DNA from: Bacteroides helcogenes P 36-108 | Lineage (GTDB): Bacteria; Bacteroidota; Bacteroidia; Bacteroidales; Bacteroidaceae | Assembly (NCBI RefSeq): GCF_000186225.1 | Contig: NC_014933.1 | Location: 3,410,001-3,474,000 of the forward strand | Direction of reading: 5' to 3' | DNA: 64,000 bases | Shown: positions 1 to 64,000 of the stretch, one piece after another | Layout of the letters: every line of letters starts with the position of its first letter | How positions within the stretch are numbered: the stretch's first letter is position 1 | Program-made: the position numbers and the translations under genes | Notes under the pieces: model-generated | Seen by the model: the letters and a program-made list of their open reading frames with translations, nothing else | The model's database searches: none | What the model was told of the DNA's origin: nothing

Positions 1-1
1 A

Positions 2-355
2 AGGATTGATGATAAATTTCAGCAATTAATAAACGGAACGGGATATGACCATTGTTACGCATTGAACAAGACCGAAACCGGAGAGTTGAGTCTTGCCGCA
101 ACTTGCATTGAGCCTGTCAGCGGACGTACTATGGAAGTATATACTACGGAAAATGGTGTACAGCTTTATACGGGAAATTGGTTAGGAGGTTTCGCTGGCG
201 CCCATGGAGCGACTTTTCCTGCAAGGAGCGCAATATGTTTTGAAGCCCAATGCTTCCCTGATACTCCAAACAATCCCCATTTCCCGTCAGCAGTATTATT
301 ACCGGGTGATGAATATCAACAGATAACCATTTATAAATTCGGTGTACAAGAATAA
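2..355 (+). CDS. galM: Aldose 1-epimerase, C-terminal end (partial)
   Basis: Mutarotase that interconverts the alpha and beta anomers of galactose or glucose, feeding the Leloir pathway. Only the last 117 codons are in the window; the frame is open to the left edge, so the upstream part is missing and no start can be assigned. The visible part contains GYDHCYALNK, close to the family motif GYDHN(F/Y)VL, and then the beta-rich C-terminus ending at TAA. It sits 41 nt before a sugar permease and upstream of galK, the usual Bacteroides gal arrangement, which supports the assignment. Confidence 0.88.
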   Translation, partial: RIDDKFQQLINGTGYDHCYALNKTETGELSLAATCIEPVSGRTMEVYTTENGVQLYTGNWLGGFAGAHGATFPARSAICFEAQCFPDTPNNPHFPSAVLLPGDEYQQITIYKFGVQE

Positions 356-396
356 AGACAAGATTATTAATCCAAATTCAAATATCTAAATTTATC

Positions 397-1677
397 ATGA
401 GTCAACAAAAAAAACAATGGGGAGCTATCATTATTATGATTGCGCTCTTCGCAATGATTGCTTTCGTTACCAACCTCTGCTCGCCGATGGCAGTCATCGT
501 AAAGAACGATTTCGGCGCCAGTAATGTGCTTTCTCAAATCGGCAACTACGGAAACTTTATCGCTTACCTTGTTATGGGTATTCCAGCCGGTATGCTCATT
601 GCCAAGTTCGGTTATAAGAAAACGGCTCTTATCGGCTTACTCGTAGGAATTATCGGCATTCTTGTCCAATGGTTCAGCGGCCACGTAGGCAAAGAAAGCG
701 CTTTCGTGGTTTATCTTATCGGTGCTTTCATCAGCGGTTTCACCATGTGTATCCTTAACTGCGTAGTTAACCCAATGCTGAACCTCCTTGGTGGTGGTGG
801 AAATAAAGGAAACCAGCTTATCCAAATCGGTGGCGTCTTTAACAGTAGTGCTGCCGTAGCTGTATATATTATCATGGGGGCTTTAATCGGAGATGCTTCT
901 AAAGCTCATATTGCCGACGCTACACCAGCATTGATGATTGCACTGGCAATTTTCATTATCGGTTTCATCGTCATCCTATTTACCAAAATCGAAGAACCTG
1001 AACAAGCTCCGGTAGATACCAGCCTTATCAAAGGTGCTATGAAATACCGCCACTTCGTTCTCGGTATTCTCGCCATTTTCCTGTATATGGGAATTGAAGT
1101 AGGAACTCCGACTTACATACTTCAATATCTGTCTTCAGCACCTGATGCAAGCACTCCGGGTTTAGGCATGGATGCCGGCATCGTTGGACTTATAGTTGCC
1201 GTTTATTGGCTGATGATGCTTGTAGGCCGTTTTGTCGGTGGCACTATTGGAGGAAAGATTTCAAGCAGAAAGATGATTACGGTGGTTTCCATCACCAGCC
1301 TCGTACTCGTAGCTTTCGGAATGTTTGCTCCTGTAGATGTCACAGTAAATGTTCCGGGCATAGATTGGGCTAAGTTAGAGCTTATTTGGGCGGAAGTGCC
1401 AGTGGGAATATTCGCATTTCTTCTTGTTGGACTGTGCACCAGTGTAATGTGGGGCGGTATATTCAATATGGCAGTCGAAGGGCTTGGCAAATACACTGCA
1501 ATCGCCAGTGGAATCTTTATGACAATGGTATTCGGCTGTGCGGTTATGGTAGCCATCCAAGGTTGGTTGGCTGATCTTACCGACTACATGACCAGTTATT
1601 GGGTAGTGCTCTTCTGCGCCGCTTATATTCTGTTCTACGCTTTAATAGGTTCAAAGAACGTCAACTCGGAAAAATAA
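397..1677 (+). CDS. MFS sugar transporter, FucP/GluP-like (glucose/galactose:H+ symporter family)
   Basis: Inner-membrane permease of the major facilitator superfamily, 426 aa, with about 12 hydrophobic segments over the whole length and a short cytoplasmic N-terminus (MSQQKKQWG). It resembles the fucose/glucose/galactose symporter branch. The ATG follows an AT-rich spacer after galM. Placement between galM and galK makes galactose (or glucose) the probable substrate; this is inferred from context, not from a substrate-specific residue. The gene is full length for the family and probably co-transcribed with galK, which starts 46 nt downstream. Confidence 0.85.
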   Translation: MSQQKKQWGAIIIMIALFAMIAFVTNLCSPMAVIVKNDFGASNVLSQIGNYGNFIAYLVMGIPAGMLIAKFGYKKTALIGLLVGIIGILVQWFSGHVGKESAFVVYLIGAFISGFTMCILNCVVNPMLNLLGGGGNKGNQLIQIGGVFNSSAAVAVYIIMGALIGDASKAHIADATPALMIALAIFIIGFIVILFTKIEEPEQAPVDTSLIKGAMKYRHFVLGILAIFLYMGIEVGTPTYILQYLSSAPDASTPGLGMDAGIVGLIVAVYWLMMLVGRFVGGTIGGKISSRKMITVVSITSLVLVAFGMFAPVDVTVNVPGIDWAKLELIWAEVPVGIFAFLLVGLCTSVMWGGIFNMAVEGLGKYTAIASGIFMTMVFGCAVMVAIQGWLADLTDYMTSYWVVLFCAAYILFYALIGSKNVNSEK

Positions 1678-1723
1678 CCCGACAAAAGGATTCTAATTAT
1701 TTACCTTATAAAATATAAATATC

Positions 1724-2878
1724 ATGGATATAGAGAACGTAAGAAGCCGTTTCATCAAACATTTTGACGGAACAACAGGAGCAGTTTATGCTTCTCCGGG
1801 ACGTATCAACCTTATTGGTGAGCATACAGATTATAATGGTGGCTTCGTGTTTCCGGGGGCTATTGACAAAGGGATGATCGCAGAGATAAAGCCAAACGGA
1901 ACAGATACCGTAAAAGCTTATTCCATTGACTTGAAAGATTACGTGGAATTCGGCTTGAAAGAAGAAGATGCTCCTAAAGCCAGTTGGGCAAGATATATTT
2001 TCGGAGTATGTCGGGAAATGATGAAACGTGGAGTAAACGTAAAAGGTTTCAATACAGCTTTTGCCGGTGATGTGCCTCTTGGCGCGGGAATGTCATCCTC
2101 GGCTGCATTGGAAAGCACCTATGCTTATGCTTTAAACGACTTATTCGGTGACAACAAAATAGATAAGTTTGAATTGGCAAAAGTGGGACAGGCTACAGAG
2201 CACAACTATTGTGGCGTGAATTGCGGTATTATGGATCAATTTGCTTCTGTATTCGGCAAACAAGGCAGCCTCATCCGGCTGGATTGCCGTTCACTGGAAT
2301 ATCAATATTTCCCATTCAATCCTAAAGGTTATCGTTTGGTTCTTGTTGACTCAGTTGTTAAACATGAACTGGCATCTTCAGCATATAATAAACGCCGACA
2401 AAGTTGCGAAGCAGCAGTTGCAGCCATTCAGAAAAAGCATCAGCATGTAGAATTCTTACGCGACTGTACAATGGAAATGTTGGAAGAAGCCAAAGCGGAC
2501 ATCAGCGCAGAAGATTACATGCGTGCCGAATATGTCATCGAAGAGATTCAACGTGTACTTGATGTTTGCGATGCGTTGGAGAAAGGTGACTACGAAACCG
2601 TAGGTCAAAAGATGTATGAGACTCACCATGGCATGAGTAAACTGTATGAAGTAAGTTGTGAAGAACTCGATTTCTTGAACGACCTTGCTTTTGACTGCGG
2701 AGTTACCGGCTCTCGTGTGATGGGTGGCGGCTTTGGCGGATGTACTATCAATCTGGTAAAAGATGAACTGTATAGCACATTCATAGAAAAAGCCAAAGAT
2801 GAATTCAAAAATAAATTTGGCAGAAGTCCTAAAATCTATGATGTAGTCATTAGTGACGGCGCACGCAGATTGGAATAA
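1724..2878 (+). CDS. galK: Galactokinase
   Basis: Cytoplasmic GHMP kinase that phosphorylates galactose to galactose 1-phosphate with ATP. It is 384 aa, the normal length. The galactokinase signature GRINLIGEHTDYN lies at about residues 26-38, the ATP-binding loop PLGAGMSSSAALE at about 118-130, GVNCGIMDQFAS further on, and the C-terminal GHMP motif MGGGFGGC near residue 333. It closes the galM-permease-galK cluster; a strong terminator hairpin begins 23 nt after its stop. Confidence 0.96.
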   Translation: MDIENVRSRFIKHFDGTTGAVYASPGRINLIGEHTDYNGGFVFPGAIDKGMIAEIKPNGTDTVKAYSIDLKDYVEFGLKEEDAPKASWARYIFGVCREMMKRGVNVKGFNTAFAGDVPLGAGMSSSAALESTYAYALNDLFGDNKIDKFELAKVGQATEHNYCGVNCGIMDQFASVFGKQGSLIRLDCRSLEYQYFPFNPKGYRLVLVDSVVKHELASSAYNKRRQSCEAAVAAIQKKHQHVEFLRDCTMEMLEEAKADISAEDYMRAEYVIEEIQRVLDVCDALEKGDYETVGQKMYETHHGMSKLYEVSCEELDFLNDLAFDCGVTGSRVMGGGFGGCTINLVKDELYSTFIEKAKDEFKNKFGRSPKIYDVVISDGARRLE

Positions 2879-2901
2879 ATTTATTTCCCGCAATAATTAA
2901 T

Positions 2902-2935
2902 ATAGGACATTTTCCCTTATGGGAAAATGTCCTAT
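2902..2935 (+). terminator. Rho-independent terminator after galK
   Basis: A perfect 15-bp stem (left arm 2902-2916, right arm 2921-2935) with a TTAT loop, followed by a T-rich stretch. It ends the gal operon before the transketolase promoter. Confidence 0.85.
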
Positions 2936-2954
2936 GTGTTTTTATATGATTGTA

Positions 2955-2984
2955 TTGCTAATTGCACATAAAGAGTTATCTTTG
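2955..2984 (+). promoter_or_regulatory. Bacteroides-type promoter for tkt-rpiB
   Basis: TTG at 2955-2957, a 19-nt spacer, then TATCTTTG at 2977-2984. This matches the Bacteroides housekeeping promoter (-33 TTG, -7 TAnnTTTG). The predicted transcript starts near 2990 and has a leader of about 67 nt before the tkt ATG. Confidence 0.8.
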
Positions 2985-3056
2985 TACTGTTAAAATCAAC
3001 AAACTCAAAGCAAATCCGCTTATATAGTAGTATCAAAACTAATAATAAACAATAAT

Positions 3057-5069
3057 ATGAATGACAACAGACTTATGAACCGTGCAGCGGATAATATCCG
3101 TATTCTCGCTGCATCCATGGTTGAAAAGGCCAATTCCGGACACCCCGGTGGCGCCATGGGGGGAGCTGATTTTATAAACGTGCTCTTTTCCGAGTTCCTT
3201 GTATATGACCCTGAAAATCCGGCATGGGAAGGCCGCGACCGTTTCTTCCTCGATCCGGGACACATGTCACCGATGCTTTATTCCACTTTGGCACTGGCGG
3301 GCAAATTCACGATAGATGAGTTGAAAGAGTTCCGTCAATGGGGAAGTCCCACTCCGGGACATCCTGAACGTGACATCATGCGCGGCATCGAAAATACTTC
3401 CGGGCCATTAGGACAGGGACATGCCTATGCAGTAGGTGCAGCCATAGCCGCCAAATTCATGAAAGCCCGTTTTGAAGAAGTGATGGATGAAACCATCTAT
3501 GCATATATCTCTGATGGCGGCGTTCAGGAAGAAATTTCCCAGGGAGCCGGACGTATCGCCGGAGCACTTGGATTGAACAATCTCATCATGTTCTACGATG
3601 CCAATGACATCCAGCTTTCTACTGAAACCAAAGATGTGACTATTGAAGATACCGGCAAGAAATATGAAGCATGGGGATGGAAAATCATCACAATCAACGG
3701 TAATGATCCTGATGCAATCCGCAACGCTTTAAATGAAGCTAAAGCAGAAAAAGAACGGCCGACTTTAATTATCGGCCATACTGTCATGGGAAAAGGCGCA
3801 CGCAAAGCAGACGGAAGCAGCTATGAAGCCAACTGTGCCACTCATGGTGCTCCCCTCGGCGGAGATGCCTATGTCAATACAATCAAAAACCTTGGCGGAG
3901 ATCCCACCAACCCATTTATTTTCTTCCCCGAAGTGGCTGAACTATATGCAAAGCGCACTGCCGAACTAAAGAAAATCATGGCAGGGAAATATGCGGCCAA
4001 AGCCGCATGGGCAAAAGCCAATCCGGAAAAGGCCGCTAAGTTGGAGCTCTTCTTTTCCGGCAAAGCCCCTGAAGTAAATTGGGCGGCTATCGAACAAAAA
4101 GCTAACGTCGCAACACGCGCTGCTTCCGCTACTGTATTGGGAGCTCTTGCCACTCAGGTAGAAAATATGATTGTTGCATCCGCCGACTTGTCCAACTCAG
4201 ACAAGACTGATGGTTTCCTGAAGAAAACCCATGCTTTTAAAAAAGGCGATTTCAGTGGAGCCTTCTTTCAGGCAGGCGTTGCCGAGCTGACTATGGCATG
4301 CTGCTGTATCGGTATGGCGTTGCACGGCGGTGTCATTCCCGCATGTGGAACCTTCTTTGTATTCTCTGACTATATGAAACCGGCCATACGCATGGCAGCC
4401 CTTATGGAAGTGCCTGTGAAGTTTATCTGGACACATGATGCCTTCCGTGTAGGTGAAGACGGACCTACTCATGAGCCGGTAGAACAGGAGGCACAAATAC
4501 GCCTGATGGAAAAAATGAAAAACCACAAAGGGCATAATTCCATGCTTGTACTCCGCCCCGCCGATGCGGAAGAAACCACTATGGCATGGAAACTTGCTAT
4601 GGAAAACATGGCTACTCCGACAGGATTGATTTTCTCCCGTCAGAATATTGCAAATCTGCCGGCCGGAAATGATTATACACAAACTGCCAAAGGAGCTTAT
4701 ATCGTAGCGGGTTCAGACGCAAATCCGGATATTATCCTTGTAGCTTCCGGCTCGGAGGTAGCGACATTGGTAGCCGGCGCCGAGCTGTTGCGCAAAGACG
4801 GCATCAAGCTACGCATTGTTTCCGTTCCGTCCGAAGGCTTGTTCCGCAGTCAGGTTTTAGGCTATCAGGAGAGCATTATCCCCGGCAACATTAAGGTATT
4901 CGGCTTGACAGCCGGCCTGCCTGTAAATATGTCAGGACTGGTAGGCAACAATGGCAAAGTATGGGGATTAGAATCTTTCGGTTTCTCCGCACCTTATAAA
5001 GTGCTGGACGAAAAGCTTGGCTTCACGGCCGAAAACGTGTATAAACAAGTAAAGGAGATGTTGCAATGA
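3057..5069 (+). CDS. tkt: Transketolase
   Basis: Thiamine-diphosphate enzyme of the non-oxidative pentose phosphate pathway, transferring two-carbon units between ketose and aldose phosphates. It is 670 aa, full length. Family features are NSGHPGGAMGGAD near the N-terminus, GPLGQGHAYAVG, the ThDP region SDGGVQEEISQG (a variant of the usual GDG...EG), the second-domain THDAFRVGEDGPTHEPVEQ, and a C-terminal ketoacid-binding domain. Its TGA overlaps the rpiB ATG by 4 nt, so the two pentose phosphate enzymes are translationally coupled. Confidence 0.96.
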   Translation: MNDNRLMNRAADNIRILAASMVEKANSGHPGGAMGGADFINVLFSEFLVYDPENPAWEGRDRFFLDPGHMSPMLYSTLALAGKFTIDELKEFRQWGSPTPGHPERDIMRGIENTSGPLGQGHAYAVGAAIAAKFMKARFEEVMDETIYAYISDGGVQEEISQGAGRIAGALGLNNLIMFYDANDIQLSTETKDVTIEDTGKKYEAWGWKIITINGNDPDAIRNALNEAKAEKERPTLIIGHTVMGKGARKADGSSYEANCATHGAPLGGDAYVNTIKNLGGDPTNPFIFFPEVAELYAKRTAELKKIMAGKYAAKAAWAKANPEKAAKLELFFSGKAPEVNWAAIEQKANVATRAASATVLGALATQVENMIVASADLSNSDKTDGFLKKTHAFKKGDFSGAFFQAGVAELTMACCCIGMALHGGVIPACGTFFVFSDYMKPAIRMAALMEVPVKFIWTHDAFRVGEDGPTHEPVEQEAQIRLMEKMKNHKGHNSMLVLRPADAEETTMAWKLAMENMATPTGLIFSRQNIANLPAGNDYTQTAKGAYIVAGSDANPDIILVASGSEVATLVAGAELLRKDGIKLRIVSVPSEGLFRSQVLGYQESIIPGNIKVFGLTAGLPVNMSGLVGNNGKVWGLESFGFSAPYKVLDEKLGFTAENVYKQVKEMLQ

Positions 5070-5497
5070 AAACAATAGGAATTTGTTCTGACCACGCTGG
5101 ATATGAACTGAAACAATACGTAAAGACATGGCTGGAAGCCAAAGACTGGGAATACAAGGATTTCGGCACTTATTCGCCGGAAAGTGTGGACTATCCAGAC
5201 TTTGCCCATCCGTTAGCTTTGGCCGTTGAGGCGGGAGAATGCTATTCGGGAATCGCAATCTGTGGCAGTGGAAATGGCATCAGCATGACGCTGAACAAGC
5301 ATCAGGGTATTCGTGCCGCTTTATGCTGGACACCTGAAATTTCAGGTCTGGCACGTCAGCACAATGATGCCAATGTGCTCGTAATGCCAGGACGCTTCAT
5401 CACCAACCAAGAGGCGGACAGCATCATGGAAAGATTCTTCTCTACCCCGTTTGAAGGCGGACGCCATCAACGGAGAATCGAGAAAATTCCTGTATAA
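5066..5497 (+). CDS. rpiB: Ribose 5-phosphate isomerase B
   Basis: Interconverts ribose 5-phosphate and ribulose 5-phosphate. It is 143 aa, typical for RpiB/LacAB. Features are the N-terminal CSDHAGYELK phosphate-binding motif, the CGSGNGISMTLNK loop with the catalytic cysteine region, and the conserved HNDANVLVMPGRF segment. The start overlaps the tkt stop (ATGA), so the genes form a two-gene operon. A hairpin terminator follows 38 nt downstream. Confidence 0.95.
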   Translation: MKTIGICSDHAGYELKQYVKTWLEAKDWEYKDFGTYSPESVDYPDFAHPLALAVEAGECYSGIAICGSGNGISMTLNKHQGIRAALCWTPEISGLARQHNDANVLVMPGRFITNQEADSIMERFFSTPFEGGRHQRRIEKIPV

Positions 5498-5534
5498 AGA
5501 ACAAGCAAAGCGAACAAAAAGCTGTTCATAAAAA

Positions 5535-5571
5535 CATAAGAGGCTCTATTCTCCCTAATAAGCCTCTTATG
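5535..5571 (+). terminator. Terminator hairpin after rpiB
   Basis: CATAAGAGGCT at 5535-5545 pairs with AGCCTCTTATG at 5561-5571 (11-bp stem, 15-nt loop) and is followed by a short T-containing tract. Confidence 0.65.
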
Positions 5572-5601
5572 TTTCAACAATACTTCTCCAAATATAACTG
5601 A

Positions 5602-5905
5602 GATACATGTAAAATCGAAGGCTACAAGCTAAAAAAGACATGGCTTGACAATAGATATATTTTTAGGCGATTGGATGCACGAGCAAAGGTTTTTATAGAA
5701 TATGTTACTGCCGAGAAAGCATGGATTCCGGTTGATGCTCCAAATTATCTGATGATAAACTGTTTTTGTGTATCAGGACAAGAAAATAACATTCCATTAA
5801 GAGTAATAAAGTTAGAAACAATGGATGCACCTACCCCTGCTACCATTTTAAACTTATCGCATTCTCAATTACCGACGACATCTACGGCTTCTTCACTACC
5901 ATGAA
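5602..5905 (+). pseudogene. Decayed GNAT N-acetyltransferase (internally deleted remnant)
   Basis: No intact start exists: an in-frame TGA lies just upstream at 5599. The open frame reads through YIFRRLDARAKVFIEYV, EKAWIPVDAPNYLMINCF and VSGQ, which resemble the N-terminal half of GNAT acetyltransferases of the YoaP-related type. In intact proteins a glycine-rich acetyl-CoA loop would follow. Here the reading jumps after VSGQ to IKLETMDAPTPATI, which resembles the later part of the same proteins, so the catalytic core appears deleted. The frame then becomes incoherent. The family identification is from memory of the motif pattern and needs a profile search. Confidence 0.5.
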
Positions 5906-6027
5906 TATTTGCAATGGCCTAATTCATGCCAAGTCAGATTATCTTTTACTGCCATAAACAGTTTCCATTGCCCCGAAGAACAATTCTTGCCGCTAAGCGA
6001 ACTAATATTTTCTTCACTAAGAAATAA

Positions 6028-6113
6028 TCGTCCGACAATTGTCGAATATCGTCCCATATCTGTTGCATTATCGTCCGACAATTGTCGGACGATAATGCAA
6101 CAGATATGGGACG
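6028..6113. repeat. Perfect 64-bp palindrome with an adjacent partial copy of its core
   Basis: Bases 6050-6081 are the exact reverse complement of 6082-6113, with no loop and no mismatch. The 16-base core at 6071-6086 (CGTCCGACAATTGTCG) occurs again just upstream at about 6029-6044. No gene covers it. The remaining 5906-6027 and 6114-6275 hold nothing recognisable apart from the promoter of the next operon. A loopless palindrome this long is a poor intrinsic terminator because it lacks a U-run, and is more likely a fold-back duplication, a protein-binding site or a mobile-element end. Confidence 0.75.
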
Positions 6114-6275
6114 TAGAGTTTTCAACGGACAGAGATATAAATTATAGTAATACAAGAAGTAATGCCTGGGAAGAAAATTTTAGTTCACAATGAATATCCC
6201 TTTTCTTTTGCCTTTTTATCGCGTCCCTTTTCTTATTTTTCACACAGAAGATGCATATCGTCTTTAAATAAAAAC

Positions 6276-6283
6276 TATCTTTG
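6276..6283 (+). promoter_or_regulatory. -7 promoter element for the TPR/oxidoreductase operon
   Basis: TATCTTTG matches the Bacteroides -7 box TAnnTTTG, 29 nt before the ATG of the TPR gene. No convincing TTG lies at the -33 position. Confidence 0.6.
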
Positions 6284-6312
6284 TAGTTCAATAATCCAGA
6301 ACTCAGAATGAT

Positions 6313-6588
6313 ATGGAGCAACTTAATACCATAAAAGAGCTTATCAATCAGGGAAATGTAGAGCAAGCCATCCAACAGCTTGACCAAATATTACAAACAG
6401 ATCTTCCTGAGAAGGATAAAGCCTATTATCTGCGAGGGAATGCATACCGCAAGCAGGGCAATTGGCAACAAGCATTGAACAATTACCAATATGCTATCGA
6501 CCTTAATCCGGAAAGCCCTGCCCGACACGCCCATAAAATGGCAATGAACATTCTGAACTTCTTCAATAAGGATATGTACAATCAATAA
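6313..6588 (+). CDS. Small TPR-repeat protein
   Basis: A 91-aa soluble protein made of about two tetratricopeptide repeats. The clearest is at residues 38-68 (YYLRGNAYRKQGNWQQALNN, then YQYAIDLNPESP), with a helical pair before it. TPRs mediate protein-protein contacts. It begins the operon of the 2-oxoacid:ferredoxin oxidoreductase, 16 nt before the ferredoxin subunit, so a role as assembly or partner protein of that enzyme is possible but unproven. The ATG at 6313 follows a promoter at 6276-6283. Confidence 0.8.
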   Translation: MEQLNTIKELINQGNVEQAIQQLDQILQTDLPEKDKAYYLRGNAYRKQGNWQQALNNYQYAIDLNPESPARHAHKMAMNILNFFNKDMYNQ

Positions 6589-6604
6589 AATAAATACGTG
6601 AATT

Positions 6605-6832
6605 ATGGCAAAAGTCAAAGGAGCAATCGTTGTGGACACTGAGCGTTGCAAGGGCTGCAACCTGTGCGTGGTAGCTTGTCCGCTTAAGGTAATAGCCCTC
6701 GCCAAAGAGGTAAATATGAAAGGGTATAATTATGCCCAGCAAATAATAGAAGATACATGCAACGGATGTTCATCCTGTGCAACCGTATGTCCTGACGGAT
6801 GTATCTCCGTATATAAGGTAAAAGTTGAATAA
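6605..6832 (+). CDS. 2-oxoacid:ferredoxin oxidoreductase, ferredoxin (delta) subunit
   Basis: A 75-aa electron-transfer subunit carrying two [4Fe-4S] clusters: CKGCNLCVVACP at about residues 16-27 and CNGCSSCATVCP at about 54-65, the standard 2[4Fe-4S] pattern. It would pass electrons from the thiamine-diphosphate subunits to free ferredoxin. It is followed 12 nt later by the alpha-type subunit, so this is the KorD/VorD/PorD-equivalent polypeptide. The substrate cannot be read from this subunit. Confidence 0.9.
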   Translation: MAKVKGAIVVDTERCKGCNLCVVACPLKVIALAKEVNMKGYNYAQQIIEDTCNGCSSCATVCPDGCISVYKVKVE

Positions 6833-6844
6833 AATCAAAAGAAT

Positions 6845-7924
6845 ATGGCAGAAGAAGTTGTATTAATGAAAGGAAACGAAGCCATTGCCCAGGCAGCTAT
6901 CCGTTATGGAGTGGACGGTTACTTCGGTTATCCTATTACACCCCAATCAGAGGTATTGGAAACTCTCGCTGAACTGAAGCCGTGGGAAACAACCGGTATG
7001 GTGGTATTACAGGCAGAAAGTGAAGTGGCAGCTATTAATATGGTATATGGCGGCGCCGGAAGTGGAAAAATGGTAATGACCTCCTCCTCCAGCCCCGGAG
7101 TTAGTTTGAAACAAGAAGGCATTTCTTACTTGGCAGGCGCCGAGTTACCTTGTTTGATTGTAAATGTAATGCGCGGGGGACCGGGTTTAGGAACTATCCA
7201 GCCAAGTCAGGCAGATTATTTTCAAACGGTAAAAGGTGGAGGTCATGGTGACTATCGCCTGATTGCACTTGCTCCTGCTTCGGTACAAGAGATGGCAGAC
7301 TTCGTAGGATTGGCATTCGACCTCGCCTTCAAGTATCGTAATCCTGCAATCATACTTGCCGATGGCGTTATCGGTCAAATGATGGAAAAAGTAGTTCTTC
7401 CCACACAAAAGCCACGACGCACCGATGCGGAAGTTATCGCACAATGCCCGTGGGCCACAACCGGAAAAACCAATGACCGCAAGCCCAATATCATTACTTC
7501 TCTTGAGTTGAAGCCCGAAGAAATGGAAAAGAATAATATCCGCTTCCAAGCCAAATATAAAGAGATTGAAGAAAATGAAGTACGTTTTGAAGAAATCAAT
7601 TGTGATGATGCCGAATATCTGATTGTAGCCTTCGGCTCTATGGCACGTATCGGCCAGAAAGCGATGGAGATGGCACGCGAAGAAGGAATCAAAGTAGGCA
7701 TACTCCGCCCCATCACATTGTGGCCATTCCCTACCAAAGCCATTTCCGCCTATGCCAACAAAGTGAAAGGCATGCTTGTAACCGAGTTGAATGCGGGGCA
7801 AATGATTGAAGATGTCCGTCTTGCCGTAAACGGCAAAGTGAAAGTAGAGCATTTCGGCCGCCTCGGTGGTATCGTGCCTGACCCTGACGAAATAGTAGCT
7901 GCATTAAAAAATATGTTGGCATAA
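6845..7924 (+). CDS. vorB: 2-oxoacid:ferredoxin oxidoreductase alpha subunit, VorB-like
   Basis: A 359-aa cytoplasmic subunit of the enzyme that oxidatively decarboxylates 2-oxoacids with CoA and ferredoxin. The N-terminal pyrimidine-binding domain has GYFGYPITPQSEVLE and the QAESEVAAINMVYGGA region, followed by TSSSSPGVSLKQEGISYLAG and a C-terminal transketolase-like domain (ITLWPFP). The closest remembered family is 3-methyl-2-oxobutanoate dehydrogenase subunit VorB, but KorA annotations are also used for such proteins, so branched-chain oxoacid versus 2-oxoglutarate specificity remains open. Confidence 0.88.
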   Translation: MAEEVVLMKGNEAIAQAAIRYGVDGYFGYPITPQSEVLETLAELKPWETTGMVVLQAESEVAAINMVYGGAGSGKMVMTSSSSPGVSLKQEGISYLAGAELPCLIVNVMRGGPGLGTIQPSQADYFQTVKGGGHGDYRLIALAPASVQEMADFVGLAFDLAFKYRNPAIILADGVIGQMMEKVVLPTQKPRRTDAEVIAQCPWATTGKTNDRKPNIITSLELKPEEMEKNNIRFQAKYKEIEENEVRFEEINCDDAEYLIVAFGSMARIGQKAMEMAREEGIKVGILRPITLWPFPTKAISAYANKVKGMLVTELNAGQMIEDVRLAVNGKVKVEHFGRLGGIVPDPDEIVAALKNMLA

Positions 7925-7958
7925 TTAATGTGCCAATGTGCTTATTAAATTTATTATT

Positions 7959-8132
7959 ATGAATCCTGATAAAATAAGAAGCGTACTGAACATCCTATTT
8001 ATGATACTTGCCCTTGCTGCCATCATTATATACTTTGTGGCGAAAGATGACTTCAAACTATTCATCTACGTCTGCGGTGCGGCGATATTCATCAAACTGA
8101 TGGAGTTCTTCATACGATTCACTAATAGATAA
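7959..8132 (+). CDS. 57-aa two-helix membrane protein inside the oxidoreductase operon
   Basis: A small hydrophobic protein: a short charged start (MNPDKIRSV), a first membrane helix at about residues 9-27, the polar turn AKDDFK, and a second helix at about 34-51. An upstream in-frame GTG at 7938 exists, but the ATG at 7959 gives the sensible membrane topology. It lies between the alpha and beta oxidoreductase subunits, and the beta gene's ribosome-binding site starts within its stop codon. I do not recognise a family. Location suggests it could tether the soluble oxidoreductase to the membrane or to an electron acceptor; that is inference. Confidence 0.75.
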   Translation: MNPDKIRSVLNILFMILALAAIIIYFVAKDDFKLFIYVCGAAIFIKLMEFFIRFTNR

Positions 8133-8144
8133 GGAGAAGTGATT

Positions 8145-8906
8145 ATGACAAAAGAAGATATTATCAAACCTGAGAATCTGGTTGCAAAAAAACCGACTCT
8201 TATGAACGATAATCCCATGCATTATTGTCCGGGATGTAGCCACGGCGTAGTTCATAAACTGATTGCCGAGGTAATTGAAGAAATGGGACTGGAAGACAAA
8301 GCAATAGGTATCTCCCCCGTGGGATGCGCCGTGTTTATCTACAATTATATAGATATTGACTGGCAAGAGGCTGCGCATGGGCGTGCGCCCGCACTGGCCA
8401 CCGCCATAAAACGCCTTTGGCCTGACCGATTGGTATTTACCTATCAGGGGGATGGTGACTTGGCCTGCATCGGCACTGCCGAAACCATTCATGCATTGAA
8501 CCGTGGAGAGAACATCACCATTATTTTCATCAACAATGCCATTTACGGCATGACCGGCGGACAGATGGCCCCCACTACCCTTGTCGGCATGAAAACCTCC
8601 ACAAGCCCTTATGGACGCGATGTACATCTGCATGGATACCCGTTAAAAATGGCTGACATTGCAGCCCAACTGGAAGGAACAGCTTACGTTACCCGCCAAA
8701 GTGTACAGACCGTCCCGGCCATCCGAAAAGCCAAAAAGGCGATCCGCAAAGCATTCGAGAATTCTATGGCAGGAAAAGGCTCCAACCTTGTAGAAATAGT
8801 TTCTACATGTAATTCCGGTTGGAAGATGTCTCCCGAAAAGTCAAACACATGGATGGAAGAACACATGTTCCCATTTTATCCATTGGGTGACCTGAAAGAT
8901 AAATAA
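8145..8906 (+). CDS. 2-oxoacid:ferredoxin oxidoreductase beta subunit (ThDP-binding)
   Basis: The thiamine-diphosphate-binding subunit, 253 aa. It contains HYCPGCSHGVVHK near the N-terminus (residues about 22-34) and the ThDP motif QGDGDLACIGTAE through INNAIYGMTGGQMAPTT. The ATG at 8145 is chosen over the upstream in-frame GTG at 8139 because AAGGAG at 8131-8136 is spaced 8 nt from the ATG, an unusually good Shine-Dalgarno for this lineage. It is part of the ferredoxin-alpha-small membrane-beta-gamma gene order. Confidence 0.93.
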   Translation: MTKEDIIKPENLVAKKPTLMNDNPMHYCPGCSHGVVHKLIAEVIEEMGLEDKAIGISPVGCAVFIYNYIDIDWQEAAHGRAPALATAIKRLWPDRLVFTYQGDGDLACIGTAETIHALNRGENITIIFINNAIYGMTGGQMAPTTLVGMKTSTSPYGRDVHLHGYPLKMADIAAQLEGTAYVTRQSVQTVPAIRKAKKAIRKAFENSMAGKGSNLVEIVSTCNSGWKMSPEKSNTWMEEHMFPFYPLGDLKDK

Positions 8907-8928
8907 TTATGCTAAAGACAGAAAAACA

Positions 8929-9474
8929 ATGAAAGAAGAGATCATAATAGCAGGCTTTGGTGGACAAGGTGTATTGTCCATGGGAAAGATTTTGGCATAC
9001 TCCGGGCTAATGGAAGGTAAGGAAGTTACTTGGATGCCGGCCTACGGACCGGAACAACGCGGTGGCACAGCCAATGTAACCGTTATTGTGAGCGATGATA
9101 AAATTTCCTCGCCCATCCTCAGCAAATATGACGCTGCCATCATCCTGAACCAACCCTCATTGGAAAAGTTTGAAAGCAAAGTCAAATCAGGCGGTGTGCT
9201 GATTTATGACGGTTATGGCATCATAAATCCGCCTACCCGCAAGGACATACATGTATATCGCATTGACGCCATGGATGCCGCCAATGAAATGAACAATGCC
9301 AAGGCATTCAATATGATTGTGTTGGGAGGCTTACTGAAACTCAAACCAATGGTCACATTGGACAGTGTACTCAGAGGCCTAAAGAAAACACTTCCCGAAC
9401 GCCACCATCACCTGATACCTATGAACGAGGAAGCAATTAAAAAAGGTATGGAACTGATCCGGGAAATGAAATAA
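8929..9474 (+). CDS. 2-oxoacid:ferredoxin oxidoreductase gamma subunit
   Basis: A 181-aa subunit of the POR_N/gamma type, with the N-terminal AGFGGQGVLSMGKIL motif (CoA- or structural-nucleotide-loop-like) and YGPEQRGGTANVTV, both typical of KorC/VorC/PorG polypeptides. It completes the enzyme with the delta, alpha and beta subunits upstream; the gap to the beta gene is 22 nt. A terminator hairpin follows 44 nt after the stop, ending the operon. Confidence 0.92.
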   Translation: MKEEIIIAGFGGQGVLSMGKILAYSGLMEGKEVTWMPAYGPEQRGGTANVTVIVSDDKISSPILSKYDAAIILNQPSLEKFESKVKSGGVLIYDGYGIINPPTRKDIHVYRIDAMDAANEMNNAKAFNMIVLGGLLKLKPMVTLDSVLRGLKKTLPERHHHLIPMNEEAIKKGMELIREMK

Positions 9475-9518
9475 ACCTTTGACATCAAGAGTACCCACAC
9501 ATTCTTGATTATTCAAGA

Positions 9519-9559
9519 AGCTGTCTGAAAAATTAAATACAAACTTTTTTCAGACAGCT
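9519..9559 (+). terminator. Terminator of the oxidoreductase operon
   Basis: AGCTGTCTGAAAAA at 9519-9532 pairs with TTTTTTCAGACAGCT ending at 9559, followed by CTTTATTTTA. The A/T flanks make it usable in both directions. Confidence 0.75.
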
Positions 9560-9684
9560 CTTTATTTTACTACCCTATATACCAATTATTATAATTGTAG
9601 TGAATGCATCGTAGAAAAAAGCGCAAGACTTCTTTTAAAAGAAGCAAAAAAGGCTGATTTGAGTTCACAAATAATATTTTATTG

Positions 9685-9692
9685 TATCTTTG
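9685..9692 (+). promoter_or_regulatory. -7 promoter element for the porin gene
   Basis: TATCTTTG ends only 9 nt before the porin ATG at 9702, so the predicted transcript has almost no leader. A TTTG at 9658-9661 could be the -33 element, but the spacer of 23 nt is longer than usual. Confidence 0.6.
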
Positions 9693-9701
9693 CGCCTAAT
9701 T

Positions 9702-11783
9702 ATGAGACGAATCGTACTGACATATATACTCTTATCTGTTATAGGGATACTGGGTGCAAGAGCACAACGCACCCTTAATTCAACTGCGAATAACCGGGAT
9801 CAGTTTGGCAATCAGGTTGACCCCAATACACAACCGGACAATCTACAAGACAGCACAGAAGTTCAAAGTCTTCCACCTAAACTCTATATGTGGCAACTAA
9901 GTGAAACCTTGGGAAACCGTACCATCATGCCCGCCGATACAGCCAATCTAAATTTTCAGAACAGTAATTTAGTAGAAGGGGAATTCGGACATTACAACTA
10001 TTTAGGAAACTTAGGTTCACCACGCCTTTCACGCCTATTCTTTGAACGAAAAATGCAAGAACCGACCATTTTTATGGAACCGTTCTCTTGTTTTTATTTC
10101 CGCCCTGATCAGGTAAAATTTACAAACAGCAATATTCCCTATACCAATCTGACCTACTACAAAGCCGGAAATAAAGTAAATGGCGAAGAAAGATTCAAGT
10201 CTTATTTTTCAGTCAATGCTAATAAAAGGTTGGCATTCGGTTTCAACTTTGACTATTTGTATGGACGCGGTTACTATGCAAATCAATCAACTTCCCATTT
10301 CAATGCAGGATTGTTTACCAGTTATATAGGTGAAAAATACCAGATGCAGGCTGTTTACAATCATTTTTTCTTAAAAATGAATGAAAACGGTGGCATCACG
10401 GACGATCGATATATAACCCGACCTGAAGAAATGGAAAGTACAAATGGTAGTCAGTATATCCCTGTTCATTTGGAACGGAGCGCTAATCGCAATAAGAATT
10501 TCTATATCTATTTGACACAACGTTACCGATTAGGCTTCAAGCGGGAAAGCAATAAGATTGAAAATAAAAAAGCCCCCGGCAGAAAACCGTTAAACGACAG
10601 TATTCCTATCAACAGCAAAGATACTGTCACAACAGAAGAATTTGTACCTGTCACCAGCTTTATCCATACAATCAAAATAGAACGGTCACGCCATCAATTC
10701 AGTTCCAATGAAACCTCTCAGGATTTTTTTCCGGAAAAGTACTATCTACACAAGAACCAGAGCAATGACTCTACCACAGCTTTCAGTGTTAAGAATGTTT
10801 TGGGCGTAGCCCTTCTGGAGGGTTTCAATAAATATGCAAAGGCTGGACTGACAGCTTACCTTTCCCATAAATTCAGCAGATATGACCTGATGAATGTGGA
10901 TACACTCTCAGACATGCGGCGTATCCGCTATACGGAACAAGAAGTATTCCTCGGTGGAGAACTTGCCAAGCGACAAGGCAAACTGCTGCATTATAATGTA
11001 AACGGGGAAATAGGACTGCTCGATAAGGCGATCGGACAATTCCGGGTGAATGCTGATTTAGACCTAAATTTTCGCCTTGGAAAAGACACAGTAAATTTTT
11101 TCGCACGAGGCTCGGTCAGCAACACACTTCCCTCATTCTATATGCGCCATTATCATTCCAATCATTACACTTGGGATAATGACAATATAGATAAGGAATT
11201 CCGCACGCGCATAGAAGGCGAACTGAACATTGCCCGTTGGGGAACAAACCTGCGTGCCGGACTTGAGAATATAAAGAACTATACCTACTTTAACCAAAAT
11301 GCCACGCCTGAACAAAGTGGTGGCAATATACAAGTGCTGTCGGCCACACTGAAACAAAATTTCCACTTAGGTGCTTTCCATTTGGATAATGAAGTGACTT
11401 GGCAGAAGGCAAGTAACACAACAATACTTCCATTACCAGAAATCTCACTATACCACAACTTCTATATATTAGCCAAACTGGCAAAGAAGGTATTGACGGT
11501 ACAATTGGGAGCTGATGTCAGATATTTCACAAAATACTATGCTCCGGCCTATGCACCCGGCATCCAGCAGTTTCACTTGCAATCCACAGACGATCAGGTA
11601 GAAATAGGCGGTTACCCTATCGTAAACGTTTATGCCAACCTGCACCTGAAACGGACACGCATCTTCGCCATGATGTATCATGTAAATGCAGGTATGGGTA
11701 ACAACAAATATTTTCTGACCCCCCACTATCCTATCAACCCACGCTTATTCAAGATTGGTATTTCGTGGAATTTTTATGATTAA
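9702..11783 (+). CDS. Putative outer-membrane porin (Bacteroidetes Porin_10-type)
   Basis: A 693-aa secreted protein with a signal peptide (MRRIVLTYILLSVIGILGARAQ, cleaved after ARA). The mature part is rich in alternating aromatic/polar strands and ends in an aromatic residue pattern (ISWNFYD), as expected for a large outer-membrane beta-barrel. It resembles the Bacteroidetes 'putative porin' family. The ATG at 9702 is preferred over an upstream TTG at 9690 because that TTG lies inside the -7 box. It is followed 14 nt later by a membrane-anchored solute-binding protein, probably in the same operon. Confidence 0.75.
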   Translation: MRRIVLTYILLSVIGILGARAQRTLNSTANNRDQFGNQVDPNTQPDNLQDSTEVQSLPPKLYMWQLSETLGNRTIMPADTANLNFQNSNLVEGEFGHYNYLGNLGSPRLSRLFFERKMQEPTIFMEPFSCFYFRPDQVKFTNSNIPYTNLTYYKAGNKVNGEERFKSYFSVNANKRLAFGFNFDYLYGRGYYANQSTSHFNAGLFTSYIGEKYQMQAVYNHFFLKMNENGGITDDRYITRPEEMESTNGSQYIPVHLERSANRNKNFYIYLTQRYRLGFKRESNKIENKKAPGRKPLNDSIPINSKDTVTTEEFVPVTSFIHTIKIERSRHQFSSNETSQDFFPEKYYLHKNQSNDSTTAFSVKNVLGVALLEGFNKYAKAGLTAYLSHKFSRYDLMNVDTLSDMRRIRYTEQEVFLGGELAKRQGKLLHYNVNGEIGLLDKAIGQFRVNADLDLNFRLGKDTVNFFARGSVSNTLPSFYMRHYHSNHYTWDNDNIDKEFRTRIEGELNIARWGTNLRAGLENIKNYTYFNQNATPEQSGGNIQVLSATLKQNFHLGAFHLDNEVTWQKASNTTILPLPEISLYHNFYILAKLAKKVLTVQLGADVRYFTKYYAPAYAPGIQQFHLQSTDDQVEIGGYPIVNVYANLHLKRTRIFAMMYHVNAGMGNNKYFLTPHYPINPRLFKIGISWNFYD

Positions 11784-11797
11784 ATTCTCTCCTGACT

Positions 11798-12637
11798 ATG
11801 AAAAGAGCCAAGCTACTGAAATATGTCATATTAGGGATTATCACCACACTCATAGCAACTTTCTTATTGAAAAAGGAAGAAAAACGACAGGGGCATCCCA
11901 GAGATTATGAAGGAATAGCCACCGAAGGCATTATTCACGCTGCAACAGAATATAATTCCATCAGTTTTTATGTAGATGGCGATACTGTTTCCGGCTTTCA
12001 CTATGAACTCATTGAAGCTTTCGCCCGTGATCACGGCCTGAAAGCGGCCCTATCACCGGAAATGAGTTTCGGCAAACGCCTGGAAGGGCTGAGTGAAGGG
12101 AAATATGATGTAATAGCACACGGAATTCTCGCCACAAGTGAGTTGAAAGACTCCTTGTCACTTACCATTCCCATCATATTGAACAAACAAGTCTTAGTGC
12201 AACGCAAAGCACGCTCTGCTTCAGATTCGCTATTTATCAGAAATCAATTGGATTTGGCCGGTAAAACATTGCATGTAATCAAAGGTTCGCCTGCCATACT
12301 CCGCATCCACAATCTTGGAAATGAAATCGGTGACACCATATTTATAAAAGAAATTGATCAATATGGTCCTGAACAATTAATTTCATTAGTGGCCCACGGT
12401 GACATTGATTATACCGTATGTGATGAAAGTATCGCACGTGCGGCGGCAGACAGTATACCACAGATAGATATCAGCACTGCCATCAGTTTCACGCAATTCT
12501 ACTCATGGGCAGTAAGCAAAAAATCCCCCGCCCTACTGGATAGCCTCAACACCTGGCTAAAATCATTCAAAAAAGGGAAAGAGTATAAAGAAATCTACAA
12601 ACGCTACTATCGTGCAAAGCACGACAGCAGCAGGTAG
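11798..12637 (+). CDS. Membrane-anchored solute-binding protein (SBP_bac_3/MltF N-terminal-like)
   Basis: A 279-aa protein with an N-terminal helix (about residues 8-26, YVILGIITTLIATFLL) and then a periplasmic-binding-protein type 2 fold: GFHYELIEAFARDHGL, GKYDVIAHGILATSELK, and a second lobe with VIKGSPAILRI and DYTVCDESIARAA. Such domains bind amino acids or peptidoglycan-derived ligands; MltF carries this domain before a lytic transglycosylase domain, which is absent here. No ABC permease lies nearby, so a sensory or lytic-related role alongside the upstream porin is possible. Its 3' end faces the convergent nadE. Confidence 0.75.
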   Translation: MKRAKLLKYVILGIITTLIATFLLKKEEKRQGHPRDYEGIATEGIIHAATEYNSISFYVDGDTVSGFHYELIEAFARDHGLKAALSPEMSFGKRLEGLSEGKYDVIAHGILATSELKDSLSLTIPIILNKQVLVQRKARSASDSLFIRNQLDLAGKTLHVIKGSPAILRIHNLGNEIGDTIFIKEIDQYGPEQLISLVAHGDIDYTVCDESIARAAADSIPQIDISTAISFTQFYSWAVSKKSPALLDSLNTWLKSFKKGKEYKEIYKRYYRAKHDSSR

Positions 12638-12647
12638 CACAGCACAA

Positions 12648-14573
12648 TCAGAGTGCCTCAATCTCTTTCAGCCACATCTCCGCAGAAGCATCGCTCGGCA
12701 TACGCCAATCACCCCGCGGACTGATGGAGATGCTTCCCACTTTAGGGCCATCCGGGAGACAAGAGCGCTTGAACTGCTGATTGAAGAAACGATGGAAGAA
12801 GATCCGCAACCACTTTTTAATCACATCTTCCTCATAGACGCCCTTAAAGGTGCGTGCTGCCAGGAAAAAGATTTTGGAAGGACGGAAGCCACAACGCAAA
12901 AAGTAATAGAGAAAGAAATCATGAAGTTCATAAGGGCCCACCAAATCTTCTGTAATCTGCTGAATATTTCCGTTATCATCTGCCGGAATCAATTCCGGAC
13001 TGATGGGAGTATCTACAATATCAAGTAACGTGATGCGTGAAGATTCATCCACACCATTTTCTGCCACCCACTTCACCAAATGTTTAACCAAAGTCTTAGG
13101 AATGCTTCCATTCACACCGTACATGGACATGTGGTCACCATTGTAAGTGGCCCACCCCAACGCCAACTCAGAAAGATCGCCTGTGCCGACAACCATCCCC
13201 CATGTCTGATTGGCAATATCCATCAAAACCTGCGTGCGCTCCCGTGCCTGAGAATTCTCATAAACCACATCGTGTACATTGATGTCATGATTTATATCCT
13301 TGAAATGCTGAACGCAGGCCTCTTTGATACTGATTTCACGCACCGTCACTCCAAGAGAATTCATCAGATTCACGGCATTGGCGTGGGTACGCCCCGTTGT
13401 ACCAAAGCCCGGCATGGTCACACCTATAATATCCTTACGGAACCACCCAAGTTTGTCAAAGGTTCTCGCACATACTAACAACGCCAACGTAGAATCCAGC
13501 CCACCGGAAATACCCACCACTGCACTTTTAGCCTTGGTATGCACCAGACGCTGCGCCAAGCCTGATACCTGGATAGAGAATATTTCCTCACAGCGTTCGT
13601 TCAAAGCTGCCCCAGAGGGAACGAATGGATGGGGATCCAAAGTACGTGTCAGATTCAAATCCTTACTATTAACGTATTCCGTAGAGATACGTACCGGAAA
13701 CTCGGAAGCACAATTGGCGCGACAGGCGGCAAACGTAGTATTTACTCGGCGCTCCATACGCAAATGCTCTACATCTATCTCACTTATCACAACTTGTTCC
13801 TCGAAGGAGAATCGTTCACTTGCTGCTATCAACATGCCATTTTCGTAAATCAGTCCATTTCCGGCAAACACCACATCCGTTGTAGATTCGCCGAAACCAC
13901 ATGAACTGAAAACATACCCCGCAATGCAACGAGCCGATTGCTGACTGATGAGCGACCGCAGATAATTATGTTTTCCGATACCTTCGTTATCTGCTGACAT
14001 ATTGAACAAAATCTCAGCACCCTGCAATGCCAAAGACGAACTTGGTGGAATGGTGGCCCACAGATCTTCGCATATCTCAATACCGAAAGTTGTGTCTGCT
14101 GTTTCAAACAGCAGGTTTCTTCCCATCGGAACAATTTGTCCGCAGAGACGCACACTATTATCCGGTACTTCGCAAGCGGAAGTGAACCAGCGCTTCTCGT
14201 AGAATTCCTTATAATTAGGCAAATAGGTTTTGGGAACAACTCCCAGCACCTTTCCTCTTTGAATAACGACCGCCGCATTGAGCAACACACCGTTCAGGGC
14301 AACAGGCATACCAAGTATGGAGATTATATCCATCTGCCGTGTATTATTCAAAACTTGTATCAACCCCATCTCCGCTTCTTCCAACAGAAGTTGTTGGGCA
14401 AAAAGATCACCACATGTATATCCGGTAATACACAATTCTGGAAAAACCATAATTTGCACACCTTTTCCATCGGCGATAATAATCTCTTTTTCTATCTCCG
14501 AAACATTATATTTGCAATCTGCCACCTTAACACGGGGTACAGCCGCCGCCACTTTCACATATCCGTAATTCAT
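12648..14573 (-). CDS. nadE: Glutamine-dependent NAD+ synthetase
   Basis: Final step of NAD biosynthesis: amidates nicotinate adenine dinucleotide with ATP, using ammonia from glutamine. It is 641 aa with two domains. The N-terminal nitrilase-like glutaminase has its catalytic triad in PELCITGY (Glu, about residue 45), KTYLPNYKEF (Lys) and GIEICEDLW (Cys, about 165). The C-terminal ATP-pyrophosphatase synthetase domain carries GISGGLDST (SGGxDS loop) near residue 355. The start MNYGYVKVAAA at 14573 is chosen; an upstream in-frame extension of 33 residues is low in similarity to family N-termini. Confidence 0.95.
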   Translation of the reverse strand: MNYGYVKVAAAVPRVKVADCKYNVSEIEKEIIIADGKGVQIMVFPELCITGYTCGDLFAQQLLLEEAEMGLIQVLNNTRQMDIISILGMPVALNGVLLNAAVVIQRGKVLGVVPKTYLPNYKEFYEKRWFTSACEVPDNSVRLCGQIVPMGRNLLFETADTTFGIEICEDLWATIPPSSSLALQGAEILFNMSADNEGIGKHNYLRSLISQQSARCIAGYVFSSCGFGESTTDVVFAGNGLIYENGMLIAASERFSFEEQVVISEIDVEHLRMERRVNTTFAACRANCASEFPVRISTEYVNSKDLNLTRTLDPHPFVPSGAALNERCEEIFSIQVSGLAQRLVHTKAKSAVVGISGGLDSTLALLVCARTFDKLGWFRKDIIGVTMPGFGTTGRTHANAVNLMNSLGVTVREISIKEACVQHFKDINHDINVHDVVYENSQARERTQVLMDIANQTWGMVVGTGDLSELALGWATYNGDHMSMYGVNGSIPKTLVKHLVKWVAENGVDESSRITLLDIVDTPISPELIPADDNGNIQQITEDLVGPYELHDFFLYYFLRCGFRPSKIFFLAARTFKGVYEEDVIKKWLRIFFHRFFNQQFKRSCLPDGPKVGSISISPRGDWRMPSDASAEMWLKEIEAL

Positions 14574-14782
14574 AAGGATGTTTCTAAATTTATATATTCT
14601 GCTGCAAAAATACTCCAATTTATCTACAAAGCCAAAACAAACAGGCATTTCCCTCATTATGCATCGAGCCACAAAGTATCATAACCTCACCACAAGGCAT
14701 TTTGAAATCAAAGAAAAGAAGTAGCCCATTACAAGTTTAGTAACGATTTTTAAGACATTAAATAAAAAAAGAACGTAAATTC

Positions 14783-14813
14783 TTTGGAGAACAAAAAGAA
14801 GCAAGTATCTTTG
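14783..14813 (+). promoter_or_regulatory. Promoter of perR-rbr
   Basis: TTTG at 14783-14786, a 19-nt spacer and TATCTTTG at 14806-14813 form a good Bacteroides promoter. The predicted start is near 14819, leaving a leader of about 14 nt before ATG 14833. An ATG at 14828 is followed by a stop after one codon (ATG GAA TGA). Confidence 0.75.
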
Positions 14814-14832
14814 CAAAAGAAATAAAAATGGA

Positions 14833-15297
14833 ATGATTACAGATCTTAGTCTAACCGGTAAGATGGACGCCATCAAACGATTACAGAGCCACAGTATAAA
14901 GCCTTCATTACAAAGGATAGCTATCATGAGCTATCTAATAGAACATCGTACGCATCCTACGGTGGATGAAATATACACAGCATTGGCTCCAAGTATTCCA
15001 ACTCTATCGAAAACCACAGTGTACAACACCTTAAAGCTGATGAGCGAACAGGGAGCTGCACAAACTTTGACTATCGATGAACGGAATACATGCTACGATG
15101 CAGACACCACACCTCATGCACATTTTTTGTGCAAACATTGCGGAAAGGTATATGACCTGCCAGGTACATCCCTTTCCAAGCAAGTAGAAGACATTGATAT
15201 AGACGGTTATGAGGTACAAGAAATTCATTATTACTATAAAGGTATCTGTAAACACTGCCTTGAAGAAGAACATTTGATTACAATAAAGAATAACTAA
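14833..15297 (+). CDS. Fur-family transcriptional regulator, PerR-like
   Basis: A 154-aa winged-helix metal-dependent repressor. The DNA-binding half contains THPTVDEIYTAL and KTTVYNTLKLM. The metal-binding half contains HAHFLCKHCGKVYD and ends with GICKHCLEE, so both structural-zinc CxxC pairs are present. The next gene, 27 nt downstream, encodes a rubrerythrin peroxidase, which points to a PerR-type peroxide sensor rather than an iron-uptake Fur. Autoregulation is likely. Translation could also begin at the internal ATG 14863, giving 144 aa, closer to family length. Confidence 0.88.
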   Translation: MITDLSLTGKMDAIKRLQSHSIKPSLQRIAIMSYLIEHRTHPTVDEIYTALAPSIPTLSKTTVYNTLKLMSEQGAAQTLTIDERNTCYDADTTPHAHFLCKHCGKVYDLPGTSLSKQVEDIDIDGYEVQEIHYYYKGICKHCLEEEHLITIKNN

Positions 15298-15324
15298 TTC
15301 AACTGATTTAAAAATTTGATTAAG

Positions 15325-15879
15325 ATGAAGAAATTTAGATGTACTGTCTGCGGTTACGTATATGAAGGAGACGCAGCTCCCGAAAAATGTCCTTTATGCA
15401 AAGCTCCTGCCAGCAAGTTCGTAGAAGTTGTAGAGGAAGAAGGCGGTTCCCTTTCTTTCGCCGACGAACATGTTATTGGCGTAGCCAAAGGCTGCGATGA
15501 TGAAATGATCAAAGACCTGAATAATCACTTCATGGGTGAATGCACAGAAGTAGGTATGTATTTGGCAATGAGCCGCCAAGCTGACCGTGAAGGTTATCCT
15601 GAAGTTGCAGAAGCTTTCAAACGTTATGCTTGGGAAGAAGCAGAACACGCTTCCAAATTTGCGGAATTGCTGGGTGACTGTGTGTGGGATACAAAGACAA
15701 ATCTTGAAAAAAGGATGAATGCCGAATCTGGAGCATGCGAAGACAAAAAGCGCATTGCTACGCGCGCCAAAGCATTGAATTTGGACGCTATCCACGACAC
15801 CGTTCATGAAATGGCAAAAGATGAGGCTCGTCACGGCAAAGGCTTCGAAGGTCTGTACAACCGCTACTTTAAGAAATAA
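15325..15879 (+). CDS. rbr: Rubrerythrin with N-terminal rubredoxin domain (reverse-rubrerythrin type NADH peroxidase)
   Basis: Peroxide-reducing diiron protein of anaerobes, 184 aa. The rubredoxin-like Fe(Cys)4 site lies at the N-terminus (CTVCGY at residues about 6-11, CPLCKA at about 22-27). The four-helix diiron domain follows with [19 protein letters not shown] and the final [10 protein letters not shown]. Classic rubrerythrins have the rubredoxin at the C-terminus, so this is the 'reverse' order known in clostridia. The ATG at 15325 is used; an upstream TTG at 15316 is not needed. It is co-transcribed with the PerR-like gene. Confidence 0.92.
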
Positions 15880-15897
15880 TCCTTACCATATTTATAC

Positions 15898-15930
15898 AAA
15901 AGCGTTTTCCCTGAAAGGGAAAACGCTTTT
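15898..15930 (+). terminator. Terminator after rubrerythrin
   Basis: A 14-bp stem (15898-15911 with 15917-15930) with a 5-nt loop, immediately followed by a run of T. A textbook intrinsic terminator. Confidence 0.9.
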
Positions 15931-15966
15931 TTTATACCTCCTCCTGAAGAAAGATATTTTTTTCCT

Positions 15967-15974
15967 TACTTTTG
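15967..15974 (+). promoter_or_regulatory. -7 promoter element for the sigma-factor operon
   Basis: TACTTTTG fits TAnnTTTG. Its position rules out upstream start candidates at 15972/15975 and supports ATG 16014 for the sigma factor (leader about 35 nt). Confidence 0.55.
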
Positions 15975-16013
15975 ATGTCACGTTTATCAATCCCATCCGT
16001 CTTACTTGCAGAA

Positions 16014-16532
16014 ATGGAACTTAAAGAATTTAAAATAACCGTTCTTCCACTCCGTGCCAAACTTCTGAACTACGCACGAAGACTTACCTACGAAACGGAA
16101 GATGCAGAAGATGCCGTACAAGAGGTATTGCTCAAATTGTGGAGTCGAAGGCTCGAACTGGAGCAGTTTCACAGTATCGAAGCATTTGCCATGACTTTGA
16201 CACATAACATCTGCATAGACATGTGGCGAAGCAAACGTGCCGATATCCTACCTCTGGATACAGTGCAAGCAACAACTCCTGGAACTCCGGAACGATTATT
16301 AGAGATAAAAGATGAAATCCGTCTGATGCAGAAGATCATAGATTCACTACCTCCGCTTCAACGTTCCATCATGCGGATGAAGGATATCGAACAATATGAA
16401 ACGGAAGAAATAGCGCAGATAACCGGATGTGGTGCTGAAGCCATTCGCAGCAACTTGTCAAGAGCAAGAAAAAAAGTGAGGGAAATTTACCTTCGAACCG
16501 TACAAGAAAGAAAAAGGAGAAACGAACCATGA
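16014..16532 (+). CDS. RNA polymerase sigma-70 factor, ECF type
   Basis: A 172-aa group-IV sigma factor. Region 2 contains EDAEDAVQEVLLKLW (about residues 29-43) and the -10 recognition helix region around NICIDMWRSKRAD. Region 4 contains LPPLQRSIMRMKDIEQYE and a helix-turn-helix at about 130-155 (EIAQITGCGAEAIRSNLSRA). The start at 16014 (MELKEFK) gives normal ECF length; a longer frame to 15972 would begin inside the promoter. Its stop overlaps the start of a single-pass membrane protein, the usual sigma/anti-sigma coupling. Confidence 0.92.
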   Translation: MELKEFKITVLPLRAKLLNYARRLTYETEDAEDAVQEVLLKLWSRRLELEQFHSIEAFAMTLTHNICIDMWRSKRADILPLDTVQATTPGTPERLLEIKDEIRLMQKIIDSLPPLQRSIMRMKDIEQYETEEIAQITGCGAEAIRSNLSRARKKVREIYLRTVQERKRRNEP

Positions 16533-16948
16533 AAATAGATGAATTATTAAACAAATATTTCGAGGGAGAAACATCCTGTGATGAAGAACGCAAATTGCGC
16601 AATTTCTTTTCTCAAGAAGAAGTACCGGTATATCTGGAGATGTATCGTCCTTTATTCACTTATCTGAACCAGGAAATAAAAATCGCAGAGGGGACATCCT
16701 CCAAAATTATCCTCCAAAGGAATATTATCCGCCGACACCACATTCTCTGTACCCTTAGCGGCATAGCTGCCGGAATCCTCCTATTAGTCGGCATAGCCAA
16801 GGCGTTGTTTCCTTTGCCTGACAACTATGTCATCATCGATGGAAAACGCTATACTGACGAAAAGCTGGTGGAAGCTAAAGCACTGGAAGCTTTGCAAAAT
16901 GCCGGTTTTACAGATGAGGACCTAAGTAACCTACTATTTCAACATTAA
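16529..16948 (+). CDS. Probable anti-sigma factor, single-pass membrane protein
   Basis: A 139-aa protein overlapping the sigma gene by 4 nt (ATGA). The N-terminal about 70 residues are cytoplasmic and charged (MKIDELLNKYFEGETSCDEE resembles the start of Bacteroidetes anti-sigma proteins). One membrane helix lies at about 73-92 (LSGIAAGILLLVGIAKALF), followed by a short periplasmic tail of about 47 residues. No zinc HxxxCxxC motif is present. The role is inferred from overlap with the sigma gene and topology, not from a recognised domain. Confidence 0.65.
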   Translation: MKIDELLNKYFEGETSCDEERKLRNFFSQEEVPVYLEMYRPLFTYLNQEIKIAEGTSSKIILQRNIIRRHHILCTLSGIAAGILLLVGIAKALFPLPDNYVIIDGKRYTDEKLVEAKALEALQNAGFTDEDLSNLLFQH

Positions 16949-16964
16949 TAAATAAAACTGAGTT

Positions 16965-17435
16965 ATGAAAATAGCTATATTTACTTACCTGCGTAATTTC
17001 TGCCTTTTGTCCTTTTTACTATGCCTGTCCACCTCCGTCGGAGCACAAGAAGGATTACGAATTGCGGACCTGTTCAATAAGTATGGAGAGCAAAAAAATG
17101 TAACCAGAGTAGAGTTGAACGGCAGTATCTTGAAATCATACCGTATGACCACATACAAAAGCCTTGTATTCAAAGATGTCACCCCGTGTCAGCAAGAGAT
17201 ACAGCAATGTATAGCACATGATAAGAAAACCGATATCAAGAAAGCTCAGGAAGTTATGGAAAGTGGTATTTTACGCAGTGCCTATTACCAGTTGAAAGAG
17301 ATAGACCGTAACGGAAAAAGACTGAACCGATACATTCTTTTCAAAACAGGTAAAGGGCTAATGGCAACTCTGATTTACATTGAAGGTTTCCTCAGCGAAA
17401 AGGAAATGATGGATATGCTTTATAGACCGCAATAA
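16965..17435 (+). CDS. Secreted protein of unknown function
   Basis: A 156-aa protein with a signal peptide (hydrophobic stretch about residues 13-26, likely cleaved after VGAQ). The mature part is mixed alpha/beta, with GLRIADLFNKYGEQKNVTRV near the start and RYILFKTGKGLMATLIYIEG near the end. It belongs to a type of small periplasmic protein I have seen beside Bacteroides ECF sigma factors, but I cannot name a family with confidence. It lies 16 nt after the probable anti-sigma gene and 19 nt before a barrel protein, in the same operon. Confidence 0.75.
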   Translation: MKIAIFTYLRNFCLLSFLLCLSTSVGAQEGLRIADLFNKYGEQKNVTRVELNGSILKSYRMTTYKSLVFKDVTPCQQEIQQCIAHDKKTDIKKAQEVMESGILRSAYYQLKEIDRNGKRLNRYILFKTGKGLMATLIYIEGFLSEKEMMDMLYRPQ

Positions 17436-17454
17436 CATTAAAAATATATATGAA

Positions 17455-18363
17455 ATGAAAACCAAAACATCAATCTTAATTTGCCTACTGGCAATGCCAG
17501 TAAGTTATCTTGCAGCCCAACAGCCAATTGAGCCTAAGCAAAAAGCCACTGTAACAACTCAGGGAGACTCTATCATTATCTTGAAAGGAAAGGGAGATAT
17601 GCATATCAAGGTCTATGAAAGCCAACTGGAAGAAGATGACATGAAGGAAGTACAAATTTATGAGGGAATCTATCTTGAAAAAGTGGATGCCGATAAACGT
17701 ACTTTCCTTGATGCCCTACCTTTCATTCCCAAAAAGAAAAGATACAATTCCTACGAACCGCACAATTCCGGTCTATATATAGGATTCAGTAGAATGGCTA
17801 ACGATTTTCTTTCGTTTGATGCCAACCAACAAGCTAATCTGGACTTGTCCAAATCTTGGGAATTTGGATTTAATTTCCTCTCCGTATATCACAATTTTAA
17901 AAAGAACCCACATTGGGGATTGAACTTGGGTGTGAATTGGGGATACCGTTCATTCAGCATAGACGGCAATCGTGCACTTCTGAAGACAGACGGAGCAAGT
18001 ATCTTGGTGAAAGGTGACGAGGAAACAAATTACAGTAAAAGCCGCCTGCGCCACTTCTTTTTCCGTTTGCCAGTAACTCTGGAGTGGCAGCAAAAGTTAG
18101 GCAACTGCAAACGCATATTCTTCAATGCTGGTCCTGAATTCGAAATACGCCACGGGGTGAAATCTTTTTCACAGATCAACGGTGGAAAGAAACAGACAAT
18201 AGGCAAAGGTATGTATGTAAATCCGGTAGGAATCAACCTTCTGACACAAGTAGGTTATGATAACCTTGGTTTATATTTACGCTATTCAACCTACGGACTA
18301 TTCCAGAAAGACAAGGGAATCGAAGTGTCTCCCTACTCTTTTGGCATTGCATGGTATTTGTAA
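17455..18363 (+). CDS. Outer-membrane beta-barrel protein, unknown function
   Basis: A 302-aa secreted protein: signal peptide MKTKTSILICLLAMPVSYLA, then a polar region of about 90 residues (DSIIILKGKGDMHIKVYE suggests an adhesin-like beta segment). A barrel of about 190 residues follows, rich in alternating strands (NSGLYIGFSRM, WGLNLGVNWGYRSFSI), with a C-terminal ISPYSFGIAWYL-like aromatic end. It is the last gene of the sigma/anti-sigma operon, so it is a probable target or sensor of that envelope-stress-like system. It is followed by a strong terminator. Confidence 0.75.
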   Translation: MKTKTSILICLLAMPVSYLAAQQPIEPKQKATVTTQGDSIIILKGKGDMHIKVYESQLEEDDMKEVQIYEGIYLEKVDADKRTFLDALPFIPKKKRYNSYEPHNSGLYIGFSRMANDFLSFDANQQANLDLSKSWEFGFNFLSVYHNFKKNPHWGLNLGVNWGYRSFSIDGNRALLKTDGASILVKGDEETNYSKSRLRHFFFRLPVTLEWQQKLGNCKRIFFNAGPEFEIRHGVKSFSQINGGKKQTIGKGMYVNPVGINLLTQVGYDNLGLYLRYSTYGLFQKDKGIEVSPYSFGIAWYL

Positions 18364-18376
18364 CTCACCCCTTAAA

Positions 18377-18424
18377 TAAAGAAATCCTCGGAATGAGATT
18401 GATACCATTCCGAGGATTTCTTTA
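18377..18424. terminator. Bidirectional terminator between convergent genes
   Basis: A 19-bp perfect stem (18377-18395 with 18406-18424), loop of 10 nt, with T-rich flanks. It separates the barrel gene from the convergent FadL-like gene. Confidence 0.85.
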
Positions 18425-18460
18425 TACTTTATTATATTCTCTACAACTAATACAATCTCA

Positions 18461-20113
18461 TCAAAAGCGCATACCCAACGTAAACAGCACTTGGCTGCGC
18501 GTATTGGTAACCTTAGTAACCTCAGGAATGACATAAGTATTTCCATCCTTATAGGTAAAAGGATAGAAATCTCCTTTCTGAACAGAATACTTGTAGGCTA
18601 AATCAGCATAAAGCAGTTTTCCCCTATAACCGATACCCAATGTATAGTTGTTCATGGATTGTAGATTTGTAAAATCCGTATCGCTGTTGACAGATTCTAC
18701 CGGAAAAACCTTGACCGCATCACTTTTGAATGCAGATGATATGTAATTATATCCGGCACGCAAGGCAAATTGCGGTATAACTTTATATTCAGCTCCCAAA
18801 CGGAGTGCATGAACACCTTTTAAACACATCTTAGACTCGTTAGTCTGCCATTTCATATTACTCCCGTCAGAATATTTGAATTTTGTGGTAGCATAATCCT
18901 TGTATTCGTATTCTGCACCCAAAGCCAATTGGCTACCCACGGTATAACCCAGACTAACGTTGTATGTCCACGGAGTATTCATCTGATATTCAAATTTCAA
19001 GTCTCCATTGTTCAGATAGTCATAGCTATCTACTGTAGTTGTAATAGGTTTGTCATATCTAAATAAATCAGAAACCAGACGTGCAGAAGTAGCCCACGTC
19101 ATCTGATAAAATGTAGGCGTATGCAATGCAAGTCCAAGCCTGAAAGGAGAATCCTCAAACGGACGAAGAATAGCACCTACTTTAAAGTCAAAACCTACTC
19201 CGGTCAACTTATTGAAACTTTCAAGAATATATCCCGAACCTGTGCTTTCACCGGAGTTTGTACGGAAATCTTCATCATACAAAGTGTATTTGTTATAATC
19301 TACATCACTTATTCCAAGAGTAAAACCCAGATAAAAACGATCATTAAAATTGAAAGCCACATTAAAATTATAATCGTTAATGCCACCGGTTTCTCTGGAT
19401 TTGAATTCACGCATATAAGCAGTATTTTCGCTGCCAAGTACACTGACATAATGGCCATAATCCAGATAGAGTGGGTTTCCATCCTTATCAGTCAATTGCA
19501 CACCGTTCTCCTTATATGGGTAATCTGTCTTCTTCGTAGTTATGTCCGGAGCTATCAGTCCACCTTCGTGTCCCAAAGCTGAAAGCCATCCTATTTCATT
19601 GTGATTAAAAGGATTATCCTTCCACATATCTTCACCTATTCCATCGGACATACTCGCCATCAAAAATGTCTGTGAGTAACGTCCCAAATTGCCCTCTGTA
19701 CCCATATTACGGTCAAAAGATTTCACCTTCTGATAATTAAAAGCAAAGTTCACATACCGCAAAGAAGTGCGGTCCCCAATTTTGGTGGAATATACAAAGC
19801 CCATATTATCAAAGTTCCAACGGGCTTTGCTCATACTGTATTTATTACTTCCCAGAGTACTTTCCGTTCCTGTCAAAGAATAGCTGGCAGACAGCATCAA
19901 GTCATTGCTTCGATAGATACCGATACCGGCAGGATTAGTACCGATAGTAGAAATATCACCTCCCAAAGCACCTAATGCCCCACCCATACCAACAAAGCGA
20001 GCAGTACCATTCAAATCTTTGGAAGAGATATTCATCCCATCATATACCGTTTGTGCCATTGCTCCTACACACATACATGTAGCAAACGTAGCCAATATCA
20101 TTCTTTTTTTCAT
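18461..20113 (-). CDS. OmpP1/FadL/TodX-family outer-membrane transport protein
   Basis: A 550-aa outer-membrane beta-barrel that may admit hydrophobic compounds. The signal peptide is MKKRMILATFATCMCVGAMA. The mature start has DGMNISSKDLNGTARFVGMG and GGDISTIGTNPAGIGIYRSN, typical of the N-terminal hatch in Bacteroidetes FadL-like proteins (often annotated 'hemin receptor'). Further motifs are LGLALHTPTFYQMTW and a C-terminal LFTLGMRF ending in Phe. Translation from MKKRM at 20113 is preferred because the nine residues before it do not fit a signal peptide. It follows the low-complexity gene by 32 nt on the same strand. Confidence 0.82.
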   Translation of the reverse strand: MKKRMILATFATCMCVGAMAQTVYDGMNISSKDLNGTARFVGMGGALGALGGDISTIGTNPAGIGIYRSNDLMLSASYSLTGTESTLGSNKYSMSKARWNFDNMGFVYSTKIGDRTSLRYVNFAFNYQKVKSFDRNMGTEGNLGRYSQTFLMASMSDGIGEDMWKDNPFNHNEIGWLSALGHEGGLIAPDITTKKTDYPYKENGVQLTDKDGNPLYLDYGHYVSVLGSENTAYMREFKSRETGGINDYNFNVAFNFNDRFYLGFTLGISDVDYNKYTLYDEDFRTNSGESTGSGYILESFNKLTGVGFDFKVGAILRPFEDSPFRLGLALHTPTFYQMTWATSARLVSDLFRYDKPITTTVDSYDYLNNGDLKFEYQMNTPWTYNVSLGYTVGSQLALGAEYEYKDYATTKFKYSDGSNMKWQTNESKMCLKGVHALRLGAEYKVIPQFALRAGYNYISSAFKSDAVKVFPVESVNSDTDFTNLQSMNNYTLGIGYRGKLLYADLAYKYSVQKGDFYPFTYKDGNTYVIPEVTKVTNTRSQVLFTLGMRF

Positions 20114-20145
20114 AATCAATCTATAAATTACATAATACATTCACA

Positions 20146-21453
20146 TTATCTCCTTCTACTGGAACTGCCCCCTCCACTGCTGGAACGCGTGGAACCGCCT
20201 CCCGTAGAGTAACCTCCGCTACCAGAGCGCGTGCTGCTTCCAGAAGAAAAAGAAGAACGAGTACTGCTGCTGTTATTGTAAGTCCGGCTACTATTGTAGG
20301 AACGAGTATTATTGTCATTGGAATAACTGCGCGTCCTTTCAGTAGAGCTGCCACGATTGTAGCTCGAATTGCTATTACTGCGCGTAGAAGTACCACGTAC
20401 TGAACTGTTAAATCCGGAAGATTCCACTGAATATCCACGACTGGTAGTAGTACGCGTGTTTTCAACAGCCGATGATGTTCCCACATTGGTACGAGTACTG
20501 CTGGGACGCGTATAAGTAGAACGTCTTGAAGAAGATGCATCCATCCTGTTTGACACACCCGGACGATCATAAGAACGTGTTCCTACCACCCGCCGTGTAG
20601 TGTTTGATTCACCACGTCTGGTCTGCCAATTGTCCGATCTTGTCACCCGGTCGTCATAACCTCTGCGTACTGTCGTATTGTTTCTAATGCCGGAATAACG
20701 CCGATTAGTATATACATCACGGCGTCCTCCTCCCCAATTACCTCCCCAGTAACCTCCACCAGGATAGTAATGATGGTGAGGCCCATACCAGCCTCCACCG
20801 TACCAGCCACCCCAACTGAATCCCCAGTTCGAACCATACCAGCCGTAATTATAACCATAATAGGGATAACCTCCCCAACCATAGGAGTTATAACGCCAAT
20901 TCCACCACAAGCGATTACTGAAAGTAGGAAAAGCATAAGCATACAGACCATCGGTATATACGTTCCACTCCCAAGAGTTCAGACCATAGACTACATCCCA
21001 ATACATCGGGCTACTGATGCTAATGGCATAACGGGGATTACGGAATCGGATGATGCGGGTAGCATATTCATAATCATCTCGTGAACCTTCAAACTCTCCA
21101 TTCACCCATTCTCCGTCCAAACCGTCATCTTCTTTCTCGTCAATATAAAGAGTATCATTCGTCTGTGAGAAATCATAACCTTTAGAATCATAACGACGGT
21201 TATACTCATCTATATCACGCGTATTTCCTTTACGGTCTTTTACTACAACCGTTGTATTTCCGGTGGTAGAATATACAGTAGTCGGAGCATTACTCTTCAC
21301 CACCACTGTTTTAGTGGCAGGAGTCTTTTTCTCTTTCTTCACTTCTTCCTTCTTTTTGGAAGGAATATAGTAGAGGTCGTCATCCACGCTCTGTGCCGAG
21401 AGCGTCCACGGAAGACACATGGCAAAAAGTGATAAAAAAACAATCTTTTTCAT
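20146..21453 (-). CDS. Secreted low-complexity protein: Tyr/Gly/Trp-rich core and Ser/Arg/Thr-rich tail
   Basis: A 435-aa protein with a signal peptide (MKKIVFLSLFAMCLPWTLSA). A lysine-rich segment (KKKEEVKKEKKTP) and a folded-looking region of about 150 residues come next. The core of roughly 55 residues consists almost only of Gly, Tyr, Trp, Asn, Ser and His (for example WGGYPYYGYNYGWYGSNWGF). The last about 130 residues are dominated by Ser, Arg, Thr, Asn and Gly (TRSSSGGGSSSRRR at the end). No catalytic motif is visible. Such composition suggests an extended, adhesive or matrix-like surface polypeptide. It is transcribed with the FadL-like barrel downstream. Confidence 0.75.
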   Translation of the reverse strand: MKKIVFLSLFAMCLPWTLSAQSVDDDLYYIPSKKKEEVKKEKKTPATKTVVVKSNAPTTVYSTTGNTTVVVKDRKGNTRDIDEYNRRYDSKGYDFSQTNDTLYIDEKEDDGLDGEWVNGEFEGSRDDYEYATRIIRFRNPRYAISISSPMYWDVVYGLNSWEWNVYTDGLYAYAFPTFSNRLWWNWRYNSYGWGGYPYYGYNYGWYGSNWGFSWGGWYGGGWYGPHHHYYPGGGYWGGNWGGGRRDVYTNRRYSGIRNNTTVRRGYDDRVTRSDNWQTRRGESNTTRRVVGTRSYDRPGVSNRMDASSSRRSTYTRPSSTRTNVGTSSAVENTRTTTSRGYSVESSGFNSSVRGTSTRSNSNSSYNRGSSTERTRSYSNDNNTRSYNSSRTYNNSSSTRSSFSSGSSTRSGSGGYSTGGGSTRSSSGGGSSSRRR

Positions 21454-21497
21454 ATTCATTTGGTTTATAGATTTACAACTATATATTTATCATATAA

Positions 21498-21505
21498 CAA
21501 AGATA
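21498..21505 (-). promoter_or_regulatory. -7 promoter element for the low-complexity/FadL operon
   Basis: TATCTTTG on the minus strand, about 45 nt before the ATG at 21453. Confidence 0.55.
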
Positions 21506-21570
21506 ATGCCGGAATTTACCTTATTCAGCAGATTTTCCCGAAAGATTGGTAGGGAATCCCCTATTTACAT

Positions 21571-21578
21571 TACCTTTG
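21571..21578 (+). promoter_or_regulatory. -7 promoter element for prmA
   Basis: TACCTTTG with TTG at 21546-21548 (22-nt spacer). It lies inside the longer open frame upstream of prmA, which argues that translation begins at 21657 and not at 21546. Confidence 0.6.
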
Positions 21579-21656
21579 CAATCAATAAACAAATATACGC
21601 AGAATCGGGTCTGTTGCCTATATCCCCCCCTGCATTTAACAAACAATTATATTCCG

Positions 21657-22499
21657 ATGAAATATTTAGAATTTACATTCCGCACCATTCCCTGCACAGA
21701 GACTGTCAATGACATACTTTCCGCAGTATTAGGAGAAGTGGGCTTTGAAAGCTTTGTAGAACAAATCGACGGCATTTCCGCTTATATCCAAAAACAGCTT
21801 TTCAGTGAAGACAGCCTCAAAACAGTCCTTGCAGAATTTCCCATGCCCGACACACAAGTCGAATACAGCTATCAGGAAGCAGAAGATAAAGACTGGAATG
21901 AAGAATGGGAGAAGAACTTCTTCCAACCCATCATCATAGGCGACCGATGCGTTATCCACAGCACTTTCCACTACGATGTCCCCCAAGCAGAATACGATAT
22001 TGTCATCAATCCGCAAATGGCATTCGGCACAGGACATCACGAAACCACCAGTCTCATTATTTGTGAACTGCTGGACAGCAACCTGCAAGGAAAAGTTCTT
22101 CTTGACATGGGGTGCGGAACATCCATTCTCGCTATATTGGCACGCATGCGCGGAGCATCTCTCTGTACAGCCATTGATATAGATGAATGGTGCGTACGCA
22201 ATTCCCTCGAAAATATAGAGTTAAACCATGTCGATGACATTACCGTCTTTCAGGGAGATGCTTCTTCGTTGGCAGACAAGGGGCCATTTGACGTAGTCAT
22301 TGCCAATATCAACCGGAATATCCTTTTAGCGGACATGAAGTACTACGTGTCCCGCATGAATCCCGGTTCAGAACTGCTGATGAGTGGTTTCTACATAGAT
22401 GACATTCCCGTAATCCGTAAAGAAGCCGAACGTAACGGGCTGCACTTTATCCATCATCGTGAAAAGAATCGGTGGGCGGCAGTGAAGTTCAGAAAATGA
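21657..22499 (+). CDS. prmA: Ribosomal protein L11 methyltransferase
   Basis: SAM-dependent trimethylation of ribosomal protein L11. It is 280 aa with an N-terminal substrate-binding domain starting MKYLEFTF, a linker (EEWEKNFFQPIIIGDR), then a Rossmann methyltransferase domain. Motifs are MAFGTGHHETT (about residues 120-130), the SAM loop LDMGCGTSILAI, and the catalytic-site motif VIANINRNIL equivalent to NxxxxxL. The ATG at 21657 is preferred over an in-frame start at 21546 because the intervening segment contains the promoter and does not look coding. It converges on the permease pair, 4 nt from its end. Confidence 0.94.
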   Translation: MKYLEFTFRTIPCTETVNDILSAVLGEVGFESFVEQIDGISAYIQKQLFSEDSLKTVLAEFPMPDTQVEYSYQEAEDKDWNEEWEKNFFQPIIIGDRCVIHSTFHYDVPQAEYDIVINPQMAFGTGHHETTSLIICELLDSNLQGKVLLDMGCGTSILAILARMRGASLCTAIDIDEWCVRNSLENIELNHVDDITVFQGDASSLADKGPFDVVIANINRNILLADMKYYVSRMNPGSELLMSGFYIDDIPVIRKEAERNGLHFIHHREKNRWAAVKFRK

Positions 22500-22503
22500 G
22501 CAT

Positions 22504-23775
22504 TTATTCATCCCGTAACGCTTCTACCGGCGATATACGGCTGATGCTGTATGCAGGGATATATACCCCAATCCATGTCACTGCCATCATCACCACATAC
22601 ACCAACAGTGATACTATGCAGAAATGTGCAAAGAAATGGTTGGTCAGGTAAAGGTCGCCGTATCCCGGCACACCGTCATCCAAGGTATAAAATCCTTCAT
22701 AATAGGCCCACTGGAAATACAAGAAACAACCTGCAAGGACAGCTACGGTTGTCATGATAAAAGCCTCTCCCACCAACATCCGGCAGATACCTTCGGGAGA
22801 GGCCCCATAGGATAGGCGGATACCTATTTCCTCGCGGCGGGTCCGCGTATGCAGCCAGAAAGTACCGCTTACAGCCAACAACAAATTTATCATGAAGAAA
22901 TAGGCCAACGCATACTTCATCCGTATCTCGTTCGTAGCACCTTCCCGCAAATCGCTTTCTCGCTGCACTTCATGAAAGGGAGTCAACTTCATGAATATCA
23001 GCGAACCGGACGAGAGATTATCATCTGTCCAAGACATGAACTCCTCTATAAAACGCCCTTCGGAAACACTCGCCTTTGTCCGGAAAAAAATACGCAATCC
23101 CCAGTCAAAAGCCCACGAGGGAATCTGCCCTTCATCACCATAAGAAATCAAGCGTACCAGATAGGGCTGCATACTGTTCCGCATCTTAATCGGCTTCATG
23201 ACTCCTACAACATTAATTTCCGTAGAATCGTACGTGCTGTACACTGTTTGCCCGGTCAAGTCCTTACCTCCGGAAAGTAACACAGCGGCATCTTCCGACA
23301 TAATCACACTACCCTTGGGAACTTCCAACTTCTCGAGTGTTTCCCAAGTACCATCCTTAGCCGAACGGAAACGCCAGGTCTGGAAAAAGCCGGAGTTCGT
23401 AAAAAAAGGAATATACGTCATGCGCGCCCGTACCGAATCTTTAAAGACTTCATTCATATTATTGCCCGGCGAACTGGGATAGGCTCCGGACAGTACGCAT
23501 GTGGCTGATTCGATGTCCTTATGATGGCGCAATCCCTGCATAATCCGCTCAAAGTCCCGGGCAGGAGCAGAATGCGTATCCGCCTTATTACGCGTCACTT
23601 CCAGACGGTAGAGTCCGTCTGAATCGTATCCGTTCGGGATAGACTGGTTGTACTTCAAGACAAACAGAGGGTCGAGAACAGCCCAACTGACTATCGCTAT
23701 CACCACCAGTTCCAGCATAACCCACAGATTGTGCCGACGGCTGTTCCACAGCAAGTTTATAATTTGTCGTAACAT
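22504..23775 (-). CDS. ABC transporter permease, MacB/FtsX type (second of pair)
   Basis: A 423-aa membrane protein: an N-terminal helix (about residues 17-40), a large periplasmic MacB-type domain (about 45-280), then three C-terminal helices forming the FtsX core, including TRRREEIGIRLSYGASPEGI, the cytoplasmic coupling segment typical of FtsX permeases. It lies 6 nt after the first permease gene and shares its sigma-54 promoter. No ATP-binding subunit, membrane-fusion protein or TolC is nearby, so it must use a distant ATPase or act as a signalling permease. Confidence 0.85.
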   Translation of the reverse strand: MLRQIINLLWNSRRHNLWVMLELVVIAIVSWAVLDPLFVLKYNQSIPNGYDSDGLYRLEVTRNKADTHSAPARDFERIMQGLRHHKDIESATCVLSGAYPSSPGNNMNEVFKDSVRARMTYIPFFTNSGFFQTWRFRSAKDGTWETLEKLEVPKGSVIMSEDAAVLLSGGKDLTGQTVYSTYDSTEINVVGVMKPIKMRNSMQPYLVRLISYGDEGQIPSWAFDWGLRIFFRTKASVSEGRFIEEFMSWTDDNLSSGSLIFMKLTPFHEVQRESDLREGATNEIRMKYALAYFFMINLLLAVSGTFWLHTRTRREEIGIRLSYGASPEGICRMLVGEAFIMTTVAVLAGCFLYFQWAYYEGFYTLDDGVPGYGDLYLTNHFFAHFCIVSLLVYVVMMAVTWIGVYIPAYSISRISPVEALRDE

Positions 23776-23781
23776 AATTCG

Positions 23782-25086
23782 TTATTTTTGTCGGTTGAGC
23801 GAATAAACAATATCTTTCTTTAAAGCCACGCAAGTAGGTATCAATGCCGAAAACAAATTCAGTACCACACAAACCACAAACGTAACTGTAAATAAGGTAG
23901 GATTGAATAGCATATCTGTCGTAATGCTCATCTGCACACTGTCCGGCAACGGCTTCGTTCCTCCGTCAAGCATAGTCAGCAGCCAGCTTTTAGCAAAGTA
24001 CACCATGCTGAAGGAAAGCATCAGTCCCATGATGCCGCCCAAGCACGTCAGCAAAAGATTCTCCCATATAATCTGAGAGAAAAGACGTTTTCCGGTAGCA
24101 CCGAATGCCTTTCGTATTCCCATCTCAGGAAGCCTACGCTCCATGCGCGAGGAAATCATTCCTGACAAGTTGAGTGCAGGTACCAACAATAACATCAACA
24201 GCCACAATCCCATTTGCCGGACTACCACCAAGAAATCCAGATCATCCATGTCAGTGACATAGAACAATGTCTTCCAATAAAGATAGGGCTGGCCGTGCAT
24301 TACCAGATGATGATCATCGTGCGGCAGAGTATTGAATTTGCGTACATATTCATCTACCTGCGATTTCACCCGGTCGGCATCTGTTGCCGAGGGCAGAAGA
24401 ACCGCCACTTGGAAAGGGCCAAGGACACCCCACTGGTTATTATCTCGCACATAGGCAGGTTGGCAGGTATAAGGCAGCCAGACTTGCGAGTAACTCAGCT
24501 TCATGGCATAGCTCGGCGACTTCACTACACCACATACGCGGTAATCCGTATAGTTCAGTTTGATATACTCTCCCACAGCATCCCCTTTTCCAAAAACACG
24601 ACGGGCTATATCTTCCGAAATAACCGCTGTACGCATGCCACTCTGAAAATCAGCATCAGTAAAGGGTTGTCCATACAGAAAGGAGAAGTCAAAAACCTCC
24701 CAAAATCCGGTATCGGTAAGTTTGACAAGGGCCGAAAGAGGCCGCTTCACATTCTGCACCTTTACAAACCAACTATCAGCTTCACTTACAGCGGTCACAG
24801 CCTCTACTCCCTTCAACGAGTAGAAACAATCCTTCACAAAAGGGGCAGAAAACTTCCACGTGCTGTTCCCACTCGTATCTTTGGTGTACTGCATGTGTGC
24901 CGACGACGCTACGAGCATACGACTACGATTGGTCTCGGGATAGATATCCCCTACCTTTATATAGTACAAAACCGCCAAAACCATCACCATAGAGATGGCA
25001 AGCCCGGTAGCGACAATATAGAAGCTACTGAACAAAGGTTGTTGTCGAAGCATCATAAAGGATTGTTGCAAGTATCTTCCTATCAT
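23782..25086 (-). CDS. ABC transporter permease, MacB/FtsX type (first of pair)
   Basis: A 434-aa paralogue of the downstream gene with the same layout: first helix at about residues 18-42 (FSSFYIVATGLAISMVMVLA), a periplasmic domain, then three helices with the coupling segment RMERRLPEMGIRKAFGATGK. Translation is set at ATG 25086 (MIGRYLQQSF): a further 55 in-frame residues upstream would cross the sigma-54 promoter at 25115-25130. In Bacteroides such permease pairs are usually regulated by NtrC-type response regulators, consistent with the promoter found here. Confidence 0.85.
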   Translation of the reverse strand: MIGRYLQQSFMMLRQQPLFSSFYIVATGLAISMVMVLAVLYYIKVGDIYPETNRSRMLVASSAHMQYTKDTSGNSTWKFSAPFVKDCFYSLKGVEAVTAVSEADSWFVKVQNVKRPLSALVKLTDTGFWEVFDFSFLYGQPFTDADFQSGMRTAVISEDIARRVFGKGDAVGEYIKLNYTDYRVCGVVKSPSYAMKLSYSQVWLPYTCQPAYVRDNNQWGVLGPFQVAVLLPSATDADRVKSQVDEYVRKFNTLPHDDHHLVMHGQPYLYWKTLFYVTDMDDLDFLVVVRQMGLWLLMLLLVPALNLSGMISSRMERRLPEMGIRKAFGATGKRLFSQIIWENLLLTCLGGIMGLMLSFSMVYFAKSWLLTMLDGGTKPLPDSVQMSITTDMLFNPTLFTVTFVVCVVLNLFSALIPTCVALKKDIVYSLNRQK

Positions 25087-25114
25087 ATAGATATTTATTC
25101 GTTTCCCTATAAGA

Positions 25115-25130
25115 TGCAAAAGACATACCA
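25115..25130 (-). promoter_or_regulatory. Sigma-54 (-24/-12) promoter of the permease pair
   Basis: On the minus strand the sequence TGGTATGTCTTTTGCA matches the sigma-54 consensus TGGCACGnnnnTTGCw with correct spacing of the GG and GC dinucleotides; two bases differ (T for C twice). The predicted start is near 25103, giving a leader of about 17 nt before ATG 25086. Confidence 0.75.
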
Positions 25131-25174
25131 AAACCGTAACTAACAGATAATCAAATATAAATATAGTATAAACA

Positions 25175-25208
25175 TGTCCGATAATGAACACTTGTCCAAT
25201 ATCGGACA
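25175..25208. promoter_or_regulatory. Tandem 16-bp dyads, probable enhancer-binding-protein site
   Basis: Two adjacent dyads of the form TGTYC-N6-GGACA read on the minus strand: TGTCCGATATTGGACA (25208-25193) and TGTTCATTATCGGACA (25190-25175), separated by 2 bp. Their centres lie about 80 and 98 nt upstream of the predicted sigma-54 start site, the normal distance for a bacterial enhancer-binding protein. Bases 25209-25356 hold only short repeats around 25264-25306 (CTAAAG/CTTTAG and two copies of AAAGGTCTATA). Confidence 0.7.
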
Positions 25209-25356
25209 ACAAAAAGATACACGCACATTCTTCTAAAATAAAGAGGTGCATGTGTACGACAATAAAGGTCTATATTAGCAAGCTAAAGTTGACCTTTAGG
25301 AAGCTAAAGGTCTATACTATGTACAACAGAACTTGATATGAATAAAGAATCGGATG

Positions 25357-26244
25357 TTATTCCCCTTCAGCAATGCGAGGAGTCTTCAGCGTAAGTCCCA
25401 GAAGTTCCTCCATCGTACCGTTGAACACATTCAAATCCACCTCTTTTTCAATGCCGGGTACAGTACCCACATCGGTATGCTGCCAGAAGTGCCATTGGCC
25501 CTCATAGCGCACGGAGTCCACATAGTAGTGCGCTATCCAATAGGGATATGTATTGAATATGGAATCGTTGAGGTAACGTTCCTTGAATTTATAGGAAGTA
25601 TAAAGAATGGGCTTCACGCCATAATGCGCCTCTACCCTATCCAACCATGTCTTGACAAAGACTTTCAGTTCTTGTGGAGATTTCCTTCCGGTAGTCTCCA
25701 CATCGAGTACGGGAGGCAAGTCTCCCTCGGTAAGCTGCACGGTACGGATAAAGAAATCGGCCTGCTTATTCGCATCCGTTTGCGGAAGGAAATAATGATA
25801 GGCCCCCCGGATAAAGCCGTGCTTACGTGCTTGCCCGAAGTTCTGCGTAAACGTATCGTCACCATGGTCACCGCCCTCGGTGGCCTTCAAGAATATAAAA
25901 TGAATGGGGAACCGGGTCTCCTTGTTATGCACCAGCCTTTCCCAATCAATATTTCCCTGATAATGAGAAATGTCAATGCCATGCACTTCATAATTGCAAG
26001 GCATGCAGACACCATATCCTTTCTGTCCGTAGCAGGGCTTCCAACGGTAAGCGTATGGGCGGACAAAGAACCAATAAAATCCGGCAGCGAAGACAAGGAT
26101 GATGCATGCCGCCAAAAGGTTGCGTAACCATACAGGCATGGTACGGGCTTGCGGCTTCTTCTTGCCACGGACAGACGAACGGCGGGCAGAAGGGCGGCGG
26201 GCAGGCGATTTGCGGTGTGAAGCGGTATGGGTTCCGGATGGCAT
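25357..26244 (-). CDS. Membrane-anchored glycoside hydrolase family 25 lysozyme
   Basis: A 295-aa muramidase-type enzyme that would cleave peptidoglycan glycan strands. The N-terminus is very basic (Arg/Lys/Ser-rich, residues 1-38), followed by one membrane helix at about 39-61. The catalytic domain begins at VHGIDISHYQGNIDW (catalytic Asp of the HGIDxS motif) and has FIFLKATEGGDHGDDTF, GAYHYFLP and PPVLDVET (catalytic Glu region). It ends with WHFWQHTDVGTVPGIEKEVD. Topology predicts the enzyme faces the periplasm. Confidence 0.9.
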   Translation of the reverse strand: MPSGTHTASHRKSPARRPSARRSSVRGKKKPQARTMPVWLRNLLAACIILVFAAGFYWFFVRPYAYRWKPCYGQKGYGVCMPCNYEVHGIDISHYQGNIDWERLVHNKETRFPIHFIFLKATEGGDHGDDTFTQNFGQARKHGFIRGAYHYFLPQTDANKQADFFIRTVQLTEGDLPPVLDVETTGRKSPQELKVFVKTWLDRVEAHYGVKPILYTSYKFKERYLNDSIFNTYPYWIAHYYVDSVRYEGQWHFWQHTDVGTVPGIEKEVDLNVFNGTMEELLGLTLKTPRIAEGE

Positions 26245-26262
26245 AGTGGCTGATTAAAAAGA

Positions 26263-26324
26263 AGAACACAAACCACGCAAATTACACAAAGTCTGATTTG
26301 CGTAATTCGTGCAATTTGTGTTCT
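26263..26324. repeat. Imperfect inverted repeat between GH25 and PPi-PFK genes
   Basis: The left arm starting AGAACACAAACCACGCAAAT pairs imperfectly with the right arm ending GCAATTTGTGTTCT (about 28-nt arms). It contains the TTACACAAA and AATTCGTGCAATTTGTG type sequence that I have often seen in Bacteroides intergenic regions. It lies between two minus-strand genes and probably works as a terminator for PPi-PFK. Confidence 0.55.
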
Positions 26325-26347
26325 ATATTTATGCTCTGTTACAAGAT

Positions 26348-27994
26348 TTATTTAGCTTGTTCCAGTTGCAAAGTCTTGGTAGGCTGATCGCAAACTTCTG
26401 TAGGACCGAAATATTGAATAGGGCCCGGATATACATAGTCTGTCTCCATAGCCCAACGTTCACGCTGAGCAGCAAATGCCTTGAAAGGAGCGCCATCCAA
26501 CTTAACCAAAGCCTTCTGGATAACCGGTTTCATTTCACCGTGCCGGCGTTCCATATTCATCATCATTGTAATAGGTACACCACCTGCAATCCATTCATCG
26601 GCAGGAGCAGTAGTATTACGAACAGAAGACATATACCCAGTCTTTCCATTGGCTATCAAGGCAGAGGCCGCATAGCCCAAAGAATAGCAATAATCGGCAT
26701 CAAAATTAGAGGGAGCAGCACAACGTCCTTCGTAACCGAAGAAGTGATGTTGGGCAGCAAACTTGCCCACATATTTACCTTCTTCTTTCCATTGAGCCAA
26801 CTTAGTGCCAACCATCTCCGATAACAGTTTCTCCGTTTCAATCAAAGATACCTGTACATTTCCATGAGGATCACGATCCAATGACAATTGGCGAGCCACA
26901 CCTTCGGGAAGGCTCGCATAGATAGCGGCGTTTTCCGGAGAAAGTTTACGAATAATATAGTCGCGTTGATGAGACTTCTTGATTTGAGAAAATTCTTCTG
27001 CATTGGAAGCAAGGAAATCATTCAACTCGGCAATCAGGCGCTTCATGGCAGGAATGAACTCAACCAAACCTTCAGGAATCAAAACCGTACCAAAATTATT
27101 ACCCTGAGCAGCACGGTCAGCTACCACTTTGGCTATGCTGGTAACGATATCATCCAACGACATATCCTTTGTTTCCACTTCTTCAGAGATAATACATACA
27201 TTAGGTTGTACCTGCAAAGCACATTCCAAAGCAATATGAGAAGCAGAACGTCCCATCAATTTGATAAAATGCCAGTATTTGCGGGCGGAGTTACAGTCAC
27301 GTTGAATATTACCGATAACTTCAGAATAGGTTTTACAAGCTGTATCAAAGCCAAAAGAAGTTTCAATCATGTCATTCTTCAAGTCACCGTCAATAGTTTT
27401 CGGGCAACCGATTACCTGTACACCATAATTCTTTGCCGCATAGTATTCAGCCAATACACAAGCATTTGTATTAGAGTCATCACCACCAATGATTACCAAT
27501 GCTTTAATACCAAGTTCTTTCAGAATTTCATAACCTTTCTCAAACTGTTCTTCCTTTTCCAGTTTAGTACGTCCTGAACCTATAATATCAAAACCTCCGG
27601 TATTACGGTATTCATCAATGATTTCAGCAGTCAACTCCATGTAATTATGATCAACCAGTCCGCCGGGGCCAAGAATGAAACCATACAACTTACTGTCTTT
27701 ATTCAGCTTCTTGATGCCGTCAAAAATACCGGAAATCACATTGTGCCCACCGGGAGCCTGCCCACCGGAAAGGATAACGCCTACATTCATAGCAGGAAAA
27801 TTAGTTGCCTCATCCGTAGGCTCAAATTTGATCAAAGGCATTCCGTACGTATTAGGAAACAGTTTTTTGATATCTTCCTGATTGGCAACGGACTGAGTAG
27901 CTGTACCTTCGGCAGCCTTAACAATACCCTTCAGCGCTTTCGGAAGTTTGGGCTGGTAAACAGCCCTTGCAATTTGCAATGCACTTTTAGTCAT
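26348..27994 (-). CDS. pfp: Diphosphate-fructose-6-phosphate 1-phosphotransferase (PPi-dependent phosphofructokinase)
   Basis: Glycolytic enzyme that phosphorylates fructose 6-phosphate reversibly with pyrophosphate. It is 548 aa, the long type found in plants, spirochaetes and Bacteroides. Motifs are [20 protein letters not shown] near residue 73, [18 protein letters not shown] near 170 (GGDD marks PPi use in place of the ATP-PFK GGDGS), [11 protein letters not shown], and [11 protein letters not shown]. It is a single gene between a terminator-like repeat and an AT-rich promoter region. Confidence 0.95.
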
Positions 27995-28165
27995 TTCTCT
28001 TAATTATATTAAAGGTGTTAATAAAATCTCGTTTAAAAGCGACGCAAATTTCGCTTTTTTTCAGAAGATATGCAAACGAGAGGAAGAAATTATATTTAAA
28101 ATGACAATATGCTGTATTTGTATGCTAATTTATTGCTTTTTTACTGAAAAAAGAAAAACAAATCA

Positions 28166-28195
28166 TTGTTATACAGATTTATTATACTACCTTTG
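28166..28195 (+). promoter_or_regulatory. Promoter and long leader of the RRM gene
   Basis: TTG at 28166-28168, a 19-nt spacer and TACCTTTG at 28188-28195 form a near-ideal promoter. The predicted start near 28201 leaves an untranslated leader of about 125 nt, with a pyrimidine-rich stretch at about 28266-28300. The preceding 27995-28165 is AT-rich and should hold the divergent pfp promoter, but I see no clear -7 box there. Confidence 0.7.
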
Positions 28196-28327
28196 CGCCC
28201 AAGGTTTGAGTTTTGATGAATCATTATCGCATAGTTCTTCTTCATAATAGATAGTATTAGTAAGCAGTCCTCTTCTTTAATCTTCCTCCTCACTCCCAAA
28301 TTTATTATTTAATTAAATAAAATTCTA

Positions 28328-28636
28328 ATGAACATTTACATTGCAGGTTTGAATTTCAGCACTACTGACGCTGATTTGAACGATTTATTTTCAGAGTATG
28401 GAGAAGTTTCTTCGGCAAGAGTTATCACAGACAGAGAAACAGGAAGATCCAGAGGATTCGCTTTCGTAGAAATGCCTGATGATGAAGCAGCCCAAAAAGC
28501 CATTGATGAGTTGAACGGTGCTGAATATGACAACAAGACTATTTCCGTAAACGTAGCACGTCCCAGAGAAGAAAGACCGCGTAACGGTGGCGGTAATCGT
28601 GATAGAAGAGGCGGTTACAACTCAAGAAGATATTAA
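28328..28636 (+). CDS. RRM-domain RNA-binding protein
   Basis: A 102-aa single RNA-recognition-motif protein. RNP2 is IYIAGL (residues 3-8) and RNP1 is SRGFAFVEM (about 40-48), so both aromatic-bearing motifs are intact. The C-terminal about 22 residues are Arg/Gly-rich (RPRNGGGNRDRRGGYNSRRY). Such proteins are abundant post-transcriptional regulators in Bacteroides. The long leader and an immediate terminator make this a monocistronic, highly expressed-looking gene; autoregulation through the leader is possible. Confidence 0.93.
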   Translation: MNIYIAGLNFSTTDADLNDLFSEYGEVSSARVITDRETGRSRGFAFVEMPDDEAAQKAIDELNGAEYDNKTISVNVARPREERPRNGGGNRDRRGGYNSRRY

Positions 28637-28655
28637 GATTTTTGCGATAAGCAAG

Positions 28656-28689
28656 AGAGGGTGTACTTTTTTTCGAGAGTACACCCTCT
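28656..28689 (+). terminator. Terminator after the RRM gene
   Basis: AGAGGGTGTACT (28656-28667) pairs with AGTACACCCTCT (28678-28689), followed by TTTTTGT: a strong intrinsic terminator. Confidence 0.88.
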
Positions 28690-28826
28690 TTTTGTATTCC
28701 ACCGGCTGCCATCTTCTTCATTACTCATTAAAAACACATAAAATCCCAATTTTCATTTACAGTCACAAATAAAAACATTATCTTTACCGAAAATAACTTT
28801 GAGTATTCACTTAAAACGTAAAGATT

Positions 28827-29096
28827 ATGGCAAGTAGAAAGATTTTGAAGAAAAACGTCAATTATATTGCAGGCGAACTGTTCATGGAATGTCTCGTAAA
28901 CAGTCTATATGTACCTGGAGTCGATAAGCAGAAAGCAGATGTGCTGATGGGAGAAATCCTGAAAATGCAAAATGAATTTATAAGCCGTATCAGCCATACC
29001 GAACCGGGAAATGTAAAAGGTTACTACAAGAAATTCCGATCGGATTTCAACACCCGGATTGACGAAATTATTGATGCAATGGGCAAATTAAAGTAA
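28827..29096 (+). CDS. Small conserved-looking protein, unknown function
   Basis: An 89-aa soluble, largely helical and basic protein (MASRKILKKNVNYIAGELF at the start; DFNTRIDEIIDAMGKLK at the end). It has no signal peptide and no motif I recognise. A -7 box TAACTTTG at 28794-28801 supports expression. It lies 3 nt before an acyltransferase gene, so the two are probably translationally linked; whether it is functionally connected is unknown. Confidence 0.8.
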   Translation: MASRKILKKNVNYIAGELFMECLVNSLYVPGVDKQKADVLMGEILKMQNEFISRISHTEPGNVKGYYKKFRSDFNTRIDEIIDAMGKLK

Positions 29097-29099
29097 GGG

Positions 29100-29654
29100 A
29101 TGAAGAAAACTTTCTATGGTTTTATCTACTATCGTCTATTGGGTTGGAAAACTAATGTAACGGTTCCCGATTATGACAAATGTATAATTTGCGCAGCGCC
29201 TCATACCTCCAACTGGGATTTATTTATAGGCAAACTGTTTTATGGAGCTATCGGCCGCAAGACCAGTTTCATGATGAAAAAAGAATGGTTCTTCTTTCCG
29301 CTGGGACTGATATTCAAAGCTGTAGGCGGTATTCCCGTAGATCGGGGGCGCAAAACATCTTTGGTAGATCAAATGGCTGCAAAATTCGCTTCAAGCAAGC
29401 ATTTTCATCTTGCCATTACTCCGGAAGGAACCCGTAAAGCCAATCCTAATTGGAAAAAAGGATTTTATTACATTGCACTCAAAGCCCAAGTTCCCATCAT
29501 GCTTATCGGGATCGACTATCCCTCAAAAACTATCACATCTACCAAGGCTATCATGCCTACCGGAGATTTAGACAAAGACTTGCATGAGATAAAGTTATAT
29601 TTTAAAAACTTCAAAGGGAAAAATCCGGAAAACTTCTCTATCGGGAACATTTAA
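29100..29654 (+). CDS. 1-acyl-sn-glycerol-3-phosphate acyltransferase-like protein (PlsC family)
   Basis: A 184-aa membrane-associated acyltransferase, shorter than classical PlsC (about 240 aa). The catalytic H(x4)D motif is HTSNWD at about residues 35-40, followed by GGIPVDRGRK (substrate-binding block) and PEGTRKANPNWKKGF (acyl-acceptor block). Small PlsC-like proteins of this kind in Bacteroidetes have uncertain acceptors, so lysophosphatidate is not certain. Confidence 0.85.
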   Translation: MKKTFYGFIYYRLLGWKTNVTVPDYDKCIICAAPHTSNWDLFIGKLFYGAIGRKTSFMMKKEWFFFPLGLIFKAVGGIPVDRGRKTSLVDQMAAKFASSKHFHLAITPEGTRKANPNWKKGFYYIALKAQVPIMLIGIDYPSKTITSTKAIMPTGDLDKDLHEIKLYFKNFKGKNPENFSIGNI

Positions 29655-29699
29655 ACAGTTGACAATTAGTGATTGATATACTTCATCAGGAATTTATTT

Positions 29700-30518
29700 A
29701 TGGACCAATTACGTGTCACCATCCTGCAGACGGACATTATTTGGGAAAATAAGCAAGACAATCTCCATCATCTCCACGAAAAGTTAAAAAAGCTTTGTGG
29801 CGAGACGGAGATTGTTGTTTTACCCGAAACGTTTTCTACCGGCTTTAGCATGAGCACCGGTCATTTGGCCGAGCCCGTCACAGGAAACACAATCACCACT
29901 TTATGCCAATGGGCTGTTGAATATCAACTGGCAATTGCCGGAAGCTACATTGCCTGTGACCGTCCTGCCGCAACCAATGCCCATCCAAGTTATTACAACC
30001 GTGCCTTTTTCCTCTCACCCGAAGGAGAAAAACATTTCTATGATAAACGACACTTATTCCGCATGGGAAATGAGACAGAACATTTCTCCGCCGGCAACCA
30101 TCGCATTATTATCCCATATAGAGGTTGGAACATTCTTTTGCTTATCTGTTATGACCTCCGCTTTCCGGTGTGGAGCCGCAATGTAAATAATGAATACGAT
30201 CTTCTGATTTATGTTGCCAACTGGCCTCACTCTCGCCGCAAGGTATGGGACATCCTGCTACAAGCGCGTGCTCTGGAGAACATGAGCTATGTCTGCGGAG
30301 TCAATCGTATAGGCACAGATCATAACCAACTGCCATATAGTGGGGGCAGCATTGTCTATTCTCCCAAAGGAGAAATTCTGGCAAGTGTGCCCGATAACGA
30401 AGCAAGGGCTGCTACCGCAACCCTTGACCTATCTGTACTGAAAGAATTCAGAAAAAAATTTCCCACATGGAAAGATGCGGATAGCTTCACTATTTTCTCA
30501 AATAGTAATTCACAGTAG
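29700..30518 (+). CDS. Omega-amidase, nitrilase superfamily (YafV/Nit2-like)
   Basis: A 272-aa cytoplasmic carbon-nitrogen hydrolase that probably deamidates alpha-ketoglutaramate or alpha-ketosuccinamate, a metabolite-repair reaction. The catalytic triad is visible: Glu in VLPETFSTGF, Lys in YDKRHLFRMGNE and Cys in LLICYDLRFPVW. Start MDQLRVTILQTD at 29700 fits the family N-terminus better than the longer frame from 29673. The last 29 nt overlap the convergent SIMPL gene. Confidence 0.9.
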   Translation: MDQLRVTILQTDIIWENKQDNLHHLHEKLKKLCGETEIVVLPETFSTGFSMSTGHLAEPVTGNTITTLCQWAVEYQLAIAGSYIACDRPAATNAHPSYYNRAFFLSPEGEKHFYDKRHLFRMGNETEHFSAGNHRIIIPYRGWNILLLICYDLRFPVWSRNVNNEYDLLIYVANWPHSRRKVWDILLQARALENMSYVCGVNRIGTDHNQLPYSGGSIVYSPKGEILASVPDNEARAATATLDLSVLKEFRKKFPTWKDADSFTIFSNSNSQ

Positions 30519-31191
30519 TCACTACACGAATACTTTTTATATAAGGAGTATTTGCATCACGGTCGGCAATGGAAAACTGTCCTTGTGAAGCATCCCGTAT
30601 TTTACCCAGACTGCTGTCCGAATCTTTTGCGAACTTCTCCGCTGCTGCACGGGCATTTTTTGTAGCTTCTTCTATCATCTGCGGCTTGACACTATTCAAT
30701 CCTGTAAACTCATAAGTCACATTGTAACGATAATCTCCTCCGGTGATAGCGATACCTTGTTTAAGCAGTTCGGCTTGCCCGGACATCAGCTTTCGCACTT
30801 TATCTACATCCTTGGAAGTCACTGTAATGACAGAAGTGGCATTATAGCGATAAGGCACATTACGATCTCCATAACGTTCTGCCTGCATATCAATTACTTC
30901 CGGAGGAGCAATGCTGATTTCATCCTTTGCAATACCATTGCTTTCCAGAAATCTCACGATAGCCCCATTCTTTTTTTCCATATTTGCGTAAAGAACGGCA
31001 GGATCATCGCCAATATCCCTATACATCAAAGGCCATACCACTTTATTGGCAGGAACTTCCATTTCGGCCAATCCCTTTATACTGACCACACGATCCTTAT
31101 CTTTAAAATCATTAATGCCGTTTTTTATCATTACACCCAGCATGATGATGCCTATGGTAATGATTATGGCCTCTACTCTCCAATTTTTCAT
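30490..31191 (-). CDS. SIMPL-domain protein
   Basis: A 233-aa protein with an N-terminal signal anchor or signal peptide (about residues 8-24) and a SIMPL (DUF541) domain: VVSIKGLAEMEVPANKVVWP at the start, then SVITVTSKDVDKVRKLMSGQ and EEATKNARAAAEKFAKDSDS, the typical pattern. It acts in the periplasm or at the membrane; bacterial relatives are linked to oxidative or envelope stress, but the molecular function is unknown. Its 3' end overlaps the omega-amidase gene by 29 nt on the other strand. A TATATTTG -7 box lies just upstream. Confidence 0.88.
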   Translation of the reverse strand: MKNWRVEAIIITIGIIMLGVMIKNGINDFKDKDRVVSIKGLAEMEVPANKVVWPLMYRDIGDDPAVLYANMEKKNGAIVRFLESNGIAKDEISIAPPEVIDMQAERYGDRNVPYRYNATSVITVTSKDVDKVRKLMSGQAELLKQGIAITGGDYRYNVTYEFTGLNSVKPQMIEEATKNARAAAEKFAKDSDSSLGKIRDASQGQFSIADRDANTPYIKSIRVVTTVNYYLRK

Positions 31192-31265
31192 ACACGAATA
31201 GTTTTAGTTATTAATTTGCCAAATATAGCGAAAAAAGACAGCAAACACATTCTATTTAACAATGA

Positions 31266-32192
31266 TTATTCATCTATAGCATGTTTCACTCCTGTTTCAT
31301 ATCCATCGAAGGTAGCACGAAGTATCGATAACATGTCTTGCCGGAAAGATTCGGGAGAAAGCACAGCCAACTTATCCCGATGCCAAAGCAATTCCTGCTT
31401 CAAATCGTATGTGGGTCGTACAAATATCTCAAAATCCGTATAGTCGTCCGTATGCTCCACTTCTACCTGCGACGAATGAAGCGGTGCATCCTTCAGATAA
31501 GCATTTTGCGGCCAAAAAGCACGGTAACGAATGGTTATCGGCTCAAACTGGCGAATAATGCCGAAACAATGTTCAAAATAGATTTCCGGCTTCAAAATCT
31601 TTTTCAACCCGGAAGAGAACTTAGCCTTCTCTCCTTCAAGTACTTCTACACCGGTCATTCTTTCCAACGCAAATGTACGGGTATAATTCCGCCCTTTGAC
31701 CTCACCTATCACATACCAACGCTGCTTGAAAAGACGGACAAAAGCCGGATAGAACACAATGTCGTGCGGAATCTGATAATGTGACTTATAAGTAAAGCGC
31801 AACGTGCGTTTTCTGTCTATGGCATCCATTACATCTTGTAGCAGGCAAGCAGCAGGCGGAGCAGGTTCTATCATCACATCTGCATGCTGATTAACGCGCT
31901 GAGCCAGACAAGACACACGAAAAGCACTGAGCAACCAATTATGCAACTCACGGCCTTTGAAATCTTCAGGCCAAATCAGCTCGTAACGATTGGTACTCTT
32001 ATTGCATTCTATATCCACATACATCAGAGAACAGGCTTTCTTGTAATAACGAAGAAAACTCCGCGCTGTCAGCGGTATGCCCTCATCATTGGCCGACGAT
32101 CTCATCCAACGTTCTTGAATCTCAGACAAAAGCAGCGATTGCTTGCCAAGCGTATCAATCAGCCACAAACAGAATTTATACTCATGAATCAT
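31266..32192 (-). CDS. WYL-domain transcriptional regulator
   Basis: A 308-aa cytoplasmic regulator: an N-terminal helical/HTH-like part (about residues 1-90), then a WYL domain with TLRFTYKSHYQ and the signature KQRWYVIGEVKG (WYV for WYL). A C-terminal WCX-like extension ends in LKQELLWHRDKLAVLSPESF. WYL domains sense nucleic-acid or nucleotide ligands and often control phage-defence or DNA-damage genes. It starts 5 nt after the stop of the OmpA/HNH-like gene, so the two form an operon. Confidence 0.88.
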   Translation of the reverse strand: MIHEYKFCLWLIDTLGKQSLLLSEIQERWMRSSANDEGIPLTARSFLRYYKKACSLMYVDIECNKSTNRYELIWPEDFKGRELHNWLLSAFRVSCLAQRVNQHADVMIEPAPPAACLLQDVMDAIDRKRTLRFTYKSHYQIPHDIVFYPAFVRLFKQRWYVIGEVKGRNYTRTFALERMTGVEVLEGEKAKFSSGLKKILKPEIYFEHCFGIIRQFEPITIRYRAFWPQNAYLKDAPLHSSQVEVEHTDDYTDFEIFVRPTYDLKQELLWHRDKLAVLSPESFRQDMLSILRATFDGYETGVKHAIDE

Positions 32193-32197
32193 TGTGA

Positions 32198-33370
32198 CTA
32201 ATCTTCATCATCGTCCGACTCGCTTCCATTTATATGTTTCAACATAGCCGAAGCATATCCCTTATGCGCATAGCGTTGTTTATACCGATGAATATTATTA
32301 GGAACAAATTCCATATACCCATCTTCGGCCTCATGAGGTGCCAAATCTAACAGCCCGATCAAAAATGTCGCATCAGGTACTGAAATATTGAATCGTTCAG
32401 CGACGGCCTGCCGACCTATACCATAAGTTATTTCCCGTATATGCTTCTTGGTTATCTCATTCGTATTAATATCCGAATACTTTTCTTGAATCAGTTTTAT
32501 TAATTCTTTCTCGTTCGGAAGTTTAATCCTTATTCCATTCCATGCTACACTGCTCAAATTCACACTACCATTTTTAGCCCATTCAGGAATTTTATATGTA
32601 CCGGTTTTCCTCATCGATTCTTTAATTTTAATCTTTGATTCAGGAGAGATTTTTAAAGTATCTATTGCCTTATACATATAAGGAAGAAAAGGACGTCTGC
32701 ATATACTCCGCAACAAACGTCTTTCTTGATTAATGCTATCATTTCCAAATGGAATTTCTTTCCCTCTCTTTATTATCTGCAAAATCCTGTTTAGTCCACA
32801 CAATATTAGTAAGCAAACCCCTGCAAGCAAAACATACAACCAATCAGATGATGCGCTTTCATCACCATTCCGAATATCCGGATTCACAACCTTTTGCATA
32901 TTAGAAGTTTGTATTGTGTCACACACAGCATATTGTCCGCCTTTTTCTATATTAACCAAAGCGTAGCGCAAGTCACGAAAACTTACCACTATTGGTTCAC
33001 TTACATTTGCAACCTCAATAATAAAAGCACTATCCGGAAAGCTATATTTATGCGTAATGTAATTTTTTAATGTATTTGCACGCTCCCTACTTAATCGCTT
33101 ATTAAAAGACACTTCCCCTTCCGGAGACGCAGCACCCACCACTTTGACGTATAATTTTTGTTTTAAATCAATTAAGGAACACAAAGAATCTATTTGAGAC
33201 AGGATAGCATCATTTTCTCTAAACCAAGGTTTTATCTCCGACTCTCCAAATCTAAAATAGAGTTTAAAATGAGACATATCATCCGCAGATACTGACATGC
33301 CACAGAACATCAGTAATGATAAGCAAACAAATAGTTTCCGTAAACACTTCACAATTTTTTCTTCTTTCAT
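32198..33370 (-). CDS. Membrane protein: periplasmic OmpA-like domain, one TM helix, C-terminal domain resembling HNH/LHH nucleases
   Basis: A 390-aa protein with unusual architecture. A signal peptide lies at about residues 12-29. An OmpA-C-like domain follows at about 33-122 (KLYFRFGESEIKPWF, then GAASPEGEVSFNKRLSRERA as in peptidoglycan-binding OmpA domains). One TM helix at about 177-197 precedes a basic stop-transfer (KRGK), so the last about 190 residues should be cytoplasmic. The C-terminus has a pattern like the LHH/HNH nuclease family: HEAEDG (346-351), FVPNNIH (355-361) and AHKG (368-371), compared with typical HHxxDG...LVPxxLH...HTGG. The first His of the HH pair is Pro here. A very acidic tail (SESDDDED) follows. 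The nuclease similarity is my inference. Confidence 0.75.
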   Translation of the reverse strand: MKEEKIVKCLRKLFVCLSLLMFCGMSVSADDMSHFKLYFRFGESEIKPWFRENDAILSQIDSLCSLIDLKQKLYVKVVGAASPEGEVSFNKRLSRERANTLKNYITHKYSFPDSAFIIEVANVSEPIVVSFRDLRYALVNIEKGGQYAVCDTIQTSNMQKVVNPDIRNGDESASSDWLYVLLAGVCLLILCGLNRILQIIKRGKEIPFGNDSINQERRLLRSICRRPFLPYMYKAIDTLKISPESKIKIKESMRKTGTYKIPEWAKNGSVNLSSVAWNGIRIKLPNEKELIKLIQEKYSDINTNEITKKHIREITYGIGRQAVAERFNISVPDATFLIGLLDLAPHEAEDGYMEFVPNNIHRYKQRYAHKGYASAMLKHINGSESDDDED

Positions 33371-33390
33371 AATCTTCTTTTTTTAGTAGT

Positions 33391-33637
33391 TTCGAAATAA
33401 AAAAGGCGCGAACCTCCACTTCCTCTTATTTCTCGTAAGTCAGGCTCTGGTAAACCTTTTGTCAAAGAAATAAGCAAGCAGAAATTCACGCCCGTGCGGG
33501 TATGAACAGTGCTTGGACTTATTTACTCCTGACAAGAAAACGATGTTTACCAGACTTCGACTTTCAGAGCAATACGTCCATGACGTTCAACAATATTTTT
33601 CGAACCTTCGATCCGCTTTTCTCCGTTTCTTTGGTTC
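33391..33637 (-). ncRNA. Candidate structured leader or small RNA (long rod-like hairpin)
   Basis: Read on the minus strand, this stretch folds into nested helices: CTGGTAAAC with GTTTACCAG (33545-33553 with 33447-33455), then GTCA/TGAC, AAATAAG/CTTATTT, AAGCA/TGCTT and a CCCG/CGGG apex. A second helix GAAATAA/TTATTTC lies close to the downstream ATG, with a U-rich segment. A -7-like TAGTTTTG lies at 33651-33644. It could be the 5' leader of the OmpA/HNH-like gene or an independent 6S-like RNA. No Rfam comparison was possible. Confidence 0.45.
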
Positions 33638-33846
33638 TTGATGCAAAACTAAGAAACTTTCCTTAAAAAGCGTGCTGGAACGAACAAAATATCGGAATAC
33701 TGCTTGCTTTTTATCTTTTCGAGATATCCTAACCGGAGGCAAAAATAAGGAGAGATACCGCCAAAAACGGTCCGTGTGTGGATAAAACTAAATAGCACAA
33801 AGAAAAATACAACAGGGATATGGTATCCCGCACAATAAGCTGACTA

Positions 33847-34050
33847 TCAACGGTTCCATACTGTATTACCAATAAAGTATCGCTGTACTACCAATAAAGC
33901 ACTGATAAAATGTCGCAATACAAAGTATAAATCCCAAGATACCCTCAAGCAGTGGCAGCAAGGTGCGCACGAAGGATACTCTTTCAGCGTATTGTTGATA
34001 TGCTTGCCCACCGTCTTTACATCACGAATGAGTGTGTAACTTTGTAACAT
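33847..34050 (-). pseudogene. Remnant of a RhuM/phage-regulator-like gene
   Basis: A 67-codon frame starting MLQSYTLIRDVKTVGKHINN; the segment VGKHINNTLKE resembles the DNA-binding start of RhuM-type proteins. After LKE the frame becomes cysteine-rich and unlike a protein, while a neighbouring frame offers HLAATA-like residues, suggesting frameshifts and loss of the rest. The similarity is weak. The surrounding 33652-33846 and 34095-34250 show nothing else recognisable. If correct, it marks decayed mobile or accessory DNA next to the OmpA/HNH-WYL operon. Confidence 0.3.
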
Positions 34051-34094
34051 GACATCAAGTTACATGTAACATTTTAATTTCATTTCTTTGTAAC
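34035..34094. promoter_or_regulatory. Cluster of TGTAAC motifs with a 12-bp palindrome upstream of nagA
   Basis: TGTAAC occurs at 34035-34040, 34043-34048, within the perfect palindrome GTTACATGTAAC (34059-34070), and in TTTGTAAC at 34087-34094. Such clustering suggests a repressor or activator binding array about 160-220 nt before the nagA promoter. Confidence 0.4.
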
Positions 34095-34253
34095 TCATTT
34101 ATTATCAGATAAAATACAACTTTTTTGGAAAACAGATGGCGTGATGCCGACAGACGATGTACTTTTCTGCATTGCATGCCTCAAGACATTGTTTTTTTAG
34201 AGTATTTAATAAAATACCTAAAAAAGAGGAGTACATATTACCCAAAAAGTATC

Positions 34254-34261
34254 TACTTTTG
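34254..34261 (+). promoter_or_regulatory. -7 promoter element for nagA
   Basis: TACTTTTG fits TAnnTTTG; the ATG of nagA is 64 nt downstream. No clear -33 TTG is present, which would fit an activator-dependent promoter. Confidence 0.55.
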
Positions 34262-34325
34262 TAGTCAAGAAACGATGTCGAAGCGACAACAATTAATAAT
34301 TTAATAACTCTAACCCCTAAATCCT

Positions 34326-35492
34326 ATGTTGACTCAACTTATCAACGCCCGCATCCTGACCCCTCAAGGATGGCTTAAAGACGGTTCCGTACTTATCAGA
34401 GACGGAAAAATTTTAGAAGTAACCAATTGTGATCTTGCCGTTATCGGTGCACAATTAATAGATGTAAAAGGTATGTATGTACTGCCCGGAGGTGTGGAAA
34501 TTCATGCACATGGCGGTGGCGGTCGCGATTTTATGGAATGCACTGAAGATGCTTTCAGGGCAGCCGCACACACTCACATGAAGCACGGAACCACCAGTAT
34601 CTTTCCTACCCTTTCGTCTTCCACTGTTCCCATGATTGAACAAGCGGCTGAAACCTGCACGAAACTGATGGCCGAAAAAGACAGCCCCATACTTGGACTG
34701 CACTTGGAAGGCCATTACCTAAATATGGCGATGGCAGGAGGCCAGCTTCCCGAAAACATTAAGAATCCCGACCCTAACGAATATATTCCCATTGTGGAAA
34801 ACTGGCCTTGCATCAAGCGCTGGGATGCAGCTCCCGAACTACCGGGAGCCATGCAATTCGGTAAATACATCACCGCAAAAGGCATTCTGGCATCTGTTGC
34901 CCACACACAAGCAGAGTTTGAAGATATCCGTACGGCTTATGAAGCCGGATATACCCATGCCACTCATTTTTACAATGCCATGCCCGGTTTCCACAAACGC
35001 CGCGAATACAAATACGAAGGTACGGTAGAAAGTATTTATCTGCTGGACGACATGACGGTTGAAGTAGTTGCCGATGGTATTCACGTACCACCCACCATCT
35101 TACGTTTAGTCTATAAAATAAAAGGTGTAGAACGCACTTGTCTTATCACAGATGCTCTGGCATGTGCGGCAAGTGACAGTCAGGAAGCCTTCGACCCGCG
35201 TGTCATCATCGAAGACGGTGTTTGCAAACTCGCTGACCACTCTGCCCTTGCCGGCAGTATAGCAACCATGGACCGCCTGATACGCACAATGGTGCAAAAA
35301 GCAGAAATCCCGTTAGCCGATGCCGTACGTATGGCTTCAGAAACTCCGGCAAAAATCATGGGTGTCTATGACCGTAAAGGCTCTCTACAAAAAGGAAAGG
35401 ACGCCGACATCATTGTCATGGATGAAGATTTGAATGTGCGGGCAGTATGGGCTATGGGCAACATTGTATCCGGAACAAATACATTATCATAA
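34326..35492 (+). CDS. nagA: N-acetylglucosamine-6-phosphate deacetylase
   Basis: Removes the acetyl group from GlcNAc-6-phosphate, giving glucosamine 6-phosphate. It is 388 aa, normal length, amidohydrolase fold. Features are GGVEIHAHGGGGRDFME (the metal-site HxH motif is HAHGGGG here), LHLEGHYLNMAMAGGQ with the metal-binding Glu, SVAHTQAEFEDI, YTHATHFYNAMPGF (His ligand) and CLITDALACAA with the catalytic Asp. The next gene is a NagB-domain fusion, so the pair forms an amino-sugar catabolic unit. Confidence 0.93.
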   Translation: MLTQLINARILTPQGWLKDGSVLIRDGKILEVTNCDLAVIGAQLIDVKGMYVLPGGVEIHAHGGGGRDFMECTEDAFRAAAHTHMKHGTTSIFPTLSSSTVPMIEQAAETCTKLMAEKDSPILGLHLEGHYLNMAMAGGQLPENIKNPDPNEYIPIVENWPCIKRWDAAPELPGAMQFGKYITAKGILASVAHTQAEFEDIRTAYEAGYTHATHFYNAMPGFHKRREYKYEGTVESIYLLDDMTVEVVADGIHVPPTILRLVYKIKGVERTCLITDALACAASDSQEAFDPRVIIEDGVCKLADHSALAGSIATMDRLIRTMVQKAEIPLADAVRMASETPAKIMGVYDRKGSLQKGKDADIIVMDEDLNVRAVWAMGNIVSGTNTLS

Positions 35493-35591
35493 TTTATCTT
35501 CAATATTATGCGAATGAACATTGTTTTCGTATATTTGTTGAATATAAGAACTATAAGAATGTTTTAATCATTTTATTAACAATAAAAACTT

Positions 35592-37583
35592 ATGAAAACC
35601 AATCTAAGTTCTCAAATCACTCTCAACAGAGTCTCCCCCAGGTATTACAGACCTGAGAATGCATTTGAACGGTCAGTCCTGACCCGCCTTGAGAAAATTC
35701 CGACAGACATCTATGAATCCGCCGAAGAAGGCGCCAACCAAATAGCCCGTGACATTGCACAGCTAATCCGTGACAAACAGAAAGCGGGACGCTTCTGTGT
35801 GCTGGCACTGGCGGGAGGCAACTCTCCACGCAATGTTTATTCAGACTTGGTACGAATGCACCAGGAAGAAGGGCTGAGTTTTCGCAATGTAATCGTGTTC
35901 AACCTTTACGAATATTATCCTTTGGCATCGGATGCCATCAACAGCAACCTCAATGCCTTAAAGGAAATGTTGCTGGACCACGTTGATATTGACAAACAAA
36001 ATATCTTCAGCCCCGACAGTACAATTGCCAAAGACACCATCTTTGAATATTGCCGCCTGTACGAACAGCACATTGAAAGTTTCGGCGGACTGGATGCCGC
36101 CATCATAGGTATAGGTCGTGTGGGCAACATCGGTTTCAATGAACCGGGCTCACGACTGAACTCTACCACCCGACTGATTCTGTTGGATAATGATTCACGC
36201 AACGAAGCCTCCAAAATGTTCGGAAGTATAGAAAGCACTCCGATCAGTTCCATTACAATGGGTGTGGCAACCATACTTGCCGCCAAGAAAGTCTATTTGA
36301 TGGCATGGGGTGAAGAAAAAGCCAAAATGGTAAAAGAATGTGTAGAAGGTACTGTAACCGATACCATCCCTGCATCTTATCTGCAAACTCACAACAATGC
36401 ACATATCGTCATCGATTTGTCTGCCGCCGCCAATCTTACGCGCATCCAACGTCCGTGGCTGGTGACTTCTTGTGAATGGAATGACAAACTCATCCGCAGC
36501 GCCATTGTATGGCTGTGCCAACTCACCGGAAAGCCGATTCTGAAGTTGACCAATAAGGATTATAACGAAAACGGCTTGAGTGAACTCCTCGCATTATTCG
36601 GCTCTGCCTACAATGTAAATATCAAGATATTCAATGATCTTCAGCATACCATCACCGGATGGCCCGGAGGTAAGCCCAATGCGGATGACACCTATCGTCC
36701 CGAACGTGCAAAACCATATCCGAAGCGTGTTGTTGTATTCTCTCCACATCCGGATGACGACGTTATTTCCATGGGTGGCACAATCCGCCGTTTGGTAGAA
36801 CAAAAGCATGATGTACATGTAGCTTATGAAACTTCCGGCAATATTGCAGTAGGTGATGAAGAGGTAATCCGTTTCCTTCATTTCATCAACGGATTCAACC
36901 AGATTTTCAACAATAACGAGGATACGGTCATCAGCGACAAATACGCCGAAATACGTAAATATCTGAAAGAAAAGAAAGATGGCGACATGGATACACGCGA
37001 CATTCTGACCATAAAAGGACTGATTCGTCGCGGTGAAGCCCGCACGGCCTGCACCTACAACAATATCCCATTGGATCATTGTCATTTCCTTGACCTGCCA
37101 TTCTACGAAACCGGCAAGATACAGAAAAATCCGATCAGCGAAGCCGATGTAGAAATCGTGCGTAACCTGCTGCGCGAAGTGAAACCTCACCAAATTTTCG
37201 TAGCCGGTGATCTGGCCGATCCGCACGGTACACACCGTGTATGCACAGATGCAGTGTTTGCAGCCATTGACCTCGAAAAAGAAGAAGGCGCAAAATGGCT
37301 GAAGGATTGCCGCATCTGGATGTATCGTGGCGCATGGGCAGAATGGGAAATCGAAAATATCGAAATGGCAGTACCTATCAGCCCGGAAGAATTGCGTGCC
37401 AAACGAAACTCCATACTGAAGCACCAATCGCAAATGGAGAGCGCACCGTTCCTGGGTAACGACGAACGCTTGTTCTGGCAACGTAGTGAAGACCGCAACC
37501 GAGGTACTGCTGCATTGTATGACAGTCTTGGTCTGGCTTCTTACGAGGCTATGGAAGCATTTGTAGAATATATTCCTCTATAA
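35592..37583 (+). CDS. Fusion of a degenerate NagB (glucosamine-6-phosphate deaminase) domain and a PIG-L deacetylase domain
   Basis: A 663-aa two-domain protein. Residues about 25-270 have the NagB fold, but active-site residues of E. coli NagB are replaced: FNMDEY is FNLYEY here (Asp72 to Tyr106), and GNDGHIAFNEP is GRVGNIGFNEP (Asp141 to Val177, His143 to Asn179); Glu148 is kept (Glu184). Residues about 375-640 are PIG-L/LmbE-like with intact zinc motifs: SPHPDDDVISMGG near 386 and DPHGTH near 542. This predicts N-deacetylase activity on an amino-sugar derivative, with the NagB part acting in binding or regulation. It is commonly annotated as NagB in Bacteroides. Expressed after nagA. Confidence 0.85.
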   Translation: MKTNLSSQITLNRVSPRYYRPENAFERSVLTRLEKIPTDIYESAEEGANQIARDIAQLIRDKQKAGRFCVLALAGGNSPRNVYSDLVRMHQEEGLSFRNVIVFNLYEYYPLASDAINSNLNALKEMLLDHVDIDKQNIFSPDSTIAKDTIFEYCRLYEQHIESFGGLDAAIIGIGRVGNIGFNEPGSRLNSTTRLILLDNDSRNEASKMFGSIESTPISSITMGVATILAAKKVYLMAWGEEKAKMVKECVEGTVTDTIPASYLQTHNNAHIVIDLSAAANLTRIQRPWLVTSCEWNDKLIRSAIVWLCQLTGKPILKLTNKDYNENGLSELLALFGSAYNVNIKIFNDLQHTITGWPGGKPNADDTYRPERAKPYPKRVVVFSPHPDDDVISMGGTIRRLVEQKHDVHVAYETSGNIAVGDEEVIRFLHFINGFNQIFNNNEDTVISDKYAEIRKYLKEKKDGDMDTRDILTIKGLIRRGEARTACTYNNIPLDHCHFLDLPFYETGKIQKNPISEADVEIVRNLLREVKPHQIFVAGDLADPHGTHRVCTDAVFAAIDLEKEEGAKWLKDCRIWMYRGAWAEWEIENIEMAVPISPEELRAKRNSILKHQSQMESAPFLGNDERLFWQRSEDRNRGTAALYDSLGLASYEAMEAFVEYIPL

Positions 37584-37602
37584 ATATTTACTAAATAAAA
37601 AG

Positions 37603-37632
37603 AAGAGTGAGAAGGCCAAGCCTTCCACTCTT
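37603..37632 (+). terminator. Terminator after the NagB/PIG-L gene
   Basis: AAGAGTG-A-GAAGGC pairs with GCCTTC-CACTCTT around a CAA loop, followed by a T-run that leads directly into the next gene's -7 box. Confidence 0.8.
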
Positions 37633-37640
37633 TTTTTGTG

Positions 37641-37648
37641 TATTTTTG
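37641..37648 (+). promoter_or_regulatory. -7 element directly abutting a start codon (leaderless arrangement)
   Basis: TATTTTTG is followed by CGGC and then the ATG at 37653. With the start site expected 4-5 nt after the box, the transcript would begin at the start codon. Confidence 0.55.
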
Positions 37649-37652
37649 CGGC

Positions 37653-40586
37653 ATGAAAAGAAACTTATTCCTTATCGTAACTTTACTGACCGCATTTTGC
37701 GGTCACACAGCATCTCAAGAAGTAGAACGAACCGTAGAAGAACGTTTGAAAACCTTCTTCAAAGAATATACTACCAACTCCATCAATATAGGAACTTGCA
37801 AGATGGACAGCTTCCATCTTGATTTCCGAAAAAAGAAGCTGTTTATTTATGCCGACGAACGGTTTGCCTACCAGCCTCTGCGACCGGAAACCGTAGATGG
37901 TATATATCGGTATATCGGGCAAATCCTGCCCGGTCCGGTAAACTACTTCGACATAATCCTTTTCTCCGGTGAACGCAGTATAGATGACCTTATCCCCAAC
38001 CTCTACCGGAAAGGGAGAAAAGACAAGGCACGGCTGTTCAGTGATCTGGACTATAAAGGGGCTCCTTGGGTAACACGGGCTTCACGCCCCTACGAAATCA
38101 GCAAAGGATTGGAAGGAAAGCACATCGCTCTGTGGCAAAGTCATGGAAAGTATTACATCAACAACCAGGACAAATGGGGATGGCAGCGTCCACGTCTATT
38201 TTGCACCAGTGAGGACCTGTTTACGCAATCATTCATACTGCCTTACCTGATACCCATGCTCGAAAATGCAGGAGCCAATGTATTCACCCCACGTGAAAGG
38301 GATACACAGAAACAAGAAGTAATTGTCGATAATGACGGAACATTAAGCGGACAAGGAAGTACGGCTTCCATCTATCTGGACGTAAAAAGCCGGAAAGCAC
38401 ACTGGGAGCAGACAAACCGACCCGGATTTGCCCAAAGAAAACGAATTTACCAAGATAATGAAAATCCTTTCCTTACTGGTACAGCACGTTTTGCCAGAAC
38501 CGAAAAGAAAAAAGGAAAAGCTTTTGCCGAATGGATACCCGACATCCCTGAAACTGGAGAATATGCTGTATATGTCTCTTACCAAACTTTACCAAGCAGT
38601 GTAAGCGATGCCCGATATCTCGTTTTTCATAATGGCGGCGTTACAGAATTCAAAGTAAACCAACAAATCGGAGGCGGCACATGGGTATATCTCGGCACGT
38701 TCACTTTCGACAAGGGCAAGAATGATTACGGCATGGTAGTATTAAGCAATGAAAGCCGGGAAAAAGGTGTCGTCTGCGCCGATGCCGTCCGTTTTGGCGG
38801 AGGAATGGGCAACATCGCTCGTGGCGGAAAGACAAGCGGCCTTCCCCGGTATCTGGAAGGCGCACGCTATTCCGCACAGTGGGCGGGCATGCCCTATCCC
38901 GTATATGGAGGCCGCGAAGGCAGCAACGATATGGCTGATGATATCAACGCCCGTTCACGCACAATAAACTATCTGGCAGGAAAGTCCATTTTCAATCCTA
39001 CAGAAGAAGGTTTGGGAATCCCTATTGAAATGAGCATGGCGCTTCACAGTGATGCCGGCTTCAGTAAAGAGGATGAAATAATAGGTACGCTCGGCATATA
39101 CACCACAGACTTCAATGGCGGCAGGCTGAATGCAGGTACAGACCGCTATGCATCACGTGACCTCACCGATATCCTGCTCACACAGTTACAACGGGATATC
39201 CGTTCCAAGTTCGGAGCAGACTGGACCCGGCGCAGCATGTGGAATCGCAATTATAGCGAGACGCGCCTGCCGGCAGTTCCCTCCACGATCATTGAATTGC
39301 TTGCCCACCAGAATTTCGCAGACATGTGCCTGGGACATGACCCAAACTTCAAGTTCACCGTAGGCCGGGCACTTTATAAAGCTATTTTACAATACCTTTG
39401 CAACCAACACGGCAAAGATTATGCGGTACAGCCACTTCCTGTCAGCCACTTCGCCATTCGCTTCGGCAAGAAGAAAAATACGCTGGAACTCTCCTGGAAA
39501 GGTGAAGAAGACCCGTTGGAGCCGACAGCATCACCACGCGAATACATCGTCTATACCCGCGTAGGACGTGGTGGTTTTGACAATGGAATACGCACCAACA
39601 CCTCTTCCTACACCCTGAAAATAGAACCCGGCATCGTATATTCCTTCAAAGTGACCGCCGTAAACCGTGGTGGAGAAAGTTTCCCGTCAGAAATTCTTGC
39701 CGCCTATAAAGCCAGACGGGAGCAAGAACGCATACTTATCGTTAACGGTTTCGACCGTATCAGCGGACCTGCCATCATCAACACGCCCGAAACCGCCGGT
39801 TTCGATCTTTCCAAAGATCCCGGTGTACCCTACTTATATGATATTTCCCTCTGCGGCGTCCAGCAAAACTTTAACCGGAAAGAAGCCGGAAAAAATTTAG
39901 GAGACAGTGGAAGTGAATACGAAGGAATGAAAATTGCAGGAAACATTTTCGACTATCCTTTTGTGCATGGCAAAGCCATACAGGCAACCGGAAGATACAG
40001 TTTCGTGTCATGCAGCGACGAAGCAATAGAAAGCGGAAAGATATCCTTAAATGATTATCCGATAGTGGACTACATCCTTGGCATGGAAAAAGAAGGCAAT
40101 TCCGGCAATCCTTCGGGCAATATTCATTATAAGACATTCTCATCGCCTATGCAACGTGCACTTACCGCTTATTGCCAGTCCGGCGGAAGCCTTTTGGTCA
40201 GCGGCGCATATATAGGCAGTGACATGGACACTTCACAAGGCAACCGAGAATTTACCCGCCAAATTTTGAAATACAGCTATGGGAACTCTTTGCAAACAAC
40301 CGGAAGCAGCATCACCGTTCAAGGTCTGGGGCGCATCTTCAATATTGCCCGCCTGCCTAATGAGCGAATATATGCAGTAACTTCTCCGGATTGCATATTA
40401 CCGACAGCTCCGGCTTTTCCTGTTATGACATATACAACAGGAAAAGCATCCGCTGCCGTAGCCTACCGAGGTGATGACTATCGCACTTTTATAATGGGAT
40501 TCCCATTTGAAAGTATCGGAAATGAGACAGACAGAAATGCTATTATGGCATCTGTCCTGCAATTTCTGGGTAAAAGAAAGAAGTAA
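37653..40586 (+). CDS. Large secreted amidase-like protein with golvesin-type insert and fibronectin-like domain
   Basis: A 977-aa secreted protein (signal peptide about 22 residues, MKRNLFLIVTLLTAFCGHTA). Such proteins are often listed as xanthan lyase or golvesin C-terminal-domain proteins. The pattern fits zinc N-acetylmuramoyl-L-alanine amidase (Amidase_3): a first His in LWQSHGKYY, a second in MALHSDAGF and a Glu in STIIELLAHQNF. A golvesin-like beta domain (WIPDIPETGEYAVYVSYQ, then CADAVRFGGG) is inserted between the first two. A fibronectin type III-like segment (YTLKIEPGIVYSFKVTAVNR) and an about 270-residue C-terminal domain with a GSLLVSGAYIG motif follow. Likely a periplasmic or surface cell-wall enzyme. 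Confidence 0.75.
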   Translation: MKRNLFLIVTLLTAFCGHTASQEVERTVEERLKTFFKEYTTNSINIGTCKMDSFHLDFRKKKLFIYADERFAYQPLRPETVDGIYRYIGQILPGPVNYFDIILFSGERSIDDLIPNLYRKGRKDKARLFSDLDYKGAPWVTRASRPYEISKGLEGKHIALWQSHGKYYINNQDKWGWQRPRLFCTSEDLFTQSFILPYLIPMLENAGANVFTPRERDTQKQEVIVDNDGTLSGQGSTASIYLDVKSRKAHWEQTNRPGFAQRKRIYQDNENPFLTGTARFARTEKKKGKAFAEWIPDIPETGEYAVYVSYQTLPSSVSDARYLVFHNGGVTEFKVNQQIGGGTWVYLGTFTFDKGKNDYGMVVLSNESREKGVVCADAVRFGGGMGNIARGGKTSGLPRYLEGARYSAQWAGMPYPVYGGREGSNDMADDINARSRTINYLAGKSIFNPTEEGLGIPIEMSMALHSDAGFSKEDEIIGTLGIYTTDFNGGRLNAGTDRYASRDLTDILLTQLQRDIRSKFGADWTRRSMWNRNYSETRLPAVPSTIIELLAHQNFADMCLGHDPNFKFTVGRALYKAILQYLCNQHGKDYAVQPLPVSHFAIRFGKKKNTLELSWKGEEDPLEPTASPREYIVYTRVGRGGFDNGIRTNTSSYTLKIEPGIVYSFKVTAVNRGGESFPSEILAAYKARREQERILIVNGFDRISGPAIINTPETAGFDLSKDPGVPYLYDISLCGVQQNFNRKEAGKNLGDSGSEYEGMKIAGNIFDYPFVHGKAIQATGRYSFVSCSDEAIESGKISLNDYPIVDYILGMEKEGNSGNPSGNIHYKTFSSPMQRALTAYCQSGGSLLVSGAYIGSDMDTSQGNREFTRQILKYSYGNSLQTTGSSITVQGLGRIFNIARLPNERIYAVTSPDCILPTAPAFPVMTYTTGKASAAVAYRGDDYRTFIMGFPFESIGNETDRNAIMASVLQFLGKRKK

Positions 40587-40601
40587 TCATAAAATTAATC
40601 T

Positions 40602-40609
40602 TATCTTTG
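40602..40609 (+). promoter_or_regulatory. -7 promoter element for the small gene pair
   Basis: TATCTTTG, 52 nt before the ATG at 40661. Confidence 0.55.
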
Positions 40610-40660
40610 TTCCAAAAGAGAATATAAACATTAAACATTAATCATTAAAACATCAATTCC

Positions 40661-40987
40661 ATGTACACCATACAAGCCAATCCCAGCGGAACCCGTAGTT
40701 TAGAAGTTTCAGAAGAAAACCTCGCAACCATTGAGAAATACGGACTTTTTCGCCACCTCATCGACAGTAACGGCATAGTAGAGGAATCCGTCCTCGAAAA
40801 ACTGAAACTGAATATCCGTTCCCTCATCGCCTCGCAAGAGGAAGACAGTAAAGATCTGCTCGACCTTTGCATTGATGTGATATACCACAACAACATGAAG
40901 GCCTTTGGATTGCAGCAGCTTATCAAGCTCTATCTCGGATGGCTTTCCGACCAAGAAAACACAGAAGAGGAAAATGAGAACCATTGA
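40661..40987 (+). CDS. Small acidic protein, unknown function
   Basis: A 108-aa soluble, helical, acidic protein (MYTIQANPSGTRSLEVSEEN at the start; a Glu-rich tail DQENTEEENENH). No signal peptide or known motif. It overlaps the next small gene by 14 nt in a different frame, so the two are translationally coupled and may act together. Confidence 0.75.
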   Translation: MYTIQANPSGTRSLEVSEENLATIEKYGLFRHLIDSNGIVEESVLEKLKLNIRSLIASQEEDSKDLLDLCIDVIYHNNMKAFGLQQLIKLYLGWLSDQENTEEENENH

Positions 40988-41186
40988 TACGCGCACACAA
41001 AAGCGTTATAGTCCTCTCATTCCCGCCATAAAAGCCATTTGTGAAGTCGGCAAAGATGAGACTCTGGAAATTATTATGGACGATACCGCCGCTTTCAATG
41101 ACTTGAAAGAATATCTGTCCGAACAGCAGGTTGGTTTTCGGGAAATATACGATGGAGAGCAGATGAGACTGCAATTTACCAAATAA
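40974..41186 (+). CDS. TusA/SirA-like small protein lacking the active-site cysteine
   Basis: A 70-aa protein with the layout of TusA-family sulfurtransferases: an N-terminal strand MRTIDTR, then helix SPLIPAIKAICEVGKDET, a strand LEIIMDDTAAFNDL and a last strand MRLQFTK. In TusA the helix is preceded by CPxP with the catalytic Cys; here that position reads YSPL, so no persulfide chemistry is expected there. One Cys (CEV) occurs later in the helix. The start at 40974 overlaps the upstream gene. Family assignment is by pattern only. Confidence 0.65.
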   Translation: MRTIDTRTQKRYSPLIPAIKAICEVGKDETLEIIMDDTAAFNDLKEYLSEQQVGFREIYDGEQMRLQFTK

Positions 41187-41196
41187 AAAAAGAACG

Positions 41197-41234
41197 CCCC
41201 TCAAGTATGCTGTCTGAAAGACGCGCCTGAGGGG
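41197..41234 (+). terminator. Terminator hairpin after the TusA-like gene
   Basis: CCCCTCA (41197-41203) pairs with TGAGGGG (41228-41234), followed by TTTATTATT. The following 41235-41420 holds no recognisable gene. Confidence 0.65.
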
Positions 41235-41427
41235 TTTATTATTGCACTATTTTCTGCTATTGTCAACATCGACTTTAAGGGTGGTTGTACCGGCTTCGCC
41301 TATGCTTTGTGAGAGCAAAGACCATTTCCTCCACTTTTTATGGCTTCAGCTTCCACAAAAGCAAATACAGGCTGCACTTCGACATAAAAAATGAACAAGT
41401 TCATTTTATTCTGCCCTCAGTTTGCAC

Positions 41428-41435
41428 TATCTTTG
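41428..41435 (+). promoter_or_regulatory. -7 element directly abutting the ygiQ start codon
   Basis: TATCTTTG, then CGAC, then the ATG at 41440: the same spacing as at 37641 and 47711, predicting a leaderless mRNA. Confidence 0.6.
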
Positions 41436-41439
41436 CGAC

Positions 41440-43293
41440 ATGAAAGAATATCGACTGACTGATTGGCTACCCACCACCAAGAAAGAAGTGGAGCTTCGCG
41501 GCTGGGATGAACTGGATGTTATATTGTTTAGCGGTGACGCTTATGTAGATCACCCGTCTTTCGGGGCGGCCGTCATCGGACGCATCCTCGAAGCCGAGGG
41601 ACTGCGCGTGGCAATCGTCCCCCAGCCCAATTGGCGCGATGACCTGCGCGACTTCAAGAAGCTGGGACGCCCCCGCCTATTCTTCGGAATCAGTCCCGGC
41701 TGCATGGACAGCATGGTCAACAAATACACCGCCAACAAACGCCTGCGCAGTGATGACGCTTATACCCCGGACGCACGCCCGGACATGCGTCCCGAATATC
41801 CTTCCATCGTATATACCCAAATCCTCAAAAAGATATATCCCGACGTCCCCGTTGTATTGGGAGGCATCGAAGCAAGCATGCGCCGGCTCACGCATTATGA
41901 CTACTGGCAAGACCGCGTACGCCCCAGCATCCTGGTAGATAGCGGTGGAGACTGTATCATATACGGCATGGGAGAAAAGCCCATCGCAGAACTGGCCGGA
42001 AGGTTGAAAAGCCGGTTGTCACCGGAGAAGGAAGGACAAGCCACCCTGACAAAAGAAGAATTCAGACAGCTCATCGCCGATATTCCACAAATGGTTTATC
42101 TCGAAAAAGGAGTGATGCCGCAAGAAGGAGACATCACCCTCTTTTCTCACGAAGAATGCCTGAAAGACAGGAAAAAAGAAGCCGCCAACTTCCGACATAT
42201 CGAGGAAGAGAGTAACAAGTACGCAGCCTCCCGCATTCTTCAGGCAGTGGGCAAGCAGACCGTAGTAGTGAATCCGCCCTATCCGCCTTTGACGGAAGCG
42301 GAGCTTGACCGTTCTTTCGACTTGCCTTATACCCGCCTTCCCCATCCCAAGTATAAAGGGAAGCGCATTCCGGCATACGACATGATCAAATTCTCCGTTA
42401 ACCTGCACCGTGGATGTTTCGGAGGATGTGCATTCTGCACCATCTCGGCACATCAGGGCAAATTCATCGTCAGCCGCAGCAAAGAGAGCATTCTGAAAGA
42501 AGTAAAAGCCGTAATGGCACTGCCCGACTTTAAAGGTTACCTGAGTGACTTGGGTGGCCCGTCAGCCAATATGTACCGGATGAAGGGAAGGGACGAATCA
42601 CTTTGCAAAAAATGCAAACGGCCATCGTGCATCTATCCCAAAGTATGCCCCAACCTGAACACGAACCACGGACCACTGCTTGATATCTACCACGCCGTGG
42701 ATGCTTTGCCCGGCATCAAGAAATCATTCATCGGCAGCGGAGTGAGATATGACCTGCTGCTTCATCAGAGCAAAGATCCCGAAGTAAACAGAAGCACTGC
42801 CCAATATACCCGCGAACTGATTGTACGTCACGTAAGCGGACGTCTGAAAGTTGCTCCGGAACATACTTCGGACAAGGTGCTCGACATCATGCGCAAGCCT
42901 CCTTTCAGTCAATTCGGAGAATTCAAAAAGATATTCGACCGCATCAACCGCGAAGAAGGAATGCGGCAACAGCTCATACCCTATTTCATCAGCAGCCATC
43001 CCGGATGCAAGGAAGAAGACATGGCAGAACTGGCAGTCCTCACCAAACAACTGGATTTCCATTTAGAGCAAGTACAAGACTTCACCCCCACTCCGATGAC
43101 CGTTGCCACCGAAGCGTGGTACACTGGTTTCCACCCCTATACGCTGGAGCCGGTGTTCAGCGCCAAGACACAACGGGAGAAGCTGGCACAACGCCAATTC
43201 TTCTTCTGGTATAAGCCCGAAGAACGCCGGAACATCATCAATGAGTTGCGGCGTATAGGGAGGCAAGACCTTATAGACAAACTATATCACTAA
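41440..43293 (+). CDS. YgiQ-family radical SAM protein
   Basis: A 617-aa cytoplasmic protein of the UPF0313/YgiQ family. The N-terminal region (TDWLPTTKKEVELRGWDELD) resembles a cobalamin-binding-like domain. The radical SAM cluster motif CFGGCAFC has cysteines at residues 326, 330 and 333. A second Cys-rich segment CKKCKRPSCIYPKVCP follows, possibly an auxiliary site, and the C-terminal region is VQDFTPTPMTVATEAW. Substrate and reaction are unknown. Start at 41440 (MKEYRLTDW). A GH84 gene starts 16 nt downstream. Confidence 0.92.
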   Translation: MKEYRLTDWLPTTKKEVELRGWDELDVILFSGDAYVDHPSFGAAVIGRILEAEGLRVAIVPQPNWRDDLRDFKKLGRPRLFFGISPGCMDSMVNKYTANKRLRSDDAYTPDARPDMRPEYPSIVYTQILKKIYPDVPVVLGGIEASMRRLTHYDYWQDRVRPSILVDSGGDCIIYGMGEKPIAELAGRLKSRLSPEKEGQATLTKEEFRQLIADIPQMVYLEKGVMPQEGDITLFSHEECLKDRKKEAANFRHIEEESNKYAASRILQAVGKQTVVVNPPYPPLTEAELDRSFDLPYTRLPHPKYKGKRIPAYDMIKFSVNLHRGCFGGCAFCTISAHQGKFIVSRSKESILKEVKAVMALPDFKGYLSDLGGPSANMYRMKGRDESLCKKCKRPSCIYPKVCPNLNTNHGPLLDIYHAVDALPGIKKSFIGSGVRYDLLLHQSKDPEVNRSTAQYTRELIVRHVSGRLKVAPEHTSDKVLDIMRKPPFSQFGEFKKIFDRINREEGMRQQLIPYFISSHPGCKEEDMAELAVLTKQLDFHLEQVQDFTPTPMTVATEAWYTGFHPYTLEPVFSAKTQREKLAQRQFFFWYKPEERRNIINELRRIGRQDLIDKLYH

Positions 43294-43309
43294 AATACCC
43301 TTTTTATCC

Positions 43310-45511
43310 ATGAAAGACAAAAGACATTATCTGATTGGCGCTCTGCTGGCATGCAGCCTCACCGCCACCGCACAGAACGTTCATCCGCAAGCGCTGCCCA
43401 TCGTAGGCGAGCAAGAAGCAAACCCGCATGCCCTGAAAGCATTGCGCAACCTCCTCATCGAAAGGCCGGGAATTTTCACTGACAGGCAAAGTGCCGCAAG
43501 GGAACTCCGCATTTATATCGGTGAAAAAGGAGACAAAAGCATAAACAAGTACAAACGCCTGATTCCCGACCGGCCCGAAGGCTACTATCTGGCTGTGGAC
43601 GACAATAAAATAGTTCTGGCCGGAAATGACGAACGCGGAACTTATTACGCCGTACAGACTTTGGCACAGTTGCTGAAAGACGGCAAAACAATCGCCACTG
43701 AAATCAAGGACTATCCCGCCATACGCTACCGAGGCGTGGTGGAAGGCTTCTACGGAACTCCTTGGAGCCATGAGGCACGCTTGCGCCAACTGAAGTTTTA
43801 CGGCGAAAACAAGATGAACACCTACATCTACGGTCCCAAAAACGATCCGTACCACAGTTCGCCCAACTGGCGGCTGCCCTATCCGGAGAAAGAGGCGGGA
43901 CAATTGCACGAACTGGTAGAAACCGCTAAGGAGAATGAGGTTGACTTCGTGTGGGCCATCCACCCCGGACAAGACATCAAATGGAATCAGGAAGACCGCA
44001 ACGCCCTGCTTGCCAAGTTCGAAAAGATGTACCAACTCGGCATACGCTCTTTCGCTGTGTTCTTTGACGACATCTCCGGTGAGGGAACCAATCCGCAAAA
44101 GCAGGCGGAACTGCTGAACTATATCGACGAGAAGTTCGTCAGCGCCAAGCCGGACGTCACCCCACTCATCATGTGCCCCACGGAATACAACAAAAGCTGG
44201 TCCAATCCCAAAGGCAACTATCTGACCACTCTGGGCGAGAAACTGAACCCTTCCATTCAAATCATGTGGACGGGCGACCGCGTAATCTCCGACATCACCC
44301 GTGACGGAATCGACTGGATAAACCAGCGCATCAAGCGCCCGGCCTACATCTGGTGGAACTTCCCGGTATCTGACTACGTGCGCGACCACCTGCTTTTAGG
44401 ACAAGTGTATGGCAACGACACTACGATCGCTTCCAGCATGTCCGGCTTCGTGACGAACCCGATGGAACACGCCGAAGCTTCCAAGATAGCCATTTACTGT
44501 GTCGCAAACTATGCGTGGAATCCCACCGGATATGATGCCCCAACGGTATGGAAAAATGCTATCCGCACCATTCTTCCAGATGCCTCCGAAGCATTGGAAT
44601 GCTTTGCCACACACAACTCCGATTTAGGTCCCAACGGACACGGGTATCGTCGCGAAGAATCAACAGAATTGCAACCCGTCGCCGCACGCTTCTTGCAAAG
44701 CTATCTGCAAAACGGAACAATAGAAAAGAATGACCTGAATATTCTGAAAGACACCTTTGAGGAAATGGAAGAATCGGCAGACCGCCTACTGACCAGTACC
44801 TCCAACAAGCCACTGATAGCAGAGATCAAGCCATGGATATGCCAGTTTGAACGAGTAGCCAACTATGGCGAGGAAGTGCTGCGACTGCTTGAAAGTGAAC
44901 AGAAACCGGAGGCACAGGCCTACTTCATGCGGAAATATGCCCACGTGAGGGCACTGCAAAGACAGATGTTCGCCATAGACCAGACCAGCAACCAGAATCC
45001 CTATCAACCGGGTGTAAAGACGGCCTCCAAGGTGATAAAGCCGTTGATAGACCAACTGTTTGTGAGCGCTGTAAACCGCTACAACCATGCCCACGGCACA
45101 CTATTAGAGGCGGAAGCCGGCTACATGCCCCACAAGCTGACCAGTGACGTAGAGCAGATTAAGAACCTGCCGTTGCAAGTAAAAAACAACCGCGTACTCG
45201 TGTCTCCCTCCAACGAAGTGGTGAAATGGCCCGCAGGAAAAAGCGTCACGATAGAGCTTGACAAGAGCTATCCGGGCAAATCACTGCAATTGAACTTCGG
45301 AAAGAAAGAACCTTGCGACTGGGTGTGCATAGAGGTGTCGTCCGATGGCAACGATTGGCAGACCGTAAAGCTGAATTGGCAAAACGACCGACTGACAGCC
45401 GACCTGCAACAGCAACCGCTGCGATGGATAAGAGCCGTGAACGTGAGCAATGATGAACAGCAGATCTATCTGCGGCAGTTTGTGCTGACGTTAGAGGGAT
45501 TGCAGAAGTAA
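43310..45511 (+). CDS. GH84 beta-N-acetylglucosaminidase (O-GlcNAcase-like, BtGH84 type)
   Basis: A 733-aa secreted or lipid-free periplasmic exo-glycosidase removing beta-linked GlcNAc from glycans. The signal peptide ends near residue 22 (LTATAQ). An N-terminal alpha/beta GH20b-like domain is followed by the GH84 barrel beginning at RYRGVVEGFYGTPWSHEARL, with the catalytic Asp pair Asp253-Asp254 in FFDDISGEGTN and substrate-site TEYNKSW and AYIWWNFPVSDY. A helical C-terminal region and a beta-sandwich follow. Length and motifs match the well-studied Bacteroides thetaiotaomicron enzyme. It ends in a hairpin terminator. Confidence 0.95.
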   Translation: MKDKRHYLIGALLACSLTATAQNVHPQALPIVGEQEANPHALKALRNLLIERPGIFTDRQSAARELRIYIGEKGDKSINKYKRLIPDRPEGYYLAVDDNKIVLAGNDERGTYYAVQTLAQLLKDGKTIATEIKDYPAIRYRGVVEGFYGTPWSHEARLRQLKFYGENKMNTYIYGPKNDPYHSSPNWRLPYPEKEAGQLHELVETAKENEVDFVWAIHPGQDIKWNQEDRNALLAKFEKMYQLGIRSFAVFFDDISGEGTNPQKQAELLNYIDEKFVSAKPDVTPLIMCPTEYNKSWSNPKGNYLTTLGEKLNPSIQIMWTGDRVISDITRDGIDWINQRIKRPAYIWWNFPVSDYVRDHLLLGQVYGNDTTIASSMSGFVTNPMEHAEASKIAIYCVANYAWNPTGYDAPTVWKNAIRTILPDASEALECFATHNSDLGPNGHGYRREESTELQPVAARFLQSYLQNGTIEKNDLNILKDTFEEMEESADRLLTSTSNKPLIAEIKPWICQFERVANYGEEVLRLLESEQKPEAQAYFMRKYAHVRALQRQMFAIDQTSNQNPYQPGVKTASKVIKPLIDQLFVSAVNRYNHAHGTLLEAEAGYMPHKLTSDVEQIKNLPLQVKNNRVLVSPSNEVVKWPAGKSVTIELDKSYPGKSLQLNFGKKEPCDWVCIEVSSDGNDWQTVKLNWQNDRLTADLQQQPLRWIRAVNVSNDEQQIYLRQFVLTLEGLQK

Positions 45512-45521
45512 GTCTTACACA

Positions 45522-45556
45522 GAGGAATGAAGAATCTTTTTTATTCTTCATTCCTC
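45522..45556 (+). terminator. Terminator after GH84
   Basis: GAGGAATGAAGAAT (45522-45535) is the exact complement of ATTCTTCATTCCTC (45543-45556), with a T-rich loop. It can act on both strands. Confidence 0.8.
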
Positions 45557-45691
45557 CGATTATAAAAAAGAAAGCCTCACCCGTTTACAAATACCAGAAC
45601 TTCTCGTTGAATACGCCCAGGCCTACCAGCAATTCAAAGCCGGCAAAGGTATATATATGTGGCGCAGGTTGACTCGGAAGAGAAAGAAGAA

Positions 45692-45978
45692 TTACTGGTT
45701 GATATTAGAAAATACAATATTAAGAATATGGATTTCAGCATGGTCATACCAATAAACAATCTTGCTTTTGGGATGTGTCAGCAACTCACGGTATGTTTTA
45801 TTTCCGCTGCTTTTTTGTAGTGTCCTATTGTGGGCATTCTTGAAGCTGTCAGTACCGTGCTCTTCACATTATCTATAAATGTATCTGCATACGATTGGCT
45901 ACAATTAAACAAATACCACATTGCCTTATGTAATGCCCCTCTTGCTTTCTGATGCCACACGATTTTTAAGCCTTCCAT
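45692..45978 (-). pseudogene. RelE/ParE-family toxin with a one-base frameshift
   Basis: The frame from 45978 begins MEGLKIVWHQKARGALHKAM, a typical RelE/ParE start, and runs to IGHYKKAAEIKH, where it soon stops (66 aa; stop at 45778). If one base is added in the AAAA run near 45790, the frame continues as KTYRELLTHPKSKIVYWYDH and EIHILNIVFSNINQ to a stop at 45692, giving about 95 aa, a normal toxin length with the expected C-terminal strands. So the toxin is probably inactivated by a single-base deletion, unless it is a sequencing error. It overlaps its antitoxin by 13 nt. Confidence 0.7.
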
Positions 45979-46295
45979 ACAGCAAACATTTTATCGACTT
46001 CCTCATCGGTACATACGCCGCTGTCTTCTGCCTCACGAACCATCCGGTCAAAATCTTCTTCAGAGTCATAACGTTCTGCAGGAAATAGCTGATTGACATA
46101 AAAGTTATGTTTCTCCATTTCACAAACCAAATCCTTATCAAAGTGTGCATAGGCAAAAGCCTTGGCTTGCTCAAACCGTTCCTCAAAAGAGGCTTTATCC
46201 TCCTCTTTGTCAAGCAAGGCGCACACCTTTGAAAGCATTTCGAGATTGGTTTCTTCTTCAATCCGAGTACGGGTGTTGCGTCGCATGGCGTTCAT
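45966..46295 (-). CDS. Antitoxin-like protein of a type II toxin-antitoxin module
   Basis: A 109-aa charged, helical protein (MNAMRRNTRTRIEEETNLEM at the start; SEEDFDRMVREAEDSGVCTD near the end). It overlaps the RelE/ParE toxin frame downstream by 13 nt, the classic antitoxin-toxin coupling. No DNA-binding domain is obvious; the basic N-terminus could serve. An ATG at 46295 is used, with alternatives at 46286. Antitoxin status is inferred from position. Confidence 0.6.
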   Translation of the reverse strand: MNAMRRNTRTRIEEETNLEMLSKVCALLDKEEDKASFEERFEQAKAFAYAHFDKDLVCEMEKHNFYVNQLFPAERYDSEEDFDRMVREAEDSGVCTDEEVDKMFAVWKA

Positions 46296-46335
46296 CAACG
46301 GCTGGCTGTAATATACGGAGCAGGTTCCTTAGCTT

Positions 46336-46416
46336 TCATCTTCGTTGCTGTTTTATAATTGATATAAATCCTTTATGTGTTGCCTCCTCAGACCAAATAA
46401 CCTTTAGCTTAGCCAT
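46336..46416 (-). pseudogene. Truncated RelE/ParE toxin (26-codon stub)
   Basis: An ATG at 46416 overlapping the end of the upstream antitoxin-like gene opens a 26-codon frame, MAKLKVIWSEEATHKGFISI followed by IKQQRR and a stop. KLKVIWSEEA is the standard start of ParE/RelE toxins and parallels the neighbouring toxin's LKIVWHQKA. The rest of the toxin is missing; the following sequence leads into the second module. It is a deletion remnant. Confidence 0.6.
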
Positions 46417-46625
46417 TCCTCTACCCGCTTTTCCAGTTCTTCATGCGTGATATATTCTCCACGGGCATATTGCTCCTTTGCCCGCATGACGGATGCTAAC
46501 TCATTTTCCGGAATTTGGTAAACATGAGCTTCTTGCTTTTGATAAGCAGCGACAGGCTCGCATGCTTGCAAAGGTTCATTTTCTTGTTGTTGTATATACT
46601 TTTTCACTGCTATCTGTTTCATCAT
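46404..46625 (-). CDS. Antitoxin-like protein (orphan, toxin truncated)
   Basis: A 73-aa protein: MMKQIAVKKYIQQQENEPLQ at the start, a middle part with HVYQIPENELASVMRAKEQ, and a C-terminal helix GEYITHEELEKRVEEWLS. This organisation (short body plus acidic C-terminal helix) is usual for Bacteroides antitoxins preceding ParE toxins, and its stop overlaps the ParE stub by 13 nt. A TATATTTG -7 box lies at 46644-46637 within the 70-bp repeat upstream, giving a very short leader. Confidence 0.6.
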   Translation of the reverse strand: MMKQIAVKKYIQQQENEPLQACEPVAAYQKQEAHVYQIPENELASVMRAKEQYARGEYITHEELEKRVEEWLS

Positions 46626-46631
46626 CAATAA

Positions 46632-46701
46632 TCGTACAAATATAAAAAAGATAGTTCAACGATCAAAGCTTTTCTTTCTCAATCTTGTCAAAGGGTGCAC
46701 G
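46632..46701. repeat. 70-bp promoter-bearing repeat, copy A
   Basis: Ungapped similarity, about 55 of 70 positions by eye, to copy B at 50265-50334. Shared blocks include TCGTACAAA, CAAAGCTTT and AATCTTG. The minus-strand -7 box TATATTTG sits at 46644-46637, directly before the orphan antitoxin-like gene. The rest of the gap to 46868 is AT-rich and empty. Confidence 0.65.
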
Positions 46702-46868
46702 GGCTATAATCTCTTGTTGTATCAAGGGTTCACTTTTGAATGAAAATTCTACCTTTAGAATAAATTATTTAGGAATATGCGACTTATAAATCTGCCTTGA
46801 AAATTGAGTAATCAAATAACTCTTATTGGCTGCAAAAATACGATTTCATTTGAATTAAGAATTTATCT

Positions 46869-47699
46869 TTAAGGTTTCGGCATTTTTGTCGCGCGGAAAA
46901 CCGTTGGTGACACTCCGAGATGCTTCTGTACATAATGAGAAAAATAAGACACGGATGTAAATCCCATTTCATCTGCAATTTGAGAAACAGAAAGGGAAGT
47001 ATTATTAAGGTAGTCTATAACCATCGGTAAAGTATGTCTGTCTATAAGAGATACAACACTCTGCCCTGTATTTCGTCTGACGGTATCTGACAAATATTTA
47101 GGAGATACATTTAGCTTAGAAGCATAGAACGCTACATTTCTATGTCGTTTTATATAACCTTTGCCCAACATATCCAATAGCATACCAACTAAATCTATTT
47201 TACGTTGACTTGATGGCTCACTATTGAAAAGTTTGGAGTGAAATTCATAAAGGTCATAAACCATAACCAATATAAGGCAGCCAACCAACTCTTTATGGAA
47301 AGCATATTGAATATCATTCAACCTTTCATTAATCAGATGAAAATCTTTGCTCAGTTGCAGTGCTTCCTCATGGTCTGTGTGCATAATGGGGTTCTTTCCT
47401 ATCATTACACTTGCGGCTATGCCGTAGTGCCCATTGGGAAGTAAACTATGCAAGAATTTATTTGAAACTGCAACAAATTCTACCAGACAATCATCGCTTG
47501 CTTTAATTTCACCAACTTTATCAGGTTGCAGAATAATTGCTATATCATTTTCCTTAAAAGAGAAAGAATTTCCATTATATAGGAATTGCCCGTTTCCATG
47601 CAAGCAGACAAGGTGGATGCACCAACCTTCTAATTCAGGAGAATTTATGCTATAAAAGTCCTCTGAATAAACCACATGTGTACCTGTTGACCGTTTCAT
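46869..47699 (-). CDS. AraC-family transcriptional regulator
   Basis: A 276-aa regulator: an N-terminal cupin-like sensing domain (HGNGQFLYNGNSFSFKENDI) and a C-terminal AraC/XylS double helix-turn-helix at about residues 185-270. The first HTH is around VAFYASKLNVSPKYLSDTVR, the second around QIADEMGFTSVSYFSHYVQK, ending with LGVSPTVFRA. It is divergent from the aldo/keto reductase gene, its likely target. Its ATG directly follows TATCTTTG-CGGC, predicting a leaderless mRNA. Confidence 0.93.
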   Translation of the reverse strand: MKRSTGTHVVYSEDFYSINSPELEGWCIHLVCLHGNGQFLYNGNSFSFKENDIAIILQPDKVGEIKASDDCLVEFVAVSNKFLHSLLPNGHYGIAASVMIGKNPIMHTDHEEALQLSKDFHLINERLNDIQYAFHKELVGCLILVMVYDLYEFHSKLFNSEPSSQRKIDLVGMLLDMLGKGYIKRHRNVAFYASKLNVSPKYLSDTVRRNTGQSVVSLIDRHTLPMVIDYLNNTSLSVSQIADEMGFTSVSYFSHYVQKHLGVSPTVFRATKMPKP

Positions 47700-47703
47700 G
47701 CCG

Positions 47704-47711
47704 CAAAGATA
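47704..47711 (-). promoter_or_regulatory. -7 element directly abutting the AraC-gene start codon
   Basis: On the minus strand TATCTTTG, CGGC, ATG (47699): the third example in this window of a -7 box exactly 4 nt before ATG. Confidence 0.6.
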
Positions 47712-47778
47712 GATGATTTTGCGGAATTAATGCAAATATTAGCGGAATTGATACAATAATCAATAGCTAAAATGGCAT

Positions 47779-47786
47779 TACCTTTG
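47779..47786 (+). promoter_or_regulatory. -7 promoter element for the aldo/keto reductase
   Basis: TACCTTTG, 37 nt before the ATG at 47824; divergent from the AraC promoter. Confidence 0.6.
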
Positions 47787-47823
47787 CAGCAGAATAATAA
47801 TAACTGATTAATTAAATTGATTT

Positions 47824-48837
47824 ATGAACAAAAGAAAATTAGGCAAATTGGAAGTATCAGAGATTGGTATGGGCTGCATGGGGTTTTCGCATGGATATGG
47901 TCAAGTACCCGAAGAGGCTTATAGCATAGAGGCTATACGAAAAGCGCACGATGCAGGCTGTACTTTCTTTGATACTGCCGAAACTTATGGCTCGGACTTG
48001 TTTTCACCCGGACACAACGAGCGAATTTTGGGAAAGGCAGTAGAAGCATTTAGGAAGGATGTGGTTTTGGCTACAAAACTTCTTATCACTCCCGAAGAAT
48101 ATGTGGGTAAATGTCTTACTCTTTACGATGCGACAAGGAAACATTTGGAGGAATCCATGCGCAACCTGCGTACAGATTATGTTGATTTATACTATATGCA
48201 TCGTACACACGATGGGATAGCCATTGAAGATATGGCAGATGCAATGGGACGATTGATTAACGATGGGCTGATTCGAGACTGGGGACTGTCACAAGTGGCT
48301 GTTGATACTTTGCAACGGGCAAATGACGTTACACCTGTATCAGCCGTTCAAAATATATATTCGATGGTAGAACGGGATATGGAAAAAGACATATTTCCAT
48401 ATTGCTTGGCGCATAATATTGGCGTTGTTCCATTTTCACCCATAGCCAGTGGCTTCCTATCAGGCAAAGTGACAACAGAAACAAAGTTTGCCGATGTCGA
48501 TGACGCACGCAAGTATGTCCCACAATTAAGCAAAGATAATATTCAAGCCAATCAACCGATATTGGATATTCTTCGTGAATATGCCGCTAAGAAGAATGCA
48601 ACCAATGCACAAATATCGTTGGCATGGATGCTACATAAGTATCCCAATGTAGTGCCTATCCCCGGTTCAAAAAACCAAGAACGCATTCTTGAAAATCTTG
48701 GGGCTGCGAATGTAGAACTAACAGATGATGAATTTGAAGCTCTTGAAGAAGCATTGGGTAAATGCACCGTTCATGGACATCGTGGGCACGTTGAATCATT
48801 GCAAAATTCTTTTGGCAATAATTGGAAGAAAAAATAA
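47824..48837 (+). CDS. Aldo/keto reductase
   Basis: A 337-aa NADPH-dependent oxidoreductase of the AKR superfamily, closest to the YhdN/AKR11-13-type general aldehyde or ketone reductases. The catalytic tetrad is visible: Asp and Tyr in FFDTAETYG, Lys in LATKLL and His in YYMHRTHD. Cofactor-site motifs are WGLSQV, VPFSPIASGFLSGK and IPGSKNQERILENLGA. It is divergent from an AraC regulator, a common pair in which the regulator controls the reductase. The substrate is unknown. Confidence 0.93.
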   Translation: MNKRKLGKLEVSEIGMGCMGFSHGYGQVPEEAYSIEAIRKAHDAGCTFFDTAETYGSDLFSPGHNERILGKAVEAFRKDVVLATKLLITPEEYVGKCLTLYDATRKHLEESMRNLRTDYVDLYYMHRTHDGIAIEDMADAMGRLINDGLIRDWGLSQVAVDTLQRANDVTPVSAVQNIYSMVERDMEKDIFPYCLAHNIGVVPFSPIASGFLSGKVTTETKFADVDDARKYVPQLSKDNIQANQPILDILREYAAKKNATNAQISLAWMLHKYPNVVPIPGSKNQERILENLGAANVELTDDEFEALEEALGKCTVHGHRGHVESLQNSFGNNWKKK

Positions 48838-48946
48838 AATGAATTGCTCCGCCACTGCGGACACGCTTCAAAAGACAAAGATAGTCATTCGTACTTTATC
48901 ACAAAACATACACTAAGGATAAGATTGAAAGATACAGATAAAAGAA

Positions 48947-48954
48947 TATCTTTG
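48947..48954 (+). promoter_or_regulatory. -7 promoter element for the 217-aa barrel gene
   Basis: TATCTTTG, 22 nt before the ATG at 48977. Confidence 0.55.
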
Positions 48955-48976
48955 CACCCAGAATAAACAAACTACG

Positions 48977-49630
48977 ATGAAAAAGTGGATTACCCTATTC
49001 CTCCTCTTCCTTGCAACAGGCGGGACGAACCAATTGAGAGCACAGTCTGAATGCCTGCCTCAACAGTACAGTTTCATTGTGGGCGGTGGGCTGATGCTGC
49101 CCGCCGTGGACGGAAACGACAACGACTTTTTCAACAAGAACGGGAACCGTGTGGGCTACGACCTGATGACGGAAGGACGCTACTACCTCACACCCAACTT
49201 TGCCGTGGGAGGGCAATATGACTACCTGCGCTCTGCCAGCCGGCCGGACAAGATGCACGTACACTTCATCCGTCCCGAAGTGCTGCTGCGTGGTTTGTGG
49301 AGCGACGGAAACCAAGGGGCTTTCTTCTCGCTCGGCATCGGCTACATGAACTATCAGGAACGCACCTACACCCGTAGAGACCGTCGTGGAAACTCTTTCC
49401 AAAAAGGATATTGTGGCATCTCATTCGCCGCAGGATGGGAATTCCATATCAGCCGGAAAGTGTCGGGCATGCTACGTGCCGACATGCTTACGGCAGACTG
49501 GTTTGCCAATCCCGATGCACGACTGTACAATCCCTATGGAGATAATTATGATGACGGAGTGAACCACAGTTGGTTCAAGAGCCACATCACGTTCATCAAC
49601 ATAGGATTCGCGCTGCAATTCGGGCGATAA
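48977..49630 (+). CDS. Outer-membrane beta-barrel protein (OmpA/OmpW-size)
   Basis: A 217-aa secreted protein: signal peptide MKKWITLFLLFLATGGTNQL (cleavage near RAQ), then an eight-stranded-type barrel with PQQYSFIVGGGLMLPAVDGN, FAVGGQYDYLRSA, FFSLGIGYMNYQE and a C-terminal FINIGFALQFGR. No enzyme motif. It converges on another small barrel gene. Function unknown. Confidence 0.75.
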   Translation: MKKWITLFLLFLATGGTNQLRAQSECLPQQYSFIVGGGLMLPAVDGNDNDFFNKNGNRVGYDLMTEGRYYLTPNFAVGGQYDYLRSASRPDKMHVHFIRPEVLLRGLWSDGNQGAFFSLGIGYMNYQERTYTRRDRRGNSFQKGYCGISFAAGWEFHISRKVSGMLRADMLTADWFANPDARLYNPYGDNYDDGVNHSWFKSHITFINIGFALQFGR

Positions 49631-49661
49631 GAAGAATATATATCCTCCTCTTTACCAAACT

Positions 49662-50198
49662 TTAGAATATCAATTGTAATCCAGCCTGTAAGCGTGCAAT
49701 ATTGCCATCTAACAAGAAATCATGTTTTCCTGCATACGCTTTTTCACGTTCCCTACGGGTGCTGTATCCGATAAATAGGTAACGCCCTATTAGTTTGATG
49801 TGTGGAGTTAATGCATAGTTACCACCAAAGCTGATGCCTACCTCATCATAATTACATTGTCCACCATCTACTGAACGACGGGCAATGTTCCACTGCGCTT
49901 CGGCAAAAAGTCCCCATTTAGGACGGCTCAAGTAATTGAAACGTACATAGGGACTATAAATCTTGAAGTCGTATTTACGCGTTTCAAAGGTCATTCTAAA
50001 ACCTGCCATCCAGTGAATGTTAAATTGGTATCCTAAGCTCGGTGAGATATTGATATACGTTTCCGATGGAATATAAGTGGAGGCATGGGCATAACCTGCG
50101 GTTAATTCCAATAGGAATCCTTTATCGTTTTTGCATTGCGCTTGAACTGCAAGAGAGAATGTTGTTACCCAAAGCAATAAAAATAATTTTAGTTTCAT
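49662..50198 (-). CDS. Outer-membrane beta-barrel protein, small
   Basis: A 178-aa secreted protein with signal peptide MKLKLFLLLWVTTFSLAVQA, then barrel strands such as GFLLELTAGYAHASTYI, YINISPSLGYQFNIHWMAGF and WGLFAEAQWNIARR, ending RLQAGLQLIF with a terminal Phe as barrel proteins do. It resembles its convergent neighbour in size and pattern but not closely in sequence. It is expressed from a promoter in repeat copy B. Confidence 0.75.
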   Translation of the reverse strand: MKLKLFLLLWVTTFSLAVQAQCKNDKGFLLELTAGYAHASTYIPSETYINISPSLGYQFNIHWMAGFRMTFETRKYDFKIYSPYVRFNYLSRPKWGLFAEAQWNIARRSVDGGQCNYDEVGISFGGNYALTPHIKLIGRYLFIGYSTRREREKAYAGKHDFLLDGNIARLQAGLQLIF

Positions 50199-50264
50199 GG
50201 CATAAGTTTTTGTAGTTAAAGATAAAATTAAAACAGCTTCTTAGCTAAGTTGATTGTCTCTCTG

Positions 50265-50334
50265 TCGTACAAAGATAATCAAGATTATTCAATAAGCAAA
50301 GCTTTCCTTTCCCAATCTTGCCAAAAAGCACACG
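50265..50334. repeat. 70-bp promoter-bearing repeat, copy B
   Basis: Ungapped match to copy A (46632-46701), in the same orientation and also just upstream of a minus-strand gene. It carries TATCTTTG on the minus strand at 50277-50270, the probable promoter of the 178-aa barrel gene. Three AAAGCACA motifs follow at about 50325-50390. Confidence 0.65.
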
Positions 50335-50431
50335 ATCCAAAGCACATGCCATATTCCCTCTTATACAAAGCACATTAGCAACAGAAAGAAAGACACGTAC
50401 ATCTTACGAGAAAGATTTGCCAAAGTATGGA

Positions 50432-50536
50432 AAAAGACGTATCTTAGCAGCCAAGATGCAAATCCCGGTACTCAAGATACATATCTTAAAGGCTAAGATA
50501 TATATCTTGAAGCGTGAGATGAAGTTCTTTCCGTAC
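50432..50536. repeat. Tandem 21-bp palindromic repeat array
   Basis: Units with a 21-bp period begin at about 50432 (degenerate), 50453, 50474, 50495 and 50516 (degenerate). Two contain the palindromes AAGATACATATCTT and AAGATATATATCTT. The array is flanked by GTATGGAAAAAGAC and GTTCTTTCCGTAC, which are nearly inverted copies. It occupies most of the gene-free interval 50335-50660. Both strands stay open across it because the period is a multiple of three, but the deduced peptides (Lys/Ile/Leu repeats) do not look like real proteins. Confidence 0.65.
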
Positions 50537-50660
50537 TTCAAGCATCTTTGACAAGAAACAGAGACTGCCTTGCAAGCTACCTTATGCCGCCCTTGCAGGT
50601 ACGTCAGTCTCACTAACGGCAATAGATAATATCACTAACGACTAATATACAGCAGACATT

Positions 50661-51305
50661 ATGGCAGAATATCAAATGCAAGAGCTGACCCTCCCCAACG
50701 AGGACGGCAAAAAAGTGCTCTACCCCCGAATGAAGATTTGGGGACAAGTGGATTTGGATTACTTGGCGGCGCACATCAACTATGCAAGCACCTTCACACG
50801 GGGGGACATCATAGGGCTGGTGAAAGCGCTCACCCAAGCCATAGCCCGCGAGATGGGCGAAGGGCACTCGGTGAAGGTGGACGGACTGGGCGTGTTCACT
50901 CCTTCATTGGGGCTGCGCGAGGGAGTGGAACGCGAAAGCGGCGAACCGGGCGGACAGAAGCGCAATGCCATGAGCATCTGCGTGCAGAACATCAACTTCC
51001 GTGCGGACAAGGAATTCATACAGGAGACGGGCGCGCACTGCCGTCTGGACCGTTCCAAATGGAAGTTCCAGCGTTCCTCCGGCCGATACACCGCCGAACA
51101 GCGGCTGAAGTTAGCGCAGGAGTATTTGGAACGGCATCCGCTTCTGAGGGTACGTGACTATTGCCAACTGACGGGGCTGCTGCGCAATGCCGCCGCCCGC
51201 GAACTGAAGCTGTGGAGCGAAACGCCCGAAAGCGGGATCGACCATACAGGACAAGGTTCACACCGAGTGTATATCAAGAGAGTGGCCAAAACACAGGAAG
51301 GTTAA
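50661..51305 (+). CDS. HU/IHF-like DNA-binding protein with C-terminal HTH extension
   Basis: A 214-aa nucleoid-type protein of the Bacteroidetes 'putative histone-like' family. Residues about 20-120 form the HU-like domain (HINYASTFTRGDIIGLVKAL, then GHSVKVDGLGVFTPSLGL). The C-terminal extension contains TAEQRLKLAQEYLERHPLL and VRDYCQLTGLLRNAAARELK, which looks like a helix-turn-helix and could add sequence specificity. It lies downstream of the 21-bp repeat array, a possible binding target. Convergent with mfd. Confidence 0.85.
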   Translation: MAEYQMQELTLPNEDGKKVLYPRMKIWGQVDLDYLAAHINYASTFTRGDIIGLVKALTQAIAREMGEGHSVKVDGLGVFTPSLGLREGVERESGEPGGQKRNAMSICVQNINFRADKEFIQETGAHCRLDRSKWKFQRSSGRYTAEQRLKLAQEYLERHPLLRVRDYCQLTGLLRNAAARELKLWSETPESGIDHTGQGSHRVYIKRVAKTQEG

Positions 51306-51386
51306 AAAGTGCTTTCAAAGAAAGCGGCTCTTTTACCCCCATACGACATCAGAGTCTCACGCAGACACATAGCATCTTGCAGAGAA

Positions 51387-54300
51387 TCATTCCTCCGTCG
51401 GCATCACCACAACCTCTTGCAACACGCTGATGGCCTCTTCCACCGTCGTCACATCTTTTATCAGCATGCTCCGCTTGTTATTCTGCTCGCGCAGGTCGCA
51501 ACGGCGGGTATATTTCATCATGTAGGCAATGATCTTGCCGAATGCCTGGCTCTGGTAATAAGGGCTGTCCGGATTGGAAACGAAGAACAAGGACATACGC
51601 CCGCCCTTCAAGAACACCTTTTCTACACCGAGACGGGCGGCAATGCGACGCAAAGGAACAATGCGCAGCAGTTCCTCCGTTTCGGGCGGGATAGGGCCGA
51701 AGCGGTCTTCGAGGCGGAGACGGAAGGCTGCTACGTCTTTATCAAGGGTCAGGCCGTCCAACTCGCGATAGAGCAGCATCCGTTCACTGCTGCCGGTGAC
51801 ATAGGTGGCAGGCAATAAGAGTTCCAGGTCGCTCTCCACCTGGCATTCGTCCACAAACTGCTCACCACTGATGACCCCTCCTTCGGCTTTCAGCTCATCG
51901 GCATAGAGGTCGGCAAACTCATCGGTCTTCAACTCCTGCACGGCTTCGGAAAGTATCTTTTGATAGGTCTCGTAGCCCAGATCGGCTATGAAACCGCTTT
52001 GTTCCGCCCCAAGCATATTGCCCGCGCCACGGATGTCAAGGTCTTGCATGGCGATGTGGATGCCGCTTCCCAAGTCAGAGAAGTTCTCGATGGCCTGCAA
52101 ACGGCGTTTGGCCTCAGGGGTAAGAGAGGACAAAGGCGGAGCCAACAGGTAGCAGAAAGCCTTTTTGTTGCTCCGCCCCACGCGCCCGCGCATCTGGTGC
52201 AGGTCGCTGAGGCCGAAGTTCTGTGCGGCGTTGATGATGATAGTGTTGGCGTTGGGTATGTCGATGCCACTCTCAATGATAGTAGTGGCAAGCAACACGT
52301 CATAATCGTAGTTGACAAAATCCAGAATAATCTTTTCCAGTTCGGCAGGCTCCATCTGCCCGTGGCCGATGCAGACGCGGCAATCGGGAATGCGGCGCTC
52401 TATCATCGCCTTCAGTTCATACAGGTTGGATATGCGGTTGTTCACGAAGAATACTTGTCCGTTGCGGCTCATCTCAAAATTGATGGCATCGGCAATGACT
52501 TCCTCATTGAAGGTGTGCACTTCCGTCTGTATGGGATAGCGGTTGGGAGGCGGTGTGGAGATGACGCTCAAATCGCGAGCACCAAGCAGCGAGAACTGCA
52601 AAGTGCGGGGAATGGGAGTGGCGGTCATTGTAAGGGTATCTACATTCACCTTGAGCTGGCGCAGCTTTTCCTTGACGGAAACGCCGAATTTCTGTTCTTC
52701 ATCGATAATCAGCAAGCCGAGGTCTTTGAACTTCACATCCTTGCCCAAGATGCGATGAGTTCCGATAAGTATGTTCACGTCGCCATCGGCCAGCGCTTTG
52801 ATAACACCTTTGGCCTGGGCGGCGGTACGGGCGCGGCTCAGATAGTCCACCCGGCAAGGCAGCCCCTTGAGACGTTCCTTGAAAGTCTGGAAATGCTGAT
52901 AGGCAAGTACCGTAGTGGGCACGAGGACGGCCACCTGCTTATTGTCCGCCACCGCCTTGAAGGCGGCACGCACGGCAACTTCCGTCTTGCCGAAACCCAC
53001 ATCACCACATACCAGACGGTCCATAGGCCGGGTACTCTCCATATCTGCTTTCACATCGGCGGTAGCCTTACTTTGGTCGGGAGTGTCTTCGTAGATGAAA
53101 GAAGCTTCCAACTCCCGTTGCAAGAAGCTGTCGGGGCTATACTGAAAGCCCTTTTCTTCACGGCGCTGCGAATACAGCTTGATCAAATCACGGGCGATAT
53201 CCTTGATTTTGGATTTGGTGCGGTCCTTCAGCTTTTCCCAAGCTCCCGTCCCCAATTTGTTCAGTCGGGGGGCCTCTCCCTCTTTTCCTTTATATTTGGA
53301 TACTTTATGCAGGGAATGGATGGAAACAAAGACAACGTCTTCATTCTGAAAGACCAGTTTTATCACTTCTTGGGTAGTATTCCCGTTGGGAATACGCACC
53401 AGTCCGGCAAAGCGTCCCACACCGTGATCGGTATGCACCACATAATCGCCCGGAGTAAACTGGTTCAGTTCTTTCAGTGAAAGAGCCACTTTACCGCTGC
53501 GGGCCTTTTCGCTTTTCAGACTGTATTTGTGAAAGCGGTCAAACAATTGGTGGTCGGTAAAGACGCACAGACGCAATGCATTGTCGGCAAATCCCTCGTG
53601 AAGCGTGCGCTCCACCGCCGTAAACGATACATTATCCCGCCTGTCCTCAAAAATGGCGCGGATACGGTCGGTCTGCTTCACACTGTCGCTGCATATATAT
53701 ATGGTATAACCGTCATTTAAATACTCTTTAAAGGAATCGGCCACCAAGTCGAAATTCTTATGAAAGATGGGCTGGGCGGAGGTATCGAACGAGACGGTTG
53801 CATCCGGCGTTCCGGTAGGCCTGTTTCCAAACTCCATCCGCCGGAAGTGGAGCGCACGCAGCGTAAACTCGCCGCCGTCTATCAGCTTGCCGTCCAGCGT
53901 TATCGCCCCGTTCTCCTCCGCCTCGCGCGCGGCGATGGCCTGCGGGGTGAGGGCCTCATCATGTACGGTCTGAATGCGCTCGCGCAGCCATAGGAAGTCG
54001 CGCATGGACAGCACTGTTTCCGGATGCAGAAAATCCAGAAAAGATACCATTCCGCCATTGCCCCCCTGCTCCAAGCTACGGCTCAAGTCAGGCACAATCA
54101 CAACGCTGTCTTTCTTCTCTTTGGAAAGCTGCGTTTCCACCTCGAACGTGCGTATGCTATCCACTTCATCCCCAAAGAAGTCTATACGGAAAGGAAATTC
54201 GGACGAAAAAGAGAATACATCGATAATACTGCCACGCACCGCATATTGTCCGGGCTCATAGACATAATCCACATACTCAAAGCCGTAACTGCGCAATACC

Positions 54301-54776
54301 TCGGTGATGAACGTCATATCCACCTTCTCACCGGCATGCAGCTTCAGTGTCTTGTCTCCTAATTCCTTTCGCGAAACCACCTTCTCGGCCAGCGCATCCG
54401 GATAAGTGACTACGCAAAGCCCTTCTTCTCCTTTCTGCAATCGGCTCAACACTTCGGTGCGAAGTATCTCGTTTGCGGCATCCTTCTGCCCATACTTGAT
54501 GGCACGACGGAAAGAAGACGGAAAAAACAGCACTTTTTCTACTCCCAATATCTGCGTCAAGTCGTGGTAGAAATATCCCGCCTCCTCCAAGTCGCCAAGA
54601 ATAAAGACAAACGGGTACTCTCCTCTTTGCACCAATACGGACGAAAACAACGAAGCGGCGGAAGCGCATAAGCCCCCGCAATACAAGTGATGGATTGAAG
54701 TATCTTTAAGCACCCGGCTTATCCCCTCCACATTGGGGTGGGCGGCATAGAGTTGTTGCAGTTCAGTGATAGTCAT
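51387..54776 (-). CDS. mfd: Transcription-repair coupling factor
   Basis: A 1129-aa ATP-dependent translocase that removes RNA polymerase stalled at DNA lesions and recruits UvrA. The N-terminal UvrB-like module (residues about 1-400) is followed by the RNA-polymerase-interacting Tudor/CarD-like domain TPGDYVVHTDHGVGRFAGL near 440-460. The RecG-type helicase core has Walker A GDVGFGKTE, the DEEQ box IIDEEQKFGV, TATPIPRTLQFS, and motif VI QMRGRVGRSNKK. The C-terminal TRCF regulatory domain is present. Full length. Promoter -7 box TACTTTTG at 54810-54803. Confidence 0.97.
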   Translation of the reverse strand: MTITELQQLYAAHPNVEGISRVLKDTSIHHLYCGGLCASAASLFSSVLVQRGEYPFVFILGDLEEAGYFYHDLTQILGVEKVLFFPSSFRRAIKYGQKDAANEILRTEVLSRLQKGEEGLCVVTYPDALAEKVVSRKELGDKTLKLHAGEKVDMTFITEVLRSYGFEYVDYVYEPGQYAVRGSIIDVFSFSSEFPFRIDFFGDEVDSIRTFEVETQLSKEKKDSVVIVPDLSRSLEQGGNGGMVSFLDFLHPETVLSMRDFLWLRERIQTVHDEALTPQAIAAREAEENGAITLDGKLIDGGEFTLRALHFRRMEFGNRPTGTPDATVSFDTSAQPIFHKNFDLVADSFKEYLNDGYTIYICSDSVKQTDRIRAIFEDRRDNVSFTAVERTLHEGFADNALRLCVFTDHQLFDRFHKYSLKSEKARSGKVALSLKELNQFTPGDYVVHTDHGVGRFAGLVRIPNGNTTQEVIKLVFQNEDVVFVSIHSLHKVSKYKGKEGEAPRLNKLGTGAWEKLKDRTKSKIKDIARDLIKLYSQRREEKGFQYSPDSFLQRELEASFIYEDTPDQSKATADVKADMESTRPMDRLVCGDVGFGKTEVAVRAAFKAVADNKQVAVLVPTTVLAYQHFQTFKERLKGLPCRVDYLSRARTAAQAKGVIKALADGDVNILIGTHRILGKDVKFKDLGLLIIDEEQKFGVSVKEKLRQLKVNVDTLTMTATPIPRTLQFSLLGARDLSVISTPPPNRYPIQTEVHTFNEEVIADAINFEMSRNGQVFFVNNRISNLYELKAMIERRIPDCRVCIGHGQMEPAELEKIILDFVNYDYDVLLATTIIESGIDIPNANTIIINAAQNFGLSDLHQMRGRVGRSNKKAFCYLLAPPLSSLTPEAKRRLQAIENFSDLGSGIHIAMQDLDIRGAGNMLGAEQSGFIADLGYETYQKILSEAVQELKTDEFADLYADELKAEGGVISGEQFVDECQVESDLELLLPATYVTGSSERMLLYRELDGLTLDKDVAAFRLRLEDRFGPIPPETEELLRIVPLRRIAARLGVEKVFLKGGRMSLFFVSNPDSPYYQSQAFGKIIAYMMKYTRRCDLREQNNKRSMLIKDVTTVEEAISVLQEVVVMPTEE

Positions 54777-54802
54777 TGTAATCTGTGGTAATAAATCCGC
54801 CG

Positions 54803-54810
54803 CAAAAGTA
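54803..54810 (-). promoter_or_regulatory. -7 promoter element for mfd
   Basis: TACTTTTG on the minus strand, 26 nt before the mfd ATG at 54776. Confidence 0.5.
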
Positions 54811-54852
54811 CTAAATAATCCTTAGTTTTATCTGTAAATGGCAGAAAATGGC

Positions 54853-54860
54853 TACATTTG
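54853..54860 (+). promoter_or_regulatory. -7 promoter element for the glycosyltransferase-pyrC operon
   Basis: TACATTTG, 33 nt before the ATG at 54894. It lies at the start of the longer in-frame extension from 54858, supporting the 54894 start. Confidence 0.55.
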
Positions 54861-54893
54861 TTCCCAATTACAACCCCCACGTGTATAATAAGT

Positions 54894-55634
54894 ATGCAAA
54901 CATCAGATAGCATTGTCATCATTCCCACCTACAATGAACGGGAAAATATAGAAAACATTATTCGTGCCGTTTTCACCTTGGAACATGGTTTCCATATCCT
55001 CGTCATCGAAGACGGCTCGCCGGACGGGACAGCCGGTATCGTCAAGACCTTGCAGCAGGAATTCCCCGAACGCCTGTTCATGGTGGAACGCAAAGGAAAG
55101 CTTGGATTGGGAACAGCCTATATTGCCGGGTTCAAGTGGGCATTGCAACATGATTACGAGTATATCTTCGAGATGGACGCCGACTTCAGTCATAATCCTA
55201 ATGACCTGCCCCGCCTCTATCAAGCTTGTGCCGAAGAAAAAGCCGATGTGGCGATCGGCTCAAGGTATGTCAGTGGCGTCAATGTCGTGAACTGGCCGAT
55301 GGGACGTGTGCTGATGTCCTATTTTGCTTCCAAATATGTACGCTTCATCACCGGTCTTCCCATTCACGACACCACAGCCGGATTCGTATGCTACCGCCGC
55401 CGGGTATTGAATACCATCAGCCTCGACAGCATCCGCTTCAAAGGATATGCTTTCCAGATAGAAATGAAGTTTACCGCCTATAAATGCGGATTCAATGTCA
55501 AGGAAGTACCCGTCATCTTCATCAACCGGGAACTGGGAACTTCCAAGATGAACAGCAGCATTTTCGGTGAAGCCGTATTCGGAGTAATCCGATTGAAGTG
55601 GGATAGCCTGTTCCATAAATATCCAAAAACATAA
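54894..55634 (+). CDS. Polyprenol-phosphate mannosyltransferase-like GT2 (DPM1-type)
   Basis: A 246-aa family-2 glycosyltransferase without membrane helices, similar in length and motifs to dolichol/polyprenol monophosphate mannose synthases. The N-terminus IVIIPTYNERENIENII is followed by VIEDGSPDGTAGIV (nucleotide-sugar site), EMDADFSHNPNDL (DxD-like metal site) and GSRYVSGVNVVNWPMGR. It would charge undecaprenyl phosphate with a sugar for use in the periplasm; the sugar is not certain. It is followed 2 nt later by pyrC. Confidence 0.88.
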   Translation: MQTSDSIVIIPTYNERENIENIIRAVFTLEHGFHILVIEDGSPDGTAGIVKTLQQEFPERLFMVERKGKLGLGTAYIAGFKWALQHDYEYIFEMDADFSHNPNDLPRLYQACAEEKADVAIGSRYVSGVNVVNWPMGRVLMSYFASKYVRFITGLPIHDTTAGFVCYRRRVLNTISLDSIRFKGYAFQIEMKFTAYKCGFNVKEVPVIFINRELGTSKMNSSIFGEAVFGVIRLKWDSLFHKYPKT

Positions 55635-55636
55635 TT

Positions 55637-56989
55637 ATGAAAAGAACACTGATACATAATGCCACGATTGTCAACGAAGGGCAATCCCTCACAGGTTCTG
55701 TTGTTATAGAGAACGGACGTATCACTGAAGTGCTGACAAAGGGTAAACCTCTCTCTGCCCCTTGCGATGAGATAATAGACGCCACCGGATGCCATCTGCT
55801 GCCCGGCATCATAGATGACCATGTACATTTTCGTGATCCGGGACTGACTCATAAAGCGGATATCTTTACCGAAAGCCGTGCAGCCGCCGCAGGAGGTGTC
55901 ACATCTATCATGGACATGCCCAATACCAATCCTCTGACAACAACCTTAGACGCACTGAACGCCAAATTCGACTTGTTGAACGAAAAATGTATTGTCAACC
56001 ATTCCTGCTATTTCGGTGCGACCAACAATAACTATAAAGAGTTCGGCAAACTGGATAAACAACGTGTTTGCGGAATCAAGCTTTTTATGGGGTCAAGCAC
56101 AGGAAACATGTTAGTGGACAAAATGAACAGTCTTCTGAATATTTTCAATGAAGCGGAAATATTGATTGCCACCCACTGCGAGGATCAGGAGACTATCAAA
56201 AGAAATACGGCCAAATACAAAGCGATGTTTGCGGGTGACGATGATGTACCTATCATCAAACATCCCTTCATCCGTTCTACGGAGGCCTGCTATACTTCTT
56301 CCGAACTCGCTGTCCGGATGGCTAAGGTGGCCGGAGCCAGATTGCATGTATTGCATATTTCTACGGCAAGGGAACTGCAACTGTTCAGCGACAACCCCCT
56401 CAACGCAAAGAGAATAACCGCAGAAGCGTGCGTGAGTCATCTGCTCTATACGTCCGCAGACTATAAGACATTAGGAGCCCGCATCAAATGTAACCCTGCC
56501 ATAAAAAGCATCAGCAACCGCGACGCTCTGAGAAAAGCCGTCAATGCGGGTGTGATAGATGTCATAGCCACCGACCATGCCCCACACTTGCTCAGTGAAA
56601 AAGAAGGAGGTTCCCTGAAAGCTATGTCCGGCATGCCTATGATACAATTTTCATTAGTAAGTATGCTGGATTTGGTAGATCAAGGCATATTCAATTTAAA
56701 AACAATTGTAGAAAAGATGTGTCATGCACCCGCACAGATCTACGGTATTCACCAACGCGGATATATCCGTGAAGGCTATCATGCAGACCTCGTTCTGGTA
56801 CGTCCCGGCTCTCCGTGGAAAGTGACAGCAGACAAGATACTGAGCAAATGCGGATGGAGTCCCTTGGAAGGACGCACTTTCAACTGGAAAGTAGAAAAAA
56901 CATTTGCCAACGGACATCTTATTTATAGTGACAATACCGTGGATGAGACCTATCGCGGCGCAGAATTAAGATTCAATGTCAATGATTAA
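55637..56989 (+). CDS. pyrC: Dihydroorotase
   Basis: Third step of pyrimidine biosynthesis: cyclises carbamoyl aspartate to dihydroorotate. It is 450 aa, the long class I type. Zinc-site motifs are DDHVHFRDPGLTHKAD (HxH), the lysine region GIKLFMGSSTGNML, ATHCEDQE, HVLHISTARE and DVIATDHAPHL (catalytic Asp). It starts 2 nt after the glycosyltransferase gene and overlaps the next gene by 14 nt. Confidence 0.94.
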   Translation: MKRTLIHNATIVNEGQSLTGSVVIENGRITEVLTKGKPLSAPCDEIIDATGCHLLPGIIDDHVHFRDPGLTHKADIFTESRAAAAGGVTSIMDMPNTNPLTTTLDALNAKFDLLNEKCIVNHSCYFGATNNNYKEFGKLDKQRVCGIKLFMGSSTGNMLVDKMNSLLNIFNEAEILIATHCEDQETIKRNTAKYKAMFAGDDDVPIIKHPFIRSTEACYTSSELAVRMAKVAGARLHVLHISTARELQLFSDNPLNAKRITAEACVSHLLYTSADYKTLGARIKCNPAIKSISNRDALRKAVNAGVIDVIATDHAPHLLSEKEGGSLKAMSGMPMIQFSLVSMLDLVDQGIFNLKTIVEKMCHAPAQIYGIHQRGYIREGYHADLVLVRPGSPWKVTADKILSKCGWSPLEGRTFNWKVEKTFANGHLIYSDNTVDETYRGAELRFNVND

Positions 56990-57893
56990 TCATTCCCAAT
57001 CATCGGTTCTCCGCTATTCCGTTCATGAAGTAGCCTCATATATCAACTGGATTTATTTTTTCCACGCATGGGGATTCCAGCCACGTTTCGCGGCAATAGC
57101 CGATATTCATGGTTGCGACGCCTGCCGTGCCATGTGGCTGTATTCCTTTCCTGAAGAAGAACGTGCCAAAGCGGCAGAAGCCATGCAACTGTTCAAAGAA
57201 GCGAACAGAATGCTCGACCAACTGGACAAGGACACCAATATCCGCTGCGTATTCAAGCTCTGCAATGCAAATGGAGATGGAGACAACCTCATCATAGAGG
57301 GAACCACTTTTCCATTGCTTCGCCAGCAGACCCCTAATCCCGATGGAAGCCCTTTCCTCTGCCTGAGTGACTTTGTACGGCCACTGTCTTCGGGAATCTC
57401 TGATGTTGTAGGACTGTTTGCTTCCTCTATCGGTGCAGAAGCCGAAGAATATTACCGCGACGATCCTTACAAACACCTGCTTGTGCAAACACTGAATGAC
57501 CGTCTTGCCGAAGCCGCAACGGAGAAAATGCATGAATATGTCCGCAAGGAAGCCTGGGGATATGCTCCTGAAGAATCATTATCCATACCTGATTTATTGG
57601 TAGAAAAATATCAGGGCATCCGCCCGGCCGTCGGTTATCCGTCTCTGCCCGACCAATCCGTCAATTTCCTACTGGACGAACTGCTGGATATGCGGCAAAT
57701 CGGAATCACTTTGACAGAAAACGGAGCCATGCATCCTCATGCTTCTGTATGCGGGTTGATGTTAGCACACCCCGCATCCCGCTACTTTGCAGTGGGAAGG
57801 ATTGGAGAAGACCAAGTGGAAGACTATGCCCGCCGCCGTGGAATGAGCGTCAACAAAATGAGAAAATTCCTGGCCGCAAACCTTCCCAAATAA
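56976..57893 (+). CDS. Stand-alone MetH activation-domain protein
   Basis: A 305-aa protein corresponding to the C-terminal reactivation domain of cobalamin-dependent methionine synthase. The family pattern is clear: RPAVGYPSLPDQS, GITLTENGAMHPHASVCGL, and a C-terminal SRYFAVGRIGEDQVEDYARR ending GMSVNKMRKFL. In MetH this domain binds SAM and reductively re-methylates inactive cob(II)alamin. Here it is a separate polypeptide, so it should serve a MetH encoded elsewhere. The ATG at 56976 overlaps pyrC by 14 nt; an alternative ATG lies at 56982. Confidence 0.9.
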   Translation: MSMINHSQSSVLRYSVHEVASYINWIYFFHAWGFQPRFAAIADIHGCDACRAMWLYSFPEEERAKAAEAMQLFKEANRMLDQLDKDTNIRCVFKLCNANGDGDNLIIEGTTFPLLRQQTPNPDGSPFLCLSDFVRPLSSGISDVVGLFASSIGAEAEEYYRDDPYKHLLVQTLNDRLAEAATEKMHEYVRKEAWGYAPEESLSIPDLLVEKYQGIRPAVGYPSLPDQSVNFLLDELLDMRQIGITLTENGAMHPHASVCGLMLAHPASRYFAVGRIGEDQVEDYARRRGMSVNKMRKFLAANLPK

Positions 57894-57970
57894 ATTTTAT
57901 TCTTTCGGTAATGTGACTTATCACCTCTGATAACGACTAACAGAACAAAAGCAATCAGAACCAAACAGAA

Positions 57971-58456
57971 ATGGAGAATGCAGAACAAGAGTTCGTGTCC
58001 GTGATACGAGAGTATGAGCGCGTGATATACAAAGTGTGCTATCTGTACACTACGCCTAATGCCACCCTCAGCGATCTATATCAGGAAGTTGTACTCAACC
58101 TATGGAAAGCATTCCCCAAGTTCCGGCGAGAGTGCAAAATATCAACGTGGATTTACCGCATCGCACTGAATACGTGTATCAGCTTTATCCGAAAGGAAAA
58201 GAACATTCCCGAAATAGTCACTCTTACCCAAGAGGCAGACCGGACAGAAGAAGCAGATGAGACACAAGCCATGCTACGGCAACTCTATAAGATGATTAAC
58301 CGGCTGGGGCAATTGGAAAAATCCATCATCCTGCTCTATTTAGAAGAAAAAAGCTACGAAGAAATTTCTGAGATTACGGGACTGACAATAACTAATGTAG
58401 CCACAAAACTCAGCCGCATCAAGGACAAACTAAAAAAAATGAATAAGGAGGAATAA
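57971..58456 (+). CDS. RNA polymerase sigma factor, ECF type
   Basis: A 161-aa sigma-70 family factor. Region 2 is around NATLSDLYQEVVLNLWKAFP and FRRECKISTWIYRIALNTCI. Region 4 is around LGQLEKSIILLYLEEKSYEE and the HTH EITGLTITNVATKLSRIKDK. It is followed 3 nt later by a four-helix membrane protein that is the natural candidate for its anti-sigma factor. It has no recognisable -7 box upstream. Confidence 0.93.
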   Translation: MENAEQEFVSVIREYERVIYKVCYLYTTPNATLSDLYQEVVLNLWKAFPKFRRECKISTWIYRIALNTCISFIRKEKNIPEIVTLTQEADRTEEADETQAMLRQLYKMINRLGQLEKSIILLYLEEKSYEEISEITGLTITNVATKLSRIKDKLKKMNKEE

Positions 58457-58459
58457 TAT

Positions 58460-59086
58460 ATGGAACTGGATGAACTGAAGAAATCATGGAATGCACTGAA
58501 TGAACAGCTACAAAAAGAACCGATCGCCAACGAAAAGCAAATAACAGAGTTAATTGCCGGATATAAGACGAATATGCGAAAAAGTCTTGGCAACCTCGTT
58601 GTACTGCAACGTTTTTCCATAGGAATCGGTGCAGTGGCGCTGACTGTTCTTCTTATTATCTGGCTCTTGCTACCCACTTTAGGATTCAATGGGCATGTAC
58701 AAAATAAGACGGCCGCATTCTTGGGTTTCATTGCAGTAAGTGTCATAACAGGTATATGGTGGGACTGGAAGACGTACCGTTGGAGCAAGAATACCCATAT
58801 CGATGAAATGAACGTGGCCGAAGTCAGCCGCCGCATGATTGTTCTCCGCCAATGGGCCAAAAACGAAGTGATAGCGGCCTGTGTGTGGATAATACTTTTC
58901 AATGCCCTGAACTATTGGGTAATGGAATATTACCTGGCCTCTGTCGGAGTTCAGGCTGCCTTTATCACCTTCTTTGCATTGTTCGACGCACTGATAATAT
59001 ACATATTATACAAAAAGATAATGTACAAACATCTTGATAACATTAAAAAGAACATTGAAGAATTGAAAGATATATGCACCGAATAA
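58460..59086 (+). CDS. Four-helix membrane protein, possible anti-sigma factor
   Basis: A 208-aa inner-membrane protein: a cytoplasmic N-terminus of about 50 residues (MELDELKKSWNALNEQLQKE), two helices at about 53-70 and 85-100, a polar loop with DEMNVAEVSRRMIVLRQWAK, two helices at about 134-180, then a charged cytoplasmic tail ending KKNIEELKDICTE. Neighbouring the sigma gene and carrying charged cytoplasmic ends, it may hold the sigma factor inactive, but no anti-sigma motif is recognised. Its 3' end overlaps the metallophosphoesterase gene by 13 nt. Confidence 0.7.
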   Translation: MELDELKKSWNALNEQLQKEPIANEKQITELIAGYKTNMRKSLGNLVVLQRFSIGIGAVALTVLLIIWLLLPTLGFNGHVQNKTAAFLGFIAVSVITGIWWDWKTYRWSKNTHIDEMNVAEVSRRMIVLRQWAKNEVIAACVWIILFNALNYWVMEYYLASVGVQAAFITFFALFDALIIYILYKKIMYKHLDNIKKNIEELKDICTE

Positions 59087-60240
59087 CTCTCATCTTTATC
59101 CTATTCCTTGTTATCCCCGACATATACATATATCTTGTACATATTGTACGGAAAACCAAGAATATATTTCTACGCAGCCTATATTGGCTCCCTACCCTGC
59201 TATTAGCATCGGGATATGTTTATTATATGCTTCTGACAGGTGATAATGCTCTGGCAGACCATACGACAAGCATCGGCAGGCTGGCTATTGCAATCATGCT
59301 GCTTGTCCTCCCCAAAACAGTATTCATGCTTTGCTCTTCGACCGGAGTAGTGACACACCTTGTTCTGCGCCGTTGTCCCCGTAGCCCGTTTACGGCAATC
59401 GGCCTGATATTTGCCGTTATCAGTTTCTTCAACATCCTTTATGGTACAATGATCGGAATCACCAGATTCGAAACAAAAGAAGTAGAATTCCACTCTGCCG
59501 TATTACCCAAAGGATTTGACGGCTATCGCATCGTACAGATTTCGGATATACACCTTGGCAGTTGGCAAAGTAATCCCGAAGCCATCAGAGAGTTAGTAGA
59601 TTCTGTCAATGCACAGAAGGCCGACCTTATCGTCTTCACCGGTGACCTTGTAAACCAACAAAGTCATGAGATAGACGGCTTCCAGAAAATATTGTCACAG
59701 CTACATGCTCCCGACGGGATCTACTCCATTCTCGGCAATCATGATTACGGTGACTATTACCACTGGCCTTCGCCCGAAGCAAAAGCCCAAGACCTGACTT
59801 ACCTAAAGGAACAACAGAAAGCAATGGGATGGAGACTATTGAACAATGAGCATGACATCCTTCATCATGAAGGAGACAGTATAGCTCTTATCGGAGTGGA
59901 GAACGACGGTGAACCTCCATTTTCCCAACACGCCAATCTGTCACAAGCCATACAGGGGACAACCGGTATGTTTCAAATTCTTCTCAGCCACAACCCTACC
60001 CACTGGCGACGCGAAGTGTTGCCGCAATCGAGCATCCAACTGATGCTTGCAGGCCATACCCATGCCATGCAGGGTATTCTGTTCGGACATTCGCTTGCCG
60101 AACTTATCTATCCCGAATGGCGAGGAATGTACTACGAAGGAAAACGTGCATTATATGTAAATATCGGTATCGGCTATGTCGGTCTGCCATTTCGTTTCGG
60201 GGCATGGCCGGAAATTACAGTGCTGACTTTGAGGCAATAA
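59074..60240 (+). CDS. Membrane-anchored metallophosphoesterase (YkuE/calcineurin-like)
   Basis: A 388-aa protein with about four N-terminal membrane helices (residues about 1-130) and a calcineurin-like phosphoesterase domain: QISDIHLGSW (motif I, DxH), FTGDLVNQQ (GDxV), LGNHDYGDYY (GNHD), LLSHNPTHWR and LAGHTHAMQG (GHxH). All five metal-binding motifs are intact. Relatives hydrolyse lipid pyrophosphates such as UDP-diacylglucosamine or undecaprenyl-PP, but the substrate here is unknown. It overlaps the preceding membrane-protein gene, so it belongs to the sigma-factor operon. Confidence 0.9.
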   Translation: MHRITLIFILFLVIPDIYIYLVHIVRKTKNIFLRSLYWLPTLLLASGYVYYMLLTGDNALADHTTSIGRLAIAIMLLVLPKTVFMLCSSTGVVTHLVLRRCPRSPFTAIGLIFAVISFFNILYGTMIGITRFETKEVEFHSAVLPKGFDGYRIVQISDIHLGSWQSNPEAIRELVDSVNAQKADLIVFTGDLVNQQSHEIDGFQKILSQLHAPDGIYSILGNHDYGDYYHWPSPEAKAQDLTYLKEQQKAMGWRLLNNEHDILHHEGDSIALIGVENDGEPPFSQHANLSQAIQGTTGMFQILLSHNPTHWRREVLPQSSIQLMLAGHTHAMQGILFGHSLAELIYPEWRGMYYEGKRALYVNIGIGYVGLPFRFGAWPEITVLTLRQ

Positions 60241-60283
60241 AATATCCCTTGAGCCTGTCGAGAATACAGTCTCAAGGGATATT
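60241..60283. terminator. Bidirectional terminator between convergent operons
   Basis: AATATCCCTTGAG (60241-60253) pairs perfectly with CTCAAGGGATATT (60271-60283), between the metallophosphoesterase and the GH110 gene. Confidence 0.8.
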
Positions 60284-60303
60284 ATCTAACAATATAGAAA
60301 CAG

Positions 60304-62121
60304 CTATTCTTCTATCTTCACATTATTCACCCGTTCAAACAGGAAACGATTTTGGTTCCAATGAAAAGGTTTATAGTCGGTATTCTTACGGATGACATTC
60401 CGGCGGAACACTAAGCCGTCAACTGATTTGGCATACAGAATGGGTGCGTCAAAAGTATCAAAAACATTGTCTTCTATCACGATGCCCGCTTCGGCTCCAC
60501 CATGAAAATACTTTTGTTGCCCTTTCAAATCAGGAATCTCTGGATAGATGGAAATCACGGCATTAGTAAACTGGAACATGTTTGTCAACGCATTGATGAA
60601 GTGATTCTTGCGTATAACAACATTCCTGCAAGCCCCCGTTTCATACCAACCGTTGCAGTCACCGCACAATAGAATAGCCGTACCCGATGTGTGGTCGAAA
60701 ACATTATCTTCCACCAATACATCCTGTGGCGTACTGAACAAAGAACCCCGTGCACGATTGTTGCGAACAATATTATGCGAGAATTCCACTTCCGGTGTCC
60801 AAGTCAGATTCTCAATGCCGAAGCCCATTTGTTCGCCGACAGCCTCATCTACCGCATCCCTGAATGTAATAAGGAACTCTCTGGCGCCATGATTGTCCGC
60901 AGTGCCATGCGGAGAAATAGAAGCAATGCTGTTTTCCGCACCTACCAAGTCCATAGTTGCCGAACGGACAAACTGCACCCGATCACCGACATTGCCCCAA
61001 GCAAAGCCCCATGACTGGTCATGCATATAGCGCCCTATCAAGGTGTGATCATCTACCCTTCTGACCACTTTCAGATAGGTTCCATGAACATTGATGGCAT
61101 CATCCATCATACCTTCATAAAGCCCGTTCTTAGAGATAATCTTCCCTTTACATCCGGAAAAGTGAGTGGCATCCGCTTGAGTGGTGAAGTAACGAGGATC
61201 ATTCTCTCCTTTCAGGCATACGCCGAAGCCGTCCAAAGTAATGTTCTCGCATAGTTGGGCCAACAGCCCCATTCCTTCAGCATAGTGCACTTTCACATTC
61301 TTCAAAGAGGAATTTACGTTCTGTGAAAGGAAGATGCCCGGCGCCGGACGAAGCCAAGTACGCATGGCAATCACTGTACCTGGAATGAGACGTTTGTCCT
61401 TCCACAAAGGAGCATTCAGCAACCTTCCCTCCTTTTGTGTCACTCCTTTGGTAGAATAATACAAATCACTTGTGTTGTACACCAATCGCTTTGTATCTTC
61501 TTCAAAAGCAATACCTATATTTTGGCGGGCTGCCCATCCTTCACCATAAGTTTCAAAAAGAGAATCCTTGGTTATCCGATAATTAACCCAGGGAGCCACT
61601 TCAAAAGTCAGACCATTCTCAGGGCTGTTCTCCACAACCTTTATCTGGGCAATATGAGGCTGTGCAAAATCAATGCTGAAGTTTTGCAAAGTACAATTCT
61701 CTGAATTCAACAGGGACAAGGGAAGCATCCGGCCATAAAAGATGAATTCTGCCCCTTGCCCGTCCAAAGTAAAATGAGCCAATCCCTCCAATGCCAATCC
61801 CACCTTTTTCGGATTAATCTGATCATGATTAGAAATATAATACTCACGAAGAGTACTGCCCGCCTCATGAAACAGATAACGTCCGGCAGAAAAGCGCAGC
61901 ACAATACTGTCTTCCGGTGCACATTCAGCTTTGATACGATCAATAACCTTGCGTACCACCGGACTTGCATTCTTTTTGCTATCCGCTTTCAGCCCATACT
62001 GAGCCATGTCATAAACTCGAACTTTCGCCTCTGCACGGAATGTAGTCAGAGCCAACAGAAAGAGAAGCGCAAACAGGTACATTCTCATAGTAATTTTCTT
62101 TATTCGTTTTAAGAAATTCAT
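60304..62121 (-). CDS. GH110 alpha-1,3-galactosidase-like parallel beta-helix enzyme
   Basis: A 605-aa secreted protein (signal peptide with hydrophobic core at about residues 14-28, LFALLFLLALTTF) consisting mainly of right-handed parallel beta-helix repeats. The stretch NGLYEGMMDDAINVHGTYLK is characteristic of family GH110, whose members remove terminal alpha-1,3-galactose, including blood-group B or linear B epitopes. The Asp pair in MMDDAINVHG probably belongs to the active site. It may start at ATG 62088 (MRMYLF), giving 594 aa. It lies 55 nt after the GH95 gene on the same strand, so both probably form a glycan-degrading operon. Confidence 0.88.
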   Translation of the reverse strand: MNFLKRIKKITMRMYLFALLFLLALTTFRAEAKVRVYDMAQYGLKADSKKNASPVVRKVIDRIKAECAPEDSIVLRFSAGRYLFHEAGSTLREYYISNHDQINPKKVGLALEGLAHFTLDGQGAEFIFYGRMLPLSLLNSENCTLQNFSIDFAQPHIAQIKVVENSPENGLTFEVAPWVNYRITKDSLFETYGEGWAARQNIGIAFEEDTKRLVYNTSDLYYSTKGVTQKEGRLLNAPLWKDKRLIPGTVIAMRTWLRPAPGIFLSQNVNSSLKNVKVHYAEGMGLLAQLCENITLDGFGVCLKGENDPRYFTTQADATHFSGCKGKIISKNGLYEGMMDDAINVHGTYLKVVRRVDDHTLIGRYMHDQSWGFAWGNVGDRVQFVRSATMDLVGAENSIASISPHGTADNHGAREFLITFRDAVDEAVGEQMGFGIENLTWTPEVEFSHNIVRNNRARGSLFSTPQDVLVEDNVFDHTSGTAILLCGDCNGWYETGACRNVVIRKNHFINALTNMFQFTNAVISIYPEIPDLKGQQKYFHGGAEAGIVIEDNVFDTFDAPILYAKSVDGLVFRRNVIRKNTDYKPFHWNQNRFLFERVNNVKIEE

Positions 62122-62176
62122 ATCCGATATTTAAACAATGTTTGAAGGTCGTTTAAAAGATGTCTGAAACTGACAC

Positions 62177-64000
62177 TTATTCTCTATTGACTGAAAGACC
62201 TTTCTCCACTGAATATTTCAGTTGATAGCTACGTCCTTTTACAGTGTTGAAAGAAAGTGTTTTTCCGGCATATTTCACAATGCACTCTCCTCCTGACTTG
62301 GACAAGATAACAGCTTTTTGCAACACACCGGTCTTCCATACAAGCTCCACCTCAAAATTTCCCTTTGCACAAATACCGCTAACAGATCCCGTATGCCAGG
62401 CATCGGGCAATGCCGGCAGCAACTGGATAAATCCCATATGGCTCTGTAGCAACATTTCCGTGACACCTGCCGTACCACCGAAGTTTCCATCTATCTGGAA
62501 AGGCGGATGAGTATCCCACAAGTTATCCATAGTTCCGTTCTTCAGCAGATTGCCAAACAACTTATAGGCATGATTCCCGTCCTGCAAACGCGCCCATTGG
62601 TTCAGTTTCCATCCCATGCTCCAACCGGTAGCACCGTCACCTCTATGTTCCAACACCACTCTTGCAGCTTGTGCCAGTTCGGGAGTAGTGACAGGAGAAA
62701 GCGTATGTCCCGGATGTAAACCAAACAAATGATTCACATGCCGATGCTCATCCTTCGGATCGTCAATATCCACCGACCATTCCATCAACTGCCCATAGCG
62801 CCCTATCCGGTAAGGCAGAAGGCGGGCAAGCACTTGCTCCCATTGTCTGCGTTCGGCCTTATCCACACCCAGTACCCGGCTTGCCTCAATGGCATCAAGC
62901 AATATTTCACGAATTACAGCATGCACAAATGTAGTTCCTTGATCCACCGGTCCGTGTTCGGGTGAAGTAGAAGGGGCAGCGGTAAAAGTACCGTCCGGTT
63001 TATGCCACAGATAATCTACGGCAAAATCCGCGCTACTCTTAATCAAGTCATATCCGGTTTCTTTCAGGAACTTCTTGTCGCGAGTATAGTCATAATACTC
63101 CCATATATGAGTAGCCAGCCAAGGACCCGCCATCGGGTTAAAGTTCCACGACATGTCCTGACTTTCCAAAGGAGCAGTAAAACCGAAGATATTTCCGGAG
63201 ATGGATGCAGTCCAGCCTCTTGCACCGAAGTATGCCTGTGCAGTCCTCTTTCCGGGCTTCACCAACGTGCGGATAAAATCAATCAACGGCTCCATGCATT
63301 CATCCAAATTCGTGGAGCAGGCCGGCCAATAATTCATCTGAACATTGATGTTATTGTGGTAATCCACCCGCCAAGGTCCGTCCACATTATTGTGCCAGAT
63401 ACCTTGCAGGTTGGCAGGCATATTGCCGGGACGCGAGCTGGCTATCAGCAGATAGCGCCCGAACTGATAATACAACTCTTCCAAGTAATAGTCCGGCTTT
63501 CCACTTCTATAATTTTTCAGACGTTGCGAAGTGGGCAGATCCGTGGCTTTCGCATCAGGATTCAGAACCAGTTTCACCCGATTGAACAACGTGGCATAAT
63601 CCTCATAATGCTCTTTCCGCAAAAGATCATATCCCTTCGCAACTGCACTGTCCATCCACTTCCTGGTAGTTTCAGCCGGGTTCACTCCTACGTATGTCGC
63701 GGGATTGGCAAAGTCAGGGTCAAAGTTTATCTGATAATCCGTATCTGCCGTAACGTAGAACACAACTTCATCTGCCCCTTTTACTGTAAGTTTTCCATCG
63801 GCATTGCTCAGTTTCCCCCCATTGACCACAGCATGTATGCGCACTACATATTTCATTCCGTTATTATCCAGAACGGCAGAATAAACCAACCCGTCCATGC
63901 CGTCGGCAGAAATACTACCCGTAGATACAGGATTGGGAGCATAACTGAACACCAGATTCTGCATTCCTGCCCGGCTGGCCGTATAACGCATCACCATCAC
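62177..64000 (-). CDS. GH95 alpha-L-fucosidase-type glycosidase, C-terminal part (partial)
   Basis: The gene runs off the right edge; 607 codons of about 800 expected are present and the N-terminus is missing. Family GH95 active-site segments are intact: HNNINVQMNYWPA (the two Asn positions), APSTSPEHGPV (catalytic Glu), DEHRHVNHLFGLHPG and QIDGNFGGTAGVTEML (Asp). GH95 enzymes mainly remove alpha-1,2-fucose from host or plant glycans; some act on L-galactose. With the adjacent GH110 gene it suggests sequential trimming of terminal fucose and galactose on mucin-type or blood-group glycans. Confidence 0.9.
   Translation of the reverse strand: MMVMRYTASRAGMQNLVFSYAPNPVSTGSISADGMDGLVYSAVLDNNGMKYVVRIHAVVNGGKLSNADGKLTVKGADEVVFYVTADTDYQINFDPDFANPATYVGVNPAETTRKWMDSAVAKGYDLLRKEHYEDYATLFNRVKLVLNPDAKATDLPTSQRLKNYRSGKPDYYLEELYYQFGRYLLIASSRPGNMPANLQGIWHNNVDGPWRVDYHNNINVQMNYWPACSTNLDECMEPLIDFIRTLVKPGKRTAQAYFGARGWTASISGNIFGFTAPLESQDMSWNFNPMAGPWLATHIWEYYDYTRDKKFLKETGYDLIKSSADFAVDYLWHKPDGTFTAAPSTSPEHGPVDQGTTFVHAVIREILLDAIEASRVLGVDKAERRQWEQVLARLLPYRIGRYGQLMEWSVDIDDPKDEHRHVNHLFGLHPGHTLSPVTTPELAQAARVVLEHRGDGATGWSMGWKLNQWARLQDGNHAYKLFGNLLKNGTMDNLWDTHPPFQIDGNFGGTAGVTEMLLQSHMGFIQLLPALPDAWHTGSVSGICAKGNFEVELVWKTGVLQKAVILSKSGGECIVKYAGKTLSFNTVKGRSYQLKYSVEKGLSVNRE

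Follow-up and report, generated by a model that had tools for sequence, protein, structure and literature searches.

What does a membrane protein with an OmpA-like periplasmic part and a nuclease-like C-terminus do beside a WYL regulator in Bacteroides helcogenes P 36-108, and how might its gene be controlled? The window analysed here is a stretch of 64,000 nucleotides from this genome, which consists of a single contig of 3,998,906 bases. The window features described below lie on the minus strand, apart from the insertion itself, to which no strand is assigned.

A small accessory cassette

The locus comprises the following parts, in window coordinates:

31231..34193, no strand: accessory insertion, about 2.96 kb (by comparison with the close relative G606)
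31266..32192, minus strand: WYL-WCX transcriptional regulator, 308 aa (PF13280, 3.3e-12; PF25583, 4e-6)
32198..33370, minus strand: OmpA-TM-HNH-like protein, 390 aa (open reading frame; domain searches, hydropathy and homology)

The bounds of the insertion were obtained by comparing its flanks with the corresponding locus of G606 (L121) by tblastn and blastn. Homology stops at position 31230 and restarts at 34194, and the roughly 2.96 kb in between are therefore accessory. In G606, only 276 bp separate the SIMPL-type from the nagA-like gene, which constitutes an empty site; the proteins flanking the insertion are 84% and 93% identical to their G606 counterparts. The G+C content is 36% in the 390-aa gene versus 45% in the window. 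The original prediction had suspected accessory DNA here, and the cassette is indeed missing from the close relative. Because G606 carries the empty site, the unit is neither fixed nor vertically kept, and the strict vertical inheritance that the prediction had named as an argument against itself is not what is seen. A RhuM-like remnant, which it had placed next to the leader, was not recovered: inspection of the reading frames between 33640 and 34320 revealed only short frames broken by stops. The non-coding end of the insertion (33861-33899) contains two direct repeats of 17 nt with a spacing of 22 nt.

The hotspot in relatives is flanked by two WYL genes. One version of it that is otherwise empty (G678:C1:6379557-6379682) retains a WYL gene remnant, the last 42 aa at 74% identity, which points to loss.

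Architecture of the 390-aa protein

The protein can be divided as follows:

33284..33370, minus strand: signal peptide, residues 1-29 (hydropathy and sequence; cleavage after SVSA inferred)
33017..33262, minus strand: OmpA-like periplasmic domain, residues 37-118 (Pfam, below cut-off; homologues)
32780..32839, minus strand: transmembrane helix, residues 178-197 (hydropathy)
32219..32767, minus strand: HNH/Endo VII-like cytoplasmic domain, residues 202-384 (stand-alone homologues; predicted beta-beta-alpha, pLDDT 80)
32264..32335, minus strand: active-site-like motif H346-E347...G351...V356-P357...H361...H369-x-G371 (all 15 sequences share H, E, G, V, P, H, H and G)

Hydropathic segments lie at residues 9 and 178. 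IIKRGK comes after the second, which should place the C-terminus in the cytoplasm. A signal peptide, an OmpA-like domain, one transmembrane helix and a cytoplasmic C-terminus, with the WYL gene starting 5 nt downstream, is the arrangement that had been described for this locus, and we find the same. The OmpA-like domain is recognised by Pfam with an E-value of 2.9e-4, which is below the cut-off. Many OmpA domains of Bacteroidales share about 30-40% identity with it, that of an OmpA-DUF3575 protein coming closest, and on these sequence grounds we regard the domain as real despite the weak Pfam score. It carries a GAASPEG variant, in which Ser replaces the usual peptidoglycan-binding Asp, and keeps NKRLSRERA. 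Among the homologues found, the fusion of OmpA-TM to an HNH-like domain occurs in the window genome only, which means that a chance fusion or a decaying gene is possible.

The architecture had been likened to Zorya. In Zorya type II (ZorA, ZorB, ZorE), a wall-contacting OmpA-like domain is likewise coupled to an HNH nuclease: the wall-bound complex recruits the ZorE nickase to the membrane (PMC11890865). The likeness does not extend to the domain order. ZorB has a transmembrane helix followed by a periplasmic OmpA domain, whereas the window protein runs in reverse, from signal peptide through OmpA and transmembrane helix to cytoplasm, in a single protein. Membership in Zorya was rejected, as the cassette contains no ZorA (MotA-like) motor, the domain order is reversed and PADLOC returned no match for the 390-aa protein.

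A patchy family with a predicted HNH-like core

Residues 202-384 match separate proteins, 172-209 aa long, that occur in Bacteroides, Prevotella, Parabacteroides and Muribaculaceae; to judge by homology, the C-terminal domain belongs to a family that is patchily distributed in the Bacteroidales. A single-sequence search of genome contigs detected no relative of the C-terminus, and a small alignment was required. An order-wide search with the C-terminus produced one false match containing stops and nothing else, and the same search with the family profile produced nothing outside the window genome. No relatives were found in collections of phages, plasmids and viral contigs. DUF642 matched the C-terminus with E-values of 0.003-0.01, below the cut-off, and was judged a chance match.

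We aligned 15 divergent homologues with 21-40% identity to the window domain. In domain numbering, G82, H149, E150, G154, V159, P160, H164, H172 and G174 are invariant in 15/15 sequences. H149, H164 and H172 correspond to His346, His361 and His369 of the protein, the three residues that had been proposed for substitution, and all are present and invariant in the homologues. Two AlphaFold models place a beta-beta-alpha core at the invariant residues; in the model with a pLDDT of 80.2, it is predicted to consist of strands 146-150 and 155-160 and helix 161-168. With VIA, the top match of the first model was the RhsP WHH nuclease (8bd1, Z 5.3), and the next chain scored 2.6. No HNH chain was among the VIA matches listed for the second, more confident model, and the structural evidence is therefore supportive, not conclusive. 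Foldseek returned no significant match for either model.

None of the HNH models of Pfam, NCBIfam and PADLOC exceeded its cut-off on the 390-aa protein, and we therefore do not file the domain as WHH or AHH. A 602-aa relative in G156 (L095) fits both the family profile (7e-8) and Pfam WHH (1.9e-4; 21.5 bits versus a cut-off of 25.1) and thus provides a sequence link between the family and HNH/Endo VII. Together with the predicted beta-beta-alpha core, this link through a relative agrees with the HNH-like fold originally proposed, and the C-terminal domain is probably a DNA-cutting domain, as far as sequence and models indicate. In the 602-aa protein (L095/L101), the WHH-type domain is internal and followed by helical and hydrophobic segments, giving it the look of a polymorphic toxin.

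Compared with WHH (PF14414) and AHH (PF14412) nucleases such as RhsP WHH, the window domain has the same H...G...VP...H...H.G motif and predicted beta-beta-alpha core. One family member matches WHH, and AHH proteins occupy the same operons as the family. The window domain differs in having PHE instead of WHH or AHH, in that the profiles do not match, and in being anchored by a transmembrane helix and cytoplasmic. The residue before the conserved His is Pro (Ile in G891), where WHH/AHH nucleases have His, and this, like the lack of any nuclease profile above cut-off on the window protein, would suit a non-catalytic nucleic-acid-binding or regulatory module, the protein then being an envelope-stress anti-regulator working with the WYL protein. 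Against this, all 15 sequences, at 21-40% identity to the window domain, keep His, Glu, His and His, as is typical of a catalytic site, and we consider the non-catalytic alternative distinctly unlikely.

The WYL regulator

Both the WYL and the WCX domain of the 308-aa protein score above cut-off, and it is the only WYL match found in the window genome. Among 159 Bacteroides genomes, the HNH-like domain is present in five and a close WYL orthologue in six, with all five overlapping; the hypergeometric chance of this, calculated by hand, is about 1e-8, which overstates the association because the genomes are related. In one of the genomes (G074), the domain gene and the WYL gene lie at the ends of different contigs. 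BrxR/CapW-type WYL regulators accompany defence loci, and the window resembles these in having a WYL-WCX protein beside a defence-type gene.

Neighbourhoods of relatives of the nuclease-like domain

The gene for the stand-alone domain is usually the last of its operon and is accompanied by P-loop NTPase genes. Strong homologues of LeoA and LeoBC of the Eleos system lie upstream in three loci (B. cellulosilyticus, Parabacteroides and P. histicola), with 4e-145 for LeoA and 8e-93 for LeoBC in one of them and about 1e-85 to 1e-90 for LeoBC/LeoA in the other two. Three other loci have weaker LeoA/LeoBC dynamins; other GTPases are found elsewhere, and an IetA-like AAA protein precedes the domain gene in one Prevotella locus. 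Both LeoA and LeoBC are present in G593, L045 and L046. A homologous nuclease gene is thus last in LeoA/LeoBC-type operons of Bacteroides, Parabacteroides and Prevotella. The window cassette itself was not assigned to Eleos, as it has no LeoA/LeoBC GTPase and instead an OmpA-TM segment fused to the nuclease.

WYL genes come after the stand-alone domain gene in several loci. In G891, whose domain is the closest homologue of that in the window (40-43% identity), the WYL gene follows after 20 bp and the operon also holds an AHH nuclease. In G729, at the same locus, the HNH gene is replaced by an AHH lipoprotein (AHH 1.4e-15) and a membrane protein with an FGE-sulfatase domain:

L082:8699-9535, minus strand: AHH nuclease, predicted lipoprotein, beside the FGE-sulfatase-domain membrane protein (G729 hotspot)

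Neighbourhood analysis of homologues had been proposed as a check on the link to defence loci, and the relatives do sit with LeoA/LeoBC, AHH nucleases and WYL genes.

These neighbourhoods also bear on whether the cassette is the relic of an interbacterial toxin, a WHH/AHH-type polymorphic-toxin warhead on an OmpA-TM carrier that serves competition or is decaying rather than acting in phage defence. The nearest characterised folds are toxins (RhsP WHH, and the WHH domain of the 602-aa G156 protein), and AHH domains share operons with the family. Such a relic would be hard to reconcile with the transmembrane topology, which places the domain in the producer's own cytoplasm, and with the Eleos-type GTPases that precede the relatives; in addition, no VgrG, Rhs or LXG secretion marker and no immunity-like gene was found in the window cassette. 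We regard a toxin origin as unlikely.

A covarying leader RNA

Upstream of the 390-aa gene lies a structured leader:

33399..33637, minus strand: structured leader RNA, whole leader (both ends inferred; conserved in four genomes)
33434..33572, minus strand: leader RNA core with covariation (101.8 bits with covariance model R1)
33644..33651, minus strand: Bacteroides-type -7 promoter box (TAnnTTTG; here TAGTTTTG), preceding the leader RNA

The leader, of which the window genome has one copy, closes with a U-run that lies 28 nt ahead of the start codon. A DNA search with the upstream region recovered it at about 75% identity in G593, G615, G727 and G729. In each of these genomes, the first gene of the hotspot operon follows it after 25-53 bp, and these first genes are wholly different. 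The predicted fold of the window leader beats all 200 shuffles (z -3.3). The structured leader, kept in other genomes, has turned out to be the strongest part of the original prediction.

Twelve copies, among them Prevotella HNH operons and three WYL-PDDEXK loci, show covariation, with 27 two-sided cells against a background of 8.9 +/- 2.4, and slid controls reach at most 11. Within the genus, the covariance model scores at least 60 bits in about 34 places. In an alignment of 29 distinct rows, which was fitted to the covariance model itself, 97% of cells pair and 15 of the 23 pairs are compensated. The two-sided cells number 100 in this alignment, compared with 23 +/- 6 for shuffles and no more than 24 for slid controls. 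A MAFFT alignment that is independent of the model yields 16/23 compensated pairs. The TAnnTTTG box is found 67-103 nt upstream of the core in 26 of the 29 copies (1.4 expected from shuffles), and a U-rich tail follows about 27 nt after the core in most of them. Since genuine hairpins already score about 37 when read on the reverse strand, we disregarded matches below about 55 bits. A weak match of this kind (L099:5506-5656, plus strand, 31 bits) lies just before a DUF6140 gene in the Prevotella operon nearest to the window protein.

Structured leader RNAs for processive antitermination (EAR) and NusG-type UpxY control in Bacteroides serve long operons. The present RNA is similarly a structured leader common to different long operons, and differs from such leaders in lacking an Rfam match to any of these families. 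A search of the Rfam 15 covariance models matched it to no family, a literature search gave no description of it, and an exact search of viral contigs with part of the leader found no match. The leader is thus a conserved, covarying RNA family that is apparently undescribed as far as examined; it may be an unnamed candidate in a large microbiome RNA catalogue (PMC8040213). An integron attC-like reading was dropped because the sequence of the outer helix varies freely. A type III toxin-antitoxin system (ToxIN) was likewise rejected, with no tandem repeats of the ToxI kind in the leader and no ToxN match.

Genes downstream of the RNA

The same RNA leads HNH or AHH operons in four other genomes. 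It also precedes PDDEXK_4/PDC-S26 nucleases (L148, L155 and L160; by similarity G731, G704 and G588), a PvuRts1I-like SRA restriction enzyme (L159; PADLOC mREase_II 1.6e-105), UDG-like proteins (L150, L156) and one DrmC-like PLD protein. Of 26 matches of at least 60 bits that were not used in discovery, seven have a WYL gene within 10 kb, where about 0.1 would be expected (counted by hand). Several other copies stand before lipoprotein, TonB-type, propeller-sensor or anti-sigma genes (L144, L157, L158, L162 and L165-L167), many of them with lower scores, and the RNA is therefore not exclusive to defence. It heads defence-type operons often, not always.

If the 390-aa protein were an ordinary envelope protein, with an OmpA-family anchor, a junk C-terminus and an unrelated WYL neighbour, its common OmpA part and the single occurrence of the fusion would find an easy explanation. 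The independent homologues of the C-terminal domain, with WYL genes directly behind, and the leader shared with the HNH/AHH operons largely exclude this, and we consider it very improbable.

A further alternative, compatible with the other readings, is that the leader is a stand-alone small RNA that ends at the U-run and acts in trans or as an RNA antitoxin. Such an RNA would fit with the presence of a separate promoter box, with the closed structure, and with the U-run that lies between core and start codon, about 27 nt beyond the core. The proteins downstream are very different, which makes a single antitoxin fold for all of them unlikely, and ToxI-like tandem repeats are lacking; we view a stand-alone RNA as somewhat doubtful. 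The simplest reading of the leader would be attenuation or antitermination with the WYL protein as repressor or sensor, a trans-acting RNA being its main rival.

A small DUF6140 protein (PF19637, confirmed for L081) opens several of the RNA-led HNH operons. A literature search found no paper on DUF6140 operons or on a link between HNH proteins and Eleos.

L081:10964-11182: DUF6140 gene
L046:97-369: DUF6140 gene
L042:5576-5794: DUF6140 gene
L099, about 5714-5932: DUF6140 gene

RtcB RNA ligase genes, of two different types and confirmed by Pfam for L080 and L156, adjoin the RNA-WYL loci in six places. This suggests a possible link to RNA damage or a common integration site.

L080:16075-17247: RtcB gene
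L081:6130-7302: RtcB gene
L082:13125-14297: RtcB gene
L085:12444-13616: RtcB gene
L156:59-1372: RtcB gene
L160:97-1365: RtcB gene

Discussion

Relatives of the leader RNA and of the probable DNA-cutting domain are found next to established anti-phage genes, and the cassette is therefore probably a defence unit. On balance, we lean towards reading it as an envelope-tethered accessory defence nuclease that is expressed via an RNA leader and a WYL regulator. We infer the defence role, as well as nuclease activity, envelope sensing and the function and mechanism of the RNA.

In this model, the promoter and the structured leader RNA would set whether the operon is expressed, probably through transcription attenuation or antitermination together with the WYL protein as repressor, and the operon would normally be silent. 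The WYL protein may be a regulator that responds to DNA damage or infection. The OmpA-TM-HNH protein would sit in the inner membrane, where its periplasmic OmpA-like domain would contact the cell wall or envelope and signal when the envelope is disturbed, for example by an entering phage. In response, the HNH/Endo VII-type domain on the cytoplasmic side would cut DNA close to the membrane, and either the phage or the cell would die. Sensing by OmpA and cutting at the membrane are proposed by analogy with Zorya II. In the relatives, the nuclease domain is a separate last-gene product and the sensor would be a dynamin-like GTPase (Eleos LeoA/LeoBC) or another NTPase, whereas in the window protein sensor and effector would be fused. 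The window protein is a variant that combines known kinds, an HNH/Endo VII-type effector and an OmpA-like sensor, and the RNA family is the part of the cassette most worth following.

Taken together, we tentatively propose, as a possibility that we rate a little short of even, that an undescribed Bacteroidales RNA family serves, together with WYL regulators, as the common control leader of numerous unrelated accessory operons, among which anti-phage operons are prominent (Eleos-type, PvuRts1I-like, PDC-S26 and HNH/AHH), and that the window holds an OmpA-TM-HNH variant that joins envelope sensor and nuclease in one protein. If this is true, OmpA-TM-HNH would unite envelope sensing and DNA cutting in one minimal protein, in contrast to the multi-protein Zorya machines. 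One RNA element would mark and control diverse defence operons in abundant gut bacteria, and would provide a sequence handle for finding new defence systems. It would also offer a testable answer to the question of how Bacteroides keeps dangerous nucleases off until they are needed.
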